The notes beneath the pieces are model-generated. The model saw only the letters and a list, made by a program, of their open reading frames with translations. It was not told the origin of the DNA and ran no database searches. Positions 1 through 64,000 of a DNA stretch of 64,000 nucleotides are shown here, one piece after another. Origin of the DNA: Halarcobacter sp. GTDB lineage: Bacteria; Campylobacterota; Campylobacteria; Campylobacterales; Arcobacteraceae. Where the stretch lies: the NCBI GenBank assembly GCA_030145305.1, contig JAQYVX010000001.1:1-64000 (forward strand), given 5' to 3'. Position 1 is the first letter of the stretch. Every line of letters starts with the position of its first letter. A program made the position numbers and the translations under genes.

Positions 1-50
1 TGGGCGCATTGGGCTACATAATTCTCTGTAAGCTTTAATCTTTTTGCCAA
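1..50 (-). CDS. Partial CDS at left edge, product unknown
   Basis: A minus-strand reading frame opens with a TTG at 50 and runs off the left edge (MAKRLKLTENYVAQCA...). An AAGG motif sits about 7 bases before the TTG, which is the main reason for believing the start. Only 16 residues are visible, so no family can be named. It would be transcribed away from the AT-rich gap that separates it from ovoA. Confidence 0.35.
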   Translation of the reverse strand, partial: MAKRLKLTENYVAQCA

Positions 51-170
51 AATATACCTTTTAAATCATTTAAAATAAATAATGATATTATATATTTATA
101 ACTTAATTGTTTATAAAGCCTATTAATTATTCACTCTATTTTCTGAAATTTTCTAAAAAAAATCTATATA

Positions 171-2282
171 TTAGGTCTTTTTCTTCCAAATACTCATTTG
201 TGAAATTGTATATTGATGCTTCCTTTTTGTCTCTTTAATTACAAAAGGTACATCTAAAGTATCAACTAATTCAAAATCTCCTTTTTCTTCTAAGTTAAAT
301 TTTAAAGTATCCAATGTTTTAACTTCTTTATTATCTTCTATATATCCACCAAGCCAATTTGACTTTGGAGTATAATCTTCAAGCCAAGTATAGGGACTTA
401 GTAATACTAATAAACCGCCATTATTTATTCTATTTGGTATATCATCTAAGAATTTTTGAGGGTAATATAATCTATCAATTAAATTTGAACAAAAAATCAA
501 ATCATAAGCTGTGTATATATCTTTTAGATTACAAGCATCACCTTGCATAAATGTTACTTTTTCTTTCACTTCATCTAATGCAAAATCTTTTAATGAAATA
601 GTTTTTTCATCATACAAATCACCTTCAGTTGCTACTTTATAAGTTAAGTTTTCATATTTTTTTAATTTTATTCCTACATTAATAAAATTAGTTGAAAAAT
701 CAATTCCTAATACCTCATCAAAAATTGTAGCTAACTCATATGAACTTCTCCCTACTGAACAGCCTAAGTCCATTGCTTTTTTTGTATTAATATCTTTCAA
801 ATATGGTCTTAAAACATCAACTGAAGTTTTGGGAAAGTTTTTGACACAAAAAAACTCTTCTCCATAATGAAATTCGCAATATTGTGAGATTTGTTCATCT
901 GTTTCATATACATTGTCATTTAGCTTTGTTCTGTATTCATTATTTGAAGATACATATCTAAAACCTGCATGTTGGAAAAAATGTTTTCTAAAGGCATATC
1001 TAGCACTTCTTAAAGTTTCATTTCCAAGTGAAATAAAAGAACCACCTTTCATAAGTAGATGTCTATCATCAAAAGTGGGTGTTGTAAAGTCATCATAAGA
1101 AGGATGAGTTTCAAAGCCATCAAAAGGATATATTGGGGTTAAACTCCATTGCCAAACATTTCCTATTACATCATAAAACTCTTTGCCATCTACTTTAAAA
1201 ACATACTTATCCACAGGTGTTTGATTAAAATACTTTAAACCTATATTTGCTTCACACTCTTGTGCTTTTACATAATCATTTAATCTATAAAATTCATCTT
1301 CACTAGGAAGTCTTACTTCATATCCTAGTTGTTCTGATTTATATTTACAAAAGGCTTCAGCTTCATAAACATTTATATCAACAGGATAATTAAGTGGAAG
1401 AGGAACAATCCTATTAATCTCTCTTAAATAATAAGTATCTTCTTCTTTAGTCCAAAACCTTGGCATTTTAGCTTGTGCAAAATCTAGCCATTTAATCCCC
1501 TCTTTTGAAAAATAATGGAGTTTTGAATAAGCACCATCTTTTACAAATTCTAAGAATTCGCCATTTGATACTAAATATTTACTTGCTTTAAAATCTTTAA
1601 TTATTGCCTTATGAAAAGAGAACTCATTATCCCAGCCATAAAAGACTGGATTTTTTCTACTCTTTTCAAGTAAAACCTCAGCACCTTTAACTTCTACTAG
1701 TTCATTTAAAGGATAAGTTTGTTTAGCTTCATTGTTATAAGTAAATAGTTCATTACTTGATAAGTGCTCTATTCCAAACTCTCTTAATAATACAGAAGAA
1801 GTTTCTATATGAATAATCTCATGCTCTATTCCCATAAGAATAATCCACATAGGCGATTCCCAATTAATTGGTATACTAAACTCTAAAGTATCTATTATAT
1901 GTAATACTAGTTTCTTAACCTCATCTCTATATGCTTTTGTTTGTTCATATGTAGGCCAAGTATAATTCTCATCATTTAAATCATCCCAAGACATTTCATC
2001 AACACCAATGGCAAAGATAGCTTCATAAGTCTTATTTACTCTTTGCTGGGTAATATTTGCAACAACTAATTTATTCATAAAAAATGTCGCAGTGTGTCCA
2101 TAATAAAATAATAAAGGATGTCTTAGGGTATTTGCTTGTTCATATAATGATTTTTTATCTTTTAGTAAATCAAATAGCCTTTCATCTAACTCATATATTT
2201 CTAAGAAATAGTCCCTAATTTCTTTACGTTTTTCTTCTATTGTTCCTGTTGTTAAATTTATAGTATCTTTCCTAAGATTCAT
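171..2282 (-). CDS. ovoA: Ovothiol biosynthesis enzyme OvoA (5-histidylcysteine sulfoxide synthase / methyltransferase)
   Basis: This 703-residue protein has the bifunctional OvoA layout. An N-terminal DinB-like domain carries H63 in YYGH and the HEIIHIE motif at 154-160, which would supply the three-histidine iron site. A formylglycine-generating-enzyme-like domain follows in the middle (IGNVWQWS and MKGGSF are visible). A C-terminal class I SAM methyltransferase begins near residue 505 with the glycine-rich motif AMDLGCSVGR. The family joins cysteine to histidine C5 oxidatively, and the methyltransferase half N-methylates the 5-thiohistidine to ovothiol A, a thiol antioxidant. The gene looks monocistronic: the neighbouring TPR gene ends 38 bases upstream and is unrelated. 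EgtB lacks this methyltransferase arrangement, so OvoA is preferred. Confidence 0.88.
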   Translation of the reverse strand: MNLRKDTINLTTGTIEEKRKEIRDYFLEIYELDERLFDLLKDKKSLYEQANTLRHPLLFYYGHTATFFMNKLVVANITQQRVNKTYEAIFAIGVDEMSWDDLNDENYTWPTYEQTKAYRDEVKKLVLHIIDTLEFSIPINWESPMWIILMGIEHEIIHIETSSVLLREFGIEHLSSNELFTYNNEAKQTYPLNELVEVKGAEVLLEKSRKNPVFYGWDNEFSFHKAIIKDFKASKYLVSNGEFLEFVKDGAYSKLHYFSKEGIKWLDFAQAKMPRFWTKEEDTYYLREINRIVPLPLNYPVDINVYEAEAFCKYKSEQLGYEVRLPSEDEFYRLNDYVKAQECEANIGLKYFNQTPVDKYVFKVDGKEFYDVIGNVWQWSLTPIYPFDGFETHPSYDDFTTPTFDDRHLLMKGGSFISLGNETLRSARYAFRKHFFQHAGFRYVSSNNEYRTKLNDNVYETDEQISQYCEFHYGEEFFCVKNFPKTSVDVLRPYLKDINTKKAMDLGCSVGRSSYELATIFDEVLGIDFSTNFINVGIKLKKYENLTYKVATEGDLYDEKTISLKDFALDEVKEKVTFMQGDACNLKDIYTAYDLIFCSNLIDRLYYPQKFLDDIPNRINNGGLLVLLSPYTWLEDYTPKSNWLGGYIEDNKEVKTLDTLKFNLEEKGDFELVDTLDVPFVIKETKRKHQYTISQMSIWKKKT

Positions 2283-2319
2283 GTTTTATTACCTTTTGTA
2301 TTAGTCTTTAATTCATAAA

Positions 2320-4527
2320 TTAAATTAATGGCTTACAAATACCCTTTTGCACAAATTTCTCAAATACCAAAGAAATTTGTTCTTTCTCATAAGTATCCAT
2401 TAACTTCCAGTGCTCTTCTAGTCTTTTTCTTAAGCTGTCAACATTTAATCCTAATAAGGATTTTGCAATAATATTTTCACAAAGAATAATTCCTAAACGC
2501 TTAATTGAGTTTGTAGAATCTAATATTTCTATACCTGTATTTGTTAAATTTATTGCTTTTTGTATAAGCTCTTTATCTTCAAAATCAACTACCTTATATA
2601 AAATATTCAAGGCTTGATTATGAAGTACAACTGGTATTTCATCCCTATCGCCAACTGAATTTTTTAATGATACAGCAATATCTCCTAATAAAATTGATTG
2701 ATTTATACTATATGTATTTTCTAAACTATTTTTTAAGTATTTAAATCTATAAGCTATAGACATATTTATAAAAGTACCGCCATATTCAAAAGCACCAAGA
2801 GTAGGAATAAGTAAACATTTTTTATAGTTTGTTATTGCTTTATCATAATCTTTATTCCATTCATAGTAGTTTGCTTTTATATTGTAATAATGCCAAAGCC
2901 ATAAAGGTTCATTATCTTTTATATGCGAGAATAATATCTCTCTTAATTTTGCTAAAGAATCCAAACCTTCTTTTTTCTTCTCTTCTTTTCTTTGACTAAC
3001 TATAATCCAAGACTTTCTTTGAAGATACTTTACTTCAATATCATTAGGCTTTAAAGAACTCTTAGCTAAAAAATCTTTAGGCAAAGAATCATAAGCTTTA
3101 TCAAAATTTCCCATTCTCTCATAAAGTGAGCATTTATCAATTGCATATTTACTTGGGTTTATTTCATATAAATATTCACATAAAAATAAAGCTTGATCAA
3201 AATGCCCATTTCTTTCAAATAAAAATTTTAAATCATTTAAACTACTAATTGATAATTTTCTATATATAGACTTATTTGTAAGAGTAAAATTCTCTATCTC
3301 TTTAGAATCAAACATTTTCCCAGCAATATCAAACCAATATATATCTATTAAAGCATATTGTTGTTTTTTCTTAATACTAAAAATTAGTCTTTCTAAAATT
3401 GCTATTGTTCTTTTCTCATCTAAAATTATATCTTTTACATAATAATATAAAATAAGTAAGGAAATTGGATTATCAAAATATTCTAAACACTGTTCAATAT
3501 GATTTCTTAAAAAATATGACAGTCTTCTTTTTTCATCATCTAAAACTTTTTGTTTTACTATATTTGTAAAATACATTTGTGCCGATTTTTCTTGAGCTAA
3601 AAGAAAAAAATCATCAGAGCATCTATTTATAAAATTTTGAAAACCAGATATTAAGCTATCAGCTTCTTTTTCATTACTTTTATCTAAAAAGAAACTTCTT
3701 CCACAATATTCAAATAACTCTAAAGAAACAAATTTTTTAGATACATTGTTATTTGAATTAATAACAGTAGTTGAACTTAAATGTAATAAAGAGAATAAAG
3801 CTTTCTCTTTTGTTGACAAAAGGAGTTCAACATTTGAGTTATTTTTTAAATATCGTTTATTCTCGATTTTTATATTCAATACCTCTAAACTCTTTAATCT
3901 TTTTTCAATAACTCTTTTTTGGTCATTTCTAATATAAAAATCAATTGATACAAAATGTTTAATTAAAGAAGGAACAACTAGCTTCCACATCCAATGGTTT
4001 TGTTTTAAAAAATCAATATTATAAATTTTTATTTCATACTTTTTATCTAATTCTTTTAAAGCTAGGCTAATTCTTTTTACTCTTCTTGCATCTTTATTAA
4101 ACCAAGTTTGAAGAATGTCTTTTAATTGTGAACTTTCTCCTGCTAAAATTGAAGGCATCATAAGAAGCCCAAAAAATAAAACAAGTACAAAAATTATAGA
4201 TATAGAATCCCCAACGTTCCATTGTAAAGGAGTTTGAAAAAGAAGCTTCTTAAAAACATCTTCATATAAAGAAGAAGAAAGTAAAGCAAACATGATAATA
4301 AGTACAGAAATAAAACTTAAAATTGAAGCTGCAATTTGCTTTCTTAATCCAAAGAAAAAAGAAGAGTTTCCACAAACTTTATTTAAACTTACCTCAAAAT
4401 CATCTAAGGTATCTTCTTCAAAAAAGACAATCTCTATTTCATTATCTCTTTTTACTATTATTTCATCATTTGATTCTCTTTTATTAGATAACAACTTCCC
4501 TGTAAAAAGAGTACAGTTACTACTCAT
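2320..4527 (-). CDS. Large membrane-anchored TPR-like protein, function unknown
   Basis: The protein has 735 residues. A short cytoplasmic-looking N-terminus is followed by two strong hydrophobic segments at about residues 65-85 and 105-127, then a long soluble region. From about residue 450 there are helical-pair patterns typical of tetratricopeptide repeats, for example FDQALFLCEYLYEINPSKYA and YDKAITNYKKCLL. I recognise no catalytic motif. The gene overlaps the end of the gamma-glutamylcyclotransferase-like gene by 8 bases, and that gene overlaps rraA, so the three are probably co-transcribed. A scaffold or sensor role is possible, but nothing in the sequence names a partner. Confidence 0.75.
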   Translation of the reverse strand: MSSNCTLFTGKLLSNKRESNDEIIVKRDNEIEIVFFEEDTLDDFEVSLNKVCGNSSFFFGLRKQIAASILSFISVLIIMFALLSSSLYEDVFKKLLFQTPLQWNVGDSISIIFVLVLFFGLLMMPSILAGESSQLKDILQTWFNKDARRVKRISLALKELDKKYEIKIYNIDFLKQNHWMWKLVVPSLIKHFVSIDFYIRNDQKRVIEKRLKSLEVLNIKIENKRYLKNNSNVELLLSTKEKALFSLLHLSSTTVINSNNNVSKKFVSLELFEYCGRSFFLDKSNEKEADSLISGFQNFINRCSDDFFLLAQEKSAQMYFTNIVKQKVLDDEKRRLSYFLRNHIEQCLEYFDNPISLLILYYYVKDIILDEKRTIAILERLIFSIKKKQQYALIDIYWFDIAGKMFDSKEIENFTLTNKSIYRKLSISSLNDLKFLFERNGHFDQALFLCEYLYEINPSKYAIDKCSLYERMGNFDKAYDSLPKDFLAKSSLKPNDIEVKYLQRKSWIIVSQRKEEKKKEGLDSLAKLREILFSHIKDNEPLWLWHYYNIKANYYEWNKDYDKAITNYKKCLLIPTLGAFEYGGTFINMSIAYRFKYLKNSLENTYSINQSILLGDIAVSLKNSVGDRDEIPVVLHNQALNILYKVVDFEDKELIQKAINLTNTGIEILDSTNSIKRLGIILCENIIAKSLLGLNVDSLRKRLEEHWKLMDTYEKEQISLVFEKFVQKGICKPLI

Positions 4528-5095
4528 CTTTTATACCATCTTTTGCAAATTTATTTTGTATAGGATCACTAAAAATATAGGTACCTTCTTTTGTGGGAAA
4601 AGGGAAAGAAGAATATGATTTAATAAACTCTTCTTTAAACTCATTAGAATAAGGCTTTAATCCGTCTTCTAAAAGTTTGATATAGTTTTTAGGAATAAAA
4701 CAATTTTCACTGTGTTTATTGGCTAATTTTTCTTTATTTGTAGTCATAAAAGTATATATTTTTTCATTTGTTTCAAAGCCACTAATTGACTCTATTTCTA
4801 TACAAGAATAATTTTTTTCACGAAGTTTTAAAAAGTTGAATTCTTCTTGCGTAATTTTTAATAAAGTACCACAAGTTGAACAAGTAGATAAAGTTGAACC
4901 TTTTTCAAGATTTAAAAAAATCCCATTTGTAATTTTTTCTTCTTTTTCAAAAATTATATACTCAATAGCATTCCAAACTTTTTTATAACCATTTACAAGA
5001 ACAGGAATAAAATCTTCCTGCTGTAACTCTCTTTTAAAAGATTTTTGTGCACTCTTTATATTTACTAAAGAGCCATATCCAAAAATATACATCAA
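4520..5095 (-). CDS. Gamma-glutamylcyclotransferase-like (AIG2/ChaC-type fold) protein
   Basis: The N-terminus MMYIFGYGSLVN carries the YGSL substrate-loop signature of the gamma-glutamylcyclotransferase fold. The family cleaves gamma-glutamyl amino acids or glutathione to 5-oxoproline. At 191 residues it is in the ChaC size range. An unusual CSTCGTLL stretch near residue 75 places a CxxC where relatives have the GxL segment, and the helix normally holding the catalytic glutamate reads LREKNY. The exact substrate is therefore uncertain. It overlaps rraA by 4 bases (ATGA) and the following TPR gene by 8 bases. Confidence 0.7.
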   Translation of the reverse strand: MMYIFGYGSLVNIKSAQKSFKRELQQEDFIPVLVNGYKKVWNAIEYIIFEKEEKITNGIFLNLEKGSTLSTCSTCGTLLKITQEEFNFLKLREKNYSCIEIESISGFETNEKIYTFMTTNKEKLANKHSENCFIPKNYIKLLEDGLKPYSNEFKEEFIKSYSSFPFPTKEGTYIFSDPIQNKFAKDGIKDE

Positions 5096-5571
5096 ACAAT
5101 CTTTTCTTTTGTCAAAATAATTCCATCTGAATCGGCATATACATAATCCCCTTCATTAAAAGAAACTCCGCCAAAAGATAATTCAATTCCTCTTTTTGCA
5201 TCTGTTATGGGAATATATTTTCTAGGGCAAGTTCCTTTTGCAAATAAAGCAACAGGAATATCTTTTATTTGAAGAGTATCTCTTACAAAACCATTTACAA
5301 TAATTGCTTCATAGTTGTTGTTATTTGCAAATTTCATAAGATTTTCACCTACAACTGCAAAATATTCACTTTCTACATCAACAACAACTATCTTACCACT
5401 TCCATTTTCATCTCTTAATATCTTAATAAGTTCATTATTATTTCTATCTAGTTTAACTGTAATTACTCTACCCCAAACCTTTTGTTTAGCTCCATAATTT
5501 TTAAACTCATTATCTAAAACATAAACCTTATCTGGGTGTTCATCACAAATATCTGCTGTAAAAAAATCCAT
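5092..5571 (-). CDS. rraA: RraA-family protein (ribonuclease activity regulator-like)
   Basis: This 159-residue protein matches the RraA fold over its whole length. It opens with TADICDEHPDKVYVLD, has the central GSGKIVVVDVE and VNGFVRDT segments, and the late FAKGTCPRKY block. In gammaproteobacteria RraA binds RNase E; related proteins are class II aldolases or demethylmenaquinone-methyltransferase-like paralogues. Campylobacterota generally use RNase J/Y rather than RNase E, so the regulator label is by family only and an aldolase activity is possible. It is first in a three-gene operon with 4-base and 8-base overlaps. Confidence 0.8.
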   Translation of the reverse strand: MDFFTADICDEHPDKVYVLDNEFKNYGAKQKVWGRVITVKLDRNNNELIKILRDENGSGKIVVVDVESEYFAVVGENLMKFANNNNYEAIIVNGFVRDTLQIKDIPVALFAKGTCPRKYIPITDAKRGIELSFGGVSFNEGDYVYADSDGIILTKEKIV

Positions 5572-5702
5572 ATTAATCCTTTTTTATATTATATTAACTT
5601 TAATCTATAATATTATCTCAAAATATCATTAATATAGTCTTATCTATCACTTTTATTATACAAATATTGTGTAAAATAGTTTTAATTAAAGAAAGGCCAA
5701 TA

Positions 5703-6728
5703 ATGAACAAGCTAGATTACTTTTTTAAAACTTTATTTTTAGTCTTAATTACTCTTTTTATTTCTGCTTGTGGCTCTAAACAATTAACTGTAAAATCACT
5801 TTCTCCTTCACTTATGCATCAAGAAAAAATATCTACTATTATTTTAGAGGATTTTACAAATGATAATATAAACCAAGCAAATCATTTAGAAGAAAAACTA
5901 GTAAATACACAAGTTGAAAATAAACATCTTTTTAAACTTCAAAACTCATATGAAAATATTGATGCAATAATTACAGGAGAAGTATTAGATTCTTCCCTTT
6001 ATTTTGATTTATACCACAACTATGAAAGAGATTATTCTAGATGCTATAGATATGAATATGTAAATAACAAAAGAACAAGTATATGTATAGAATATGCAGA
6101 AAGAAGAATTCCATGCGAGAGAAGAGAATATCGCGTAAAAACTAAAATACAAGTTTTAAATAATTATGAAGAAATCATATTCTCAAAAATATATTTAAAG
6201 TTAAAAAGAACTAATGAATGTTATGAAAATAGATATTTTTATAACTCTTCTTTTTATAGACATTTTAATGTAGATAGACAAGAGGAACATTATAATCAAG
6301 AACTAGCAAAAAGTATTGCAGATGATTTTATAAATGACATTGCTCCACATTATATTTATCAAAAAGTGACTATTATTGAAGAACTTACAAATAATATTTA
6401 CACTCAAGAAATAAAAGAAGAGTTTAAAAGTATAGTAGAACTACTTTACAATAAAAATATTGATATTTCAAATACAAAATTACATAATCTTAATATAAAA
6501 TTGCAAAGAGAAAGTTACGAAGTTTTATATAATCTTGCACTTTCATATGAAGCAAAAAATCAACTAAAAAAAGCAAAAGATTTATATGAAGAATCAAAAT
6601 ATGTTTTTGATAATTTTTCTATTTCTGATTCTGATAATATCGAACATCTAAAACTAATTAATACAGCGATAAATAGAATGCAACTTCACTTAGAGAATAA
6701 AATAAAAGCTAAATCTCAATTGTCATAA
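5703..6728 (+). CDS. Outer-membrane-type lipoprotein with a C-terminal TPR-like helix region
   Basis: The ATG at 5703 is preferred over an earlier in-frame start at 5667 because GAAAGG precedes it and because the protein then begins with a lipoprotein signal: a hydrophobic stretch ending in the lipobox ISAC. The mature protein is rich in Tyr, Arg and Cys around residues 105-170 and carries a TPR-like pair near residue 285-310 (EVLYNLALSYEAKNQLKKA). This resembles a family of Campylobacterota lipoproteins with a beta-rich N-terminal domain, but I cannot assign a function. Upstream is the divergent rraA operon. Confidence 0.7.
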   Translation: MNKLDYFFKTLFLVLITLFISACGSKQLTVKSLSPSLMHQEKISTIILEDFTNDNINQANHLEEKLVNTQVENKHLFKLQNSYENIDAIITGEVLDSSLYFDLYHNYERDYSRCYRYEYVNNKRTSICIEYAERRIPCERREYRVKTKIQVLNNYEEIIFSKIYLKLKRTNECYENRYFYNSSFYRHFNVDRQEEHYNQELAKSIADDFINDIAPHYIYQKVTIIEELTNNIYTQEIKEEFKSIVELLYNKNIDISNTKLHNLNIKLQRESYEVLYNLALSYEAKNQLKKAKDLYEESKYVFDNFSISDSDNIEHLKLINTAINRMQLHLENKIKAKSQLS

Positions 6729-6764
6729 TTTAAATAGAACAAATGGCTTTTTAAAGATTCTTTG

Positions 6765-7664
6765 TTAAAGTTTTTTACGATTATTTATGCTTATTTGTAA
6801 AATTGCAGTTGAGGCCATAGTCATTAAAATAAAACCTAAAACTTCTAAAGAGATTTTAGTTCCATCAATAAAATAAACAAAAATTGCTACAACTGCGGGA
6901 TTTAAATAAATATAAGACATCACACTCTTTGGACCTAAAGCAATTGTTCCTTTTTGATATAAATACAAGGTAACAAGGGTTGTCATAACAATTAAATAAG
7001 CCATGTAAAAGCCTAATTCTACATCTAATAATTGCCAATTTAAAGGTTCTTGCATTATTATTAAAATCAAAAACATCCAAATTGCCCCTCCTATTAAAGT
7101 ACAAAAAACTAATACTACAGGAGTGTCATTTTTATATAAAAGTTTCATAGAAATAGAATATCCAGCCATTAAGAAAATTGAAAATAAATAAACTAAATCT
7201 CCATGATTTAATTTAAAAGATAAAAAAAGTTCTAAATTGGCATTAAAAATTACTCCACAAGTTCCTATTATTCCTATTAAATAAACAATCCATTGAGTAA
7301 GAGTAATCTTATCTTTAAATATAAAAATACACAATATTCCAGTAACTAGTGGAACTAAAGTATAAAGGGTACCTGTATTTAAAGCTGTTGTCTCTTCTAA
7401 AGATACAAACATAAGTACAAAATAAGCTGCATAGAAAAAACTAATTATCATAGCTCTTGGCATGGTTGAAAGAATTTTACTTCTATATCTTCTTCTAAAT
7501 AAAATAAAAGGAGCTAAAAGTAAAAATGCAGCTAAAAAACGTAATAAAATCAATGAAAATGGATTTATTACACCTGCTAGTTTTTCAGTTGCAAGAAATG
7601 AACCTGCAACTAATATAGTTGCTAATAAAATATATAAATGTGCTCTTATTTCTACTTTATTCAA
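6765..7664 (-). CDS. DMT-superfamily transporter (EamA family, ten-helix)
   Basis: The protein has 299 residues and about ten hydrophobic helices in two similar halves, the normal EamA architecture. It starts MNKVEIRAHLYILLATILVAG and contains the typical LRFLAAFLLLAPF and ALNTGTLYTLVPLVTGIL segments. Members export amino acids, metabolites or drugs across the inner membrane; the substrate cannot be read from sequence. It is convergent with the lipoprotein gene and divergent from the glutamate mutase operon, with 171 bases between the starts. Confidence 0.85.
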   Translation of the reverse strand: MNKVEIRAHLYILLATILVAGSFLATEKLAGVINPFSLILLRFLAAFLLLAPFILFRRRYRSKILSTMPRAMIISFFYAAYFVLMFVSLEETTALNTGTLYTLVPLVTGILCIFIFKDKITLTQWIVYLIGIIGTCGVIFNANLELFLSFKLNHGDLVYLFSIFLMAGYSISMKLLYKNDTPVVLVFCTLIGGAIWMFLILIIMQEPLNWQLLDVELGFYMAYLIVMTTLVTLYLYQKGTIALGPKSVMSYIYLNPAVVAIFVYFIDGTKISLEVLGFILMTMASTAILQISINNRKKL

Positions 7665-7835
7665 AAAAATCCTTAATCAATATTCTAATCTTGAATAGTA
7701 GTATAAAAAAGTATATTTTAAGATGAAATAAATATCTAAATTTGAAAAACCCTCTTTTTACCCACCTAATAATTTTATAACAATAGTTTAGATAGACTAT
7801 TTGCCTTAATAAAACATTAAATAATAGGTAATTAT

Positions 7836-8249
7836 ATGAAAGTAGTAACAGGAGTGGTAGGGAACGACATTCACGTTGTAGCAAACAGACTTATTGACTT
7901 ATCCTTACAAGCGAGAGGATTTGAAGTATTTAACTTAGGAGTTAATACTTACCTTGAAGAATTCATTGATGCAGTTATAGAAACAAATGCAGACATCTTA
8001 TTAATCTCTTCTTTAAATGGAGAAGCTGAAGGTTGGTGTAGAGAAGTAAAGATTCTAAAAAGTAAATATGGAAATCTATTAGATGAGGTAGTATTTATGA
8101 TTGGTGGAAACTTAGTAGTTGGAACTGGTAGTGCAGATGATATTGTTCCCCGATTTAAAAACTATGGTTTTGATTTGGTATTTCATCAAGTAGATTTAAA
8201 TACAGGTCTTGATGCCCTTGAAGAGTTTATGAAAGAGAGAAATGCTTAA
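7836..8249 (+). CDS. glmS: Glutamate mutase sigma subunit (methylaspartate mutase S component), B12-binding
   Basis: This 137-residue protein is a stand-alone adenosylcobalamin-binding domain. The axial histidine lies in D11-I-H13, and the SSL and GG elements appear as SSLNGEAEG and IGGNLVVG. With the epsilon subunit it interconverts L-glutamate and (2S,3S)-3-methylaspartate. The usual final Gly of DxHxxG is Ala here (DIHVVA). The start ATG follows an AGG ribosome site. The stop overlaps the ATG of the next gene (TTAATGAG), so the subunits are translationally coupled. The symbol glmS is used in the glutamate-mutase sense, not for glucosamine synthase; mutS is also used. Confidence 0.9.
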   Translation: MKVVTGVVGNDIHVVANRLIDLSLQARGFEVFNLGVNTYLEEFIDAVIETNADILLISSLNGEAEGWCREVKILKSKYGNLLDEVVFMIGGNLVVGTGSADDIVPRFKNYGFDLVFHQVDLNTGLDALEEFMKERNA

Positions 8250-9613
8250 TGAGTTTATTACAAGAAGAACGAAATATTATATTAAATAATGAATATGTTG
8301 ATAACTTTGATTTTGCAGAAGTTGAAGAATTTGTTAAAAATGCTTCAAAAAATTTATTTATCTCTCATAATTTCAAAACAAAAAAGAAAATGCTAGTTCA
8401 ACCACGAGGTGGATTCCCAACATATAATAAAATGTTTGCTTTATATGAATTTTTTGACAAAGCGGGAGTTGATGTTTTACCTTGTACTATTGATTCAAAT
8501 ACAAGATTAAACGATTATGCCACTGCTCAAAAAATGCTTAGACTTTCAGAAGAAAATGAAGTTGATATGTTAAATGGCTTTCCTTTAATTAACCATGGAT
8601 ATAGAACAGCTAGAAAAATGATGACACATTTTGATAAACCTATTTCCCTTAGACATGGAACTCCTGATGCTAGACTTTTAATAGAAACAGCAATTGCCTC
8701 TGGAATCTTTGAAATTGAAGGTGGACCAATTACATATTTACTTCCATATTCAAAAAACTTTCCTTTAGATAAAGCTTTTTTATATTGGAAATATGTTGAA
8801 AGAGTTTGTGCAAATTATTCAAAACTAAATGAACCAATTAACAGAGAATCTTTTGGGCCCTTAACAGCTACTTTAGTTCCTCCATGTATTACTATTGTGA
8901 TTCAACTTCTTGAAATGTTACTTTCACTTGAAGAAGGTGTAAAATCATTCTCAGTTTCATTTTCACAAACAGGTTCTATGAACCAAGATATTGTAATGGG
9001 TGCTGTTATTAGAAAACTTGCAAAATATTATTCACATGAAATTGGTGTAGATGATGCAGATATTCATTTGGTTTATCATCAATGGATGGGAGCATTCCCA
9101 ATGGATCCAAATTTCGCTTCTCAGTTAATTAATATGAGTACGGTTATTGCTTCTATGGTTGGAGCTGATAAAATTATTACAAAAACAAATCAAGAAGCAG
9201 CAGGAATTCCAACTAAAGAAGCCAATGCTGAAACAGTTGCAAATACCCAATATACTTTAAGAATACTAAACGGTCTTCCAAGTGTTGTAGATAAAGAGGA
9301 AGAAGAGAATTTAACACTTGAAGTAAAAGCAATTATGGAAGCTGTATTTAATGATAGCGCAGATACTTTATGGAGAAAAGTTTTTAATAGTATAAAAAAT
9401 GGCACAATCGATGTACCTTTTTCTCCACATATTATAAACAACAATGAAATGATTACAATAAGAGATGCTAAGAAAAATATTAGAATCATAAAAAGAGGAA
9501 AAGTTCCAATTCCAGATCGTTGTTTTGAATACGAAAAACGTCAATGTGATTTAACAAAAGATACAACATCAATTGTAAATGATATTATTCATGATATAGG
9601 AATTATGCAATGA
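8249..9613 (+). CDS. glmE: Glutamate mutase epsilon subunit (methylaspartate mutase E component)
   Basis: The 454-residue protein matches the TIM-barrel catalytic subunit of glutamate mutase. Visible family segments include VQPRGGFPTYNKM, DSNTRLNDYATAQ, LNGFPLINHGY, SLRHGTPDARLL and the FSVSFSQTGSMNQD block. Radical rearrangement of glutamate takes place at the interface of this barrel and the B12 subunit. It overlaps both neighbours by a few bases (start at 8249, stop inside the ATGA that begins the reactivase gene). Length is close to the usual 480 residues, and I see no truncation. Confidence 0.93.
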   Translation: MSLLQEERNIILNNEYVDNFDFAEVEEFVKNASKNLFISHNFKTKKKMLVQPRGGFPTYNKMFALYEFFDKAGVDVLPCTIDSNTRLNDYATAQKMLRLSEENEVDMLNGFPLINHGYRTARKMMTHFDKPISLRHGTPDARLLIETAIASGIFEIEGGPITYLLPYSKNFPLDKAFLYWKYVERVCANYSKLNEPINRESFGPLTATLVPPCITIVIQLLEMLLSLEEGVKSFSVSFSQTGSMNQDIVMGAVIRKLAKYYSHEIGVDDADIHLVYHQWMGAFPMDPNFASQLINMSTVIASMVGADKIITKTNQEAAGIPTKEANAETVANTQYTLRILNGLPSVVDKEEEENLTLEVKAIMEAVFNDSADTLWRKVFNSIKNGTIDVPFSPHIINNNEMITIRDAKKNIRIIKRGKVPIPDRCFEYEKRQCDLTKDTTSIVNDIIHDIGIMQ

Positions 9614-10830
9614 GCCAATTTAATGAAAATGTAAATAATAAATTATTAATAGACGTAGGAAGTACCTATTTTAAGCTATGTTCTAATTATGGAATAGAAC
9701 AACATTTTAGAGACTTTAATAAAAATATCTTTGATGACTTAACTTATAAATGTGGAGAAATTATTCATAAATACAAAAAGGATGATGTACATATTTGTTC
9801 TTCGGCAAATGGTGGATTAAGCACACTAATTATTGGTATTACAAACTCTTTTTCTCTTAAGTATGCAACAAATATTGCTTTTAATTCAGGTATTAACATT
9901 ATTGATACTGTTTTATGTAAAGATATTGAAAAAACTTCAGTTCCTAGTGATTTAATTGATGTTGTTATTGTTGTAGGAGGAATTGATTCTGTTTCTTCAA
10001 TTTTTGATGAAAAACTTTTTTCTTATTTAGAAAAAATAAATTACTCAAATATAGTTTATGTTGGAAGTAAAAAAGAGAGTCCTTATTTAATAAAAAATAT
10101 CGGAAATCTTGTGATTTTACCAAATATTATTACTAATAAACTTCATGTAGAAGAAGAGCATTTAAAAGAGTATTTAACAAACCTTTATCAAGCTGATATT
10201 ATGGGAAAAGAAGACATAAAACATTTATATGATATTACTTCAAACCAAATATACTCAACTCCATATATTGTAAATAAAACACTTCCTCTTATAAATACAA
10301 AATTTTCAGTAGTTGACCCTTATATCTTAATAGATATTGGCGGGGCAACGACTGATATTCATTATTCAAAAGATCTAGTTGATGAAAATATGGTAACAGA
10401 AAATGAATATGATAGATTAGTATTTAAAAAACTTGGTGTTTATAAATCAAAAGAATCCTTAATTTTTGCAGCAAAAAACAATGAGTTTGTATATGAACTA
10501 CTAGCACATTTAAAAGTAACAGAGAATATTTTTGATGAACAAAGTGAAAAAGCAACTAAAACTTTAATGCAACTTGCAATTTTTTTAGTGCTTTGTAAAG
10601 TATCATCTTTTAGAAAAGCTTATGTAAACTTAAAATTAAATGCTCTTAATTCTATTGTATTAACAGGTGGAATTACAAAAGTATTAACCCAAGAAGATAT
10701 TGAAAATATAGTTTTATTTTTTTATAAAAAAATATTAAATTCAGCTCATAATCCAAGAATTATAATGGATACAAATTATGATATTTGGACTTTAGGTATG
10801 AATCCAGATAACTTAGAAATAAAAGCGTAA
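9610..10830 (+). CDS. glmL: Glutamate mutase reactivating factor / MutL-type ASKHA ATPase
   Basis: The 406-residue protein has the actin/hexokinase phosphate loops LLIDVGSTYFKL near the start and ILIDIGGATTDIHY near residue 240, plus a late LTGGI adenosine motif. This is the GlmL/MutL family, which protects or repairs the B12 enzyme by ATP-driven exchange of damaged cofactor. Its start overlaps the epsilon-subunit stop (ATGA). The presence of a reactivase beside S and E supports an active mutase rather than relic subunits. Confidence 0.88.
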   Translation: MSQFNENVNNKLLIDVGSTYFKLCSNYGIEQHFRDFNKNIFDDLTYKCGEIIHKYKKDDVHICSSANGGLSTLIIGITNSFSLKYATNIAFNSGINIIDTVLCKDIEKTSVPSDLIDVVIVVGGIDSVSSIFDEKLFSYLEKINYSNIVYVGSKKESPYLIKNIGNLVILPNIITNKLHVEEEHLKEYLTNLYQADIMGKEDIKHLYDITSNQIYSTPYIVNKTLPLINTKFSVVDPYILIDIGGATTDIHYSKDLVDENMVTENEYDRLVFKKLGVYKSKESLIFAAKNNEFVYELLAHLKVTENIFDEQSEKATKTLMQLAIFLVLCKVSSFRKAYVNLKLNALNSIVLTGGITKVLTQEDIENIVLFFYKKILNSAHNPRIIMDTNYDIWTLGMNPDNLEIKA

Positions 10831-10841
10831 AAGGAAGAATC

Positions 10842-12416
10842 ATGTCTATAAATTGTATTAGAACACTAATTGAAGATGCAGCCATTTCTCATAAAGATAA
10901 GATTGCTATTAAATATAATGAAAAAAATATTACATATAAAGACTTATTAGCAAAAGTTAATCAAGTTGCCTTTTATTTAGAAGAGTTAGATTTACCAAAA
11001 GGTTCTAGAATTGGTATTTACTCAAATAAAGGTCTAGAACAAGTCATTGCAATATTAGCAATATTATCTACAAATTATGTTTTAGTTCCTCTAACAAAGC
11101 TTTTAAAGGCGGAACAAGTTGAATATATTATCAATGATTGTGATATTAGATGTATTATTACAGATAAACTAAAGATTGAAAATATTGAAGAAATTAACTT
11201 TGATGGTCACATTATTTCTTATGAAACAGCCCACAAAGATATTCCATCTTTTGAGGAGATTTTTAAATATTATAATAAACCCTACGAGTGTTCAGTAAAT
11301 GGTCATGAAAATGCTGTAATCACTTACTCTTTTGGAATTTCAGGAAAACCAAAAGGAATAGTAATCTCCCATAGAAATTTAATTGATTCAGCAAGAGTAG
11401 TATCACAATATTTAGATTTAAAAGAAGAAGATATTATTTCAGGAACATTAATTTTTAATCTTGATTATGGTTTGAATCAAATTTTTTGTACTTTATATAA
11501 AAGAGCAACATTAGCCTTACATAGATTTATTTTAGCAGGGGATTTCTTTAATCACTTAATAAATGATAATATAAGCGTAGTTCCTTTAATGCCTGTAAAT
11601 ATAGCTTCAATGTTTGATGAAGAAGAAAATAAACTTCCAAGTATTGAACTACTTTCAAATGTAAAAATTCTTACCTCTTCAGGAGGAAATGTAACAAGAA
11701 AGATGCTAAAAGATTTAGATAAATATTTTCCTGATGCAAAATTTTATTCTATGCATGGTTTAACAGAAGCCTTTAGATCAACCTATCTTGATCCTGCACA
11801 AATTCATATAAGACCAGATTCAATAGGGAAAGCTATTCCTGATGTTGAATTATATGTAATAAACAAAGAAGGGAAACTTTGTGAACCTAGAGAAGTTGGA
11901 GAATTAATTCATAGAGGTGGTTATATTTACAAAGGTTTTTGGAATGCAAAAGAAGAAACAAATCAAAGATTTAAATCAATTGATATTTTGAAAAATGCAA
12001 TAAATATAGAAGGCCAATTAAGAGATGAGGTAGTTGTTGCAACTGGTGATTATGTATATAAAGATGAAGAAGGGTATTTTTACTTTGTTTCAAGACATGA
12101 TGATATGATTAAAACAAGAGGCTTTAGAGTAAGCCCTTATGAAATAGAATCAGTGGTTGCAAAAAACTTTCCAATGATAGAACAATGTGCTGTTTTTTCT
12201 ATAAAAAATGAAGAAATTGAAGAAGAGATTGTAATGGTTTATTCTTCAAGAAGTGAAATTCCTCAAAAAGAAATATCATTTGAACTTAAAAAACATCTAG
12301 CTTCATATATGATTCCAAATAAAATTATTTATAAAAAATCATTACCTTTAATTCCAAGTGATAAAAATAAAATTAATAAAGAAGAACTAAAAAAAGAACT
12401 TCTTGATTCAAACTAA
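10842..12416 (+). CDS. AMP-dependent ligase, acyl-CoA/amino-acid adenylating family, last gene of the glutamate mutase operon
   Basis: This 524-residue protein has the ANL-superfamily order: a large adenylating domain, then a C-terminal cap. Visible motifs are GLTEAFRSTYLDP (A5 region), ATGDYVYKDEEGYFYFVSR and HDDMIKTRGFRVSPYEIE (A7-A8), and a late K in PSDKNKINKEEL (A10). The phosphate loop is atypical (YSFGISGKPKG in place of TSGSTGxPKG). The GLTEAFRSTY and SHRNL..SAR stretches resemble the exosortase-A-associated ligase family. It starts 11 bases after the reactivase, with AAGGAAG as ribosome site. Substrate inference: 3-methylaspartate or glutamate made by the upstream mutase. No carrier protein gene is seen nearby. 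Confidence 0.8.
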   Translation: MSINCIRTLIEDAAISHKDKIAIKYNEKNITYKDLLAKVNQVAFYLEELDLPKGSRIGIYSNKGLEQVIAILAILSTNYVLVPLTKLLKAEQVEYIINDCDIRCIITDKLKIENIEEINFDGHIISYETAHKDIPSFEEIFKYYNKPYECSVNGHENAVITYSFGISGKPKGIVISHRNLIDSARVVSQYLDLKEEDIISGTLIFNLDYGLNQIFCTLYKRATLALHRFILAGDFFNHLINDNISVVPLMPVNIASMFDEEENKLPSIELLSNVKILTSSGGNVTRKMLKDLDKYFPDAKFYSMHGLTEAFRSTYLDPAQIHIRPDSIGKAIPDVELYVINKEGKLCEPREVGELIHRGGYIYKGFWNAKEETNQRFKSIDILKNAINIEGQLRDEVVVATGDYVYKDEEGYFYFVSRHDDMIKTRGFRVSPYEIESVVAKNFPMIEQCAVFSIKNEEIEEEIVMVYSSRSEIPQKEISFELKKHLASYMIPNKIIYKKSLPLIPSDKNKINKEELKKELLDSN

Positions 12417-12441
12417 TATAGCTTTAGCTATATTAGTTTTT
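12411..12441 (+). terminator. Rho-independent terminator of the glutamate mutase operon
   Basis: A perfect 12-bp stem (arms 12411-12422 and 12427-12438) with a 4-base loop is followed by a T run. The left arm contains the stop codon of the ligase gene, so it ends this transcript. Confidence 0.9.
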
Positions 12442-12542
12442 ATACTTTCTATCTTTTTCTAATAATTTTTAATATTACACTTTTTTTCTACTTTTTTTTA
12501 TTACACTTATAAAAGAAAAGAAATTTAACAAAAAACGGAATT

Positions 12543-12556
12543 TTGATATAAATCAA
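12543..12556. promoter_or_regulatory. FNR/CRP-type palindrome upstream of cytochrome c gene
   Basis: TTGATATAAATCAA is a perfect match to the TTGAT-N4-ATCAA consensus of FNR-class regulators. It lies 59 bases before the cytochrome start codon, in a position suited to activation. The sequence match is direct; oxygen- or nitrosative-responsive control is inferred from the family. Confidence 0.65.
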
Positions 12557-12614
12557 AGCAAAATTAAGTTTATTAAGTTAAAATTCTAAGAAATAATTAA
12601 AAAAGGATTCAGAA

Positions 12615-12890
12615 ATGAAAAAAATCGTACTTCTTACATCTATCTTAGCATGTGTTGCCTTCGCTAACCCATATGCAAAATGTGTTGCATGTCATGGCGC
12701 AAACGGAGAAAAAGTTGCTTTAGGTAAATCAAAAGTTATGAAAGATATGACAAAAGCTGAAATTATAACTTCATTAAAAGGTTATAAAGATGGTACTTAC
12801 GGTGGACCAATGAAAGGTGTTATGATACCTCAAGTTAAATCATTATCTGATGCTGATATCGAAGCAATCGCTAACCAAATCGGAAAATAA
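12615..12890 (+). CDS. Small periplasmic c-type cytochrome (c553-like)
   Basis: The 91-residue precursor has a cleavable signal (hydrophobic ILACVAFA followed by NPYAK) and a single heme motif C23-V-A-C26-H27. A distal methionine candidate lies in KGVMIPQ, consistent with a class I monoheme electron carrier. The start follows AAAAAGGATT. A perfect FNR-type box sits upstream, so expression probably follows oxygen limitation. It is closely related in pattern to the second cytochrome at 30745-31047 (both share CxGCHGANGEK-type and GYKDGxYGG segments). Confidence 0.88.
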   Translation: MKKIVLLTSILACVAFANPYAKCVACHGANGEKVALGKSKVMKDMTKAEIITSLKGYKDGTYGGPMKGVMIPQVKSLSDADIEAIANQIGK

Positions 12891-12912
12891 TAAAGTAATA
12901 AAGTAATATAGT

Positions 12913-12940
12913 TTATAGAGTAGAAAATTCTACTCTATAA
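12913..12940. terminator. Hairpin after cytochrome c gene, possible terminator
   Basis: Arms at 12913-12925 and 12928-12940 form a long near-perfect stem between the cytochrome gene and the convergent GGDEF gene. No clear T tract follows on either strand, so termination is plausible but unproven. Confidence 0.45.
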
Positions 12941-12979
12941 ATATCAAAATTTAAAACTACATGATTTGCAAGTTTTTAC

Positions 12980-13819
12980 TTAAGCAAATTCAATTCTATC
13001 TCTTCCATTATTTTTTGCAATATACAAACCATCATCAGCACGTTTTATCATTTCTTCTTTTGAAGAACATTCTTTATAAAAAGAAACTCCCATACTAACT
13101 GTAACAGAAATATCTCTTTTACTATGGTAGATTCGTTGCGATTTAATATCAAGTCTTAGATTATTTAACTTTGATATAATTTCACCTTTTGAAATAAAAG
13201 AAAGAATAATAAATTCCTCTCCCCCATATCGATAAACTTCACCATTTAATAATCTTGCATGATCTTTAAGCTTTTCCCCTAGATAAATAAGCACTCTATC
13301 CCCAGTATCATGACCAAAATTATCATTCACCCCTTTAAATCTATCCACATCAATAAATATTGCGCATAATTGTGATGAATTATTTTGATTTATGAACATA
13401 CCTAAGTCATTTTCCATTTTTCTTCTATTATAAACACCAGTTAAATGGTCACGATTTATACTATCTTCAAGTTCGGCTTTTTCTCTTAAAAGTTCTTCTA
13501 TAAGTGTGTCTTTATAGTCTTCACTTATATCTGTATTTCTTTGCTCTTGAATCTTTCCTAAATGAAACTCAAAAATATCTTTTTTAAAAGAGTAATCGAT
13601 TTTTTCACACTCAATTGTAAGTTGTGGTTTATCCTCGCCTAAACCATTAGTAATTATAAGTTTATCTATTTGTTTTATACTATATTTTATTCTATCATTT
13701 TCAATTTTAGGTTCAAGTAACTCTTTTTTCCAATATTTAGAAGTCATTTTTTCTAAAATTTGTACTTTTTTAAATTGAATATCTTTGAAAAGTTCTTTAT
13801 CTACGGAAATTTTATACAT
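12980..13819 (-). CDS. GGDEF-domain diguanylate cyclase
   Basis: The C-terminal ~165 residues form a GGDEF domain. It begins at DHLTGVYNRRKME, has the metal aspartate in FIDVDRFKGVNDNFGHDTGD, and the active-site loop YRYGGEEF (GGEEF variant). This predicts synthesis of cyclic di-GMP from two GTP. The N-terminal ~115 residues have no recognised sensor motif and no membrane segment, so the protein is probably cytoplasmic. I chose the ATG at 13819; an in-frame TTG at 13834 would add five residues, and neither has a convincing ribosome site. Confidence 0.87.
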   Translation of the reverse strand: MYKISVDKELFKDIQFKKVQILEKMTSKYWKKELLEPKIENDRIKYSIKQIDKLIITNGLGEDKPQLTIECEKIDYSFKKDIFEFHLGKIQEQRNTDISEDYKDTLIEELLREKAELEDSINRDHLTGVYNRRKMENDLGMFINQNNSSQLCAIFIDVDRFKGVNDNFGHDTGDRVLIYLGEKLKDHARLLNGEVYRYGGEEFIILSFISKGEIISKLNNLRLDIKSQRIYHSKRDISVTVSMGVSFYKECSSKEEMIKRADDGLYIAKNNGRDRIEFA

Positions 13820-13957
13820 ATGTAATATTAGCAATTGTGTACTTAAACCATAAAAATGTTATTTTATATTATAAGTTAAAATTATAATAAAACTTATCAA
13901 TAATTAATCTAATTTTATGTATCATTCCCAAAATTTATACCAATAATAAGGATTGAT

Positions 13958-15121
13958 ATGCAACTTAGAGAAAAATTTAACCCTATGTGTTTTTTAGGTG
14001 CCCTAGGAGCAGGTGGGCTTTCTGTTTCTTTTTTTATGTACCTGATGTTTTTAGTTCCCCATGAAGGTACTCCAATGGCAACATTTAATCATATATTTCC
14101 AAAACTTATAGAAGGAACATGGTTATCTTTTGTAATTGCTTTCTCTTTAGTATTTATTATAGCTTTTGCTTTTTTTCATTTTAAACTACTTTATTGGAAT
14201 ACAAAGCAATTTAATTTATACAAAAAAACAGAAGCTTACAATACTTTAGTGAATTCAAATGCTGAGATTACACTTATGACAATACCTTTGACATATGCTA
14301 TGACTATTAATGTATGTTTTGTATTAGGTGCTGTTTTTGTTCCAAATTTATGGACAGTTGTTGAGTATATGTTTCCATTTGCAATTCTTGGATTTATGGT
14401 AACAGGTTATTATTCTTTAAAAATAACTTTTGAATATTTTTCAAGACTTTTAACAAAAGGTGATTTTGATTTTACAAAAAACAATAATTTATCTCAAATG
14501 ATTTCAATATTTGCCCTTGCTATGGTTGCCGTTGGATTTGCAGCACCTGGAGCGATGAGTCATAATCTAACGATAAATGCAATTGGTATTTTTGGAGCTT
14601 TATTCTTTGGTTCATTTGCTATATTACTTTTGATTATAAAAATGACAATGGGATTTAAAAATATGTTTGAACAAGGAGTTTCTGTAGAAGCTTCACCTTC
14701 TTTATGGATTATTATTCCTATTTTAACTCTATTAGGAATTATGATGATTAGAGTTACTTTTGGACTTGATCATAATTTTGCAGCACAAGTAAATAAGTCT
14801 TCATTATTTACTTTAACATCAGTAATTTTTTCTATTCAAATTATTTTTGGAATTCTTGGATATAAAGTTATGAAGATAAATGGTTACTTTGAAAAATATA
14901 TTGACGATGAAAATACAAAATCATCAGTTGCTTTTGCTCTTATTTGTCCAGGCGTAGCATTTATGGTATTTGGAATGTTCTTTATTAACTTTGGACTTAC
15001 ATACAATGGCGTAATTGAAAAATATTCAATAGCTTATTTTGTGTTGATGTTACCTTTTATTTTTGTTCAATATAGAACTATACTTTTCTTCTTTAAACTT
15101 AAAAAGAAATTCAAAATCTAA
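13958..15121 (+). CDS. TehA/SLAC1-like (TDT family) membrane transporter
   Basis: The protein has 387 residues and about ten transmembrane helices spread evenly along its length. The pattern GALGAGGLSVSFFMYLM at the start and repeated helix-Gly-Pro breaks resemble the TehA/SLAC1 anion-channel fold (tellurite resistance/dicarboxylate transporter). The substrate is not readable from sequence. It stands alone: the GGDEF gene is divergent and the SDR gene starts 132 bases downstream. A more specialised Campylobacterota subfamily is possible. Confidence 0.65.
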   Translation: MQLREKFNPMCFLGALGAGGLSVSFFMYLMFLVPHEGTPMATFNHIFPKLIEGTWLSFVIAFSLVFIIAFAFFHFKLLYWNTKQFNLYKKTEAYNTLVNSNAEITLMTIPLTYAMTINVCFVLGAVFVPNLWTVVEYMFPFAILGFMVTGYYSLKITFEYFSRLLTKGDFDFTKNNNLSQMISIFALAMVAVGFAAPGAMSHNLTINAIGIFGALFFGSFAILLLIIKMTMGFKNMFEQGVSVEASPSLWIIIPILTLLGIMMIRVTFGLDHNFAAQVNKSSLFTLTSVIFSIQIIFGILGYKVMKINGYFEKYIDDENTKSSVAFALICPGVAFMVFGMFFINFGLTYNGVIEKYSIAYFVLMLPFIFVQYRTILFFFKLKKKFKI

Positions 15122-15133
15122 TTTTTCTCTTTT

Positions 15134-15161
15134 TCTGGAAAAGTTGTATGACTTTTCCAGA
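15134..15161 (+). terminator. Hairpin after transporter gene, possible terminator
   Basis: Perfect 11-bp arms (15134-15144 and 15151-15161) with a six-base loop lie 12 bases after the stop codon. The following sequence is only moderately T-rich, so this may be a weak terminator. Confidence 0.5.
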
Positions 15162-15252
15162 TATTATTGTAAACCTAGTTGACATAAATTTTATTTTGTT
15201 ATATAATCAAAATTATATTACAAATTATAAATAAATTATTAAAAGGTAGAAA

Positions 15253-15960
15253 ATGAATTTAGAAAATAAAATTGCTTTAATAACAGGTGCAAATGGTGGA
15301 CTGGGAGAAGCAATTGTAAAGAGACTTTTAGAAAAGAATATAAAAAAAATATATTGTGGTGTTAGACTTGAAAATAGTGGAAAAACTTTAGAAACTTTAT
15401 CAGATAAAATATCAATTATTCAATTAGATTTAACAAATACAAAAATGCTAGAAGAAAATCTAGCTAATATTGAAAATATAGACTTACTTATAAATAATGC
15501 TGGAATTAATAGTGGAAAAAGAGTATTAGATAATGAAAATATTGATTTTAATATTAACCTTCATGGAACACTTAAAATGATACAAATATTAACTCCTAAA
15601 ATTAATACTGGCGGTAGTATAGTAAATGTAACTTCTGTACTTGCTTTATGTAATCTTCCTATCTTAGGACTATATTCAGCTTCAAAAAGTGCACTACATT
15701 CAGTAACACAAGCTTTAAGAGCTGAAGTTAGTTCAAAAGAAATTCAAGTTCTTGAAGTCTTACCAGGACCTATTGACACTAAAATGAATCTAGATGATGC
15801 ACCAAAAGCATCTACAAAAGACGTTTCAAGTGAAATTATAAAAGCAATACAAACAAAAGAAGATGAAGTTTATCCTGATGATTTTTCAAAGTATGTAAAA
15901 GAAGCTTTAAAAAATAAACCTAAAGATATAGAAAAACAATTCGCACAATCTGTAAGTTAA
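15253..15960 (+). CDS. Short-chain dehydrogenase/reductase (SDR)
   Basis: This classical 235-residue SDR has the cofactor motif TGANGGLGE near residue 13, the structural LLINNAG motif near residue 78, and the catalytic Tyr and Lys in YSASKSA near residue 140, with a Ser in NVTSVLAL before it. It should reduce or oxidise a small carbonyl/alcohol substrate with NAD(P)H. The substrate is unknown. It is transcribed alone from an AT-rich upstream region and followed by a strong terminator. Confidence 0.88.
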   Translation: MNLENKIALITGANGGLGEAIVKRLLEKNIKKIYCGVRLENSGKTLETLSDKISIIQLDLTNTKMLEENLANIENIDLLINNAGINSGKRVLDNENIDFNINLHGTLKMIQILTPKINTGGSIVNVTSVLALCNLPILGLYSASKSALHSVTQALRAEVSSKEIQVLEVLPGPIDTKMNLDDAPKASTKDVSSEIIKAIQTKEDEVYPDDFSKYVKEALKNKPKDIEKQFAQSVS

Positions 15961-15989
15961 AATAAAAAATTAAAATATTTTAATAAGAA

Positions 15990-16022
15990 AAAGAAAGGAG
16001 CTTTTTAGCCTTTCTTTTTTTA
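15990..16022 (+). terminator. Rho-independent terminator after SDR gene
   Basis: AAAGAAAGG (15990-15998) pairs with CCTTTCTTT (16009-16017), followed by further Ts. It lies 30 bases past the SDR stop codon. Confidence 0.8.
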
Positions 16023-16098
16023 ACAAGAAAAATTATTATTTATATAACCTTAAATATATCATAAGAAAGTTATACTTTTAAATAAAAGGATATAATCT

Positions 16099-17442
16099 AT
16101 GTTTTCAAGTTCTTCAAAACCTTCAATATTTTCAAAATTCTTAAACAATTTAAAATACATACTTATATTTTCAATTGTTTTCTTTTTTACAGCTTGTAGT
16201 CAAAAAGATGTACAAATTGCTGATTTAAAAAATTATTCACAAAATCCCTTTTCATATACTAAAGATTTAAATATAAAACTTGAGAATCAAGGTGATTATT
16301 TAGATGATTATTTAAAAAACTTTTTTCTTCCTTGGAATATAAAAGAACTATCTTATACAAAAAGTGAAGCTTCATGGGGAAATATCTACACAAAAAAACA
16401 AATATATTTAGAAAACCATAATTTAGCTCCAAAAGAATGGTTTGAAAAGCAAACTCTAAACTCAAATTTTAATGACTATAATACTATTTTAAAAAAAGCA
16501 ATTACAAGAAAAAACTCCAATTTAAGAGTATTCCCTACAAAAGATAACATGTTTTTTAATCCTTTAAAAGCAGGAGAAGGTTTTCCCTTTGATTATAATC
16601 AAAACTCTAGTATAAAAATAAATACTCCACTTCTAATTTCCCATTACTCAAAAGATAAAGCTTGGGCCTTTGTTCAATCACATCTTGCCCTAGGTTGGAT
16701 TAGAATTGATAATATAACTTTTGTAGATGAAGATTTTATAAATAAATTTAAGACAAATGATTATTATATTTCAATAAAAGAATCTTTTCCTATTTTTAAC
16801 ATAACAAAAGATAAAAATATACCTTTTATAGAAAGTATAAAAATAGGTACCCTCTTCCCCAAAATGGGAGAAAAATATTTGATAGCTTCTAATTCTAAAA
16901 ATGGTATTGAAAAAATCGATATAGATAATTACAATATTTCAAAACTTCCTCTAAGTTTAACTAATAAAAATCTAAGTCTACTTGCAAGGGAATTTATGGG
17001 AGAACTTTACTCTTGGGGTGGCTTAAACAATCATAGAGATTGCTCTAGTTTTACTCAGGATTTCTTTGCACCTTTTGGAATATATTTAAAAAGAAATTCA
17101 AAAGAACAAACTTTAAATCACAAATATATAGACTTATCAAGCTTTAATGATGAAGAAAAAAAAGAATTCATATTAAAGAATGCCATACCTTTTTTAAGTC
17201 TTGTTTATTTAAAAGGTCATATTATGCTTTATATTGGAAATAAAAACAATGAACCTTTAGTTATGCATAATATGTGGGGAGTTAATACTTGGGAGTTCTT
17301 ATTTAAAGAAGGAAGACATGTGGTAGGGAAAACTGTCATTACAACTTTAGAACCTGGAAGTGAGTTATTTAATGCTAATAAAAACAAGACTTTATTAAGA
17401 AGAATACAAGGAATTGTATTTCTTAATGAAAAAAAGGATTAA
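16099..17442 (+). CDS. SH3-domain NlpC/P60 peptidoglycan hydrolase lipoprotein
   Basis: The 447-residue protein starts with a lipoprotein signal ending FFFTACSQ. The middle region has SH3b-like strands with conserved Trp/Gly (KAWAFVQSHLALGWI). The C-terminal NlpC/P60 domain shows the catalytic triad pattern: Cys315 in RDCSSF, His374 in GHIMLYIG and His390 in VMHNMWG. It should cleave D-gamma-glutamyl-diaminopimelate bonds in cell-wall peptides from the periplasm. The layout of N-terminal segment, two SH3b-like regions and NlpC resembles secreted muropeptide endopeptidases of delta/epsilon-class bacteria. Confidence 0.85.
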   Translation: MFSSSSKPSIFSKFLNNLKYILIFSIVFFFTACSQKDVQIADLKNYSQNPFSYTKDLNIKLENQGDYLDDYLKNFFLPWNIKELSYTKSEASWGNIYTKKQIYLENHNLAPKEWFEKQTLNSNFNDYNTILKKAITRKNSNLRVFPTKDNMFFNPLKAGEGFPFDYNQNSSIKINTPLLISHYSKDKAWAFVQSHLALGWIRIDNITFVDEDFINKFKTNDYYISIKESFPIFNITKDKNIPFIESIKIGTLFPKMGEKYLIASNSKNGIEKIDIDNYNISKLPLSLTNKNLSLLAREFMGELYSWGGLNNHRDCSSFTQDFFAPFGIYLKRNSKEQTLNHKYIDLSSFNDEEKKEFILKNAIPFLSLVYLKGHIMLYIGNKNNEPLVMHNMWGVNTWEFLFKEGRHVVGKTVITTLEPGSELFNANKNKTLLRRIQGIVFLNEKKD

Positions 17443-17514
17443 AGTTATATATTTCTCCTACAAAGAGTTAAACTAAAATGATAAGCTAACAATATTAATT
17501 AAAAAGGCTAGAAG

Positions 17515-18936
17515 ATGAAAGTTTTATTGACAGGTTCTACAGGATATATTGGAAGAAGACTAAAAGAAAAACTTTTAGAAAAGAAAGATATAAGCTTAAG
17601 ATTGTTTGCAAGAAATAAAAAAACTTTATCTTCAAGAAGCATAAAGAATGTTGAAGTTGTAGAAGGTGATACTTTTGATAAAGAGAAATTAAGAGAAGCC
17701 TTAAAAGACGTTGACATTGCCTTTTATCTAATTCACTCTTTAAGTAATAAAGATTATAAAGACCTTGATAAAATCTCTGCACAAAACTTTTTAGACATTG
17801 CAAATGAATGTGGGGTAAAAAGAATAATCTATTTAGGCGGATTGGGAGTAAAAAATGAAAATACGAGTAAGCACCTTTTAAGTAGAATTGAAACAGGAGA
17901 AATTTTAAGTTCTAATAAAAACGTACAAAATATTTGGATTAGAGCAGGTGTTATAATTGGTTCAGGAAGTACAAGTTTTGAAATAATTAGAAATCTAACC
18001 GAAAAACTTCCAATAATGACAACTCCAAAGTGGGTAGAAACTAAAGCACAACCAATTGCCGTTGATGATGTAATTAAATATTTAGTGGAATCCTTATATA
18101 TAAAAGAAACTAAAAATTTAATTATTGATATTGGGGCAGAACAATTAAGATATAAAGAAATGATGCTTCAAACTGCTGAAGCTTTGGGATTAAAAAGAAT
18201 AATTATTCCCTTACCTTTTTTATCTATAACTTTATCTTCTTATTGGCTAAATCTTTTTACTCCTGTTCCTTTTACCGTAGCAAAAGCTTTAATCGAGGGC
18301 CTAAAATCAGAAGTGCTTATACAAAATCAAAATGCAAAAAAATACTTCCCAAAAATCGAACCCCTTTCTTTTATAATTGCTGTAAAAAAAGCCGTTAAAG
18401 AGATAGAAACAAATCAAGTAATAAGTAGATGGACAGATACTTCAGGAAAAATTTGGGATAAAAACCATACAAAAGAGATTGCAGATGCAATATTTTTTGA
18501 CAGGAAAGAGAAAGATATAACTAACTTATCAAAAGAAAATATTTATAAAGCTTTTACCTCAATTGGAGGAGAAAATGGTTGGTTTACATATGATTTTTTA
18601 TGGGGAATTAGAGGCTTTATAGATAAGATGATTGGCGGAGTTGGATTAAAAAGAGGAAGAAGAGATCAAAGTAAATTAAGAATTGGCGAGAGTTTAGATT
18701 TTTGGAAAGTTGTTGATGTAAAAGAGAATGAAAGACTTTTACTTTATGCACAAATGAAAGTTCCAGGAAATGCTTGGTTGGAGTTTAAAATTGAGGATAA
18801 TAAGCTTATTCAATCCGCTTATTACTACCCAAAAGGTGTTTTAGGAAGGTTATATTGGTATAGCTTAGTTCCTATTCATTATTTGGTATTTAATAATATG
18901 ATTAATAGTATTATAAAAAAAGCTGAAAAGAAATAG
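17515..18936 (+). CDS. NAD(P)-binding SDR-like protein with DUF2867-type C-terminus
   Basis: The N-terminal ~220 residues form an atypical extended SDR/NmrA-like Rossmann domain starting MKVLLTGSTGYIGRRL. The C-terminal half contains ENGWFTYDFLWGIRGFIDK and a GGVGLKRGRRD segment followed by beta-rich WLEFKIEDN, the pattern of the DUF2867 region found fused to such domains (E. coli YbjT relatives). The enzyme activity is unknown. It is co-directional with the NlpC gene (72 bases apart) and convergent with the RND pump. Confidence 0.8.
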   Translation: MKVLLTGSTGYIGRRLKEKLLEKKDISLRLFARNKKTLSSRSIKNVEVVEGDTFDKEKLREALKDVDIAFYLIHSLSNKDYKDLDKISAQNFLDIANECGVKRIIYLGGLGVKNENTSKHLLSRIETGEILSSNKNVQNIWIRAGVIIGSGSTSFEIIRNLTEKLPIMTTPKWVETKAQPIAVDDVIKYLVESLYIKETKNLIIDIGAEQLRYKEMMLQTAEALGLKRIIIPLPFLSITLSSYWLNLFTPVPFTVAKALIEGLKSEVLIQNQNAKKYFPKIEPLSFIIAVKKAVKEIETNQVISRWTDTSGKIWDKNHTKEIADAIFFDRKEKDITNLSKENIYKAFTSIGGENGWFTYDFLWGIRGFIDKMIGGVGLKRGRRDQSKLRIGESLDFWKVVDVKENERLLLYAQMKVPGNAWLEFKIEDNKLIQSAYYYPKGVLGRLYWYSLVPIHYLVFNNMINSIIKKAEKK

Positions 18937-18952
18937 ATTTTTTCTATTTCTT
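18928..18952. terminator. Hairpin between convergent SDR-like and RND genes
   Basis: Ten-bp perfect arms at 18928-18937 and 18943-18952 overlap the SDR-like stop codon. A T-rich stretch follows on the minus strand side, so it could terminate the RND transcript as well. Confidence 0.5.
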
Positions 18953-18956
18953 CTAA

Positions 18957-21900
18957 CTATTTATCTGCCTTTCTTAAATAAATAAGTCTATATACCATTG
19001 GAACATAATACAAGTTTAGAATAGTTGCCCACAAAATACCAAAACCTAAAGCAATAGCCATTGGCTGTAATACTAAAGCTTGTCCTGAAGCAAAAAACAT
19101 TAAAGTTGTTAAGCCTAAGATTGTAGTTAAAGAAGTCAATAAAATAGGTCTAAGCCTCATTAATGCATACTCTTCCATTTCTTCAAGGTTTTTTGCTTTT
19201 TTAATAAAATCCATCATAATAATTCCATCATTTACAATAACTCCTGCAAGCCCAATGATACCGATTAAACTTGGCATTGTAATATTAATTCCTACAACAA
19301 TATGCCCTACAAGAACCCCTAAAATAGATAAAGGTATAGTTGAAATTATAATCAAAGGTTTAATAACAGAATCAAACATCCAAATAAGAGCAATAAATAT
19401 TAATATAATCGCAAGTAAAGCAGCTTCTCCCATCTCTTTTTGAACTTTTTTATTCTCTTTTTCTTCACCTTTTATATCAATATTTACAAACTTCTTTTGC
19501 TCTTCTAAAACAGGGCTTAATATTTCAAAAATCTCTGAAGAGGTTACATTATTTACACTTGCAGTTATTGATACAATTCTTACATTATTTTCTTTGAAAA
19601 TCTGTGATTGTGCACTTTGTCTAACAATTGTAACAATATCTTTTAAAAGAACTTTTTGCTTAGTTCCTGGAATTAGAAGTTCAAAATAATCTAAAGATTT
19701 TAAATCATCTTTATTTTTACTTTGAAATACAACATCAACAATTCCCTCATCATCAAACATTTTTGAATATGCACCTTTAAAATACATAGGTCTTATGCTT
19801 GACAAAATATAATTCTCTGTAAACCCAAGTCTTTGCCCATAGGTGTTTACTTTAAATTTTAACTCCAAATTTCCAACTAAAATATCATCAGCGATATTTG
19901 ATACGCCTTTTATTTTAGATAATTTTTCTTTTATTATCTTTACACTTTGGACTATTTTTTCATCATTTCCACTAATTGCTAACTCAATGTCATTTTTTAC
20001 AATTCCAGCACCCGGAACATATATTTTAAATTCTTCATATTCTTTACTATTTATCAATGATTTTAATAATTTCTTTAACTCAGATTCTATATCTTGTGCT
20101 GATTTTTGACGTAACATATTTGTATCATCATATTTAGGAGATAAATAAGGATTTATATATTTATCAAAAACATTTTGAGGGGCTCTTTCATAAAGATTTA
20201 CAAAAACTTGAAAATAAAACTCTTCATTTTGAGGAAGATTTTTCCCATCTAATTTGAGCCCTATTACAGAAGAAACAGAATCTACATCTTTATTAAAATC
20301 AAACTCTTTTATAATTTTTTCTTCAATTTTTGCAACTAGAACTTCTGTTTGCTCAATCTTTTTTCCAACTCCAACAGAACCATTTATATAAACTTGTGTT
20401 GAATCAAAATCAGGTAAAAATTGAAATCTGGAACTCATTGCTAAAAATACTGTTGCTGTTAAAATTGTAGCTACCATAATAAGTAAAGCAAAAAATCTTC
20501 TTTTTAATAAAAAATTTAGAACTGTTTTATATATTTTTCTATTTACTTCCCAAATCTTATCAGATCTTTTTTCTTTTTGATTAACATCAAAAATCTGATT
20601 TGCATGAAGAGGAAGAAAAAAGAAGGCTTCAACAAGAGAAGATAACAATAATATTGTTATCATAATTGGAAGAACTTTCATAAACTTTCCAACTTCTCCT
20701 GTCATTAATAAAATTGGTAAAAATGAAAAAATAGTAGTAGCCGTTGCTGTTAAAACAGCAGGATAAACTTCTAAAGAGCCATCTAAAGCTGCGCTAAATC
20801 TATCTTTTCCCATTTCCATATGCCTATAAATATTTTCACCAACAACAATAGCTTCATCTACAAGCATTCCTAAGGCAATTAAAGCCCCAAGTAAAGAAAG
20901 CATATTTAAACTATATCCCATTGCTTCTGCTGAAATTAGTCCTATCATAAAAGAAGTGGGAATTCCAATAGCAATTACAATAGCAATACGTACATTAATA
21001 AAATAAAATAGTGCAATAAATAGTAAACATAAGCCAAATAAAATATTTGATACAACAGTATTAAGTCTATTTTTAATCCAAACAGAAGTATCTGTATGGG
21101 TATCAAACTCCAAACTTGGATATCTTTTTTTATAATCTTTCAAAATTTCTTTTATCTGAGCAACTAATTCAACAGCATCACCAGTTTCACTTTTATTTAT
21201 CCCAATAGAAACATCTCTATTTCCATTAAAATGTGAAATATTATTTACATCTGCTAACTGATATTCAATTTTTGCAATATCTTTTAAATAAATTTTTTGA
21301 TTTGATATTTTTAAAATAGTATTTTGAATTTTTGTTATATCTTTTTCACCATTAAAAGTACTCAAATAATAGTGTCTTGTCTTATCTTTTACAATACCAG
21401 CAGGAAATATTGAACTTAAGTTTTGAACTGTATTAATAACTTCTTGAAGATTTAAAGAATAAGCTTTGATTTTATGTTCATCAAATTTGATTAATAACTC
21501 TTTTTCACTATCTCCCCAAATTGATAAATCACTTAAATCTTTTAACTGAGCAAAAGTAGATTTCATCTCTTTAGCTACTTTTAAAAGATTTTCTTTTGAT
21601 TCATCTGCATATAAAACTACTGTTACTAAAGGAATTACACCTAAAACTTCTTTTACAATAGGATCATCCATATCAGAAGGAAACTCTACTTTTGTCTTAG
21701 TTACAATATCTTTTACATCATCTATAACATCTTTTGCTTCAAAACCCTTTTTTAACTTTGCATTTATTGAAAAATATCCATTTTTTATTATAGAAGTAAT
21801 ATCCCCTACTTCATCTAAAGAAGTAAGCTCTTCTTCTAACTCTTCAACAGCAATTTTATCTAATAAATCTGAACTAGCTCCGGCATAAGAGCCTGTTATA

Positions 21901-22043
21901 GAAACAGAATCTAATGAAGCTGGTGGAAAAATCTCTTTTGGTATTTGAAAATATGCAAGGGATGAAAGTATAAAAATAAATATAAGTAAGAAGTGGTTTA
22001 ATATTGGTTTTCTTAATCCAAACTCTATAATTGTTCGTATCAT
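18957..22043 (-). CDS. RND-family efflux permease (AcrB/HAE1-like)
   Basis: At 1028 residues this is a full-length RND pump. A first helix is followed by a large periplasmic domain, then a multi-helix block containing GALIALGMLVDEAIVVGENIYRHME (the charged proton-relay region), a second large periplasmic domain and a final block with GIIGLAGVIVNDGIIMMDFI. It should use the proton gradient to export small molecules. No membrane-fusion or outer-membrane partner lies next to it. Its start overlaps the ftsL-like gene by four bases, so it is the third gene of the rsmH operon. Confidence 0.9.
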   Translation of the reverse strand: MIRTIIEFGLRKPILNHFLLIFIFILSSLAYFQIPKEIFPPASLDSVSITGSYAGASSDLLDKIAVEELEEELTSLDEVGDITSIIKNGYFSINAKLKKGFEAKDVIDDVKDIVTKTKVEFPSDMDDPIVKEVLGVIPLVTVVLYADESKENLLKVAKEMKSTFAQLKDLSDLSIWGDSEKELLIKFDEHKIKAYSLNLQEVINTVQNLSSIFPAGIVKDKTRHYYLSTFNGEKDITKIQNTILKISNQKIYLKDIAKIEYQLADVNNISHFNGNRDVSIGINKSETGDAVELVAQIKEILKDYKKRYPSLEFDTHTDTSVWIKNRLNTVVSNILFGLCLLFIALFYFINVRIAIVIAIGIPTSFMIGLISAEAMGYSLNMLSLLGALIALGMLVDEAIVVGENIYRHMEMGKDRFSAALDGSLEVYPAVLTATATTIFSFLPILLMTGEVGKFMKVLPIMITILLLSSLVEAFFFLPLHANQIFDVNQKEKRSDKIWEVNRKIYKTVLNFLLKRRFFALLIMVATILTATVFLAMSSRFQFLPDFDSTQVYINGSVGVGKKIEQTEVLVAKIEEKIIKEFDFNKDVDSVSSVIGLKLDGKNLPQNEEFYFQVFVNLYERAPQNVFDKYINPYLSPKYDDTNMLRQKSAQDIESELKKLLKSLINSKEYEEFKIYVPGAGIVKNDIELAISGNDEKIVQSVKIIKEKLSKIKGVSNIADDILVGNLELKFKVNTYGQRLGFTENYILSSIRPMYFKGAYSKMFDDEGIVDVVFQSKNKDDLKSLDYFELLIPGTKQKVLLKDIVTIVRQSAQSQIFKENNVRIVSITASVNNVTSSEIFEILSPVLEEQKKFVNIDIKGEEKENKKVQKEMGEAALLAIILIFIALIWMFDSVIKPLIIISTIPLSILGVLVGHIVVGINITMPSLIGIIGLAGVIVNDGIIMMDFIKKAKNLEEMEEYALMRLRPILLTSLTTILGLTTLMFFASGQALVLQPMAIALGFGILWATILNLYYVPMVYRLIYLRKADK

Positions 22044-22309
22044 CTGATGTTTATACCATTTGCCTCTTCTATTGAATAAATCATCAAAGAGTCTTCAACT
22101 TGATTTTTAAATTTCATATCTTCCAACTGTTGTGCTAAAAATTTATTCTCTTCTTTTAAAGAGATATAATGTGCATATAATTTATTAATATCTTTACTTA
22201 CATAATATATATTATTTGTAAAATATATTTTTGGAATAAATAAAATTAAACCAATAAATAAGAGCCCAAAGGCTATGATTATAGAATTTTTAGAATTTAA
22301 TCTAATCAA
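22040..22309 (-). CDS. FtsL-like small bitopic division protein
   Basis: The protein has 89 residues: a short basic cytoplasmic tail, one transmembrane helix (residues ~10-28), then a heptad-rich helix (YVSKDINKLYAHYISLKEENKFLAQQ). This is the FtsL/DivIC topology. It sits directly after rsmH (mraW), the usual place of ftsL, overlapping it by 8 bases. FtsL acts at the septum with FtsB and FtsQ. Sequence conservation in this family is too low for certainty, so the call rests on topology and position. Confidence 0.65.
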   Translation of the reverse strand: MIRLNSKNSIIIAFGLLFIGLILFIPKIYFTNNIYYVSKDINKLYAHYISLKEENKFLAQQLEDMKFKNQVEDSLMIYSIEEANGINIR

Positions 22310-23204
22310 ATTTAAATATCCTTAACTTTGAACTTCTACTTCGTGGATTTTGTTTTATCTCTTGTTTTGTAGGAATAATAGGTTTTCTTGTAATTATTTT
22401 TCCTAAAGAATGATTTTTCCCACATTCACATCTAAAAGCTTCAGGAGGACAAATACAAGACTTACTCCATTTTTTAAAATAGTTTTTAACTATTCTATCT
22501 TCTAAAGAATGAAAAGAGATAATAGCTACAATACAATTTGAAAGTTTAGCTTCCTCTAAAGAATCAAATAATCTTTCTAAAACTCCAAGTTCATCATTTA
22601 CTTCAATTCTAATTCCTTGAAAAGGAAGAGTTGCAGGATGAAGTTTTCCTTTATGCATCTTTTTTGATAAAAAATCAGCAAGTTCTTTTGCACTAGAAAA
22701 GGGTCTATTATTTACGATTAAAGATGCTACTTTTTTATATTCTCTAACTTCTCCATACTCTTTAAAAACTTTTTCAAGCTCACTTTGAGAATAAGTATTT
22801 ACGACAATTGAGGCATCCAAGGATTTTGTTTGATCCATTCTCATATCAAGAGTATCACCATCAAAACCAAAGCCACGTTCATTTTTATCAAGCTGTAAAG
22901 AAGAAACACCAATATCAGCTAAAACACCTCTAACTTTAAAACCTCTAAAAGTCTCTAAGACATGTTCAAAGTTTCCTTGATTAAATAAAACTCTAGTTTT
23001 ATAAGCATCAAGTCTTTTTTTTGAAAAGAGCAAAGCCTCTTCATCTTGGTCATTACAAATTAATTGAATATTTTCATTCTGCTCTAGTAATCCTAAACTA
23101 TGACCAGCGTAACCTGTAGTACAATCAATAATATAACCTTCATTTATCTCTTCAAAGGCATGTAAAGTCTCTTTATAAAGTACAGGGATGTGAGGAACTT
23201 CCAT
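22302..23204 (-). CDS. rsmH: 16S rRNA (cytosine-1402 N4)-methyltransferase RsmH
   Basis: This full-length 300-residue RsmH starts MEVPHIPVLYKET, has the SAM-binding IIDCTTGYAGHS, the conserved ADIGVSSLQLD and RGFGFDGDTLDMRMD blocks, and ends with the typical NPRSRSSKLRIF. It methylates N4 of C1402 in the ribosomal P site using S-adenosylmethionine. It is first of an operon with the ftsL-like and RND genes, a shortened form of the dcw-cluster start (rsmH-ftsL). Confidence 0.95.
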   Translation of the reverse strand: MEVPHIPVLYKETLHAFEEINEGYIIDCTTGYAGHSLGLLEQNENIQLICNDQDEEALLFSKKRLDAYKTRVLFNQGNFEHVLETFRGFKVRGVLADIGVSSLQLDKNERGFGFDGDTLDMRMDQTKSLDASIVVNTYSQSELEKVFKEYGEVREYKKVASLIVNNRPFSSAKELADFLSKKMHKGKLHPATLPFQGIRIEVNDELGVLERLFDSLEEAKLSNCIVAIISFHSLEDRIVKNYFKKWSKSCICPPEAFRCECGKNHSLGKIITRKPIIPTKQEIKQNPRSRSSKLRIFKFD

Positions 23205-23265
23205 TAAAATAGTCCTTAATAGTTTTTATGTATAATAGCTAAAAATATATTTGAGGCCTTTTAAA

Positions 23266-23844
23266 ATGATTGACTCTTCCACTGTTAAACTTCTAAGTGA
23301 TTTATCACTAAGTATGTTTAGTAAAAATTTCTTTGGTATTTATCATGGTGCAATATCTGCTAAATTAGACCATAATTCATTTATAATAAACACATCAGAT
23401 GCAATATTTGATAAAATGAATGAAAATTCATTTTGTGAACTTAATATGAATAAAGAAGATTATAGATGGAAAATTGCAAGTATTGAATCAGATATTCACT
23501 CAACAATCTATAATAATATTCATGAGGCAAAATATATAGCCTTTGGTGTTCCTATTTATACAACCGCTTATACTTTTGAGCATAATGAAATTATTTTTGA
23601 GGACTTTTTTGGGAAAATCACTTTTGGGAAAATTCCAATTTATGACCCTGGTGATTTTAATACTTGGTATGCAAGAAATGCCCTGGAAATTACAAAATAT
23701 CTAAAAGAAACAGATACTCACGTTATGATTATAAAAGGAATTGGCACATATATATATGACCGTGATATTAATAATCTTACAAAGAAAGTTGCTATTTTGG
23801 AGAACTCATGTAGGCTTTTAAGCATAAAATCCTCTTATAAATAA
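23266..23844 (+). CDS. Class II aldolase/adducin-domain-like protein
   Basis: The ATG at 23266 follows GAGG with nine-base spacing and is preferred to an in-frame TTG at 23251. The ~192-residue product resembles the class II aldolase/adducin fold: FFGIYHGAISAKLDHNSFIINTSDAIFDKM near the start corresponds to the substrate loop, and a late IKGIGTYIYDRDINNLTKKVAILENSCRL block corresponds to the final helices. The zinc-binding His pair of true aldolases is not clear (only HST near residue 82), so it may not be a metal aldolase. It is divergent from rsmH, 62 bases apart. Confidence 0.65.
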   Translation: MIDSSTVKLLSDLSLSMFSKNFFGIYHGAISAKLDHNSFIINTSDAIFDKMNENSFCELNMNKEDYRWKIASIESDIHSTIYNNIHEAKYIAFGVPIYTTAYTFEHNEIIFEDFFGKITFGKIPIYDPGDFNTWYARNALEITKYLKETDTHVMIIKGIGTYIYDRDINNLTKKVAILENSCRLLSIKSSYK

Positions 23845-23957
23845 TTGTAAATCACATTTTTGAGTATTTTTCACCTAATAAAGCCCTAGTTTTAGCTATT
23901 TCAAAGTTTAAATACTATAAAGTTTATCAAATTTAAAATTACACAAGGAGTTCATCT

Positions 23958-24236
23958 ATGAACAAAGCTGAATTTATAGACGCAGTTGCTGCAAAAGCAG
24001 GATTATCAAAAAAAGACGCTAAAGGTGCAGTTGATGCAGTTTTAGAAACAGTTACGGAAACATTAGTTAAAAAAGAAACTGTAAGTTTCATTGGTTTTGG
24101 TACATTTAGTACTGCTGCAAGAGCTGCAAGAACTGCTAAAGTTCCAGGTACAGACAGAACTGTTGACGTACCTGCAACTACTGTTGCTAAATTTAAAGTT
24201 GGTAAAGCATTAAAAGAAGCGGTATCAGGTAAATAA
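23958..24236 (+). CDS. hup: HU-family histone-like DNA-binding protein
   Basis: The protein has 92 residues. It starts MNKAEFIDAVAAKAGLSKKDA and has the helix VDAVLETVTETLVK, then SFIGFGTFS and the DNA-grasping beta arm with a proline (VPGTDRTVDVPATTVAKFKVG). It should form dimers that bend and compact DNA. The start follows a good ACAAGGAG ribosome site. Codon use appears optimised (many GCT, GTT and AAA), as expected for a highly expressed gene. A strong terminator follows. Confidence 0.95.
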   Translation: MNKAEFIDAVAAKAGLSKKDAKGAVDAVLETVTETLVKKETVSFIGFGTFSTAARAARTAKVPGTDRTVDVPATTVAKFKVGKALKEAVSGK

Positions 24237-24252
24237 TATCTTTTCTTAATAT

Positions 24253-24287
24253 AAAAAAGGATTCATCTTAAAGATGAATCCTTTTTT
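24253..24287 (+). terminator. Rho-independent terminator of hup
   Basis: GGATTCATCTT pairs with AAGATGAATCC (24259-24269/24271-24281), extended by A6/T6. The compact stem with a T tail follows 16 bases after the hup stop codon. Confidence 0.92.
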
Positions 24288-24314
24288 ATTCTCTAATTTT
24301 TAATTCTCTAAAAT

Positions 24315-24401
24315 GCCCGTATGGTGAAATTGGTAAACACGTTGGATTCAAAATCCAATGACTTCACGGTCTTGTCGGTTCGAGTCCGACTACGGGTACC
24401 A
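24315..24401 (+). tRNA. tRNA-Leu (anticodon CAA)
   Basis: A cloverleaf can be folded. The acceptor GCCCGTA pairs with TACGGGT (one G-U), the D arm is GGTGAAATTGGTAAAC, and the anticodon stem TTGGA/TCCAA encloses loop TTCAAAA with CAA at 24349-24351. A variable arm of the class II type (ACTTCACGGTCTTGT) is followed by the T arm CGGTTCGAGTCCG. The discriminator is A and CCA is encoded (24399-24401). It reads UUG codons. Confidence 0.96.
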
Positions 24402-24424
24402 CTTACTTTTAATTTAAAACTCAA

Positions 24425-24913
24425 TTATTCAAACGTCGTCAATAATTTTTCAATATCTTTTTTCAAAGAAAGAGGTTTTGTAATAGGTGCATACCTATTT
24501 ATAACTTTTCCATCTTTGTTAATTAAGAATTTTGTAAAGTTCCATTTTATTTTTTCACTTCCAAATAAACCTGATTCTTGTTCTTTTAAATATTTAAATA
24601 ATAAAGATTCATTTTCTCCATTAACTTCTACTTTTGAAAACATATCAAACTTTACATTATAAGTTAAAGAACAAAAACTTTTTATCTCTTCTTCATCTCC
24701 TGGCTCTTGATTTGAAAATTCATTAGAAGGAAAACCTAAAACCATAAAATCTTTATCTTTATAAGTTTCGTATAATTCTTGTAATCCTTCATATTGAGGA
24801 GTAAATCCACAATTACTAGCTACATTTACAATAAGTAATGTTTTGCCTTTATATTTAGACATTGATATTTCTTTTCCATCAATGTCTTTTACATTTATAT
24901 CATAAATATTCAT
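24425..24913 (-). CDS. Glutathione/thioredoxin-dependent peroxidase (GPx family)
   Basis: This full-length 162-residue GPx has the peroxidatic Cys35 in NVASNCGFT, the conserved Gln in GFPSNEFSNQEPG and the Trp/Asn pair in KWNFTKFL. It carries Cys, not selenocysteine. Bacterial members of this kind usually take electrons from thioredoxin, reducing hydrogen peroxide and lipid peroxides. It is followed by, or co-transcribed with, the alcohol dehydrogenase gene upstream on the same strand (28-base gap). Confidence 0.92.
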   Translation of the reverse strand: MNIYDINVKDIDGKEISMSKYKGKTLLIVNVASNCGFTPQYEGLQELYETYKDKDFMVLGFPSNEFSNQEPGDEEEIKSFCSLTYNVKFDMFSKVEVNGENESLLFKYLKEQESGLFGSEKIKWNFTKFLINKDGKVINRYAPITKPLSLKKDIEKLLTTFE

Positions 24914-24941
24914 ATTAATAATTCTCCATTCTTTTTTCCTA

Positions 24942-26087
24942 CTAGGCTTTTTCTAATATTTCTACAATAATTTCTTTTGAATATATTTTATCCATTCCCC
25001 AAACTTTCGATGTCTCATATGCATTTTCTGCTAAAGATCCAATTCCTTCTTTTGGAATATTTGCATCACTAAGAGTTATAGGTGCTCCTATTTTATTAAA
25101 CCATTGTTCTAATTTTTCAATACCTACATTTTCATCATCACTATTAAAAATTTCTCTTGCAAATCTTTTAAATTGAGATATATTTTGTTCTTTGTACCAT
25201 TTCATCCATGCAGGAATTACAACTGCCAGTCCTGCACCATGAGCCACATTGTATAAAGCAGAAAGAGAATGTTCAATCATATGATTAGGGAAATTTCCAC
25301 CTTCTGTTCCTGCTGGAGTTAATCCATTTAATCCTTGTGTTGCAGCCCAAGCAAACTCAGCTCTAGCATTATAATCATTTGGATTTTCAAGTAAAACTTC
25401 TGTTGTCTCCATAATTGTTTTAATAATAGATTCAACAATTCTTGAATTAAAATGAGGATGAACCTTAGCTGTAAAATATACTTCAATACTATGAGCAATA
25501 ACATCTACAGCAGAATAAGCTAAATACTCTTTGCTAACTGTAGCCATAAGTTCAGGATTGATTACAGAAACTACTGGATTTAATAACACTGAAGCTATAG
25601 AATATTTTTGTTTTGTTTCATCATTCATAATCACAGCATTTCCATTCATCTCACTAGCAGTTGCTGAAAGTGTCATAACTGTAAATACAGGTAAGGCTTC
25701 CATAATTTGTGACTTATTAATAAAAAAGTCCCAAACATCTCCATCATACTTAGCACCAACTGCTATTGATTTTGCACTATCAACAACTGATCCACCACCA
25801 ACAGCTAAAACTGCACTAATTTTATTCTCTTTTGCTAGATTAATACCTTCATTTATTTTACTAAGAAGTGGGTTACTTACAACTCCTGAAAGTTCTTCAA
25901 ACTCTATGTTATTTTTATTAAGAGAGTCAATAATTTTCTCATATAGACCATTCTTTTTTACACTCCCTCCTCCATAAACTAATAATACTTTTTTAACATC
26001 TGCTTGTTTTAAGTATTCACCAATATTTTTCTCTTTTTCTTTTCCAAACTCTATTTTTGTTGGGTTGTAATATGTGAAATTATTCAT
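24942..26087 (-). CDS. Iron-containing alcohol dehydrogenase (BdhA/YqhD-like)
   Basis: The 381-residue protein has the group III ADH pattern. The NAD(P) site is in AVGGGSVVDSAKSIA, and the metal histidines are in VDVIAHSIEVYF and MIEHSLSALYNVAHGAGLAVV. It is probably a broad NADPH-dependent aldehyde reductase such as YqhD, which detoxifies short or reactive aldehydes. It is divergent from an HxlR regulator with a perfect palindrome between the two starts, and is followed by a peroxidase gene, so an electrophile or redox response is a reasonable inference. Confidence 0.9.
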   Translation of the reverse strand: MNNFTYYNPTKIEFGKEKEKNIGEYLKQADVKKVLLVYGGGSVKKNGLYEKIIDSLNKNNIEFEELSGVVSNPLLSKINEGINLAKENKISAVLAVGGGSVVDSAKSIAVGAKYDGDVWDFFINKSQIMEALPVFTVMTLSATASEMNGNAVIMNDETKQKYSIASVLLNPVVSVINPELMATVSKEYLAYSAVDVIAHSIEVYFTAKVHPHFNSRIVESIIKTIMETTEVLLENPNDYNARAEFAWAATQGLNGLTPAGTEGGNFPNHMIEHSLSALYNVAHGAGLAVVIPAWMKWYKEQNISQFKRFAREIFNSDDENVGIEKLEQWFNKIGAPITLSDANIPKEGIGSLAENAYETSKVWGMDKIYSKEIIVEILEKA

Positions 26088-26151
26088 TTTTTACCTTTTA
26101 TTTTAAATATTTATGAAAATTGTATCTCCAACATACTTAATTATACCTTAC

Positions 26152-26170
26152 ATTACTTTAGGTAAGTAAT
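26152..26170. promoter_or_regulatory. Candidate HxlR operator between adh and hxlR
   Basis: A perfect palindrome, ATTACTT-N5-AAGTAAT, lies in the 132-base divergent intergenic region, 50 bases before the hxlR start. HxlR-family proteins bind such short inverted repeats as dimers, so this is the likely shared operator. Confidence 0.55.
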
Positions 26171-26219
26171 ACATATTTAAGTAAATTAAGATATAATTAA
26201 CAATATAAAAAGGATTTAA

Positions 26220-26561
26220 ATGTATTATGTAGATGATAAAGAATATAAATGTTCAGTTTCCGTGACAATGGATATTTTTAATGACAGATGGAAGTTAGCT
26301 GTTATTTGGTATCTTCTTGAATCTAATAAAAGATATAAAGAATTAAATAGAGACATAAGTGAAATAAGTCAAAAAACACTTACTATCAAATTAAAAGAGT
26401 TAGAAGAAAAAAATATTATTAAAAGAGAAGTATTTGCAGAAGTACCACTTAAAGTAGTTTATTCTCTTACTCCTATTGGAATGAAATTAAAACCCGTTTT
26501 AAAAGAGATGTTCGAATGGGGTATTGAATATGTAAAAGAAAATGGGAAAATAATTGATTAA
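26220..26561 (+). CDS. HxlR-family (MarR-like winged helix) transcriptional regulator
   Basis: This 113-residue HxlR protein starts with YKCSVSVTMDIFNDRWKLAVIWYLL, in which the Cys (residue 10) is in the position that senses thiol-reactive compounds in relatives such as YodB/HypR. The helix-turn-helix is RDISEISQKTLTIKLKELEEKNII. It probably controls the divergent alcohol dehydrogenase and peroxidase genes. The IS256-type cassette begins only 15 bases after its stop codon. Confidence 0.9.
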   Translation: MYYVDDKEYKCSVSVTMDIFNDRWKLAVIWYLLESNKRYKELNRDISEISQKTLTIKLKELEEKNIIKREVFAEVPLKVVYSLTPIGMKLKPVLKEMFEWGIEYVKENGKIID

Positions 26562-26576
26562 ATATTTAAATATAAA

Positions 26577-26603
26577 GAGAGCGATAGAAATTCCGTGTCA
26601 ATC
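26577..26603 (+). repeat. Left terminal inverted repeat of the cassette
   Basis: It starts GAGAG and contains GAAATTC and GTGTCA, the IS256-like end pattern, and matches the reverse complement of 30071-30097 at 21 of 27 positions. It lies 15 bases after the hxlR stop codon. Confidence 0.85.
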
Positions 26604-26629
26604 TGATAAAATAAAATCAAGGATTGAAC

Positions 26630-26785
26630 ATGGAAGAGAAATATGACTTTGACTTTAATGAAGTTTTAGAAGAATATAAAAGTGGGAAAAAACTTACAGG
26701 AAAAGGTGGACTTTTAGCTCCACTTATAAAACAACTAGCAGAAGCTACTGTTTTATCATTTAAACTCCTAGTCTTAACTTTTTAA
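26630..26785 (+). pseudogene. Truncated IS256-family transposase (N-terminal remnant)
   Basis: A 51-codon ORF begins 27 bases inside the left inverted repeat. Residues ~20-40 (KLTGKGGLLAPLIKQLAEAT) match the N-terminal signature of IS256/Mutator transposases (LTGxxGxLxPLLKxLxEAxL). The frame then runs into unrelated sequence (VLSFKLLVLTF) and stops. All of the DDE catalytic domain is missing; the usual length is about 400 residues. The rest of the element is occupied by cargo genes, so the transposase was lost by internal deletion or replacement. Confidence 0.8.
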
Positions 26786-26839
26786 GAAATTATACTATTA
26801 TACTTTTTTTAATTTATTGTAATAAATCAATTTTAAATT

Positions 26840-27439
26840 TTATTTTTTATAAAATTCTTTTATCAAACTAAGTGTTTCTAAATCTTTTTTAGTACCTCTT
26901 TCTTCTAAATGCCTTATAACTCTTTCATATCTTTCTTTATTAAAATGTTGCCCTAGTCCAAACTTTGCACTAATAGTAGTTGGAACTAATTTGTATATAC
27001 ATACGGCAGTTATGGCTTTTTTATACATTTCGTGATTTAAGGGAATATACTTACCTTCTTTTTGCAGTTTTTTCATTAATGTTTCTAAAGCATTTGCTTT
27101 TTCTTCATAATCTTCTACAAATTGAATTTGCCCATCTAATATAACTGATTTATAAAGTTGTGTTGCAGGACAAGCAGTTCCTGTATCTGTACTAAAATAA
27201 GAAGGTAACAAAGAATAATCTTCAACAACTGAAAAACTTGCATTAGAGTTATTTTTTATAACTTCAATTTTTTTCCCTTTTTTTGCACCATGAAAAAAAA
27301 CTTCACCATCTAGTTCTACAAAATTTATTGGTATAGAATAAGGTTTATTATCCATACAAAGGGCTAATGTTCCATATTCTGCTTTTTGTATTACATCATT
27401 TATTATATTTTTATTCGTTATTTCAAAAACTTTTCTCAT
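26840..27439 (-). CDS. Pyridoxamine-phosphate-oxidase-like FMN-binding protein (NimA-type)
   Basis: The product has about 199 residues of the PPOX/Nim split-barrel family. It shows YGTLALCMDNKPYSIPINFVELDGEVFFHGAKKGKKIEVIKNN, then ASFSVVEDYSLLPSYFSTDTGTACPATQLYKSVILDGQIQFV, a flavin-binding barrel. Members use FMN or F420 to reduce small compounds, and some inactivate nitroimidazoles. The ATG at 27439 is preferred over a TTG at 27463: it starts two bases past the PfpI-like stop codon, so the two are translated together. It is cargo of the IS256-type cassette. Confidence 0.85.
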   Translation of the reverse strand: MRKVFEITNKNIINDVIQKAEYGTLALCMDNKPYSIPINFVELDGEVFFHGAKKGKKIEVIKNNSNASFSVVEDYSLLPSYFSTDTGTACPATQLYKSVILDGQIQFVEDYEEKANALETLMKKLQKEGKYIPLNHEMYKKAITAVCIYKLVPTTISAKFGLGQHFNKERYERVIRHLEERGTKKDLETLSLIKEFYKK

Positions 27440-27440
27440 T

Positions 27441-28025
27441 TTAATTCTTTTCACTCCAATCAAATTGCATCTGCTTTGCTGTTTTTTGGGCTAATTCATA
27501 ATTGTAAATTTTTGAAACTAAATGTAAACTCATATCAATACCTGCTGATATTCCTGCTGATGTGACAATATTTCCTTCATCAACCCATCTTACATCCTCT
27601 ACAACAGTTAATGTTGGAAAATCGTTTTTTAAATCTTCAATATCTTCCCAGTGAGTAGTAACTTTGTGCTTTGTTATTACTTCTGCTTTTGCTAAAAGAA
27701 ATGCTCCGGTGCAAACTGAAGTTAAAAGTTTCACACTTTTTCCTTGCTCTTTAATCCAATTTATTACTTTAGATTTTTTCATTTCATTTGTATGCACTCC
27801 TCCAACTACAATTAAAACATCCAAAGAAGGATGATTTTCAAAAGTAAAATGAGAATTAACTCTATATCCACCTCTTGCAGTTATAATACTTTCTTTTTCA
27901 CTAATTAAGTAAGTATTAAATTTCTCCTTCTCATTTAAAAATCTTGAAGCAACAGAAAATACCTCAAATGGTCCAGAGAAATCCAAGACTTCTGCTTCAT
28001 CATAAATATAAATTCCAATATTCAT
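27441..28025 (-). CDS. DJ-1/PfpI-family protein
   Basis: The protein has 194 residues with the class I glutamine-amidotransferase-like fold. The reactive Cys105 sits in the nucleophile elbow SVCTGAFLLA, and the partner glutamate is in SGPFEVFSVASRF. A histidine lies in VTTHWEDIEDL. The VTTHW segment resembles transcription-regulator-associated and isonitrile-hydratase-like members. Activity could be isonitrile hydration or a glyoxalase/deglycase-type reaction; the sequence does not decide. It is first of a two-gene unit with the PPOX-like gene and divergent from the MocR regulator. Confidence 0.87.
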   Translation of the reverse strand: MNIGIYIYDEAEVLDFSGPFEVFSVASRFLNEKEKFNTYLISEKESIITARGGYRVNSHFTFENHPSLDVLIVVGGVHTNEMKKSKVINWIKEQGKSVKLLTSVCTGAFLLAKAEVITKHKVTTHWEDIEDLKNDFPTLTVVEDVRWVDEGNIVTSAGISAGIDMSLHLVSKIYNYELAQKTAKQMQFDWSEKN

Positions 28026-28114
28026 TAATCCAACCTTTCAACTTTTTTTAGTACTATATCAAATAAGTGTACTTATAACAAGTGCCAAATATTTATATTT
28101 TTATAGGGACAGAT

Positions 28115-29491
28115 ATGTATTTGATTGAGCAAAAAAGAAAAATACCACTTTGTATTCAACTTTATGAAGAGTTAAAAAAAGATATAATTCAAAACTATAA
28201 TGTGGGAGAAAAAATACCATCTATACGTAAGATTGCTTCTATTTATAACTTAAGTAAAAATACGGTTGAAAAAGCTTTTTCTCAGCTTGTTATTGAAGGA
28301 TACATTGATAGCTATCCAAAAAGTGGATATGTTGTTACAGAAACAAATTATCAGGACTTTAATAATAATCAAAAAATAGAAGTAGAAAAAAATGATATTC
28401 AAGAAGAAATTTTATATGATTTTTTCACAGCAAGATTAGCTCAAAATTCTTTTCCTCTTAAACTATGGAAAAGACTTTTTGCAAAAGTAATTAATGAATC
28501 TTTAGATTTTGGGAAGTATCAAGATGGACAAGGAGAACTAGGATTAAGAGAGCAAATCTGCAAATATCTTATAAAATCACGTGGAGTAAACTGTCATGCA
28601 AATCAAATAATTATATGCAATGGTTTTGCTGATTCTATGGGGCTAATTGCAAACCTTTTAAAAGACTCCTATAAAAATTTAGCAATTGAATTCCCAGGTT
28701 ATCACATAGCAAGAAGCGTATTTAATTCTCATAATTATAGTATAACAAATATCTCTGTAGGAAAAACTGGTATTAATTTAGAGGAATTAAATCAATCAAA
28801 ATCAAGGCTAGTTTACATAACTCCCTCACATCAGTACCCAACAGGAGTTACTATTCCAATATCAAAAAGAATAAAATTGCTTGAATGGGCAAAAAAAGTA
28901 GATGGATTTATCATTGAAGACGATTATGATAGTGAACTAAGCTATACAAATAGACCTATCCCTTCTCTTCAAGGACTAGATAAACATGGAAAAATTATCT
29001 ATGCAGGGACTTTTTCAAAATCTTTATCACCTGCAATTAGAGTTAGTTATTTAGTTCTCCCAGCTGTATTATTAAATAAATATAAAAAATCCTATGAATA
29101 TAGAACATCAAAGGTCTGCTTAACTACTCAAAAAGTATTGGAAAAATTTATTGAAGGTGGGTACTGGGATAAACATTTACGTAAAATTAGAACTTCAAAT
29201 AAGAAAAAACATAATATTATGAAAAATCTCCTAATAGAAAAAATTGGAAAAACATTAAAAATTGAGAGGCAAGGTTCAGGATTGGCAATACTAATAAACC
29301 CTACTGTTGACTTTGATTGGGACAAATTAGAAGCGTTATCTAAAAAAAATAAAATGAAACTTTATTATGCAAAAGAAAGAAGTGGTGGAAAATGGCAAGC
29401 CTTGATGATGGGCTTTGGAGGGTTTAATGAAGAAAAAATAGAAGAAGCAATAATTGTATTTTCTAAAATATGGAATAAATGTATTATTTAA
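28115..29491 (+). CDS. MocR-family (GntR + aminotransferase-fold) transcriptional regulator
   Basis: The ATG at 28115 follows AGGGA with five-base spacing and is preferred over a GTG at 28082. The N-terminal ~75 residues are a GntR winged helix (PLCIQLYEELKKDIIQ, then KIPSIRKIASIYNLSKNTVEKAFSQL). The remainder is a fold-type I aminotransferase domain with the PLP lysine in AGTFSKSLSPAIRVSY and the aspartate in IIEDDYDSEL. MocR proteins sense PLP-linked metabolites. It is divergent from the PfpI/PPOX pair, which it probably controls. Confidence 0.92.
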   Translation: MYLIEQKRKIPLCIQLYEELKKDIIQNYNVGEKIPSIRKIASIYNLSKNTVEKAFSQLVIEGYIDSYPKSGYVVTETNYQDFNNNQKIEVEKNDIQEEILYDFFTARLAQNSFPLKLWKRLFAKVINESLDFGKYQDGQGELGLREQICKYLIKSRGVNCHANQIIICNGFADSMGLIANLLKDSYKNLAIEFPGYHIARSVFNSHNYSITNISVGKTGINLEELNQSKSRLVYITPSHQYPTGVTIPISKRIKLLEWAKKVDGFIIEDDYDSELSYTNRPIPSLQGLDKHGKIIYAGTFSKSLSPAIRVSYLVLPAVLLNKYKKSYEYRTSKVCLTTQKVLEKFIEGGYWDKHLRKIRTSNKKKHNIMKNLLIEKIGKTLKIERQGSGLAILINPTVDFDWDKLEALSKKNKMKLYYAKERSGGKWQALMMGFGGFNEEKIEEAIIVFSKIWNKCII

Positions 29492-29588
29492 TAATCAATA
29501 AATCTTTTTTATCAAAATACTTTGCTAAAATAGTTGCTAGTTTAGGTCTTATTTTAACATTAATTAAAAAAACATAAAAAGGATAAAA

Positions 29589-30062
29589 ATGTCTGGTAAA
29601 ATAGTGAGCCTTCTTATATCACAAGATATAAAAAGTTCTATGCAAAAAGTAAATCAAATAGTTTTAGAAGAAGAAAAAGGTATTTTTGGAGATAGATATT
29701 ATAATCAAGAAGGAACATTTTCAAACAAAGGGAAAATAGAACCAGATAGAGATGTTACTCTAATTGAAATTGAGAAAATTGAAGAATTTAACAAAAGTTT
29801 TAATCAAAATATTTCATGTGAAGATTTTAGACGAAATATAGTTGTATCAAACTGTGATTTAAATTCTCTAGTTGGTAAAGAGTTTCAAATTGGGAATGTA
29901 GTTTTAAAAGGTATAAGATTGTGTGAACCATGTAAGTATTTGGAAAAAAGAGTTAAAAGTGAAAATTTTTTAAAAGGAATGGTTCATAAAGCTGGCTTAA
30001 GAGCTCAAATTATCAAAGGTGGAAATATTGATATATCTTCTCAAGTTGAAGTAAATATGTAA
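29589..30062 (+). CDS. MOSC-domain protein
   Basis: The 157-residue stand-alone MOSC (molybdenum cofactor sulfurase C-terminal) domain shows EKGIFGDRYYNQEG, ITLIEIEKIEEF-like DVTLIEIEKIEEF, DFRRNIVVSNCDLNSLVGKEFQIGNVVLKG and the C-terminal LCEPCKYLEKR with the conserved Cys. Such proteins bind molybdenum cofactor or form persulfides; YiiM-type members reduce N-hydroxylated compounds. Its stop codon lies only eight bases inside the right inverted repeat, marking it as the last cargo gene of the cassette. Confidence 0.88.
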   Translation: MSGKIVSLLISQDIKSSMQKVNQIVLEEEKGIFGDRYYNQEGTFSNKGKIEPDRDVTLIEIEKIEEFNKSFNQNISCEDFRRNIVVSNCDLNSLVGKEFQIGNVVLKGIRLCEPCKYLEKRVKSENFLKGMVHKAGLRAQIIKGGNIDISSQVEVNM

Positions 30063-30070
30063 CTATTGGT

Positions 30071-30097
30071 GACTGACACAGAATTTTAAACACTCTC
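30071..30097 (-). repeat. Right terminal inverted repeat of the cassette
   Basis: Read on the minus strand it begins GAGAGTGTTTAAAATTC and continues with GTGTCAGTC. It pairs with the left end at 26577-26603 and is followed by the second AATATAAA octamer. Confidence 0.85.
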
Positions 30098-30103
30098 AAT
30101 ATA

Positions 30104-30131
30104 AAGACTAAAGTCTTCTAACTTTAGTCTT
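30104..30131 (-). terminator. Hairpin after the glycine-zipper gene, probable terminator
   Basis: Eleven-bp perfect arms (30104-30114/30121-30131) with a six-base loop overlap the 3' end of the minus-strand glycine-zipper gene. The left arm overlaps the last two bases of the octamer beside the cassette end, so the insertion lies right against it. Confidence 0.6.
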
Positions 30132-30699
30132 AAAAATCTATTCTATGAGTAATTTTAACTTTTCGTAGAGGTCTATTTGTAACTTTATAGTGTTCTACTC
30201 CTTTATAATTAAAATAGTTTTTATAAGCAGTAATCATTTTTCTTTTATGTCGCTTTGGTTTATCATAACATTCAGTTCTAGTTTCATATCTATATTCTGC
30301 TCTATTATTTCTATTATAATTATGTTCAGGTTTATAATTATTTCTTACTTCATGTGCAACTTTTGCACCTAATAAACCACCAACTATTTGAGCTGCAACT
30401 CTACCATTACCTTTTCCAATCTGACTACCTATAATAGCACCAGCTGCTGTTCCTATAAGTGTATCAACACCTAAACCATCATTATAATTTGATGAATAAT
30501 ATCTATCATCATAATTGTCATAATAATTGTCATTTTTCACTTTATATCTAACTTCTTTACACTCTTGTCTATGACTTCTACTATTTACATATTCATAAAT
30601 GGGTTCACTATATGTAACTTTTGCAAAATCTATAAACCTATCACTTCCTGCAAAAAGAGAACTTATTGAAAGAATTGTTATTAAAAAAATATTCTTCAT
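30130..30699 (-). CDS. Glycine-zipper (17-kDa-antigen-like) surface protein
   Basis: The 189-residue precursor has a signal peptide (FLITILSISSLFA). The central glycine zipper DTLIGTAAGAIIGSQIGKGN followed by GGLLGAKVAHEV matches the Gly-zipper 2TM domain of the rickettsial 17-kDa antigen family. The N- and C-terminal flanks are rich in Tyr, Asn, Arg and Cys (ETRTECYDKPKRHKRK). Such proteins sit in or near the outer membrane. No lipobox Cys is visible, so it is probably exported without lipidation. Function is unknown. Confidence 0.8.
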   Translation of the reverse strand: MKNIFLITILSISSLFAGSDRFIDFAKVTYSEPIYEYVNSRSHRQECKEVRYKVKNDNYYDNYDDRYYSSNYNDGLGVDTLIGTAAGAIIGSQIGKGNGRVAAQIVGGLLGAKVAHEVRNNYKPEHNYNRNNRAEYRYETRTECYDKPKRHKRKMITAYKNYFNYKGVEHYKVTNRPLRKVKITHRIDF

Positions 30700-30744
30700 T
30701 TGATATCCTTTTAAACTAGCAAAGCTAGCTTTTTTAAGTATTTC

Positions 30745-31047
30745 TTATTTTAAACTTGAAATATGAGCAGATATAGTTTTTATATCTTCATTAGATAATC
30801 TTGCAACTTGACCTTTCATAACACCTCTCATATCTCCACCATAAGAGCCATCTTTATATCCTTTTAATGATGCTTCAATTTTTGCAGCATCCCAAGTATT
30901 TATTATTTGTGATTTTCCTAAGGCAGATTTTTCACCATTTGCACCATGACAACCAGCACAGGCTTTAAAAAGTCCAGCACCATCTGCTGCAAAAAGAGAT
31001 GTCGCTCCTAAAAGTAATAATCCAGTTAATATTTTTGTAGTTTTCAT
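30745..31047 (-). CDS. Small periplasmic c-type cytochrome (c553-like)
   Basis: The 100-residue precursor has a signal peptide ending GATSLFAAD, a single heme site in CAGCHGANGEK and a distal Met candidate in RGVMKGQ. It is a paralogue in pattern of the cytochrome at 12615-12890. It should carry electrons in the periplasm, for example to cbb3 oxidase or cytochrome c peroxidase. Unlike the other copy, I see no perfect FNR-type palindrome upstream. It is transcribed toward the glycine-zipper gene. Confidence 0.88.
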   Translation of the reverse strand: MKTTKILTGLLLLGATSLFAADGAGLFKACAGCHGANGEKSALGKSQIINTWDAAKIEASLKGYKDGSYGGDMRGVMKGQVARLSNEDIKTISAHISSLK

Positions 31048-31127
31048 TTTAACTCCTTAGTTTTGATAAAGAAGTATAAAATCTAATTGTGAAAGCATTG
31101 TGTATGTAGAAAGTAACTATTTTAGAA

Positions 31128-31457
31128 TTATTTTAATTTGCCAAAAACCTTGTATTTTTCCCAGTAAATATCTAAAGCTTCGTTTAACTCTTCTTCGCTT
31201 AATTTAGTTTTCTTTTTAATACCAAATCTTTTTACAAAAGCTTCAGGCATTATAGTTGTGTCTTTACTTGGATTTGTCAAATAGCTTGTCATTGCTTTTT
31301 TAACACTAGCTTGACTACTGTATTTAAGTAAATATCTATAAAAATATTTATCTATTGAAACAGGAAGTTTATTATGACATTTCAAACAATCATTTTTATA
31401 AGGGTTTGCACTCAAAGAACTTATAAATAGAATAATAATTAAAAGTGATTTTAACAT
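31128..31457 (-). CDS. Small exported protein with one CxxCH heme motif
   Basis: The 109-residue precursor has a short signal (LLIIILFISSLSA) followed by NPYKNDCLKCHNKLP, a single c-type heme motif right after the signal. The remainder is helical and basic without a clear methionine ligand (candidate M in TTIMPEAF). It starts one base after the stop of the histidine kinase gene, so it is the last gene of the DUF1104-like, regulator and kinase operon. A role as a redox sensor partner or target of the kinase is inference from position only. Confidence 0.75.
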   Translation of the reverse strand: MLKSLLIIILFISSLSANPYKNDCLKCHNKLPVSIDKYFYRYLLKYSSQASVKKAMTSYLTNPSKDTTIMPEAFVKRFGIKKKTKLSEEELNEALDIYWEKYKVFGKLK

Positions 31458-31458
31458 T

Positions 31459-32649
31459 TTAGTCCCACTTTACTTTCATTTTTGTTCCTACTTTTATTTC
31501 TGAATCTACTTCTATTTTAAAATCATACTCTTTTGCAATAAGTGAAACAATATTTAAACCTATGCCAAAGCCTCCTACACTCTTATCAAAACGCATATAT
31601 CTTTGAAATAATTGAGAAATTTGTTCTTTTGTCATTCCTTTTCCTGTATCTTCTATACTTAAAAAATTTGCTTCTAAAACAACTCTTATTTCACCTTTTA
31701 TTTTATTATATTTAATTGCATTTGATAAAAGATTATCAATGAGTTTTGAGATTTTTTTCTTATCACAAAATATATTTATATCATTTTCTATATTGGTTTT
31801 AAACTCAATTTTTTTCACATCTGCAAGAGTTTTAAAATACTCTATTCTTTGTTTTAAAATCTTACTTAAATCTAGTTCTTCATTTTGGGAAATGATCTTA
31901 TTTTCAAGTGTTAAAAAGGTCAAGTCTTCATAGATATTTGAAATAGTTTTTGCTCCAATATCTATTCTTTTTATTTTTTTTGCCATTTTTTCATCTAAAG
32001 AAGAAGTATCAATCATTTCAACATTTGATATGATTGCAAAAATTGGAGTATTTAGTTCGTGTGTTGTATCTTTTATAAATCTATCTAATAAATGCAAAGC
32101 ATCTCTCATTGGTTTTAAAAAGATTTTTAAAAGAAAATATCCAATAAGGGTCATAAAGAAAAAAGCAATAATTACAAAAATAAATATCTCTTTTTTTAAC
32201 TTTTTAAACCATAACAAATCATCAGGAATTTCTAAAACAACATATTTTGCACCTAAATAATAAGATTCTGGTTCTTCTATAAAATGAATTTTTTTATTAC
32301 TGGTATAGGTAATATTACTTAAATCTACTTCTTTTGATTCTAAAGTTGAAAAAATAAGGGTTTTATCACTATCGTATATTGCAGAATTATATTTTTCATC
32401 CCTTGGATAAAATTTGTATTTATCAAAATTTATATGTAAATCTTTAAGCCTAAAAATTAAATCATTTGAATATTCTTGCATTGTTATACGTTTTTCTTGA
32501 AGCATCAAATCTTTTTGAAAAGTAAAGTATAAAAAAGATATAAAAAAAAGTATTACTATTGTAAAAAAAGAGTAAAGAGAAAGAAATCCTAAAAGAGTCT
32601 TCTTCTCACTTTGAGTTAAATCGATATCCAAGCTTTTTAAGACTAACAA
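31459..32649 (-). CDS. Membrane sensor histidine kinase
   Basis: The ~396-residue protein has two transmembrane helices (about residues 22-45 and 150-175) around a ~100-residue periplasmic sensor region. The phosphoacceptor is in DTTHELNTPIFAI, followed by the N box (LLSNAIKYN), G1 (IEDTGKGM) and G2 (GGFGIGLNIV). It should phosphorylate the adjacent OmpR-type regulator. The reading frame begins with TTG inside the regulator gene (44-base overlap); a second TTG at 32631 is also possible, and no ATG is available. The sensed signal is unknown. Confidence 0.88.
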   Translation of the reverse strand: MLVLKSLDIDLTQSEKKTLLGFLSLYSFFTIVILFFISFLYFTFQKDLMLQEKRITMQEYSNDLIFRLKDLHINFDKYKFYPRDEKYNSAIYDSDKTLIFSTLESKEVDLSNITYTSNKKIHFIEEPESYYLGAKYVVLEIPDDLLWFKKLKKEIFIFVIIAFFFMTLIGYFLLKIFLKPMRDALHLLDRFIKDTTHELNTPIFAIISNVEMIDTSSLDEKMAKKIKRIDIGAKTISNIYEDLTFLTLENKIISQNEELDLSKILKQRIEYFKTLADVKKIEFKTNIENDINIFCDKKKISKLIDNLLSNAIKYNKIKGEIRVVLEANFLSIEDTGKGMTKEQISQLFQRYMRFDKSVGGFGIGLNIVSLIAKEYDFKIEVDSEIKVGTKMKVKWD

Positions 32650-33277
32650 TTCTATCTTTCCCTAAAACTTTTCTCAAGTTTTTAATATATGTTCGTAGTG
32701 AGTTATCACTATACTGTTCATCATAATCCCAAACAAAATCATAAATTCTATCATGTATCAAAAGTTCATCTTTATTTTGTAAAAAAAACTTTAATAACTT
32801 TTGTTCTTTAAAATTTAAAAGTACAACTTCTCCCTCTTTTTTTAGTTCATTTGTATTTGTATCAAAAATTATGTTTTCGTCAATTTTAATTATTGAATCT
32901 TTATTTTTTGAAAATTCTCTTTTTATTATTGTTTGGACTCTTAAAAGAAGTTCTTTTAAAGCAAAAGGCTTTCTAATATAATCATCACAACCACTTTCAA
33001 AGCCCTCTTCTAAAGAACTCATTGAGTTTAAAGAAGTAATAAATATAGCAGGAGTTGTATTTCCTTCTGTTCTTAGAGTTTTTAAAAGTTCAAAACCACT
33101 TAAAGAAGGTACATTTACATCAAGTAAAAAAAGGTCAAATTTATTTTCATAAATAATTTCTTGAGCTTCATCACCATCATAAACAGCAGTTACAGAAAAA
33201 CCTTCTTCCTCAAAATAATCAACAATAGTCTCACTAAGTGTTAAATCATCTTCTAAAAGTAATAGTTTTGTTTTCAT
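32606..33277 (-). CDS. OmpR/PhoB-family response regulator
   Basis: The 223-residue protein has an N-terminal receiver domain with the acidic pair in LLEDDLTLSE, phosphorylation Asp in LFLLDVNVPSLSGFELL and Lys in YIRKPFALKELL, followed by a winged-helix DNA-binding domain (LLNFKEQKLLKFFLQNKDELL ... DNSLRTYIKNLRKVLG). It is paired with the overlapping histidine kinase gene. It follows the DUF1104-like gene by six bases, so all four genes form one operon. Confidence 0.93.
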   Translation of the reverse strand: MKTKLLLLEDDLTLSETIVDYFEEEGFSVTAVYDGDEAQEIIYENKFDLFLLDVNVPSLSGFELLKTLRTEGNTTPAIFITSLNSMSSLEEGFESGCDDYIRKPFALKELLLRVQTIIKREFSKNKDSIIKIDENIIFDTNTNELKKEGEVVLLNFKEQKLLKFFLQNKDELLIHDRIYDFVWDYDEQYSDNSLRTYIKNLRKVLGKDRIVSLKKLGYRFNSK

Positions 33278-33283
33278 ATTAAT

Positions 33284-33517
33284 TTACTTTTTTTTACTTT
33301 TTTCTAAGTTTTTTTTATATTTAGCTTTTTCATCAGGGTTCATTGTCCCAACCCTAGATTTTAGTTCTTTTTCAAATTTATCTTTATTTTGCTTCTTTAC
33401 ATAACCTATTATTACAATAAGTTCTTCTGTGCTCATTTCCGAATAATCAACAGCAAAAGAGGGTGTAATAAATATTGTAATTATAGAAATAGCTAAGATT
33501 TTTTTAAATTTTATCAT
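33284..33517 (-). CDS. DUF1104-like small exported protein
   Basis: This 77-residue protein has a signal peptide (ILAISIITIFITPSFA) and a mature part VDYSEMSTEELIVIIGYVKKQNKDKFEKELKSRVGTM, a pattern seen in the Campylobacterota-specific DUF1104 family. The mature protein is a charged helical bundle of unknown role. It is first in the operon with the response regulator, kinase and heme protein and may be the periplasmic component of that sensory pathway (inference). Confidence 0.75.
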   Translation of the reverse strand: MIKFKKILAISIITIFITPSFAVDYSEMSTEELIVIIGYVKKQNKDKFEKELKSRVGTMNPDEKAKYKKNLEKSKKK

Positions 33518-33680
33518 GGGTACTCTTATAAATAATTTTTACATATAATACCATAAAAATTGTAGAACAATTGTAAAGCAAGTAGCCTACAAAAAAACAA
33601 TTTTGAAAATATTTCCCTATTTTATAGAGGATGAATTTTATTTATACTAAAATCCAAACAAAAATTAAAAAGAGAATATA

Positions 33681-33986
33681 ATGAAAAGAAATACCTTTAC
33701 AAATATAAAAACACTTGTTCTTACAAGTTTAGTATTAGTTTTATTTACAGCTTGTTTTGGAGAAGTAACACCAAAAGAATGGACTTCATTAATCTATCCT
33801 GATAAACAAAACACTAAAAGAAGTAAAAAGAATGGAATTTACCCGACTTTAGAAGAGTGTAGAAAAGCTTCATTACTTGAACTTTCAAATCTAAAATTAG
33901 AAGAAAAGGGAACTTATAACTGTGCTTTAAACTGTACTTTCCATGAAGGTATGAAAGTAGAAATCTGTGAAGAAACAACTAAGTAG
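33681..33986 (+). CDS. Small lipoprotein, function unknown
   Basis: The 101-residue precursor has a signal ending in a lipobox (VLVLFTACFG). The mature part contains three further pairs of cysteines (LEECRKAS, TYNCALNCTFHEG, VEICEETTK), which may form disulfides. It is preceded by AAAGAGAATATA and divergent from the DUF1104-like gene. I recognise no domain. Confidence 0.7.
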   Translation: MKRNTFTNIKTLVLTSLVLVLFTACFGEVTPKEWTSLIYPDKQNTKRSKKNGIYPTLEECRKASLLELSNLKLEEKGTYNCALNCTFHEGMKVEICEETTK

Positions 33987-34057
33987 TACTTTTTAATTAT
34001 TTCTAAATTTCAATAATTATTAAATACTCTATTAACACTAAAGTTGTATGATTCTAA

Positions 34058-35827
34058 ATGAAAAAAATAAATTTAAAATATATCTGGAAACTATTACTTG
34101 AAAAAAAGAAAAGTCTAATTCTTGGACAACTAATAACAATACTTGCTATTTTATTAAGTGTCCCTGTTCCTTTATTACTACCAGCTCTTGTTGATGAAGT
34201 CTTATTAAATAAACCTGCCTTTTTTGTAAATAATATCAATAATTTTTTTGGTTCTGGAAATGCTTTTTATTATATTGCTATTATAACAGTAGCGGTAATA
34301 CTTTTAAGACTTATGTACTTTGTTTTTACGGTAATAATCACGAAAATATTTACAAGTATTTCTAAATATGTGACTTTTAAAATAAGAGAAAGATTAATAA
34401 ACCACTTAAAAAAAGTTTGTATGAATGAATATGAAAGCTTAGGAAGTGGAACAATAGCAGCAAACTTAATAACTGATGTTAATACCCTTGATGATTTTAT
34501 AATAAAAGGAGCAAGTAAATTTGTAGCTTCTGTTTTAACCTTACTTGCTGTTTCAATTGTAATGATTGTAATTCACCCTATTTTAGGACTTATGATTTTA
34601 TTTATACAACCAATCATAATTTTTTTATCAAGAAAAATATCCAAACAAGTTGGAACTTTAAAAAAAGTGGAAAATCAATCAATTGCAGATTTTCAAGATA
34701 ATATAGGAGAATCCTTAGAACTTTTTGGACAAATAAAAGCTAGTAATAAAGAGAACTATTTTTTCAATGACGCTATAAATAGAGCAAATATTATTCAAAA
34801 AACCTCAAATGAATACTCTTATAAAAGTGTAGCTTATGAAAGATTTTCATTTACAATTTTTCTTGTTGCTTTTGAAGTATTAAGAGCAAGTGGACTATTG
34901 ATGGTAGCTTACAGTGATTTAAGCATCGGTATGATGTTTGCAATGTTTGGATACATTTGGTTTATAATGACTCCTGTGCAAGATATTTTATCAATGCAAT
35001 ACTCATATACAACAGCAATGGCAGCAATTGAAAGAATAAATAAAATTTTAGAACTTGAAACAGAAAAAAATGGAAAAGAACTTTTAGATAAACAAAAAAA
35101 AGGTGTTCATATAAGCTTAGAGAATATGAGTTTCTCATATTCAAAAGATAAAACTCTTCTAGAGGATATAACATTTTCCATAACACAAGGTGAGAAAATA
35201 GCACTTATTGGAGCAAGTGGTAGTGGTAAAACAACTTTAGCTCAAATTATTGCTGGCTTTTATACAAAAAATAGTGGTGATATAAAATACAATAATATCA
35301 GTGTAGATAAAATAAATAAACATACTTTGAGAAATGAAGTATTTTTAGTTTTACAAATGCCCATACTTTTTAATAATTCTCTAAAATTTAACATTACAAT
35401 GGGAAATGAAAATATAAGCGACGAAGAGATTTACAAAGCCTTGGAAATCGCTCAACTAAAAGACACTGTACAAAATATGAGTGAAAGACTAGAAACTATA
35501 GTAGGACGACATGGTATTAGATTAAGCGGAGGACAAAGACAAAGATTATCAATAGCAAGAATGGTTATTGCAAATCCAAGTGTTGTTATTTTTGATGAAT
35601 CAACTTCTGCTTTAGATGTACACACAGAAGCAAAACTTTTTAATGCTTTAGAACCAATTTTAAAAGATAAAAGTGTTATTACAATTGCACATAGATTAAG
35701 TACAGTTAAAAATGCAAATAAAATTTATGTATTAAATGAAGGGAAAATCGTTCAAAGAGGAACGCATAATGAACTTGAAGATGAAGAAGGACATTATTTA
35801 GAGTTTGTAAAAAATCAACTTATATAA
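34058..35827 (+). CDS. ABC exporter half-transporter (permease fused to ATPase)
   Basis: The protein has 589 residues: an N-terminal six-helix exporter membrane domain, then an ATP-binding domain. The ATPase has Walker A GASGSGKTTLAQ, signature RLSGGQRQRLSIARM, Walker B VVIFDESTSALD and the H-loop IAHRLST. Such homodimers export lipids, peptides or drugs. It lies just upstream of an aat-like gene, recalling the cydC-aat linkage of enterobacteria, but there is no second half-transporter here, so CydDC identity is unlikely. Confidence 0.9.
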   Translation: MKKINLKYIWKLLLEKKKSLILGQLITILAILLSVPVPLLLPALVDEVLLNKPAFFVNNINNFFGSGNAFYYIAIITVAVILLRLMYFVFTVIITKIFTSISKYVTFKIRERLINHLKKVCMNEYESLGSGTIAANLITDVNTLDDFIIKGASKFVASVLTLLAVSIVMIVIHPILGLMILFIQPIIIFLSRKISKQVGTLKKVENQSIADFQDNIGESLELFGQIKASNKENYFFNDAINRANIIQKTSNEYSYKSVAYERFSFTIFLVAFEVLRASGLLMVAYSDLSIGMMFAMFGYIWFIMTPVQDILSMQYSYTTAMAAIERINKILELETEKNGKELLDKQKKGVHISLENMSFSYSKDKTLLEDITFSITQGEKIALIGASGSGKTTLAQIIAGFYTKNSGDIKYNNISVDKINKHTLRNEVFLVLQMPILFNNSLKFNITMGNENISDEEIYKALEIAQLKDTVQNMSERLETIVGRHGIRLSGGQRQRLSIARMVIANPSVVIFDESTSALDVHTEAKLFNALEPILKDKSVITIAHRLSTVKNANKIYVLNEGKIVQRGTHNELEDEEGHYLEFVKNQLI

Positions 35828-35838
35828 AAGGATCTGTT

Positions 35839-36534
35839 ATCATTTATTATCTTACTTTAAATGATTTAAAAAATAAAATTACTTTAAATGAATATATTTA
35901 TCCAAATATGGAAGAAAACTACTATTGGAGTGACGATTTTTCTACTGATTTTTATATAAAAGCAGCTAAATGTGGTTTTATTACAACTTCAATGTATAAA
36001 AAAGACAATTTTTATTTACTTCCTGAAATACAATTTGATTATGCTCTTTTAGATTTTAAAGATATCAAAGTCCCAAAAAAAGTATCAAAACTATTAAAAG
36101 AGAAAAACTATACTTTTTCAATAAATAGCAAATTTGATGAAGTTTGCCAAAAAATAAAAACTTATCATGATCATTCTTGGTTAAAAGATGAATATATTAA
36201 TATATTAAAAAATATAAATAATAGAAAAGATTTAGTGCCAAATTTTAAGTTAATTAGCGTAGAAGTGAGTGATTTACATACAAATGAACTAATTAGCGGA
36301 GAAATTGGTTATAAAATAAATAATATTTATACTTCATTGACAGGCTTTAGGAAAAAAGAAAAGAGGTATAATAATTGGGGTAAACTATAGTTAGTTCTCT
36401 TGTGTGACTATTTAGTTACAAACGCCTATAGCTTCTGGAACTTGGGACATCCTCAACTACAATACAAATTGGATTTGGGTGCAAAGATATATAATCGAAA
36501 AGATTTTTTAAAACGATGGAATAATAATATTTAG
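35839..36534 (+). pseudogene. Decayed leucyl/phenylalanyl-tRNA-protein transferase-like gene (aat)
   Basis: The open part (ATG at 35908 to TAG at 36388-36390) has Aat-like features: FLLPEIQFDYA-like YLLPEIQFDYA, FDEVCQKIKTYHDHSWL, and SVEVSDLHTNELISGEIGY. The same frame continues past the TAG as LVLLCDYLV...FWNLGHPQLQYKLDLGAKIYNRKDFLKRW, the normal family C-terminus, to a second TAG at 36532. Upstream, the frame is open back to ATC ATT TAT TAT at 35839 behind AAGGA, where an ATG is expected. Both lesions fit single-base changes (ATG to ATC, probably CAG to TAG). Aat attaches Leu/Phe to protein N-termini for ClpS/ClpAP degradation. Confidence 0.72.
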
Positions 36535-36660
36535 TAATTTAAAAGCAAAATAAAAAATTATTTATTAAAGAATTTAAAGTATTGTCTCAGAAATGACTCA
36601 ATTTTAAGTTTTTTCCATAATTATCTATGTTATAATCAAAATAAAAAAAGAGAGTACATC

Positions 36661-37074
36661 ATGAGTAGTAATATTTTAAGCATAGATTTAACTAAAGATA
36701 TGGAAAAATTTCTTAAAAGTAAATCGAAAGAGTATAACTTATCTGTTGAAGAAACATTAAAAGAGATTTTAAGTCAACAGATTAATAGTAGAATTGATCT
36801 TGGAAAAGGTTTCTATTATGACAAAGTTTTAAAGAAGGTGTTTGACAGAAAGAATGTTGATGTTGGACTAACAAAAACACAAATGAATATTTTCCATACA
36901 GTTTTAAAAAGTAGAGGAACAATTGTTGAAGTTGAAGTAATCAAAAAAAATGCATGGAAAGATAAAAATACATCAATTTTTACACTTAGAAACATGATAA
37001 AACAAATTAGAGATAAAACTTATTATGGTCTAATTAAAAGTCATTCTAGTAGAGGTTATTCAGCAGGATTTTAA
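36661..37074 (+). CDS. DNA-binding protein: ribbon-helix-helix-like N-terminus fused to PhoB-type winged helix
   Basis: The protein has 137 residues. The first ~45 (ILSIDLTKDMEKFLKSKSKEYNLSVEETLKEIL) look like a ribbon-helix-helix dimerisation/DNA domain. Residues ~70-137 (LTKTQMNIFHTVLKSRG ... SIFTLRNMIKQIRDKT ... IKSHSSRGYSAGF) match the C-terminal winged helix of OmpR/PhoB regulators. There is no receiver domain. It is preceded by AAAGAGAGTA and followed by a hairpin. It stands alone, so the regulated genes are unknown. Confidence 0.75.
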   Translation: MSSNILSIDLTKDMEKFLKSKSKEYNLSVEETLKEILSQQINSRIDLGKGFYYDKVLKKVFDRKNVDVGLTKTQMNIFHTVLKSRGTIVEVEVIKKNAWKDKNTSIFTLRNMIKQIRDKTYYGLIKSHSSRGYSAGF

Positions 37075-37086
37075 TTAAAAAGAATT

Positions 37087-37109
37087 TAGGCACATTTAAT
37101 ATGTGTCTA
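37087..37109 (+). terminator. Hairpin after the winged-helix gene
   Basis: A nine-bp stem (37087-37095/37101-37109, one G-U) with a TTAAT loop lies 12 bases after the stop codon. The T-rich but interrupted tail makes it a probable terminator. Confidence 0.6.
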
Positions 37110-37150
37110 GGTTTATTTATATTATAGATTCTTCTATATGCATACTTTTT

Positions 37151-37252
37151 TCAATTATAAGAAGCTATAGCAACAGCAATTGCTTGAATAGCTAATAATA
37201 TCCAAATAATATTAGTCATATTCTCATCAAACCACTTATTAAACTGTTTCAT
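37151..37252 (-). CDS. Putative 33-residue single-pass membrane peptide
   Basis: The minus-strand frame runs from ATG at 37252 to TGA at 37151. The product starts MKQFNKWFDENMTN and then has a hydrophobic helix (IIWILLAIQAIAVAIA) ending ASYN. A CGGAAAAG stretch precedes the ATG. It fills the gap between the winged-helix gene and rnpB and is below usual annotation cut-offs. The amphipathic N-terminus plus one helix is typical of small membrane regulators; no homologue can be named from sequence alone. Confidence 0.5.
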   Translation of the reverse strand: MKQFNKWFDENMTNIIWILLAIQAIAVAIASYN

Positions 37253-37271
37253 AATTCTTTTCCGTAAGTAT

Positions 37272-37615
37272 AATATTAGGCACACCTGTAAGCCGAGTTT
37301 TGTATTTGATAATAATTTATCTAGTTGTTAAATTACTTAAACAATCAAGCGAAGGGAATCATCGTGAAGTTTATACCACCCCTTCTTGCTGCAGGTTGGG
37401 TTTACAAAGCCATTAAGATTACTCAAAATGCTGGTAGGCTCTTACTCTACCGTTTCACCCTTACCAAAAATAGAAAAACTATTTTATGGCGGTCTACTTT
37501 CTGTTGCACTTTCCCTTAGATTACTCTAGCCATTCATTAAATGGAACCATACTTCACAGCAGCCCGGACTTTCCTCTTGTAAAAATACAAGCTATTATCT
37601 GTTGTACCTAATATT
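37272..37615 (-). ncRNA. rnpB: RNase P RNA (class A)
   Basis: On the minus strand the region contains the universal GAGGAAAGTCCGGGCTGC block near the 5' end and an AAACTCGGCTTACAGG block near the 3' end. Helix P1 is formed by AATATTAGG and CCTAATATT at the two ends (37272-37280 and 37607-37615), which sets the boundaries. It is the catalytic RNA that trims tRNA 5' leaders. Confidence 0.93.
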
Positions 37616-37638
37616 TTGAAATCATAGCTAAAAGATGT

Positions 37639-38178
37639 TTATTTCTTTATAATATCGTAATTTTTAGGTGCTAAAAAATTGAAAATACTATCATTTAATT
37701 CTATATTTTGTTCTATATTTTCAAAACTTATTAATACTTTGTTTTCTAATTCATCTGTATAAGATAAAGATTCGATTTTATCTTCTTTAGTTTTTATTGT
37801 ATAAAGAGTATTATACAATTTAGTTTCATACCTGTTTTGTGCAACTTTTTTTGCTTCTTTTAGAAGTTTAATCATATCAATATTATCTTCTAAAGTAGTA
37901 TAAATAGCTTGTTCTAGTTCAGGCTCATCCACAATTACAATATTATTAATAATATAAACATTTTTAATAATTGGAGTTTGATATTTCCATAATACTCTTC
38001 CATTATTTTTAATAAAAACTTCTCCTTCATATTTAATTACTTTATTAGATTCATTTGCAATTTTTTGAATAAAATTTGCTTTGAAACTTTTTAAATTTTC
38101 TAAGTTATTAGAAGCAATTACACTTGAGAACATACTTGAAACTGATAATAAACACAATAATAAAATCTTATAAATCAT
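37639..38178 (-). CDS. lolA: Outer-membrane lipoprotein carrier LolA
   Basis: The 179-residue precursor has a signal peptide (LLLCLLSVSSMFSSVIA). The mature part follows LolA: NLKSFKANFIQKI, VIKYEGEVFIKNNGRVLWKY, IVDEPELEQAIYTTL and a C-terminal beta region. It ferries lipoproteins through the periplasm from the Lol ABC transporter to the outer membrane. It is divergent from secA (95 bases), and a LolC/E-like permease follows secA, so the neighbourhood is a secretion/lipoprotein-sorting cluster. Confidence 0.9.
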   Translation of the reverse strand: MIYKILLLCLLSVSSMFSSVIASNNLENLKSFKANFIQKIANESNKVIKYEGEVFIKNNGRVLWKYQTPIIKNVYIINNIVIVDEPELEQAIYTTLEDNIDMIKLLKEAKKVAQNRYETKLYNTLYTIKTKEDKIESLSYTDELENKVLISFENIEQNIELNDSIFNFLAPKNYDIIKK

Positions 38179-38273
38179 TCTTTAACCTTAATTTTTATAT
38201 AATCTTGCGATTATAACTAATACCAAATTAATTAGAACTATAGTGAACAATTTGGTTAAAAGGAACAGATTTT

Positions 38274-40892
38274 ATGATTAATATATTTGCAAAAGTATTT
38301 GGAACAACTAACGATAGAGAAGTGAAAAAATATACTAAGAGAGCTTTAGAGATTACAGAATTAGAAAGCAAGTATGAGAAATTAAGTGACGAAGAACTAA
38401 AAGATACTTTTAATAACTTAAAACAAAAAGTTCAAAACAATGAAATAGATTTAGACAATGTATTAAATGATTCTTTTGCAATAACAAGAGAAGCTAGTAA
38501 AAGAACTTTAAAAATGAGACATTATGATGTACAACTAGTTGGTGGATTAGTTTTAAATGATGGAAGAATTGCTGAAATGAAAACAGGTGAAGGTAAAACT
38601 TTAGTTGCAACACTTCCTGTTATTTTAAATGCAATGACGGGTAAAGGCGTTCATGTAGTTACTGTAAATGATTATTTAGCAAGTAGAGATGCAAAAGATC
38701 TTGAACCTTTATACAATTTTCTAGGATTCACTGTCGGCGCTTTAGTTGGTGATTTAAGAGATGACCAAGTAAGAAAAGAACAATATTCTGCTGATGTAAC
38801 ATATGGAACAAATAATGAGTTTGGTTTTGATTATCTAAGAGATAATATGCATTATGACCTAGAAGAAAAAGTTCAAAGAGAACATAACTTTGTTATTGTT
38901 GATGAAGTAGATTCAATTTTAATTGATGAAGCAAGAACACCATTAATCATTTCAGGTCCTGCAAACCAAAAAAGTGCTGATTATGCAAAATCAAATAGAA
39001 TTGCAATGAGTCTTGAAAAAGGTGAATTATTTGAACCAAAATCTGCTGATGAAAAAGCATATTCAACTGGAGATTTCACTGTTGATGAAAAAAATAGAGC
39101 TGTTTTAATTACAGAACAAGGTATTGAAAAAGCAGAAAAACTTTATGAAGTAGATAATTTATACTCTTTAGAAAATGCTATGTATTCTCATCATCTTGAT
39201 CAAGCTTTAAAAGCAAATTATATTTTTGAAAAAGATGTTGATTATGTTGTACAAAACAATGAAGTTGTAATTGTAGATGAATTTACAGGAAGACTAAGTG
39301 AAGGAAGAAGATTCTCAGAAGGTTTACACCAAGCTTTAGAAGCTAAAGAAGGGGTAACTATTCAAGATGAATCACAAACTTTAGCTGATATTACTTTCCA
39401 AAATTACTTTAGAATGTATAACAAACTAGCTGGTATGACAGGAACTGCACAAACAGAAGCAACAGAATTTGCTGAAATTTATAATTTAGATGTTGTATCA
39501 ATTCCTACAAATGTAAAAGTAGAAAGAATTGATAAAAATGATTTAATTTATAAAAGTGAAAGAGAGAAATTTGAAGCTGTTTCTAAAAAAATAAAAGAAT
39601 ACCATGAAAAAGGGCAACCTGTTTTAGTTGGTACAGCTTCAATTGAAAAATCAGAACATTTACATGAATTATTAACAAAAGCAAAAGTTCCTCATACAGT
39701 GTTAAATGCAAAACAACACGAAAAAGAAGGTAAAATTGTAGAAGATGCTGGACAAAAAGGTGCTGTTACTATTGCTACAAATATGGCTGGACGTGGAGTT
39801 GATATTAAATTAACTAAGGAAACTCTTGATCTTGGTGGTTTAGCAATTGTTGGAACTGAAAGACATGAATCAAGAAGAATTGATAATCAACTAAGAGGAA
39901 GAGCTGGACGTCAAGGTGATATAGGTGAATCTCAATTTTACTTATCTCTTGAAGATAATTTACTTCGAATCTTTGGATCTGATAAAATCAAAGGTATTAT
40001 GGAAAGAATTGGTATTGAAGAAGGCGAGCATATTGAATCAAAAATGGTTACAAGAGCCGTAGAAAATGCACAGAAAAAAGTGGAAACAATGCACTTTGAA
40101 AGTAGAAAGCATTTACTTGAATATGATGATGTTGCAAATAAACAAAGAAAAGTAATCTATGCATTTAGAAATGACTTATTAAATCCTGATTATAAAATCA
40201 TGGAAAAACTTGACGAAAATAGACTAGAGTATGTTCAAAATCTTTTAGCAAATGCTGAGATTATTGAAGGTATGCCTACAGAAGATTTCAACCTAGATTT
40301 TGTTATTGCAAAATTAAAAGAAGAGTTAAATTTAATAATAGAAAAAAGTGATGTAGAAAATCAAGACTATGAAGCTTTAGAGCAAAAACTTACTTCAATT
40401 ATTAAAGAAGTTTATGAAGAAAAAATGAGTGTTGCTGCACCTGAACAAAAAAGTGAAATTGAAAGAGTTCTTTACTTACAAATTTTAGATAATGCTTGGA
40501 GAGAACATTTATATTCAATGGATACACTTAAAACAGGAATTGGACTAAGAGGTTATAACCAAAAAGATCCATTAGTTGAGTATAAAAAAGAATCTTATAA
40601 TATGTTCTTAGATTTAATCGCTAATATTAAAAATGAAATTATCAAAATTTTATTTACTGTTCAACTTCAAAGTAAAGATGATGCCCAAAGAGAACAAGAA
40701 GCATTAGAAAAAATGAAAGCTGAAATGGAACAAGCAAATGCAGCTATTAGTACAAATGTAGAAGAAGAGCACTTAGCTCAAAATGAAAAGAAAATCGCTA
40801 GAAATGAACCATGTCCTTGTGGAAGTGGAAAAAAATATAAACACTGTCATGGTAAAAGTGGACCTAAAAGAGGTTTAGCATCAGGAAACTAA
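38274..40892 (+). CDS. secA: Preprotein translocase ATPase SecA
   Basis: The 872-residue protein is a full-length SecA. Walker A is in [15 protein letters not shown], Walker B in [18 protein letters not shown], helicase motif VI in [11 protein letters not shown], and the C-terminal zinc-binding SEC-C motif is [15 protein letters not shown]. It powers protein export through SecYEG. The start follows AAAAGGAACAG. The next gene begins one base after its stop codon, so the two are co-transcribed. Confidence 0.97.
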
Positions 40893-40893
40893 A

Positions 40894-42099
40894 TTGAATA
40901 AAAAATTAGTAAATTTTATTGTCAAAAAATACTTAAAATTTGACAAAAAAAATCCTTTCATATCTATAAGTGCTATTTTAGCATTTGTAGGTGTTGCTAT
41001 TGGAGTAATGGTACTTATTATTACAATGGCTATTATGAATGGAACAGCAAAAGAGTTTGAAAAAAAGCTTTTTACTATGAATTATCCTCTTTCTATTTAT
41101 CCAAAATTTCAAAATAGTGTAAATACACAACTCTTAAATAAGCTGGAAGAAAAATTTCCAAATATGAAATTTTCTCCATATTTATCTACTCAAGTTATTA
41201 TTCAAAGTGGTGATAGTATGAATGGTGGAATGGTTTTTGGTGTAAACCAAGAAAAAGAAGCTGCTATTAATTCTATTTATAAAGAAGCAAGTGATAATCT
41301 AGAACTTAGTAAATATGATATTATAATTGGAGATGGAATCAGAGAAAACCTTTTTCTATCAAAAGGAAATAAGGCTACTCTTTATTTTACGTCCTTAAAT
41401 CCAACTGGTTTGACTATGATGCCAAAATTAAAAAGATTTACTTATAAAAATTCTTTTAAATCAGGGCTTCATGCTTATGATAAATCTTATGTTTATACCT
41501 CAATTGAAGCTTTACAAACACTTCTTAAAAAAGAAAAAAATAGCTTTGATGGGATTCATGTCTTTTCAGAGAATGCTATGCAAGATATTAAAGAATTAAA
41601 AGAATTTTTAAGACCCTATTCAGCTGGTGCTGTTGGTTGGTGGCAACAAAATGGAAACTTCTTTGCTGCTATGGAAATGGAGAAGAAAGCTCTTTTTATA
41701 GTTTTAATGCTAATCATACTAGTTGCATCATTAAACATCATTTCATCGCTTCTAATGACTGTTATGAGTAGAAGAAAAGAGATTGCCCTACTTTTATCAA
41801 TGGGAGCTTCATATAAAGAAATTAAATCCATATTTTTAAAACTTGGAACGATAATTGGTTTTTCAGGAATTGCTACAGGTATTGCCCTAGGTTTTTTTGG
41901 AATGTGGTTATTAGATACTTTTGAAATCATCTCACTTCCTGCTGATGTTTATGGAACTTCAAAATTACCACTTGATTTATCTATGTTAGATTTTACAGCT
42001 ATAGTAATTGGCGCTATTTTTATAGTATTTGTTTCTTCATACTATCCTGCAAAAAAAGCTACAAAAATTGATGTAATTGATGTTCTTAGAAATGAATAA
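40894..42099 (+). CDS. LolC/LolE-like lipoprotein-releasing permease
   Basis: The protein has 401 residues with the MacB/FtsX permease plan: one N-terminal helix (SAILAFVGVAIGVMVLIITMAIMNG), a ~200-residue periplasmic domain, then three helices, with the conserved SRRKEIALLLSMGAS loop and a final YPAKKATKIDVIDVLRNE. It probably releases lipoproteins to LolA. The start is a TTG one base after the secA stop. No LolD ATPase is adjacent, so the ATPase must be encoded elsewhere, and the single permease may act as a homodimer (LolF-type). Confidence 0.82.
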   Translation: MNKKLVNFIVKKYLKFDKKNPFISISAILAFVGVAIGVMVLIITMAIMNGTAKEFEKKLFTMNYPLSIYPKFQNSVNTQLLNKLEEKFPNMKFSPYLSTQVIIQSGDSMNGGMVFGVNQEKEAAINSIYKEASDNLELSKYDIIIGDGIRENLFLSKGNKATLYFTSLNPTGLTMMPKLKRFTYKNSFKSGLHAYDKSYVYTSIEALQTLLKKEKNSFDGIHVFSENAMQDIKELKEFLRPYSAGAVGWWQQNGNFFAAMEMEKKALFIVLMLIILVASLNIISSLLMTVMSRRKEIALLLSMGASYKEIKSIFLKLGTIIGFSGIATGIALGFFGMWLLDTFEIISLPADVYGTSKLPLDLSMLDFTAIVIGAIFIVFVSSYYPAKKATKIDVIDVLRNE

Positions 42100-42119
42100 G
42101 ATTTATATCTTATTTATTT
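42095..42119. terminator. Short hairpin between convergent lol permease and AsmA-like genes
   Basis: Arms at 42095-42102 and 42107-42114 (8 bp, loop TTAT) overlap the permease stop codon and are followed by a T-rich run. This is a weak bidirectional terminator candidate. Confidence 0.45.
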
Positions 42120-45071
42120 CTCTTCTTTAGATTTATCTTTATCTTCAGCTTTATCATTGAATCCTTCTCCTATTGATTCTATTAATTTAACAGGAGAAGT
42201 AATTATTCTTTTTAAAAAATTAACAGGAGCAGAAACTCCATCTTTTATAAGATTTGTTTTATATTTAGGATCATCTAAAGTTCCAAATATTGTAACTTTA
42301 GTATCAACACTTTTTTCATCACCCAAAAGAACATAATTTAAAACAGGAATCGCTCCTACTATTTTTGAATAATTCTTTAAGAAGATAAGTTTTAGTTCTG
42401 AATCAAGTTTTGAAGTATTAAAATCAATTGTAGTATTACCTTTAAAATCAATTCCATTACCTTTTGTTTCAATATTATGCATATTCAAAAATTTATTTTC
42501 AAAATCATAAGAGAAGTCAACTTTTCCCTTAATTACTCTATATCCATTTAAATTAAAGCCACCAGAAGTTGCCATTCCAACTACAGAAGGTATTGCAAGA
42601 AGTGGATTTATAAGGGCTGGAGAAGTATTAATAAGAATAAGAAGATTATTTAAAATAGCTAAATCAACAATTTTATTTTCTTCTAATAAGGCAACTCCAT
42701 TTATAAGACCATTTTCACCTTTTGCCCAAAGATTTACAGTTCCACCTTTAATCAAATTTTTATTCATAAGTGCATTTAAAAAAGTGTCATTCATATTTTT
42801 TGCTTCAACATTTATATTACCAGCAAAATCTTTTTGGTATAAAAATTTGGTATCCTTATATTTCAAATCAATATTTGTTTTATGGTTTTCAAATATAAAC
42901 TTATAAAAAGTTGCTTTTGCAACATATTTATCATTCATTATAATATTAGAGTTTATTCCATTTATATAATAAGAAGTTTTACTAGCTTCATTTTCCTCTT
43001 GACTTGTATTATATAAAACATCATAAGAGTTTAGCTTCATAGTGATTTTTTCTTTTGCAAGATCATATTCTAATTCTAATTTATTATCTTTTGTTTTTAT
43101 ATCTAATATTTCATTTTCATATGTGCCAAATAAATTTAAGTTTTTTACCTTTTCTCCATTTTTTGATATTGGTAAATTTAAACCTAAGGCTTCGCCTTCA
43201 AAACTAATTTTTGAGTCTTTTATTTGAATATTTGCAAAAGATGTTTTATATTCATGTTTTTCATCTATTTTAATTTTAGAATTTTTTAACTCTAACTCAA
43301 TATTTGGAAATTTTTGTGAAGTTTTTGAATTCTTTGATTCAACTAATGATAAATCAATATTATTTAATTTTAATAAAACATTTTTATCACTTTTTACAAC
43401 AATTTCAATGTCATTATTATTTGTCTTAATAACAATTAAATCATTTTTTATACTTCCTTTTGCCTTAAGTTCAGTAATTTTCTCTCCTTCTTTTTCAAAA
43501 GGAAAATCCAGTTCTTGGGCATTTATATTAAATTCAATATTATTTTCATCAATTACATCAACTAATAAGCTACCTTTTTTTATACTTGTTGTTTGTAAAA
43601 GATTAGAATACTTATATACTTTTGTTAAATCTTTTATATCAACTAAAACATTATCTTTTGAAATATCAAGTTTTGTATTTAAAGCTTCTAAAAAAATATT
43701 TGTATTATTTTTGAAATCTATATCTAGTTTAGTCTCTAAATCTTTTATACTAACAACTGAATCCGAAGCTTTACCTATATCAAAAGAGTTTATTTTTGCT
43801 TTTCCAAAAGCTGTAGAGTTTTTGGTATTTATCTCTAAATCAAGATTTGTATTTAACATCTCTTTATGGATAATATGCGAATTATTTATGCTAACTATAT
43901 TATCTTTTAAAATCACATCTGCTTTTTTTGCTAGAAATTCAAAATTATTTAATTTTAAAAGAGCATCTTTTAATTTAAAAACACCATCAACATCCATCTT
44001 TTTTGAAACTAAATATGGAATATTTAAGGTTAAAGAAGAGCTTAATTCTCCTTTTTCTTGAATTAGTGGAAGATTTATATTATATGCTTTTAGTATTTCT
44101 AAAATATCATTATTAAGCAAAGAATCACTTTTCAAATCAACTATCACTCTACCTTTTTGTAAAGAGGTCAAATTTGGAATTTCAACCTTACTTCCATATA
44201 TTTTACTTTTATTATAAGTTGGGTTTTCTAAATCAAAAGATAGAGTGTCATTTTTATAATTTATAGTTAATTTTTTTGTATCTACTGTTTTTACATCTTT
44301 ATGAAATCTTATTTTCGCATTGCTTATTAGAACTTTTCCTTTTAACGAATCCATAATAGGTTTTTTCTTTTCTAAATCAATTGTTCCTGTTAAAAAATTA
44401 AGTTTCATATCTCCTGTAACATTATCGTACATCCAAGATTCTGCTATTTTATTTATTCTAAAAAAATCTTTTAAAAATTTAATAGATTTAATATCTTTTG
44501 TAGTATTTAAATAAAAATCAAACATTTTTGGAGTTAATTGAGCATTTAATTCTCCTTGAACATCTTTGTAAATATATTCTCCAAAAAAGTTCAAAATCTC
44601 TTTTTTAACATTAATTATTGATTTTCCAATTAATGTTAAACCAATATCTTTTAAATATACAGAATAAAGATCTAAAGTTATTTTAGAGCCAGCAAAATCT
44701 AAATTTGCTGATACGTTTACAAATTTATTATCCAAATAAAGATGTTCTTCATTTAATAAAATTGTGAATTCATTATCTTTTATTTTTAATCTTTCAATAT
44801 CTATTTTCTTAAAAAATTTTAGAAAACTTGGTAAAAGATTGACACCTTTTTGAATATCCTCAGATGAGCTCTCAACTGAGCTTTTTTTCATCTTAAAATC
44901 TATTTCTTCAACTTCTAAAATGAGTTTCTTATCCAATTTTAAATACAATTGCGAAACCGAAAAATTACCAAAAGAGAATGAATCAATTTTTATGCCTGAA
45001 ATTAATGAAAAACCAAGAATAGTAAAAAGAACTAGTAACAGTATAATAGTAAGTTTGATAATTTTTAGCAT
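42114..45071 (-). CDS. AsmA/YhdP-like giant envelope protein
   Basis: The protein has 985 residues with one N-terminal signal anchor (IIKLTIILLLVLFTILGFSLISG), then a very long beta-rich, repetitive region, and a C-terminal AsmA-like block (LDSELKLIFLKNYSKIVGAIPVLNYVLLGDEKSVDTKVTIFGTLDDPKY) before a charged tail. This matches AsmA-like/DUF3971 proteins, thought to bridge the periplasm and move phospholipids to the outer membrane. It starts with ATG at 45071 behind AAGGAA. Its first ~80 bases overlap the opposite-strand start of mltG. Confidence 0.8.
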   Translation of the reverse strand: MLKIIKLTIILLLVLFTILGFSLISGIKIDSFSFGNFSVSQLYLKLDKKLILEVEEIDFKMKKSSVESSSEDIQKGVNLLPSFLKFFKKIDIERLKIKDNEFTILLNEEHLYLDNKFVNVSANLDFAGSKITLDLYSVYLKDIGLTLIGKSIINVKKEILNFFGEYIYKDVQGELNAQLTPKMFDFYLNTTKDIKSIKFLKDFFRINKIAESWMYDNVTGDMKLNFLTGTIDLEKKKPIMDSLKGKVLISNAKIRFHKDVKTVDTKKLTINYKNDTLSFDLENPTYNKSKIYGSKVEIPNLTSLQKGRVIVDLKSDSLLNNDILEILKAYNINLPLIQEKGELSSSLTLNIPYLVSKKMDVDGVFKLKDALLKLNNFEFLAKKADVILKDNIVSINNSHIIHKEMLNTNLDLEINTKNSTAFGKAKINSFDIGKASDSVVSIKDLETKLDIDFKNNTNIFLEALNTKLDISKDNVLVDIKDLTKVYKYSNLLQTTSIKKGSLLVDVIDENNIEFNINAQELDFPFEKEGEKITELKAKGSIKNDLIVIKTNNNDIEIVVKSDKNVLLKLNNIDLSLVESKNSKTSQKFPNIELELKNSKIKIDEKHEYKTSFANIQIKDSKISFEGEALGLNLPISKNGEKVKNLNLFGTYENEILDIKTKDNKLELEYDLAKEKITMKLNSYDVLYNTSQEENEASKTSYYINGINSNIIMNDKYVAKATFYKFIFENHKTNIDLKYKDTKFLYQKDFAGNINVEAKNMNDTFLNALMNKNLIKGGTVNLWAKGENGLINGVALLEENKIVDLAILNNLLILINTSPALINPLLAIPSVVGMATSGGFNLNGYRVIKGKVDFSYDFENKFLNMHNIETKGNGIDFKGNTTIDFNTSKLDSELKLIFLKNYSKIVGAIPVLNYVLLGDEKSVDTKVTIFGTLDDPKYKTNLIKDGVSAPVNFLKRIITSPVKLIESIGEGFNDKAEDKDKSKEEK

Positions 45072-46113
45072 TATCGAATTGTTCCTTGTAGCATTTATTG
45101 CAGTGCTGTTTTATCTAAATATTCCTTTAAGTTCAACAAAAGTATTATTTATACCTAAAGGTAGTACAAAGAGCATTATAACACATTTAGATAAAACAGG
45201 TTATGAACTTAATGAATTAGATAGATTTGTAGTTAATTTCATAGGATATCCCCAAAGTGGGTGGATTGACCTAAAAAGTCAGTATATGACAAAGGGTGAT
45301 TTTTTATACAAAATAACAAAATCAAAAGCAGCTTTAAAAAGTATAACACTAATTCCAGGTGAGACGTCATATATATTTTTAAAACAAATAGCAAAAAATC
45401 TTAACCTATCAGAAGAAAAATTAAATAAAATTTATAATGAACATGCATATAAAGCAGATGGTAATATCTTAGCAGAAACATATTCCTTGCCTTATGGTAT
45501 GAAAGAGGATCATTTACTTTTTTATCTTTTTTCAAATACAAACAAACAATATGAAGAGTTTTCACAAAAAATATTTGGATATTATGATAAGAAAAAATGG
45601 TACTACTATATAACTCTAGCTTCGATTATTCAAAAAGAAGCAGCTAATAAAGATGAAATGCCTTTAGTTTCAAGTGTTATTTACAATCGTCTTAAACGTG
45701 GAATGCCTTTACAAATGGATGGAACTTTAAATTATGGGAAATATTCTCATGTAAAAGTAACTGCAAAAAGAATTAAAGAAGATACTTCATCATATAATAC
45801 ATACAAAAATAAAGGACTTCCTGCAAATCCAATTTCAGCCGTTAGCTTAAATGCTATAAAAGCGGCAATTTTTCCTGTAAAAAGTAATTATTTATATTTT
45901 GTAAAAGATAATAGAACAGGTTTACATAAATTTTCTTCTTCATATAAAGCTCATATTAATAACATTAATGCAAATAAAGGTGTTAAGAAAAGTTATACAA
46001 AAGTAAAAGAAAAAGAAACAAAAATTGATATAGAAGCTAAGAAAATCATGAAAACTGATGTTTCCAAGCAAAAACCTAGCTCAATCAAAGATTTATGGAA
46101 TAATGTGAAGTAA
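44992..46113 (+). CDS. mltG: Endolytic murein transglycosylase MltG
   Basis: MltG/YceG family: an N-terminal membrane helix (IIELFLVAFIAVLFYLNIP), then FIPKGSTKSIITHL (LysM-like part), and the catalytic region with Glu in TLASIIQKEAANKDEMPLVSSVIYNRL, followed by LQMDGTLNYG and GLPANPISAVS. It cuts nascent glycan strands and so limits their length. Start choice is uncertain. The frame is open back to 44920; the ATG at 44992 gives a short cytoplasmic tail, while a TTG near 45055 would begin at the helix. Any of these overlaps the divergent AsmA-like gene. Confidence 0.9.
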   Translation: MPEINEKPRIVKRTSNSIIVSLIIFSIIELFLVAFIAVLFYLNIPLSSTKVLFIPKGSTKSIITHLDKTGYELNELDRFVVNFIGYPQSGWIDLKSQYMTKGDFLYKITKSKAALKSITLIPGETSYIFLKQIAKNLNLSEEKLNKIYNEHAYKADGNILAETYSLPYGMKEDHLLFYLFSNTNKQYEEFSQKIFGYYDKKKWYYYITLASIIQKEAANKDEMPLVSSVIYNRLKRGMPLQMDGTLNYGKYSHVKVTAKRIKEDTSSYNTYKNKGLPANPISAVSLNAIKAAIFPVKSNYLYFVKDNRTGLHKFSSSYKAHINNINANKGVKKSYTKVKEKETKIDIEAKKIMKTDVSKQKPSSIKDLWNNVK

Positions 46114-46212
46114 TATTTTGTGAAGTATTGAAACAGAAGATTTTTGTAACTAGTCAATACTTTAAATTTAAATAAGCATAAAATCAAATCCTGCTATCAT
46201 GTCCTTACTTAA

Positions 46213-48432
<2,220 letters not shown>

Positions 48433-48460
48433 TCAAAATATAAATTTATTTTGATACAAC

Positions 48461-48492
48461 AAAAAAGGCAAAATTTCGGTTTTGCCTTTTTT
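48461..48492 (+). terminator. Rho-independent terminator after icd
   Basis: GGCAAAA pairs with TTTTGCC (48467-48473/48480-48486) around TTTCGG, extended by an A run on the left and eight Ts on the right. It separates icd from mdh. Confidence 0.92.
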
Positions 48493-48519
48493 TTAATAAA
48501 AATTATAAAGAGGTTTATA

Positions 48520-49464
48520 TTGAATACTAAAAAAGTAGGAATTATAGGTGTAGGAAATGTAGGTTCAACTCTTGCATATACTTTAGCACACAAAGGAATT
48601 TGTTCTAAAATTGTCTTAAGAGACATTAGAGAAAATATTGTTCAAGCTATGGCTTTAGATATTTCACAATCAGCTAATGCAGCAAAATCACATACTATAG
48701 TAACTGCTGCAAAAACTGGTGCTGATTTAAAAAATTGTGATGTAATTGTAATAACAGCAGGAATTCCTAGAAGTCCTGGCATGAGTAGAGATGATTTACT
48801 TTTAACAAATGCAAAAATTATGAAAAGTGTTTTAGAAGATGTAAAACTTTATGCTCCAAAATCAAAACTAATAATAGTTGCTAATCCTCTTGATGCAATG
48901 GTTTATACAGCATTAAAAGTAACAAATTTCCCAAGAGAACAAATAATTGGAATGGCAGGAATTTTAGATAGTGCAAGAATGTCACACTTTATTTTAGAAA
49001 AAGTTGGTTATGGTGCAGGACAAATAGAATCTTCTGTTATGGGTGGTCATGGAGATAATATGGTTCCACTTCCAAATTATTCAACAGTTGCAGGTGTTGC
49101 AATAACTGAACTTCTAAGTGAAGATGATATAAACGATATTATAACAAAAACAAAAAATGGTGGACTTCAAATAGTTAAATTATTAGAAACGGGTTCTGCA
49201 TATTATGCCCCTGCTCATGCAACATCTTTAATGGTAGAAGCAATCTTACATAATAAAAGAAGAATATATCCTTGTGCTGTAAAACTTGATGGAGAGTATG
49301 GTTATAAAGATATTATTGGCGGTGTTCCTGTTATGATTGGAAGTAATGGTATTGAAAAAATTATGGAATTAAATCTTGATGAAAAACAAAAAGAACTTTT
49401 TGCAAATTCAATTGCTTCAGTAAAAGAACTAATAGATACTTTAGATAATAAATTCTTCAAATAA
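48520..49464 (+). CDS. mdh: Malate dehydrogenase
   Basis: The Rossmann motif GIIGVGNVGSTLAYTL is at the start, the catalytic region is in GMAGILDSARMSHFI (substrate Arg) and VMGGHGDNMVPL (catalytic His), and ITAGIPRSPGMSRDDLL is the mobile loop with Arg. This is the LDH-like MDH type (~314 residues). It oxidises malate to oxaloacetate with NAD. I set the start at the TTG at 48520 behind AAAGAGG; the longer open frame back to 48451 runs through the icd terminator and is not credible. Confidence 0.93.
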   Translation: MNTKKVGIIGVGNVGSTLAYTLAHKGICSKIVLRDIRENIVQAMALDISQSANAAKSHTIVTAAKTGADLKNCDVIVITAGIPRSPGMSRDDLLLTNAKIMKSVLEDVKLYAPKSKLIIVANPLDAMVYTALKVTNFPREQIIGMAGILDSARMSHFILEKVGYGAGQIESSVMGGHGDNMVPLPNYSTVAGVAITELLSEDDINDIITKTKNGGLQIVKLLETGSAYYAPAHATSLMVEAILHNKRRIYPCAVKLDGEYGYKDIIGGVPVMIGSNGIEKIMELNLDEKQKELFANSIASVKELIDTLDNKFFK

Positions 49465-49492
49465 TAGTTAGATAAAACTAACTATTATTTTC
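49461..49492 (+). terminator. Rho-independent terminator after mdh
   Basis: Eleven-bp perfect arms (49461-49471/49478-49488) with an ATAAAA loop are followed by a T run. The left arm contains the mdh stop codon. Confidence 0.85.
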
Positions 49493-49548
49493 AACATACT
49501 ATACACATACATTAGCTATAATTTAAACAAATAACAAAAAGGCTTAAA

Positions 49549-49839
49549 ATGACAAAAACATTAGAAGTTTATAACGTAAAATGTGGTGGTTGTGCAAATA
49601 CACTAATAACTGCTTTAGAAGAAGAATTTGGTGAAGTTACAGTAGATTTAGAAGTAAATCCAAGAAAAATCACTCTTGATATAGAAGATTCTAAAATGGA
49701 AGAGCTAAAAGTAAAACTGAGAGGTCTTGGTTATCCTTTGACTACAGATGAATTAAGTGGTCTTGAAAAAGCTGCTACAACTGCAAAAAGTTTTGTTTCT
49801 TGTGCTGTTGGTAAATTTAATGTGGCTACGAGTAAATAA
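49549..49839 (+). CDS. Heavy-metal-associated (HMA) domain protein
   Basis: The protein has 96 residues. The N-terminal ~65 form an HMA fold: LEVYNVKCGGCANTLITALEEEFGEVTVDLEVNPRKITLDIE, with a CGGC in place of the CxxC metal site of CopZ-like chaperones. A C-terminal tail adds one Cys (FVSCAVGKF). It may bind copper or another soft metal in the cytoplasm. No P-type ATPase is adjacent. It is followed three bases later by a small exported protein. Confidence 0.85.
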   Translation: MTKTLEVYNVKCGGCANTLITALEEEFGEVTVDLEVNPRKITLDIEDSKMEELKVKLRGLGYPLTTDELSGLEKAATTAKSFVSCAVGKFNVATSK

Positions 49840-49842
49840 ATT

Positions 49843-50046
49843 ATGAAATATTTACTTCTAGTATTATTAGTAATTTCTCCATATCAAGTTTTTGCAAAAA
49901 ATAACAATTCGACACTTGTCAAAAAAAGTAAATCTGGTATTTGCCACGATACTTCAAGTAGATGGTATAAGAAAACCAAAAATTATACTCCTTTTAGGAC
50001 TATAAAAGAATGTCTTAAAAGTGGAGGACGATTACCTAAAAAGTAA
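49843..50046 (+). CDS. Small exported protein with a two-Cys C-terminal motif
   Basis: The 67-residue precursor has a signal peptide (YLLLVLLVISPYQVFA). The mature part SKSGICHDTSSRWYKKTKNY followed by FRTIKECLKSGGRLPK is a compact motif that I associate with the ends of some secreted nuclease-like proteins. The two cysteines probably form a disulfide. It starts three bases after the HMA gene and may be co-transcribed with it. The function is unknown. Confidence 0.65.
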   Translation: MKYLLLVLLVISPYQVFAKNNNSTLVKKSKSGICHDTSSRWYKKTKNYTPFRTIKECLKSGGRLPKK

Positions 50047-50501
50047 TATATTCTTTTTTAACCGTAAAAAAGAACCAAAAAAACTCCCAGACGAGTTATT
50101 GAAGGCAGAGCTTCCCTACAGTTTATAATTTCTTTTCTGCCTTGCGAAACTCCTTTTAAAAGGTACATTTAGTACCTTTTTTCAGTCAAACATTCTCAGG
50201 CTATTTCGAAAATAAATCAAAAACTTCCGGCTTCAATAAAGTCTGGACTTATGATAATTTAAACTATAATACTTAGATTAAATATAAAATATTCAGAAAA
50301 GGCAACATCTGTGAGCATTTTCTAAATAGCGTTAATAAAAATCTAAATAAATTCGTAAAGAAATTTTGACTGTCTGAGACGGAGGCACGTAGTCGAGTTT
50401 CAAAATTTTAGAATTTCTATATATTTTTTAGCTATTTAGAATCCCTGCGAACGCTTTTCTTTTGTTTCTTTTCTTTATAAAAAGAAAAGAATGAAGAATA
50501 A
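50047..50501. repeat. Gene-free block with nested inverted repeats, probable dispersed repeat element
   Basis: No credible ORF is present in 455 bases. Inverted repeats seen are: AAGGCAGA/TCTGCCTT (50102-50109 with about 50137-50144); AAAAGGTAC/GTACCTTTT (50158-50166/50172-50180, then Ts, terminator-like); TCTAAATAGC/GCTATTTAGA (50321-50330/50431-50440), enclosing AAATTTTG/CAAAATTT (50361-50368/50401-50408); and TTCTTTTCTTT/AAAGAAAAGAA (50466-50476/50481-50491). The enclosed part contains GACTGTCTGAGACGGAGG, more GC-rich than its surroundings. This looks like a REP- or MITE-like intergenic element. Confidence 0.6.
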
Positions 50502-51566
50502 CTAAGCTTTCAATAAAGGCAATTTATTAAGCAAGCCCTCACAATACTCCCACTGATCAAGTGATTCTTTCCACTCTGAAGGAATAGCCTCAACCCCAAA
50601 ATAAGCCCCTAAAACCATACCAATCATAATCCCCCTAGAAGCATTATCACCACCAACCATGGTATTTGCTTGTAAAGCTTTTTTCAAGCCATCTTTTTTA
50701 TCTGCATATTTTAATATAAAATAAACACTTCCAGGTAAGGTACCTTCAGTTGGACTAGCTTTTCCTACTTTTATTGGTTCACTTCTTCCTACATCCCAAA
50801 GTTTTGCCATAGACGTAAGTGCCAAGTCATCACTAAACTGCTCTTTTGATAAATCAGATTCAGGATTTGATTCTTCTTCATATTTTGAAATAGCTTGTCT
50901 TACTTTATCTTCAAAGAACCCACCCATCAAAATAGCTACTTCTTCTATAGCTTCTCTTGGCTTTGCTCCATTTATTACTCTATTTGTAACTCTTGCAAAG
51001 AATTCTGCACCACCAAGGGCATGAGTTTCTCTATGTGTAAACATTGTTTTTTTTGCAACATCAACTAAGACTTCTTCATCTTCATAATAAGCATGAGCTG
51101 CTACATGTCTTATTGCTGTTGCATTTGAATATCCACCAAGATTTTCAACAGGCATAGAACTTTTAACTTGGGCATATGTTTCTCTTGTCATTGTACATAT
51201 CCATGAGCCCCAATTATTCTCTAATCTATTCATCCAATGGGGAATTAGCTTTTGTACCTCAAAAGCTCTTGTAGGCTCTGCAATACTTGCTAAATGCTCT
51301 AAGACTAAGATATTATAGTCTCCATAGTCAGTTGTACCACCTGCTTTTTTACCTGGATGATAATTTTGTTCACCCCAACCTATTCCATGAGTCATTCCAC
51401 CCATCATTTCTCCAGGGCTCATAAACTTCTCTATTGGTTTTTCTCCATAAGCTTTATATATTTTTTTAGCATCATATTCATAATGACTTCCTAAACATAA
51501 AGCATCTGCTACGATTGCCGAAAAAAATGCACCTTTTATAGAATCTTGTTTTGATATATTATTCAT
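50502..51566 (-). CDS. Divergent ADP-ribosylglycohydrolase-family protein
   Basis: The 354-residue all-helical protein resembles the DraG/ARH fold: KGAFFSAIVADALCLGSHYEYD at the start, GTTDYGDYN near residue 78, and VGGDNASRGIMIGMVLGAYFG near residue 305. These match in position the GDAxGxxxE, TDDT and GGDTDT blocks, but several metal-binding Asp/Thr are changed. Canonical members remove ADP-ribose from proteins, DNA or small molecules using two Mg ions. This one may have altered specificity or metal use. It is transcribed alone toward the repeat block. Confidence 0.75.
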   Translation of the reverse strand: MNNISKQDSIKGAFFSAIVADALCLGSHYEYDAKKIYKAYGEKPIEKFMSPGEMMGGMTHGIGWGEQNYHPGKKAGGTTDYGDYNILVLEHLASIAEPTRAFEVQKLIPHWMNRLENNWGSWICTMTRETYAQVKSSMPVENLGGYSNATAIRHVAAHAYYEDEEVLVDVAKKTMFTHRETHALGGAEFFARVTNRVINGAKPREAIEEVAILMGGFFEDKVRQAISKYEEESNPESDLSKEQFSDDLALTSMAKLWDVGRSEPIKVGKASPTEGTLPGSVYFILKYADKKDGLKKALQANTMVGGDNASRGIMIGMVLGAYFGVEAIPSEWKESLDQWEYCEGLLNKLPLLKA

Positions 51567-51696
51567 AATTTATTACCTAATTTTTTTTGATTTTATTATA
51601 ACTAGAGAAGTTTGATATATCATATTGATTTTAATTATAATAAATTGTTTAGATTCTTTTTATATTTCATGAGGCTAGATTAAGTTTTATAGGCAT

Positions 51697-51729
51697 AAAA
51701 AAAGGGTCATATAAAAATATGACCCTTTT
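51697..51729. terminator. Rho-independent terminator after sodB
   Basis: AAAAGGGTCATAT pairs with ATATGACCCTTTT around a short A-rich loop. On the minus strand the left-hand A run reads as a T tail, directly after the sodB stop. It could work in both directions. Confidence 0.88.
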
Positions 51730-51744
51730 AATAAATTCATTTTA

Positions 51745-52320
51745 TTATTTAAGATTTGAAGCTACAAAATCCCAATTAACTAATTTCCAAAAGTTCTCTA
51801 AATATGCAGGTCTTGCATTTCTAGTATCAATATAGTATGCATGTTCCCAAACATCACAGGTTAAAATAGGTTCTAAGTCTTGAGTAATAGGAGTTCCGGC
51901 ATTTGATGTAGAAACTATTGATAGTTTTCCACTTGCATCTTTAACTAACCAAGTCCATCCTGAACCAAAGTTGTTAATTGCAGCATTAGAGAAATCTTCT
52001 TTGAATTTTTCAACTGAACCAAATGTTTCAGTTAAAGCACTTTGTACATCTGCTGGAATATCAGAACCATTTGGAGTTAAACCGTTCCAAAAAAAGTCAT
52101 GATTATAAACTTGTGCAGCATTATTAAAAACTCCACCTTCTGAAGATTTAATAATCTCTACTAAAGATTTATTTTCAAAATCAGTACCTTCGATTAAACC
52201 ATTTAATTTTGTTACATATGTTTGGTGATGTTTTCCATAATGGAATTCTAAAGTCTCTTTTGACATTTGTGGTTCTAATGCATCTAGTGCAAATGGTAAT
52301 TTCATTAATTCGTGTTTCAT
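51745..52320 (-). CDS. sodB: Iron superoxide dismutase
   Basis: This full-length 191-residue Fe/Mn SOD contains [23 protein letters not shown] (first metal His), [19 protein letters not shown] and the [10 protein letters not shown] motif with the Asp and His ligands. [14 protein letters not shown] and the Gln-containing FNNAAQ segment favour the iron type. It turns superoxide into peroxide and oxygen in the cytoplasm. It is preceded 17 bases upstream by the ankyrin gene, so the pair forms one transcript ending in a strong terminator. Confidence 0.96.
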
Positions 52321-52337
52321 TTTTTTCCTTTTATATT

Positions 52338-52913
52338 TTAAAATAATTTTTTTATATCATACTCTTTTGCTAAAGAGTATGCGCTATTGCCAAAGACATC
52401 AATTTGATGTTTACTAGCACCTTTTTTCATTAAATAATCAACTAAATCCAAATGCTTATATAAAGTAGCATAGAATAAAGCATTAGCATCTAAATGGTCA
52501 CATAAGTTTACATCAATTCCGTTTAAAAGTAGAATATCAATAAAATCTATTTTATTTTTATATACACAATAATGTAAAACGTGTAAATTATCTTTTAAAT
52601 GTACATTTAAATTTATACTTTTTGAAAGTAAAACTTTAAAAGCTTCTATATTATTTGAATAAACTGCCCAATAAAGGGCATTTCTTCCATCTTTATCACG
52701 CAAGTTTATATCTGCACCAAGCTTAATTATTTTATTAAAGCTATGATCATTTTTAGCAACAATTGCTTCAAATAATGCAGACCAACCAAAAGTATTTTGA
52801 TAATTTATATCTGCGCCATTTAATATTAATTGATTAAATATTTCTTCATCATTAACATTCGTTAACAATAAATCTGATAACTCAGTTGTATGAATTAATT
52901 GATTATTACTCAT
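52338..52913 (-). CDS. Ankyrin-repeat protein linked to sodB
   Basis: The 191-residue cytoplasmic protein has about five ankyrin repeats: [80 protein letters not shown] and [19 protein letters not shown]. There is no signal or membrane segment. In Campylobacter a similar ankyrin protein is encoded beside catalase and helps heme delivery; here the partner is superoxide dismutase. A role in SOD maturation or iron handling is an inference from the 17-base spacing to sodB. Confidence 0.85.
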
Positions 52914-53038
52914 ACTTTAAATCCTTTATAATAATTAATCTATTTGATAACTATTACTAAAATTATTGTATTACTTTTACTTTAAAGGAATTTGAATAAT
53001 ATTTGTTAAAATAAGTTTTTTAAGTAAAGAGAAACTCT

Positions 53039-53626
53039 TTACTTAAGTAGATTGAATAATGGCTCTAATACTGCTTTTTTTTCAGCTTCAGTCATGGAAC
53101 CATCTAAAGCATTCTCTTTTACACTGCCTTCATAAATTTTTGTCACAGTACCCTCTTTTGTTAAGATATAGGCAAAATACTTAACTTTTGTTTTATTTGT
53201 AAGATTTAAAGCATTAACCATATCACCATCAAAATCATAAATCATAGGAATATTAGTTCCTTCATTTAAATCCTCAAGCTTTCCTGGAATAAACATCTTT
53301 TTTACAAACCAAGGCGCACTTGAAATATTTGCAACCATAATATATGGAATATCTAATTTAAAATAGTTAGTTAACTCTTTAACTACAACTAGAGAATCAT
53401 GATTACCAACAACTATTAAAGTTTTTTGATTTTCTTTAAATAAAGACTCCCTTGTAACTTCATTGTTTTTCCCTACAAGTTCATATACTTTTGGTAAAGC
53501 TTCATATTTTACTACATTTACTACATTATCTTTTGAAACAATCTGTTTTGGTTTTTCCGCAGTTAGATAAACTAAAAGTGCAAAACCTACTAATCCTAAA
53601 AATACTACTTTAAATAAATTTCCCAT
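53039..53626 (-). CDS. Membrane-anchored protein, possibly thioredoxin-fold, without CxxC
   Basis: The protein has 195 residues: an N-terminal anchor helix (VVFLGLVGFALLVYLTA) and a periplasmic domain with alternating strands and helices (NQKTLIVVGNHDSLVVVKELTNYF, PYIMVANISSAPWFVKK, NIPMIYDFDGDMVNAL, VKYFAYILTKEGTVTKIYEG). The order resembles a thioredoxin-like fold, but no cysteine pair is present, so it is not a redox enzyme. A binding or chaperone role is possible. It is transcribed alone. Confidence 0.65.
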   Translation of the reverse strand: MGNLFKVVFLGLVGFALLVYLTAEKPKQIVSKDNVVNVVKYEALPKVYELVGKNNEVTRESLFKENQKTLIVVGNHDSLVVVKELTNYFKLDIPYIMVANISSAPWFVKKMFIPGKLEDLNEGTNIPMIYDFDGDMVNALNLTNKTKVKYFAYILTKEGTVTKIYEGSVKENALDGSMTEAEKKAVLEPLFNLLK

Positions 53627-53681
53627 TTTTTTCCTCTAAAAGCTAATATAAAGATTTTATCCTTAAAAGATAAATCTTTGA

Positions 53682-54857
53682 TTAATTATGTTTTTTAACC
53701 CAACGTTCAAATAAGCGCTGCGTTGTAACATCTTTATTTAATTCCTCATCTTTTATTATATGATCAACTAGATTTTTTGCTAAATATGGGGAAAGTACAT
53801 AACCACGTCCTCCAACACCATTTAGAACAAACAAATTGTCTATACTTGATAACATTTCATCTTTTATAAAAGAACCATTTTTTAAATGAGGAAATTCTTT
53901 AATTGTTTTTTCTGAATCAATTAATTTTCCTAACATTGGAAAATAATCAACACTTGAAGCTCTCGCCCCTACTTTTACATCACAAACTTCAACATCATCT
54001 AATTTTTGTATCTCATTTGCAAGTTTTAAAAGTTTTTGAGTATCACTACTTAAAGTATCAAGACTATAACTATGAGAAGATGTTTTATTAATATTTGCTC
54101 CTTGAATACAAAGATTACAAATATCTACATCACAAGTTAAACGATGATGTGTGGCTCCAATTGATACTCTATTTTTATTTTTTTCTTTTATAAATTTTGA
54201 AGAAGATAATGAACACTCTTTATGATAGTTTTTCTTAATAACATTAGAAGTATAAACATCAATTTTTTGACCCCAAACTGCTCTAATCTTAAAATAATCT
54301 TCTTCAATTAATTCTACATCAGCGCCTGTTGTTAAAATTAAATTTTTTGCCTGATAATCACTATTTACAAGCCATTTATCATCTTCTTTTTTAATATTAT
54401 TAACTTCATAATCAAAAGCTTTTTCTACATTTTTTGCCAAAAAATTACAAATTCCATAAGCATTAACCTGTGAACCAATTTCAAAAAAATAGCCCTCTCC
54501 TTCTTCTTCATATGGAAAATCCATAAAAGGTTTATAGCTTTCAAACTTTTTTCTATCTTCTTCATTTTTAGGAATTCTAACTACTCCACAATTATTTATC
54601 TCTTCTGGAATATTTTCTTTATAAAAAGAAGTTGAAAACTTTAAAGACTTGCTTACTAATTCTTTAAACTTATTTTCTTTTCCTAAAAGTGGAGATAAAA
54701 ATGCTCCAGCTGCCCCACTTGCAGCTTGTGCCACATCACAATTTCTATCTATAAGCAAAACTGATTTTGAGTGTTTTGATAGAAAATAAGCTGTACTACA
54801 TCCTGCAATTCCAGCTCCAATAATAATATAATCATATGTTTTAAACATTTTTTTCAA
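53682..54857 (-). CDS. FAD-dependent oxidoreductase, MnmC C-domain-like
   Basis: The 391-residue protein has an N-terminal FAD motif (DYIIIGAGIAGCSTAYFL) and the ASGAAGAFLSPLLGK segment, which resembles the ASGxxxGxxxPLL block of the MnmC oxidoreductase domain. VKVGARASSVDYFPMLGKL and NGVGGRGYVLSPYLAKNL are the matching C-terminal blocks. In E. coli this domain removes the carboxymethyl group from cmnm5s2U34 of tRNA, and its methyltransferase domain finishes the modification. Here only the FAD half is present. It overlaps the rhodanese gene by 17 bases. Confidence 0.8.
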   Translation of the reverse strand: MKKMFKTYDYIIIGAGIAGCSTAYFLSKHSKSVLLIDRNCDVAQAASGAAGAFLSPLLGKENKFKELVSKSLKFSTSFYKENIPEEINNCGVVRIPKNEEDRKKFESYKPFMDFPYEEEGEGYFFEIGSQVNAYGICNFLAKNVEKAFDYEVNNIKKEDDKWLVNSDYQAKNLILTTGADVELIEEDYFKIRAVWGQKIDVYTSNVIKKNYHKECSLSSSKFIKEKNKNRVSIGATHHRLTCDVDICNLCIQGANINKTSSHSYSLDTLSSDTQKLLKLANEIQKLDDVEVCDVKVGARASSVDYFPMLGKLIDSEKTIKEFPHLKNGSFIKDEMLSSIDNLFVLNGVGGRGYVLSPYLAKNLVDHIIKDEELNKDVTTQRLFERWVKKHN

Positions 54858-55167
54858 TCTCTTCTAATAATTTATAGTTAGGTCGCCAATAACCTCTTCC
54901 ACCTCTTAAACTAACACATTTATGATTAGAAAATTTCTTTTTATAATAATTTAGTCTCTCTTTAGTTGTTTTGCCCGTATCACAATAAAATACAAATACT
55001 GTATTTTCTGGCATTAAAGCCATTTCATAAGGATTATAAAGCATTGTTTCAATATTCTCAATTGGCTTTACTATAGTATCAATTAAAACAACTTTTATAT
55101 TCTGTTTCTCTAACTCTTTAGTATATTTATAAAGTTCTTGTTGTGTCCATTCATTTTTTTCAAACAT
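54841..55167 (-). CDS. Rhodanese-like protein
   Basis: The product has about 108 residues. The VFVFYCDTGKTTKERLNYYKKKF segment is the rhodanese active-site loop with the reactive Cys, followed by VSLRGGRGYW in the expected position of the final strand and turn. It may carry persulfide sulfur. Its overlap with the MnmC-like gene makes a link to tRNA U34 2-thiolation plausible (inference). I chose the ATG at 55167 over a TTG five codons earlier. Confidence 0.72.
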   Translation of the reverse strand: MFEKNEWTQQELYKYTKELEKQNIKVVLIDTIVKPIENIETMLYNPYEMALMPENTVFVFYCDTGKTTKERLNYYKKKFSNHKCVSLRGGRGYWRPNYKLLEEIEKNV

Positions 55168-55258
55168 AAGTGAAATTAGCACAAAAAGGTTTAAGAACTC
55201 TTAAATTAGCTTCTTAATTTAGCACTTATGACTCAAGTATATCATTTAAACATCTCAA

Positions 55259-55279
55259 CTTGATTGACATTGACTCAAG
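55259..55279. promoter_or_regulatory. HAIR-type HspR operator upstream of cbpA-hspR
   Basis: CTTGATT-N7-ACTCAAG matches the HspR operator consensus CTTGAGT-N7-ACTCAAG at all but one arm position. An extra half site ACTCAAG lies at 55231-55237. The operator overlaps the promoter, so HspR should repress its own operon. Confidence 0.85.
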
Positions 55280-55292
55280 TTTATGTTAAAAT
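55264..55292 (+). promoter_or_regulatory. Sigma70-type promoter of cbpA-hspR
   Basis: TTGACA (55264-55269) and TAAAAT (55287-55292) are separated by 17 bases. The HAIR operator covers the -35 box and part of the spacer. Confidence 0.7.
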
Positions 55293-55327
55293 AAATTTAA
55301 ATTATAATAAATTATTAGGAAGAAAAA

Positions 55328-56203
55328 ATGGCAAAAAGTTTATATGAAACACTAGAAATCAACGAATCTGCATCAGCAGATGAAATAAAAAAAGCATATA
55401 GAAAATTAGCAAGAAAATATCATCCAGATGTAAATAAAGATAAAAATGCTGAAGATAAATTTAAAGAAATAAATGCAGCATATGAAGTTTTAAGTGATAA
55501 AGAGAAAAAACAACAATACGATCATCATGGTGATTCTATGTTTGGCGGTCAAAACTTCCATGATTTTGCAAGAGGACAAGGGCAAAATGTAGATTTAGAT
55601 GATATTTTAAGACAAATGTTTGGAGGTGGAGGTTCAGGCTTTGGCTCTTCTGGATTTTCTCAAGCTGGATTTGGAGGACAAGGTGGTTTTAATCAACCTG
55701 ATTTAGATACACAAGCTCAAATAACAATTGCTTTTGATGTATCAATTCTTGGAGGAAAGCAACATATTTCTTTAAATGATGATTCTTTTGATATTAAAAT
55801 TCCTGAAGGAATTAAAAATGGTCAAAAAATTAGAGCAAAAGGTAAAGGTAAATCTTACCAAGGTCAAAGAGGTGATTTGATTATTAAAGTAAATGTAGCC
55901 CCAAGTCCTATTTATGAAAGAGATGAATTCACTCTTATAAGAGCTTTTGATATTCCTTTAAAAACTGCCTTATTTGGTGGAAAAGTTGAAATAAAAACTA
56001 TTCATAAAGATATTACATTAAAAGTTCCAGAAAACACAAAACAAAATCAAAAATTTAGAGTAAAAGAGTTAGGTGTTTTAAATAGAAATGCAGGAATAAA
56101 AGGTGATCTATATTTAAAAGCAAATATTGTTTTACCAAAAATAGATGAACTTGATGAAGAGCTTATTTCCATGCTTAAAGATAAGCTTCCTGAAACTGCG
56201 TAA
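55328..56203 (+). CDS. cbpA: DnaJ-family co-chaperone CbpA
   Basis: The 291-residue protein has a J domain ([20 protein letters not shown] with HPD at 32-34), then a Gly/Phe-rich linker ([19 protein letters not shown]), and two C-terminal beta domains without the CxxCxGxG zinc repeats of DnaJ. This is the CbpA type, which stimulates DnaK ATPase. It is followed by hspR 11 bases downstream, the same arrangement as the helicobacter cbpA-hspR operon. Confidence 0.93.
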
Positions 56204-56214
56204 AAGGTTAAATA

Positions 56215-56595
56215 ATGGATTCAAATGCATATAACGAACCTGTATATCTAATTTCAGCTGTTGCAGAGATTTTGAATATTCATCCTCAAACTCTAAGGCA
56301 ATATGAAAGAGAAGGCTTAATAAAGCCTTCTAGAACAAATGGGAAGATACGTCTTTATTCACAAAAAGATATTGATCATATTAAATATGTTTTAACTTTG
56401 ACAAGAGAGTTAGGAATAAATCTTGCAGGAGTTGATTTAATTTTGCAGTTAAATAGCAAAATAAACTCACTAGAAGTAAAAATAGAATCTTACAAAGTAA
56501 AACTAAAAAATAGTAATAAATTTGGGATGGTACCAAATTCTAAGGCTTTAGTAATTAAAAAAAGTTCTTATGATGTGGTAATTTTTGAAGAATAA
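56215..56595 (+). CDS. hspR: Heat-shock repressor HspR (MerR family)
   Basis: This 126-residue MerR-type protein has the winged helix VYLISAVAEILNIHPQTLRQYEREGLIKPSRTNGKIRLYS, then a coiled-coil dimer helix (LNSKINSLEVKIESYKVKLK). HPQTLRQYEREGL is diagnostic for HspR. It should repress cbpA-hspR through the HAIR operator upstream, and probably other chaperone operons elsewhere. It is convergent with ftsZ across a bidirectional terminator. Confidence 0.94.
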   Translation: MDSNAYNEPVYLISAVAEILNIHPQTLRQYEREGLIKPSRTNGKIRLYSQKDIDHIKYVLTLTRELGINLAGVDLILQLNSKINSLEVKIESYKVKLKNSNKFGMVPNSKALVIKKSSYDVVIFEE

Positions 56596-56625
56596 GTTGA
56601 TTTTTTAAAGAGGAAAAGAAGTTAT

Positions 56626-56656
56626 AAAAAAGAGTAAGATACTTACTCTTTTTTTA
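56626..56656. terminator. Bidirectional terminator between hspR and ftsZ
   Basis: AAGAGTAAG (56630-56638) pairs with CTTACTCTT (56642-56650), flanked by an A run and a T run, giving T tails in both directions. Confidence 0.9.
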
Positions 56657-56659
56657 TTT

Positions 56660-57799
56660 CTAAGCTATTTGGTATTGAACCTTATAATCTCTCATTAAAG
56701 GTGGAATATCTAAATAGTTTTCATCATCCGAAGTAGGTTTAGATGCATTTTCTTTTTCTGCATCTTCTTCAGAAAGTGTAGTATTTACATCATTTTTTGA
56801 TTCAAACCCTGTTGCTACAATCGTAATTTTTACTTCATCAGTTTCTAAAGTATCATCAGAAGTTGTACCAAATATTATCTCAGCATTTGAATCAATTGTA
56901 TCATGAATACTTGACATTACGTCATTTATTGCAAATAATGAAACTTGTGGATGAATATTAAAATGAATTAAAATACCTTTTGCTCCACCTAATGAAACTT
57001 TGTCAAGAAGTGGTGAATCAATGGCATCAGCTAAAGCTCTTTGAGCAGCACTTTCACCTTTTGCTTTACCAATACCCATTAAAGCCATACCACGATGTTG
57101 CATAATCGTTTTAACATCAGCAAAGTCAGTATTAATATCAGAATTACCAGGAGTTAAAATAACCTCTGTCATTCCATTTACGGCTTGATATAAAATATTA
57201 TCAATAATTCTAAAAGCATCTTTCATACCAACATTTTTATCAATAATTTCTAATAATCTGTCATTTGGTACAACAATAATTGAATCAGATACTTTTTTTA
57301 TCTCTTCAAGTCCAAGATTTGCTAAACCTGCTCTTTTTTTACCTTCCCAAGTAAAAGGTTTTGTTACAACTGATACAGTCAAAGCACCAATTTCTTTTGC
57401 AGCTTTTGCAATAATTGCAGCTGCCCCAGTTCCAGTACCTCCACCAAGACCAGCAGCGATGAATACAATATCAGCACCTTTTAGTGCATTTTTAATATCT
57501 TCATAACTCTCAACGGCAGAATCACGACCTATTTCGGGTTTCATTCCTGCCCCTAAACCTTTTGTAAGTTTAAGACCTAATTGAATTTTTTTGGGAGCTT
57601 TTGAAATATGCAATACTTGTAAATCTGTATTAGCAGCAATTAAATCGATTTTATGAGAACCTTCATTAATCATGTGATTTATCATATTACAACCACCGCC
57701 ACCTACACCAATTACTGCAATTTTAGCTATGTTATCTGAGAGAGTTTGATTTGGCATTTCCACTTTTATATCGTCCACCTTAAATAAATTATCATTCAT
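56660..57799 (-). CDS. ftsZ: Cell division GTPase FtsZ
   Basis: The 379-residue FtsZ has the tubulin signature GGGTGTGAAAI (residues ~119-129 from the chosen start), the GVGGGGCNMINHM nucleotide motif and the T7-loop region ADVKTIMQ. The C-terminal tail ends IPPLMRDYKVQYQIA, similar to the conserved FtsA-binding peptide, though with an extended end. It forms the division ring. The start is the ATG at 57799, which shares one base with the ftsA stop (TAATG); a GTG at 57808 is less likely. Confidence 0.96.
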   Translation of the reverse strand: MNDNLFKVDDIKVEMPNQTLSDNIAKIAVIGVGGGGCNMINHMINEGSHKIDLIAANTDLQVLHISKAPKKIQLGLKLTKGLGAGMKPEIGRDSAVESYEDIKNALKGADIVFIAAGLGGGTGTGAAAIIAKAAKEIGALTVSVVTKPFTWEGKKRAGLANLGLEEIKKVSDSIIVVPNDRLLEIIDKNVGMKDAFRIIDNILYQAVNGMTEVILTPGNSDINTDFADVKTIMQHRGMALMGIGKAKGESAAQRALADAIDSPLLDKVSLGGAKGILIHFNIHPQVSLFAINDVMSSIHDTIDSNAEIIFGTTSDDTLETDEVKITIVATGFESKNDVNTTLSEEDAEKENASKPTSDDENYLDIPPLMRDYKVQYQIA

Positions 57800-59205
57800 T
57801 AAAACCACTCCGTAATAACATTCCAGAATCTTGACATTCCTTTACCTTTTTTATCTTTTGAGATAGTTGGTAAGATTGTTGTATTATGGTCACCCTTGAT
57901 TATATGTTCTTCTTGTTTTATTTTTTGTTCTTTATTATGCTGATTTAAAAATTCTTCTTTTGTTTTTTGCATTGAAATATTATTCTCTGCTTTTTCAACA
58001 TTATCTTGAATTTTTCTTTTTTTAATTAAATTTTTATTTGAATCTAATTCAAAATTTCTATTTGGTTCTAAAGAGTATAATAAAAGACCAACAATTGTAG
58101 CCATTTTTTCATCTTCAAAACTCATATATCCATTTTTAATATTTACAGGATTTGATATTTTTATAGGTAAACCATCAAAAACTAAAGTTGATAGCTCTTT
58201 TAATCCAATAAGTCTACTCATTCCACCTGTTATAACAATACCTGTTCCTAGGTTTTCATGAATACCACTTTTTTTAAGATTATTTCTAATTAACATCAAA
58301 ATTTCTTCTACTCTAGCATGAATTATAGTTTGAACATGTTCTAAAGATACTTCAGAAGAGTTTTTCTCATCTCCAATTCTTGGAGTTCTAATTTTTTTAT
58401 TTGCTAAGTCTTCACTTGTTTTAAGTAAATCTCCATATTCAGTTTTTATCTTTTCTGCTGCAATGGGAGGAGTATGCAACATAACAGATAAATCATTTGT
58501 AATATGATTTGAACCTACAGGAATAAATCCCTCATAAATTAACGAAGTTCCTTTATAACAGACATATTCAGTCGTTGTGGAACCCATATTAATTACAGTT
58601 GCTCCAAACTTTTTTTGTTGTTCATCTAAAATTGAAATTGCAGTTGCATAGCCATCTAGGACAAAATTATTAACTGAAATTCCAGCTATTTTTAAAGCTG
58701 ACTTTATATTAGTTAAAGATGTTCTTTTAGCAGTTACAACATATACTGCAACTTCAAGTCTAGAACCATTCATATTTAAGGGATTTTCAACATCTGCGGA
58801 GTCATCAATTTTAAAGAAAATTGGAATTACGTGTACAACTTCATATTCAGGAATAATTGTTGCATTGTATAAAGCCATTTGAAGTACTTGGTTAATCTCA
58901 TTTTCTGTGATTAATCCATTTGGAATATTTACACTTCCTGAACTTCTTATTCCTTTGGTATAGGCTCCTGAGATTGCAACTACAGTTGAGTCAATCTGTT
59001 CTGTTGTATTTCTTTTTGCAAGTAAAACAGCTTCTCTAATGCATTTTGAAGCTACCTCAATATTTGAGATAACTCCTTTATTAATACCATCACTTTTATA
59101 TGAACCCGTTCCTAGAATATTGATTTTATAGTCTAAATTATTACGAGCAATAATAGCTGTAATATTTGCAGAGCCTAAATCAATTGCTAAAAGAGTTTTA
59201 TTCAA
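57799..59205 (-). CDS. ftsA: Cell division protein FtsA
   Basis: The 468-residue actin-like ATPase starts TLLAIDLGSANITAII and has a 1C insert domain and late motifs ITGGMSRLIGLKEL. A long charged linker precedes the C-terminal amphipathic membrane helix (GKGMSRFWNVITEWF). It tethers FtsZ to the membrane. It is translationally coupled to ftsZ (TAATG) and follows the PpiD-like gene by three bases. Confidence 0.95.
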   Translation of the reverse strand: MNKTLLAIDLGSANITAIIARNNLDYKINILGTGSYKSDGINKGVISNIEVASKCIREAVLLAKRNTTEQIDSTVVAISGAYTKGIRSSGSVNIPNGLITENEINQVLQMALYNATIIPEYEVVHVIPIFFKIDDSADVENPLNMNGSRLEVAVYVVTAKRTSLTNIKSALKIAGISVNNFVLDGYATAISILDEQQKKFGATVINMGSTTTEYVCYKGTSLIYEGFIPVGSNHITNDLSVMLHTPPIAAEKIKTEYGDLLKTSEDLANKKIRTPRIGDEKNSSEVSLEHVQTIIHARVEEILMLIRNNLKKSGIHENLGTGIVITGGMSRLIGLKELSTLVFDGLPIKISNPVNIKNGYMSFEDEKMATIVGLLLYSLEPNRNFELDSNKNLIKKRKIQDNVEKAENNISMQKTKEEFLNQHNKEQKIKQEEHIIKGDHNTTILPTISKDKKGKGMSRFWNVITEWF

Positions 59206-59208
59206 CTA

Positions 59209-60672
59209 TTACTCCTTTGATGTGATTGAAGATTGAACTTCATATCTTTTTTCTAAATTTTTTACAAAGTTAGTCATTAACTCTTGGTTTAATAAATTAT
59301 TTATTGTTGTTTTAATAGCTTCATCTTTTTTACTGTCATAAGAAGATAATTTCGCACTATTTATTTTATATAATACTACTTTATTTCCAACACTTATCTT
59401 ACCTTTTTTCTCAGTTGAAGAGAACAGAGCATTTAAAAATGTAAGAGCTTCTTCTTGTGAAAGGCCTTCGATTTTTTCAAAAGAATCTCTTGAAACTAGT
59501 CCAATTTCTTTCCCTTTGAAATTTTCTAAAGCTTTACTAGCTTCCTTTTCAATTTGTAAACCACGTGCAACTTTTTTATAATCATTTAAAGCAAGTGTTC
59601 TTGCTTTTTCATATGATAAAACTTTTGGTGTGATTTTATTTATTACTTTTACAATAACGTACTTATCGCCAACTAAAAATGGTTTAAGTAAATCCCCAGG
59701 AATTGAATTTGCAACTTCTTTATTATTTTCATCTCCAAAAGGTAATTTAGATCTAAAAATTGTAGCTTTTACTTCAAAATTATCTTTACCTTTTTTAAGT
59801 TCAAGATATTTTTTTAATGCTATTTTTTTAGTCGCTTTTTCATTTAAAGCTAAAACAATATCTTCTTTAGCTTCTTCTAAAGATTTTATTTTTCCATCTT
59901 CTTTTTTATAATCAATTCTAAATTTACTATAATTCTCAGCAATTTCTTCATCTGTAAAAGTTTCAGAAAGTAAAGAAACTTCTTCTGTTTCTATCTCAAA
60001 AGCTGGTTCAGATTTATAATTATTTTTATTCGATTCCCAATATTTACTAATATCTTCTTCAGTGATATTTAAAACCACATCTTCTGAATTTAATATTTGT
60101 ATTGAAATATCATCTTGTGAAAAAAGAAGCTGATTTAAGTTTTCTAATTCAACAGGGTTTGCTTCAATTTTAAAAATAGACTCTACTTTTTGTAAAAGTA
60201 AATCTCTTTTTAATGTTCCTTCAAACTCAGTAGGATTTGTTCTATTTTGACTTAAAACTTTGATATAAGTATCTTTGTCAAATTTTCCATCTTTTATAAA
60301 TCCTGGAATTGCAACTAATTGTTTAGCTATTTCTTCATTTGTAATATCTAAACCTAACTCATCAGCAAAAGATAAAATCAGATTTTTTTGAATAAGCAGT
60401 TTATATGCAGCATCTTTAAGATTTAACTTATCTGCCATTTCTTGATTAAATTGCTCACCAAATATTCTTGCATACTGATCATAAAGTGACGAATATTCTC
60501 TTTGGTATTCATTTGCTAAAATTTTTCTATCGCCAACAACTGCTACAGCTCCACCTTTTGAACCATAATCATAAGAACCCCAGCCCACGAATCCAGCTCC
60601 AACAAATGCTATAGTACTTATCCAAATCGTTATTACAAGCCATCTTTTGTGTCTTTGCATCCAAGTAATCAT
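59209..60672 (-). CDS. PpiD/SurA-like membrane-anchored periplasmic chaperone (peptidyl-prolyl isomerase family)
   Basis: The 487-residue protein has one N-terminal transmembrane helix (WLVITIWISTIAFVGAGFVGWGS) followed by a SurA_N-type helical region (ILANEYQREYSSLYDQYARIFG, AYKLLIQKNLILSFADELGL). The region after residue 240 is compatible with a parvulin-like domain, but the classic catalytic residues are not obvious. It should help newly exported proteins fold. It is first gene of the ftsA-ftsZ transcript, as seen in related Campylobacterota. Confidence 0.85.
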   Translation of the reverse strand: MITWMQRHKRWLVITIWISTIAFVGAGFVGWGSYDYGSKGGAVAVVGDRKILANEYQREYSSLYDQYARIFGEQFNQEMADKLNLKDAAYKLLIQKNLILSFADELGLDITNEEIAKQLVAIPGFIKDGKFDKDTYIKVLSQNRTNPTEFEGTLKRDLLLQKVESIFKIEANPVELENLNQLLFSQDDISIQILNSEDVVLNITEEDISKYWESNKNNYKSEPAFEIETEEVSLLSETFTDEEIAENYSKFRIDYKKEDGKIKSLEEAKEDIVLALNEKATKKIALKKYLELKKGKDNFEVKATIFRSKLPFGDENNKEVANSIPGDLLKPFLVGDKYVIVKVINKITPKVLSYEKARTLALNDYKKVARGLQIEKEASKALENFKGKEIGLVSRDSFEKIEGLSQEEALTFLNALFSSTEKKGKISVGNKVVLYKINSAKLSSYDSKKDEAIKTTINNLLNQELMTNFVKNLEKRYEVQSSITSKE

Positions 60673-60754
60673 AAAATATTATCCTCTAAAAAATTTTATT
60701 TATATTACATAAAAATTGCTTTTAAATAGGTAAAGGCATATTAAAAATTTTAGC

Positions 60755-63085
60755 TTAAGAATTTTTAGATAGTAAATCGTTGATTACAGATTCTCTTTTT
60801 GTAGTTTCAATTCTAGTACAGGCACTTTTAAAAGCTTCTTCTTCTCCAACAATAAAACACATATTTTTTGCTCTTGTAACTGCTGTATATAAAAGCTTCG
60901 TATTATGCATAATATAATGGGAAAAAGTCATTGGAATTAAAGCATTTTCATACTCCATTCCTTGCGTTTTATGAATAGTTAAACAATAAGCTAAAGATAG
61001 AAGTGAAGTTAAGCCATCAAAATCATAAAAAACTACCATATCATCATTTGGATATAAAACAATACAACGATTTTCTTCAAAATCAAGTTTTATAATTAAT
61101 CCTAATTGACCATTAAAAACTCTTTTTTCTAAAAATTCACTAGAACCTGTTTTATACATTTGCATAGTCTGAGCTTTCATATTTTCATTTTTAATATGAA
61201 TTACTTTATCACTCATTTTATACTCATAAAGTTTTGTTTTATAAGCTTTTCCTTTTGTATGATTGAAAAGCGTTTGCATTTGCATATTTATATTTTCAAC
61301 ACCCAAAACTCCAGCTTTCATTGGAGTTATTACTTGAAAAAGAGTAAGTGTTTTTGAAATATCTTTTTCTTTTATAAAATCATAATATTCTTGTATATAA
61401 TGGGAAGAAATATTTAAAATAGTATTCAAAATATTTTCACTAATTTGTGCTCTTACATTAGAGAATTCATTGTTGTTCATTGAATTTTTTGCAGCATAAT
61501 AGTTATCAATAGAAACATTTACAAATTTGAAATCTTTATACTCTTCATTATATAAAGGAACTTTTCCTTGTCTAATATCATTTGCAATAACAGCAATTGC
61601 TTGATCTTCACTTTGTCTATAAATCTTAGTTAATTTACAAATTGGAGAAAGCTCAAATTTAATAGCATCAGCAAGTATATTCCCAGCTCCAATAGCAGGT
61701 AATTGTCCATCATCTCCAACAACGATAAAAATAGTATCATCTGAAATTTTCTTTATAAGGTTGTAAAACATTACAGAATTTACCATAGAGGCTTCATCAA
61801 GTAAAATAACTTTATGAGGGAAAAAATCTTTATCTTCATATTTCATAAAAAGTGATTGTATTGTTGAACTATTATATCCTGTTGTATCAGAAATACGTTG
61901 TGAGGCAATTCCACTTAAAGCAATAGTAATAATGTCATCATAAGGAGTAATCTCTTCAAGAAGTTCTAAAACTGCTCTACTTGAAGTCGATTTTCCTGTT
62001 CCTGCATAACCTATTAAAAATAAAGTTTTATGCCCTTCATTTATAATTTCAACTGCTTTTTTTTGCTCTGTGCTTAATTCAAAACCTAAAGTTTTTTGTT
62101 TTTTTTCTAAATACTCATCAAAAACTTTTATAATTTTTTTATTTTGTTCACCTTCTCGTCTTTGAAAGAATTCCAAAATTCTACGCTCGGCGAAATACAA
62201 CATAGCAGGAGCTAAACGATAAGCATTTGTTTGGAAAATATCTTCTTCAACTAGCATTTTAGTTATAACTTCTTCATATAAAACTTCTTCATTTCTAAAG
62301 TGTAATGCTTCATCAAGAAGTTTATAAAGATGAGATTTATCAATTGAAGAATTACCGTTGTTATCACAAAACTCTCTTAATGTAAAGTTTATACAAGCAT
62401 TAATTCTAAAAGAAGACTTCGGATCAATTCCTAATGACTTTGCAATTTCATCTGATCTTTTAAAGCCTATTCCTTTGATATTTATCAAAATATAAGGATT
62501 TTTCTTTATTTTTTCTATTAAATCACTAACTTCACCAAAATGAGAATAAATTTTATTTATTAGATTTGAAGTTACTCCAAATTGTGCTAGAAATTTACCC
62601 AGTTCTCTTAAGTGTTTAAATTTTTGCCAAGAACTAACTATTTTTTCAAGTTTTTTTTCTTTTATTCCTTTAAACTGTAAAAGCTCACCTGGCTTTTCAT
62701 TTAATATCTCTACTAATTCATCTTCTGAATATTTTTCAAGTAATTCATGGGCAAACTTTTTGCCAATTCCTTTTACTATTTTTGTAAGGAAAAAGAACAT
62801 TTCTGCTTCTTTTATTTGTAAAGTTTCAAACTCAAACTGAACACCATATTTTTTGTGTGTTGTCCAATTTCCTCTTAAGATAACCTCTTCACCAACAATT
62901 TTTTCAATATCTGTATCAAAATATGAACCACATATTTTTTGATTATTCTCCAAAACTGCAATAGTATATTTTGTTTCTTCATTCTTATAAAGAACTTTTT
63001 TAAGGACGCCAGAGAGGTTAAAGGTCTGATTTTCTAAGGGTTCATTATCTTTTTTTGAATCTTTTGATTTTTTAGAAGTGGTCAT
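60755..63085 (-). CDS. RecD2-like SF1 DNA helicase
   Basis: The 776-residue protein has an N-terminal domain of the RecD2 type (LSGVLKKVLYKNEETKYTIAVLE) followed by helix-hairpin-helix repeats (GIGKKFAHELLEKY, FKGIKEKKLEKI, IKGIGFKRSDEIAKSLG). The motor has Walker A LIGYAGTGKSTSSR, Walker B VILLDEASMVNS and motif VI LAYCLTIHKTQGMEYENALIP. Without RecB/RecC it works as a 5'-3' helicase in repair. Its start overlaps the preceding 120-residue gene by one base. Confidence 0.88.
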   Translation of the reverse strand: MTTSKKSKDSKKDNEPLENQTFNLSGVLKKVLYKNEETKYTIAVLENNQKICGSYFDTDIEKIVGEEVILRGNWTTHKKYGVQFEFETLQIKEAEMFFFLTKIVKGIGKKFAHELLEKYSEDELVEILNEKPGELLQFKGIKEKKLEKIVSSWQKFKHLRELGKFLAQFGVTSNLINKIYSHFGEVSDLIEKIKKNPYILINIKGIGFKRSDEIAKSLGIDPKSSFRINACINFTLREFCDNNGNSSIDKSHLYKLLDEALHFRNEEVLYEEVITKMLVEEDIFQTNAYRLAPAMLYFAERRILEFFQRREGEQNKKIIKVFDEYLEKKQKTLGFELSTEQKKAVEIINEGHKTLFLIGYAGTGKSTSSRAVLELLEEITPYDDIITIALSGIASQRISDTTGYNSSTIQSLFMKYEDKDFFPHKVILLDEASMVNSVMFYNLIKKISDDTIFIVVGDDGQLPAIGAGNILADAIKFELSPICKLTKIYRQSEDQAIAVIANDIRQGKVPLYNEEYKDFKFVNVSIDNYYAAKNSMNNNEFSNVRAQISENILNTILNISSHYIQEYYDFIKEKDISKTLTLFQVITPMKAGVLGVENINMQMQTLFNHTKGKAYKTKLYEYKMSDKVIHIKNENMKAQTMQMYKTGSSEFLEKRVFNGQLGLIIKLDFEENRCIVLYPNDDMVVFYDFDGLTSLLSLAYCLTIHKTQGMEYENALIPMTFSHYIMHNTKLLYTAVTRAKNMCFIVGEEEAFKSACTRIETTKRESVINDLLSKNS

Positions 63086-63447
63086 TAATATCCATCATTA
63101 AATTTTGAATGTTTATGTTTGTCTTTTCGGTAAGAGTTTCTATTTTTTTCTTTTTGGAGTAGATTTGCATCTTTTAACAAAGTATCTCTTTCATCTGCAA
63201 AGCTATCTGAATGATTTTCTAAAAAGAAAAGTGTTTTATTAATAAAAGCTATTAAATCAACCAAGTATTTTGAGTTTAAATCAACTGCTTTTACTCTTTT
63301 AATATCTTCATAGTTTTTTAATGTTCTTTCTTTAAAAAGCTCAGTATTAAAATTTTCAAGTTTTATTAAAGATACAGTTCTTGTAAAGAATTTTTCTAAA
63401 ACTCTAATATATCGTATTCTTAGTTGTTTTTCATGTACTTCAGCCAT
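63085..63447 (-). CDS. Small charged helical protein, unknown
   Basis: The 120-residue protein is mainly helical (RYIRVLEKFFTRTVSLIKLEN, LVDLIAFINKTLFFLENH) with a very basic, His-rich tail (NSYRKDKHKHSKFNDGY). No signal or membrane segment is present. It lies between the unknown 125-residue gene (next base) and the helicase (one-base overlap), so the three are one operon. I do not recognise the family. Confidence 0.7.
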   Translation of the reverse strand: MAEVHEKQLRIRYIRVLEKFFTRTVSLIKLENFNTELFKERTLKNYEDIKRVKAVDLNSKYLVDLIAFINKTLFFLENHSDSFADERDTLLKDANLLQKEKNRNSYRKDKHKHSKFNDGY

Positions 63448-63825
63448 CTATTTTAAACCAGGCAAAATATCATTAAGGCTTTCTAATCCTAATTCATTGA
63501 TATTTAAGTGTATTTGTCCCATTTTCAAGGACTTGTTATTCATAATAACAGGTGAAAAAATATCCATTGAAGAATCAGACACCTGAGCTTGTAGAACAAA
63601 AATATAGAATATTGAAATATCTTCAAGCGATTCTATTTCTAACTTTGTTGTAAAATCATCTGGAAGTTCAAAAGCAAGTGATTTAAGTGCTCCAAAACTC
63701 ATAAGTTTTAAAGTAATACCTGTTTGCATACCTTTTATAACTGAAAAAAAATCATCTAGTTTTGATAATTCAAATTCTATTTCATTTTCACAACCATCAA
63801 TTGGTATAACAACTTCAAATTTCAT
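63448..63825 (-). CDS. Small acidic protein, unknown
   Basis: The 125-residue soluble protein has alternating strand/helix patterns (MKFEVVIPIDGCENEIEFELSK, FALKSLAFELPDDF-like ALKSLAFELPDDFTTKLEIESLEDI, IFYIFVLQAQVSDSSMDIF). No known motif is present. It is the first gene of the operon leading to the RecD2-like helicase, and the next gene starts at the base after its stop. It is divergent from the partial gene at the right edge. Confidence 0.7.
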   Translation of the reverse strand: MKFEVVIPIDGCENEIEFELSKLDDFFSVIKGMQTGITLKLMSFGALKSLAFELPDDFTTKLEIESLEDISIFYIFVLQAQVSDSSMDIFSPVIMNNKSLKMGQIHLNINELGLESLNDILPGLK

Positions 63826-63912
63826 TCTCGCCCTTATTTTAGTAAATAGATTCTACTCAAAATTACTTTTGATGTCAATTATATTCTAATGATTTTATGT
63901 TATACTTTAGTT

Positions 63913-64000
63913 ATGTTAGTTTCAAATAATAGTTTATTAAATATTTTACTACCTAATGAAAATAAAGTTTTAAAAGATGTATTAAAAGAAGCAGATATAA
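63913..64000 (+). CDS. Partial CDS at right edge, product unknown
   Basis: An ATG at 63913 opens a frame of 29 codons that runs off the window (MLVSNNSLLNILLPNENKVL...). It has a normal AT-rich upstream region but only a weak ribosome site. The N-terminus is reminiscent of flagellar hook-length control proteins of this group, but that is too little sequence to name it. Confidence 0.5.
   Translation, partial: MLVSNNSLLNILLPNENKVLKDVLKEADI

Follow-up and report, generated by a model that had tools for sequence, protein, structure and literature searches.

At one locus of a Halarcobacter genome, four intact genes lie between two inverted ends of IS256 type, beside a transposase gene of which only the start is left, and the question arises as to how such an assemblage was put together and how it reached its present site. 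In the current study this question was addressed by computational analysis of the window, i.e. the whole stretch of 64,000 nucleotides under study (positions 1 to 64,000 of contig JAQYVX010000001.1), and by comparison with other genomes, to which G numbers refer. The features of the locus are listed in Table 1.

Table 1. Features of the IS256-bounded block and its borders, in window coordinates
Feature	Position	Strand	Remarks
8-bp target duplication, left copy (AATATAAA)	26569..26576		exact duplications at the equivalent position in related elements
IRL, IS256-family left inverted end	26577-26603	+	position and subterminal sequence as in the IRL of complete elements
Retained left part of IS256	26577..26749	+	84-89% identical to the copies in G006, G083 and G062
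Transposase-start remnant, ~41 codons	26630..26757	+	from alignment to intact transposases; alone, without a Pfam match
Cargo 1, PNPOx/Pyridox_ox_2 flavin-binding protein, distantly Nim-like	26840..27442	-	67.8 bits, cut-off 260
Cargo 2, DJ-1/PfpI family protein	27441..28025	-	
Cargo 3, MocR/PdxR-type regulator (GntR + aminotransferase)	28115..29491	+	NF052282, 429.7 bits, cut-off 320
LysE-type exporter gene, 3'-end relic	29497..29588	+	full gene sits between PdxR and MOSC in relatives
Cargo 4, MOSC-domain protein	29589..30062	+	stop codon inside the IS right-end sequence
IRR, right inverted end	30071-30097	-	similarity to the G054 right end reaches inward to ~30059
8-bp target duplication, right copy (AATATAAA)	30098..30105		

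The ends of the block, GAGAGCGATAGAAATTCCGTGTCAATC (IRL) and GAGAGTGTTTAAAATTCTGTGTCAGTC (IRR), are identical at 21 of 27 positions and are flanked on both sides by exactly the same octamer, as a preliminary description of this locus had stated. Identical 8-mers adjoining inverted ends that match at 21 or more of 27 positions within 6 kb occur at this one place in the window and in none of 20 dinucleotide-block shuffles, while a degenerate pattern spanning both ends, which was derived from the window's own two ends, has two matches in the window against a mean of 0.00 in 100 shuffles. The family-specific inverted ends and the 8-bp duplication typical of IS256 are therefore both present, and complete related elements likewise display exact 8-bp duplications, in line with the family trait that the preliminary description had invoked. 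As a control, identical 8-mers were found in 14 of 26 correctly configured IRL/IRR pairs compared to 11 of 12,535 cross-locus pairs. The last 40 bp of the element share 82.5% identity with the right end of G054, indicating that IS-like sequence extends to approximately position 30059 and contains the stop codon of the MOSC gene, thereby refining the earlier observation that this gene stops eight bases ahead of the right end (at 30062); the window protein terminates in VEVNM, the final NM of which is missing in the relatives seen. The right-end sequence kept by the window amounts to approximately 27-40 bp, as against about 60 bp or more in the other elements with a deleted transposase core. Since both IRL and IRR deviate from the commonest sequences of these ends, no source element could be assigned. 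Together, these data support a block that is bounded by true IS256-family ends and inserted here with an 8-bp duplication, without a working transposase.

At the left side, 172 bp exhibit 84-89% identity to complete IS256-family elements from the same bacterial family, which possess similar ends and 8-bp duplications. The transposase N-terminus, previously described as cut after some 41 codons, agrees with alignments to intact IS256 transposases (73% identity over 56 aa, partly upstream of the ATG at 26630, and 78% over 40 aa). Beyond these codons, a DDE transposase of the PF00872/NF033543 type is absent from the cassette; past 26757, the best local scores against eight reference elements were below the maximum of 100 shuffles, and no second transposase remnant was seen within the block. 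With IS256-family insertion sequences (PF00872, NF033543) the block thus has in common its inverted ends, left subterminal sequence, transposase start and target duplication, while it differs from them in possessing at most ~41 transposase codons, in its length of 3521 bp (26577-30097) rather than approximately 1.3 kb, and in its four cargo genes.

The preliminary description regarded cargo-carrying IS256 derivatives as unusual, a notion that does not hold for this family. Among 104 family genomes, 66 IS256 left ends were located. For 24 of them a complete element flanked by a duplication could be delineated, and 16 of these 24 contain extra DNA or genes: eight beside a near full-length transposase region and eight, the window element included, with the transposase reduced to remnants. 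The other 42 sites are at contig ends, have decayed or missing right ends, lack a matching octamer or were incompletely fetched (as were three of the six bare copies in G054). Non-matching octamers led to the omission from these counts of G083d (8862 bp), G061 (6715 bp) and pairs of nearly bare length in G016, G018 and G012, while G015 (1311 bp, exact duplication) was left out as its left end belongs to a different type and is not one of the 66 sites.

Transposase-bearing carriers of a layout like that of the window occur in the same genus and family, all with exact duplications. Their passengers encode ArsR, MerT-HMA and CopZ-like proteins (G062, 3132 bp), an ArsR-type regulator with an ArsP-type efflux permease (G060, G062, G025 and G083, 2863-2889 bp, the transposase region being frameshifted in the G083 copy) or PhzF with LysE (G084, 3141 bp); a longer carrier in G083 and one in G013 measure 7066 and 8548 bp, respectively. 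The same layout with the transposase core deleted is present in G010, G057, G006, G054, G064, G078 and G036. Deletion endpoints vary among elements, and six of these seven retain the transposase 3' end or the spacer following it, whereas no 3' end is detectable in the window; in G036 an ORF without a Pfam match replaces the transposase middle. The G010 element is identical to that of G060, a different genus, over 526 bp and 99.6% identical over 1687 bp, minus approximately 650 bp of transposase, from which it follows that carriers moved between genera recently and that such deletions occur. According to tblastn, no cargo element possesses more than one such transposase region. G078 additionally holds another, different IS256-type gene. 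Related transposases in open frame are present elsewhere in the genus. Of 40 regions from outside the family, 35 were examined, and nine elements with a duplication were recovered from them, seven of bare length and two longer (G115 and G407); the extra ORFs of the latter two contain rve integrase and HTH_21 domains and therefore look like nested IS3-type transposase, and no other cargo was seen in the 35 regions.

All four cargo ORFs are intact, as had been described, and to judge from family names alone they probably represent a redox or detoxification set controlled by PdxR. In relatives, the PNPOx/DJ-1/PdxR/MOSC cargo constitutes a chromosomal cluster, close to which no IS256 left end was found in the stretches examined. 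The resident cluster of G059 (PNPOx/acetyltransferase/DJ-1/PdxR/LysE/MOSC) has a gene order common with the window and 71-81% protein identity across the four shared genes; the window copy differs in that it lacks the acetyltransferase, retains LysE only as a relic and has IS256 ends on both sides. Three of the four cassette proteins, namely MOSC, PdxR and PNPOx, group with the congener G065 (support 0.92, 1.0 and 0.98, respectively), whereas DJ-1 does not, its support being weak. As a capture intermediate, G065 is no more than suggestive and was set aside: an IS256 right end lies approximately 80 bp past its MOSC gene, but it faces away from that gene, and the 9.6-kb contig that carries both revealed no left end. 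The second MOSC gene of the Halarcobacter genome (contig 65) is nearest to that of G059, yet was dropped as a native copy since it lies on the inner side of a solo IS256-type right end, approximately 2.2 kb away, that differs from the window's; in the 29 kb examined there, neither a left end nor a pair of matching octamers nor a remnant of a transposase was detected. This neighbouring right end makes it unsafe as a native reference, and a foreign origin of the window cassette is consequently likely, though short of proven.

Comparisons suggested in the preliminary description, namely for an empty site after hxlR, for full IS256 elements with the same ends and for other cassette copies, found none of these among the sequences and matches examined. 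The two flanks are nowhere adjacent in the genomes examined, and the right flank, found in 14 of 15 congeners, adjoins a flagellin gene there, not hxlR. The genome itself, a draft of 77 contigs, shows neither an intact IS256 transposase nor a further copy of either window end with three or fewer mismatches. In the 104 family genomes, with the best two candidates per genome scored, cargo and ends did not occur together among the matches listed, all of which correspond to genes of the flanks, to left parts of IS copies, or to the cargo, either as the cluster or as individual genes; the longest good cassette match among them was that of G065, at 83% over 2.7 kb.

In contrast to a composite transposon, the block is flanked not by two IS copies but by a single left-end remnant and a single right end. 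Mobile insertion cassettes consist of IS ends that enclose passenger genes. The block has this anatomy (ends, duplication, cargo and no transposase), and as no second copy was found among the matches listed, the likeness is one of anatomy; the term occurs in portions of PMC3129680. An IS with passenger genes is termed a transporter IS (tIS) in portions of PMC3129680 and PMC9330008, and in the window, likewise, passengers that include a regulator of their own occupy the space from the transposase position to the right end. G062, G060, G084 and others retain the full form, with both passengers and transposase, whereas the window has passengers within IS ends but no transposase.

We consider the block to be, more likely than not, the remnant of such a transporter IS of the IS256 family, the transposase of which was lost by internal deletion after arrival. 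The ancestral element would have comprised the left end, the transposase gene, the passenger genes and the right end. An IS256 carrier would have captured a PNPOx/DJ-1/PdxR/LysE/MOSC cluster, the probable donor being a congener with affinity to G065, and would have entered the chromosome via ordinary IS256 transposition, giving rise to the AATATAAA duplication. An internal deletion would then have removed nearly all of the transposase gene and another deletion most of the LysE gene, and transposase loss would have fixed the cargo in place as an immobile, regulated module. This explanation is supported by the IS256 ends with their duplication, by the elements of like layout with and without a transposase, by the G060/G010 comparison, by the duplication control and by the grouping of three cassette proteins with G065. 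The undetected transposase 3' end, the short right end, the DJ-1 grouping, the setting of the contig-65 MOSC gene, the missing empty site and the deviation of both ends from the commonest sequences count against it. The preliminary description had the block moving as a unit with no transposase of its own: the unit, with its true ends, duplication and lack of a working transposase, is upheld, while movement without its own transposase is unproven, and deletion in place after arrival is at least as likely because relatives of the same layout retain the transposase.

That the cassette had already lost its transposase and was moved here in trans by a related IS256 transposase, as a mobile insertion cassette, appears unlikely, albeit worthy of serious consideration. 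The ends and duplication are intact despite the missing transposase, a state shared by eight of the 24 complete family elements; open-frame transposases are present elsewhere in the genus, and transposase-less IS derivatives can be activated by a cognate transposase, according to portions of PMC3129680. However, none of the eight transposase-less elements was observed with an identical deletion at a second site, the varied endpoints are as independent decay predicts, and the present draft genome shows neither an intact transposase nor a second copy of these ends.

It is less probable still that a plain IS256 inserted first and that illegitimate recombination afterwards exchanged its interior for the cargo, the block never having moved as a unit. 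The direct junction of the cargo with the right end, in which the stop codon of MOSC is located, the lack of a detected transposase 3' end and the exchanged transposase middle of G036 would fit such a history, which nevertheless requires two independent breakpoints in one 1.3-kb IS; moreover, carrying is common, as evidenced by the eight other complete elements that hold genes beside a near full-length transposase region. A decayed composite transposon, in which two IS256 copies around the cluster moved it by their outer ends before both were almost wholly deleted, would explain why only the outermost IS256 parts survive at each side, but is very improbable given the single transposase remnant in the block and the limit of one such region per cargo element. 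Coincidence of both the inverted repeat and the octamer match may be virtually dismissed: octamer matches are less rare in this AT-rich region than in balanced DNA, but the arrangement is absent from shuffles and 172 bp are 89% identical to a real IS256 left part.

To our knowledge, the capture of passenger genes by plain insertion sequences, and the fate of these passengers, has mostly been inferred from single cases. Within the one bacterial family studied here, elements that share matching ends and have target duplications occur in three states, namely bare, loaded with cargo next to a transposase, and loaded with cargo after deletion of the transposase, so that cargo capture, transfer and fixation become directly comparable; the G060/G010 pair differs almost solely in the transposase deletion. 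Tentatively, IS256 of the Arcobacter group could be viewed as a shuttle for genes. Self-contained modules that combine a regulator with a function (metal efflux, a SIR2/STAND protein, radical-SAM sets or redox genes) would be loaded next to the transposase, on the side of the right end, and carried from genus to genus, and repeated loss of the transposase through internal deletion would then fix them in place. In such a cycle of loading, delivery and locking the window cassette may represent a late stage, some transposase-less forms perhaps being movable in trans. A search of the literature, in which subscription journals are thinly covered, found no title or abstract on cargo-carrying IS256 in this group, which is weak evidence of novelty. 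These elements represent a route by which small regulated modules are transferred horizontally in the Arcobacter group, and one that would escape annotation carried out gene by gene.

Re-examination of the window bore out the coordinates and counts given for the cassette in the preliminary description, the end match and octamers having been re-checked: the block is 3521 bp long, its inverted ends are identical at 21 of 27 positions, and identical copies of the octamer AATATAAA flank it on both sides. A degenerate end pattern built from the cassette's own two ends matched only these two sites in the window (shuffle expectation: none), while identical octamers combined with inverted ends of this quality were found at one place in the window and in none of 20 shuffles. 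Complete elements from the Arcobacteraceae (in genomes G083, G006, G009, G054 and others) have GGGAGTGTTAGAAATTCCGTGTCAATCTGATA, or a close variant of it, as their left end and a GAGACYGTT-type right end, and their 8-bp duplications begin at the same base as that of the cassette. Over its left 172 bp, the cassette shares 89% identity with the G006 element (in which the transposase frame is broken), 87.5% with intact G083 elements and 84% with a G062 element. The right end resembles those of G111 and G407 (GAGAGCGTTTAAAATNCCGTGTCAG), and since its final 40 bp show an 82.5% match to that of G054, the stop codon of the MOSC gene lies inside IS-like sequence. Judged by their sequence, the cassette ends are real IS256 ends. 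Approximately 41 codons of the transposase frame are left, and no transposase 3' end was detected in the cassette.

Pfam and NCBIfam searches assigned the four cargo products to the PNPOx/Pyridox_ox_2, DJ-1/PfpI, MocR/PdxR-type regulator and MOSC families; the regulator scores over the curated cut-off, while the first protein is distantly Nim-like, far under the cut-off of the Nim model. The relative G059 has these genes in identical order, plus two more: an acetyltransferase gene separates DJ-1 from PdxR, and a LysE exporter gene, of which the cassette retains a 3'-end relic, separates PdxR from MOSC. Among 17 fetched cargo-gene loci (relatives and contig 65 of the cassette's own genome) no IS256 left end was found at up to three mismatches, and two right ends were present, in G065 and on contig 65. 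IS256 right ends are located near three MOSC copies, those of the window, contig 65 and G065.

In phylogenetic trees, the MOSC, PdxR and PNPOx proteins of the cassette group with those of G065, whose cluster is the nearest to that of the cassette (support 0.92, 1.0 and 0.98, respectively); DJ-1 does not pair with G065, with weak support. The cassette genome's second MOSC gene (contig 65) shares 80% identity with the cassette copy and is nearest to that of G059 (89.7%). The two copies differ in affinity, and the cassette was likely acquired horizontally, neither copy being a proven native reference. The inner side of the contig-65 right end also holds a Gp49-like gene and an AbiEii-type gene pair; a search for a partnering left end found none, and in G061 similar genes follow an IS256 left end.

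Positions and contents of the cassette, related elements and associated features
Genome	Location	Feature
Cassette genome	window 26577-30097	Cassette
Cassette genome	window ~29497-29588	LysE 3'-end relic
Cassette genome, contig 65	L080:10034-10078	Solo IS256-type right end; other MOSC ~2.2 kb inside
Cassette genome, contig 65	L080 ~7890-8140	Upstream of MOSC, two copies of near-palindrome AAAGGGGGACAGTCCCCTTTACCC, seen by eye; possibly a REP-like repeat
G065	L071:1004-1027	IS256 right end ~80 bp past MOSC, pointing away from it
G062	L091:72-3203	ArsR-type regulator, MerT-HMA and CopZ-like proteins; transposase present
G060, G062, G025, G083, G010	L207, L208, L206, L201, L226	2.86-kb element; ArsR-type regulator, ArsP-type efflux permease
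G084		PhzF-like, LysE
G057		AraC-type regulator, LysE, DUF2000
G006	L269:8034-11590	Single 873-aa SIR2/nSTAND protein; no transposase; exact duplication
G064	L281:5884-11152	Decarboxylase, two radical-SAM proteins, LRR protein; no transposase
G078		Two-component system, sulfatase-domain protein, nested IS256-type gene
G083 (7066 bp), G013		Signalling proteins; in G083 next to another transposase

Searching 104 family genomes with the left-end pattern identified 66 sites in 37 genomes, and the reversed pattern gave no sites in the same set. Complete elements, defined as a left end paired with a right end and an 8-bp duplication with at most one mismatch, were resolved at 24 of the 66 sites, two of them (G036 and G064) with a one-mismatch duplication. 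As a control, identical octamers occurred in 14 of 26 correctly configured end pairs versus 11 of 12,535 cross-locus pairs, some of which may be one element fetched twice. Eight complete elements are of bare length (~1.3 kb); another eight hold additional genes next to a transposase region of near full length, which is frameshifted in the 2889-bp G083 element; and in eight (the cassette, G057, G010, G036, G006, G054, G064 and G078) the transposase is reduced to remnants, with only flanking IS sequence in its place in G064.

Where a transposase is present, the cargo occupies the stretch from the 3' side of that gene to the right end. The G062 element with MerT-HMA and CopZ-like proteins looks like a transporter IS for resistance to mercury or metals. 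The ArsR/ArsP-type domains were tested on the G060 copy, whose permease reaches 299.8 bits against the SO_0444 Cu/Zn model (cut-off 300). The G006 SIR2 and nSTAND protein is reminiscent of an anti-phage defence gene, and PADLOC returned no match for this element; one radical-SAM protein of G064 matches viperin models in PADLOC. G036 contains an ORF without a Pfam hit between two transposase remnants, and the 1248-bp G054 element has one such ORF.

The empty insertion site that had been predicted was looked for in 15 congeners and was not found. In 14 of these (L109-L122; the flank was not located in G065) the glycine-zipper gene neighbours a flagellin gene, which is gone from the site in the window (24320-30130), where gpx, an iron alcohol dehydrogenase gene (FeADH), hxlR and the cassette lie instead; elsewhere in this genome flagellin has one distant match only (46%). 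Rearrangement of the site preceded the insertion, and no evidence other than the duplication shows that both flanks were once joined. FeADH-hxlR occurs at another location in G054, where similarity stops at 26571, within one octamer, and similarity of G060 to the right flank starts at 30103, within the other; these limits are both in AT-rich DNA and count as weak support.

Most likely, an autonomous IS256 element carrying passenger genes would have inserted after hxlR, generating the octamer duplication, and a later internal deletion would have removed its transposase. Sequence comparison of the G060 and G010 elements, from different genera, shows both steps in young sequence: they share 526 bp at 100% identity and 1687 bp at 99.6%, and approximately 650 bp of transposase is missing from G010. 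Such near identity across genera indicates recent spread of the 2.86-kb element. Fusion of the left 133-260 bp to either the 3' end of the transposase or the spacer beyond it is seen in G006, G064, G078 and G054, and the differing endpoints fit independent deletions; the cassette has kept a smaller part of the IS interior than most other deleted elements. Neither a second copy of its ends (up to three mismatches) nor an intact IS256 transposase was found in the draft genome (3.03 Mb in 77 contigs, the window being part of contig 4); the cassette may have moved before or after its deletion.

Related left-end sites were present in 45 of 397 sampled genomes of the phylum, the family included; 32 stretches of named records match the core exactly, with Aliarcobacter, Arcobacter, Sulfurovum, Sulfurospirillum and Sulfurimonas represented. 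PMC3129680 already names the transporter IS, as does PMC9330008, and the former also names the mobile insertion cassette; among the titles and abstracts listed in our literature search, none described IS256 elements with cargo from the Arcobacter group. Nine complete elements were resolved outside the family, seven of bare length and two lengthened by nested transposase-like genes; no other cargo was seen in them, and cargo carriage may thus be concentrated in the Arcobacter group, judging from a small sample. The set of related elements is of greater interest than the single cassette, which is itself modest.
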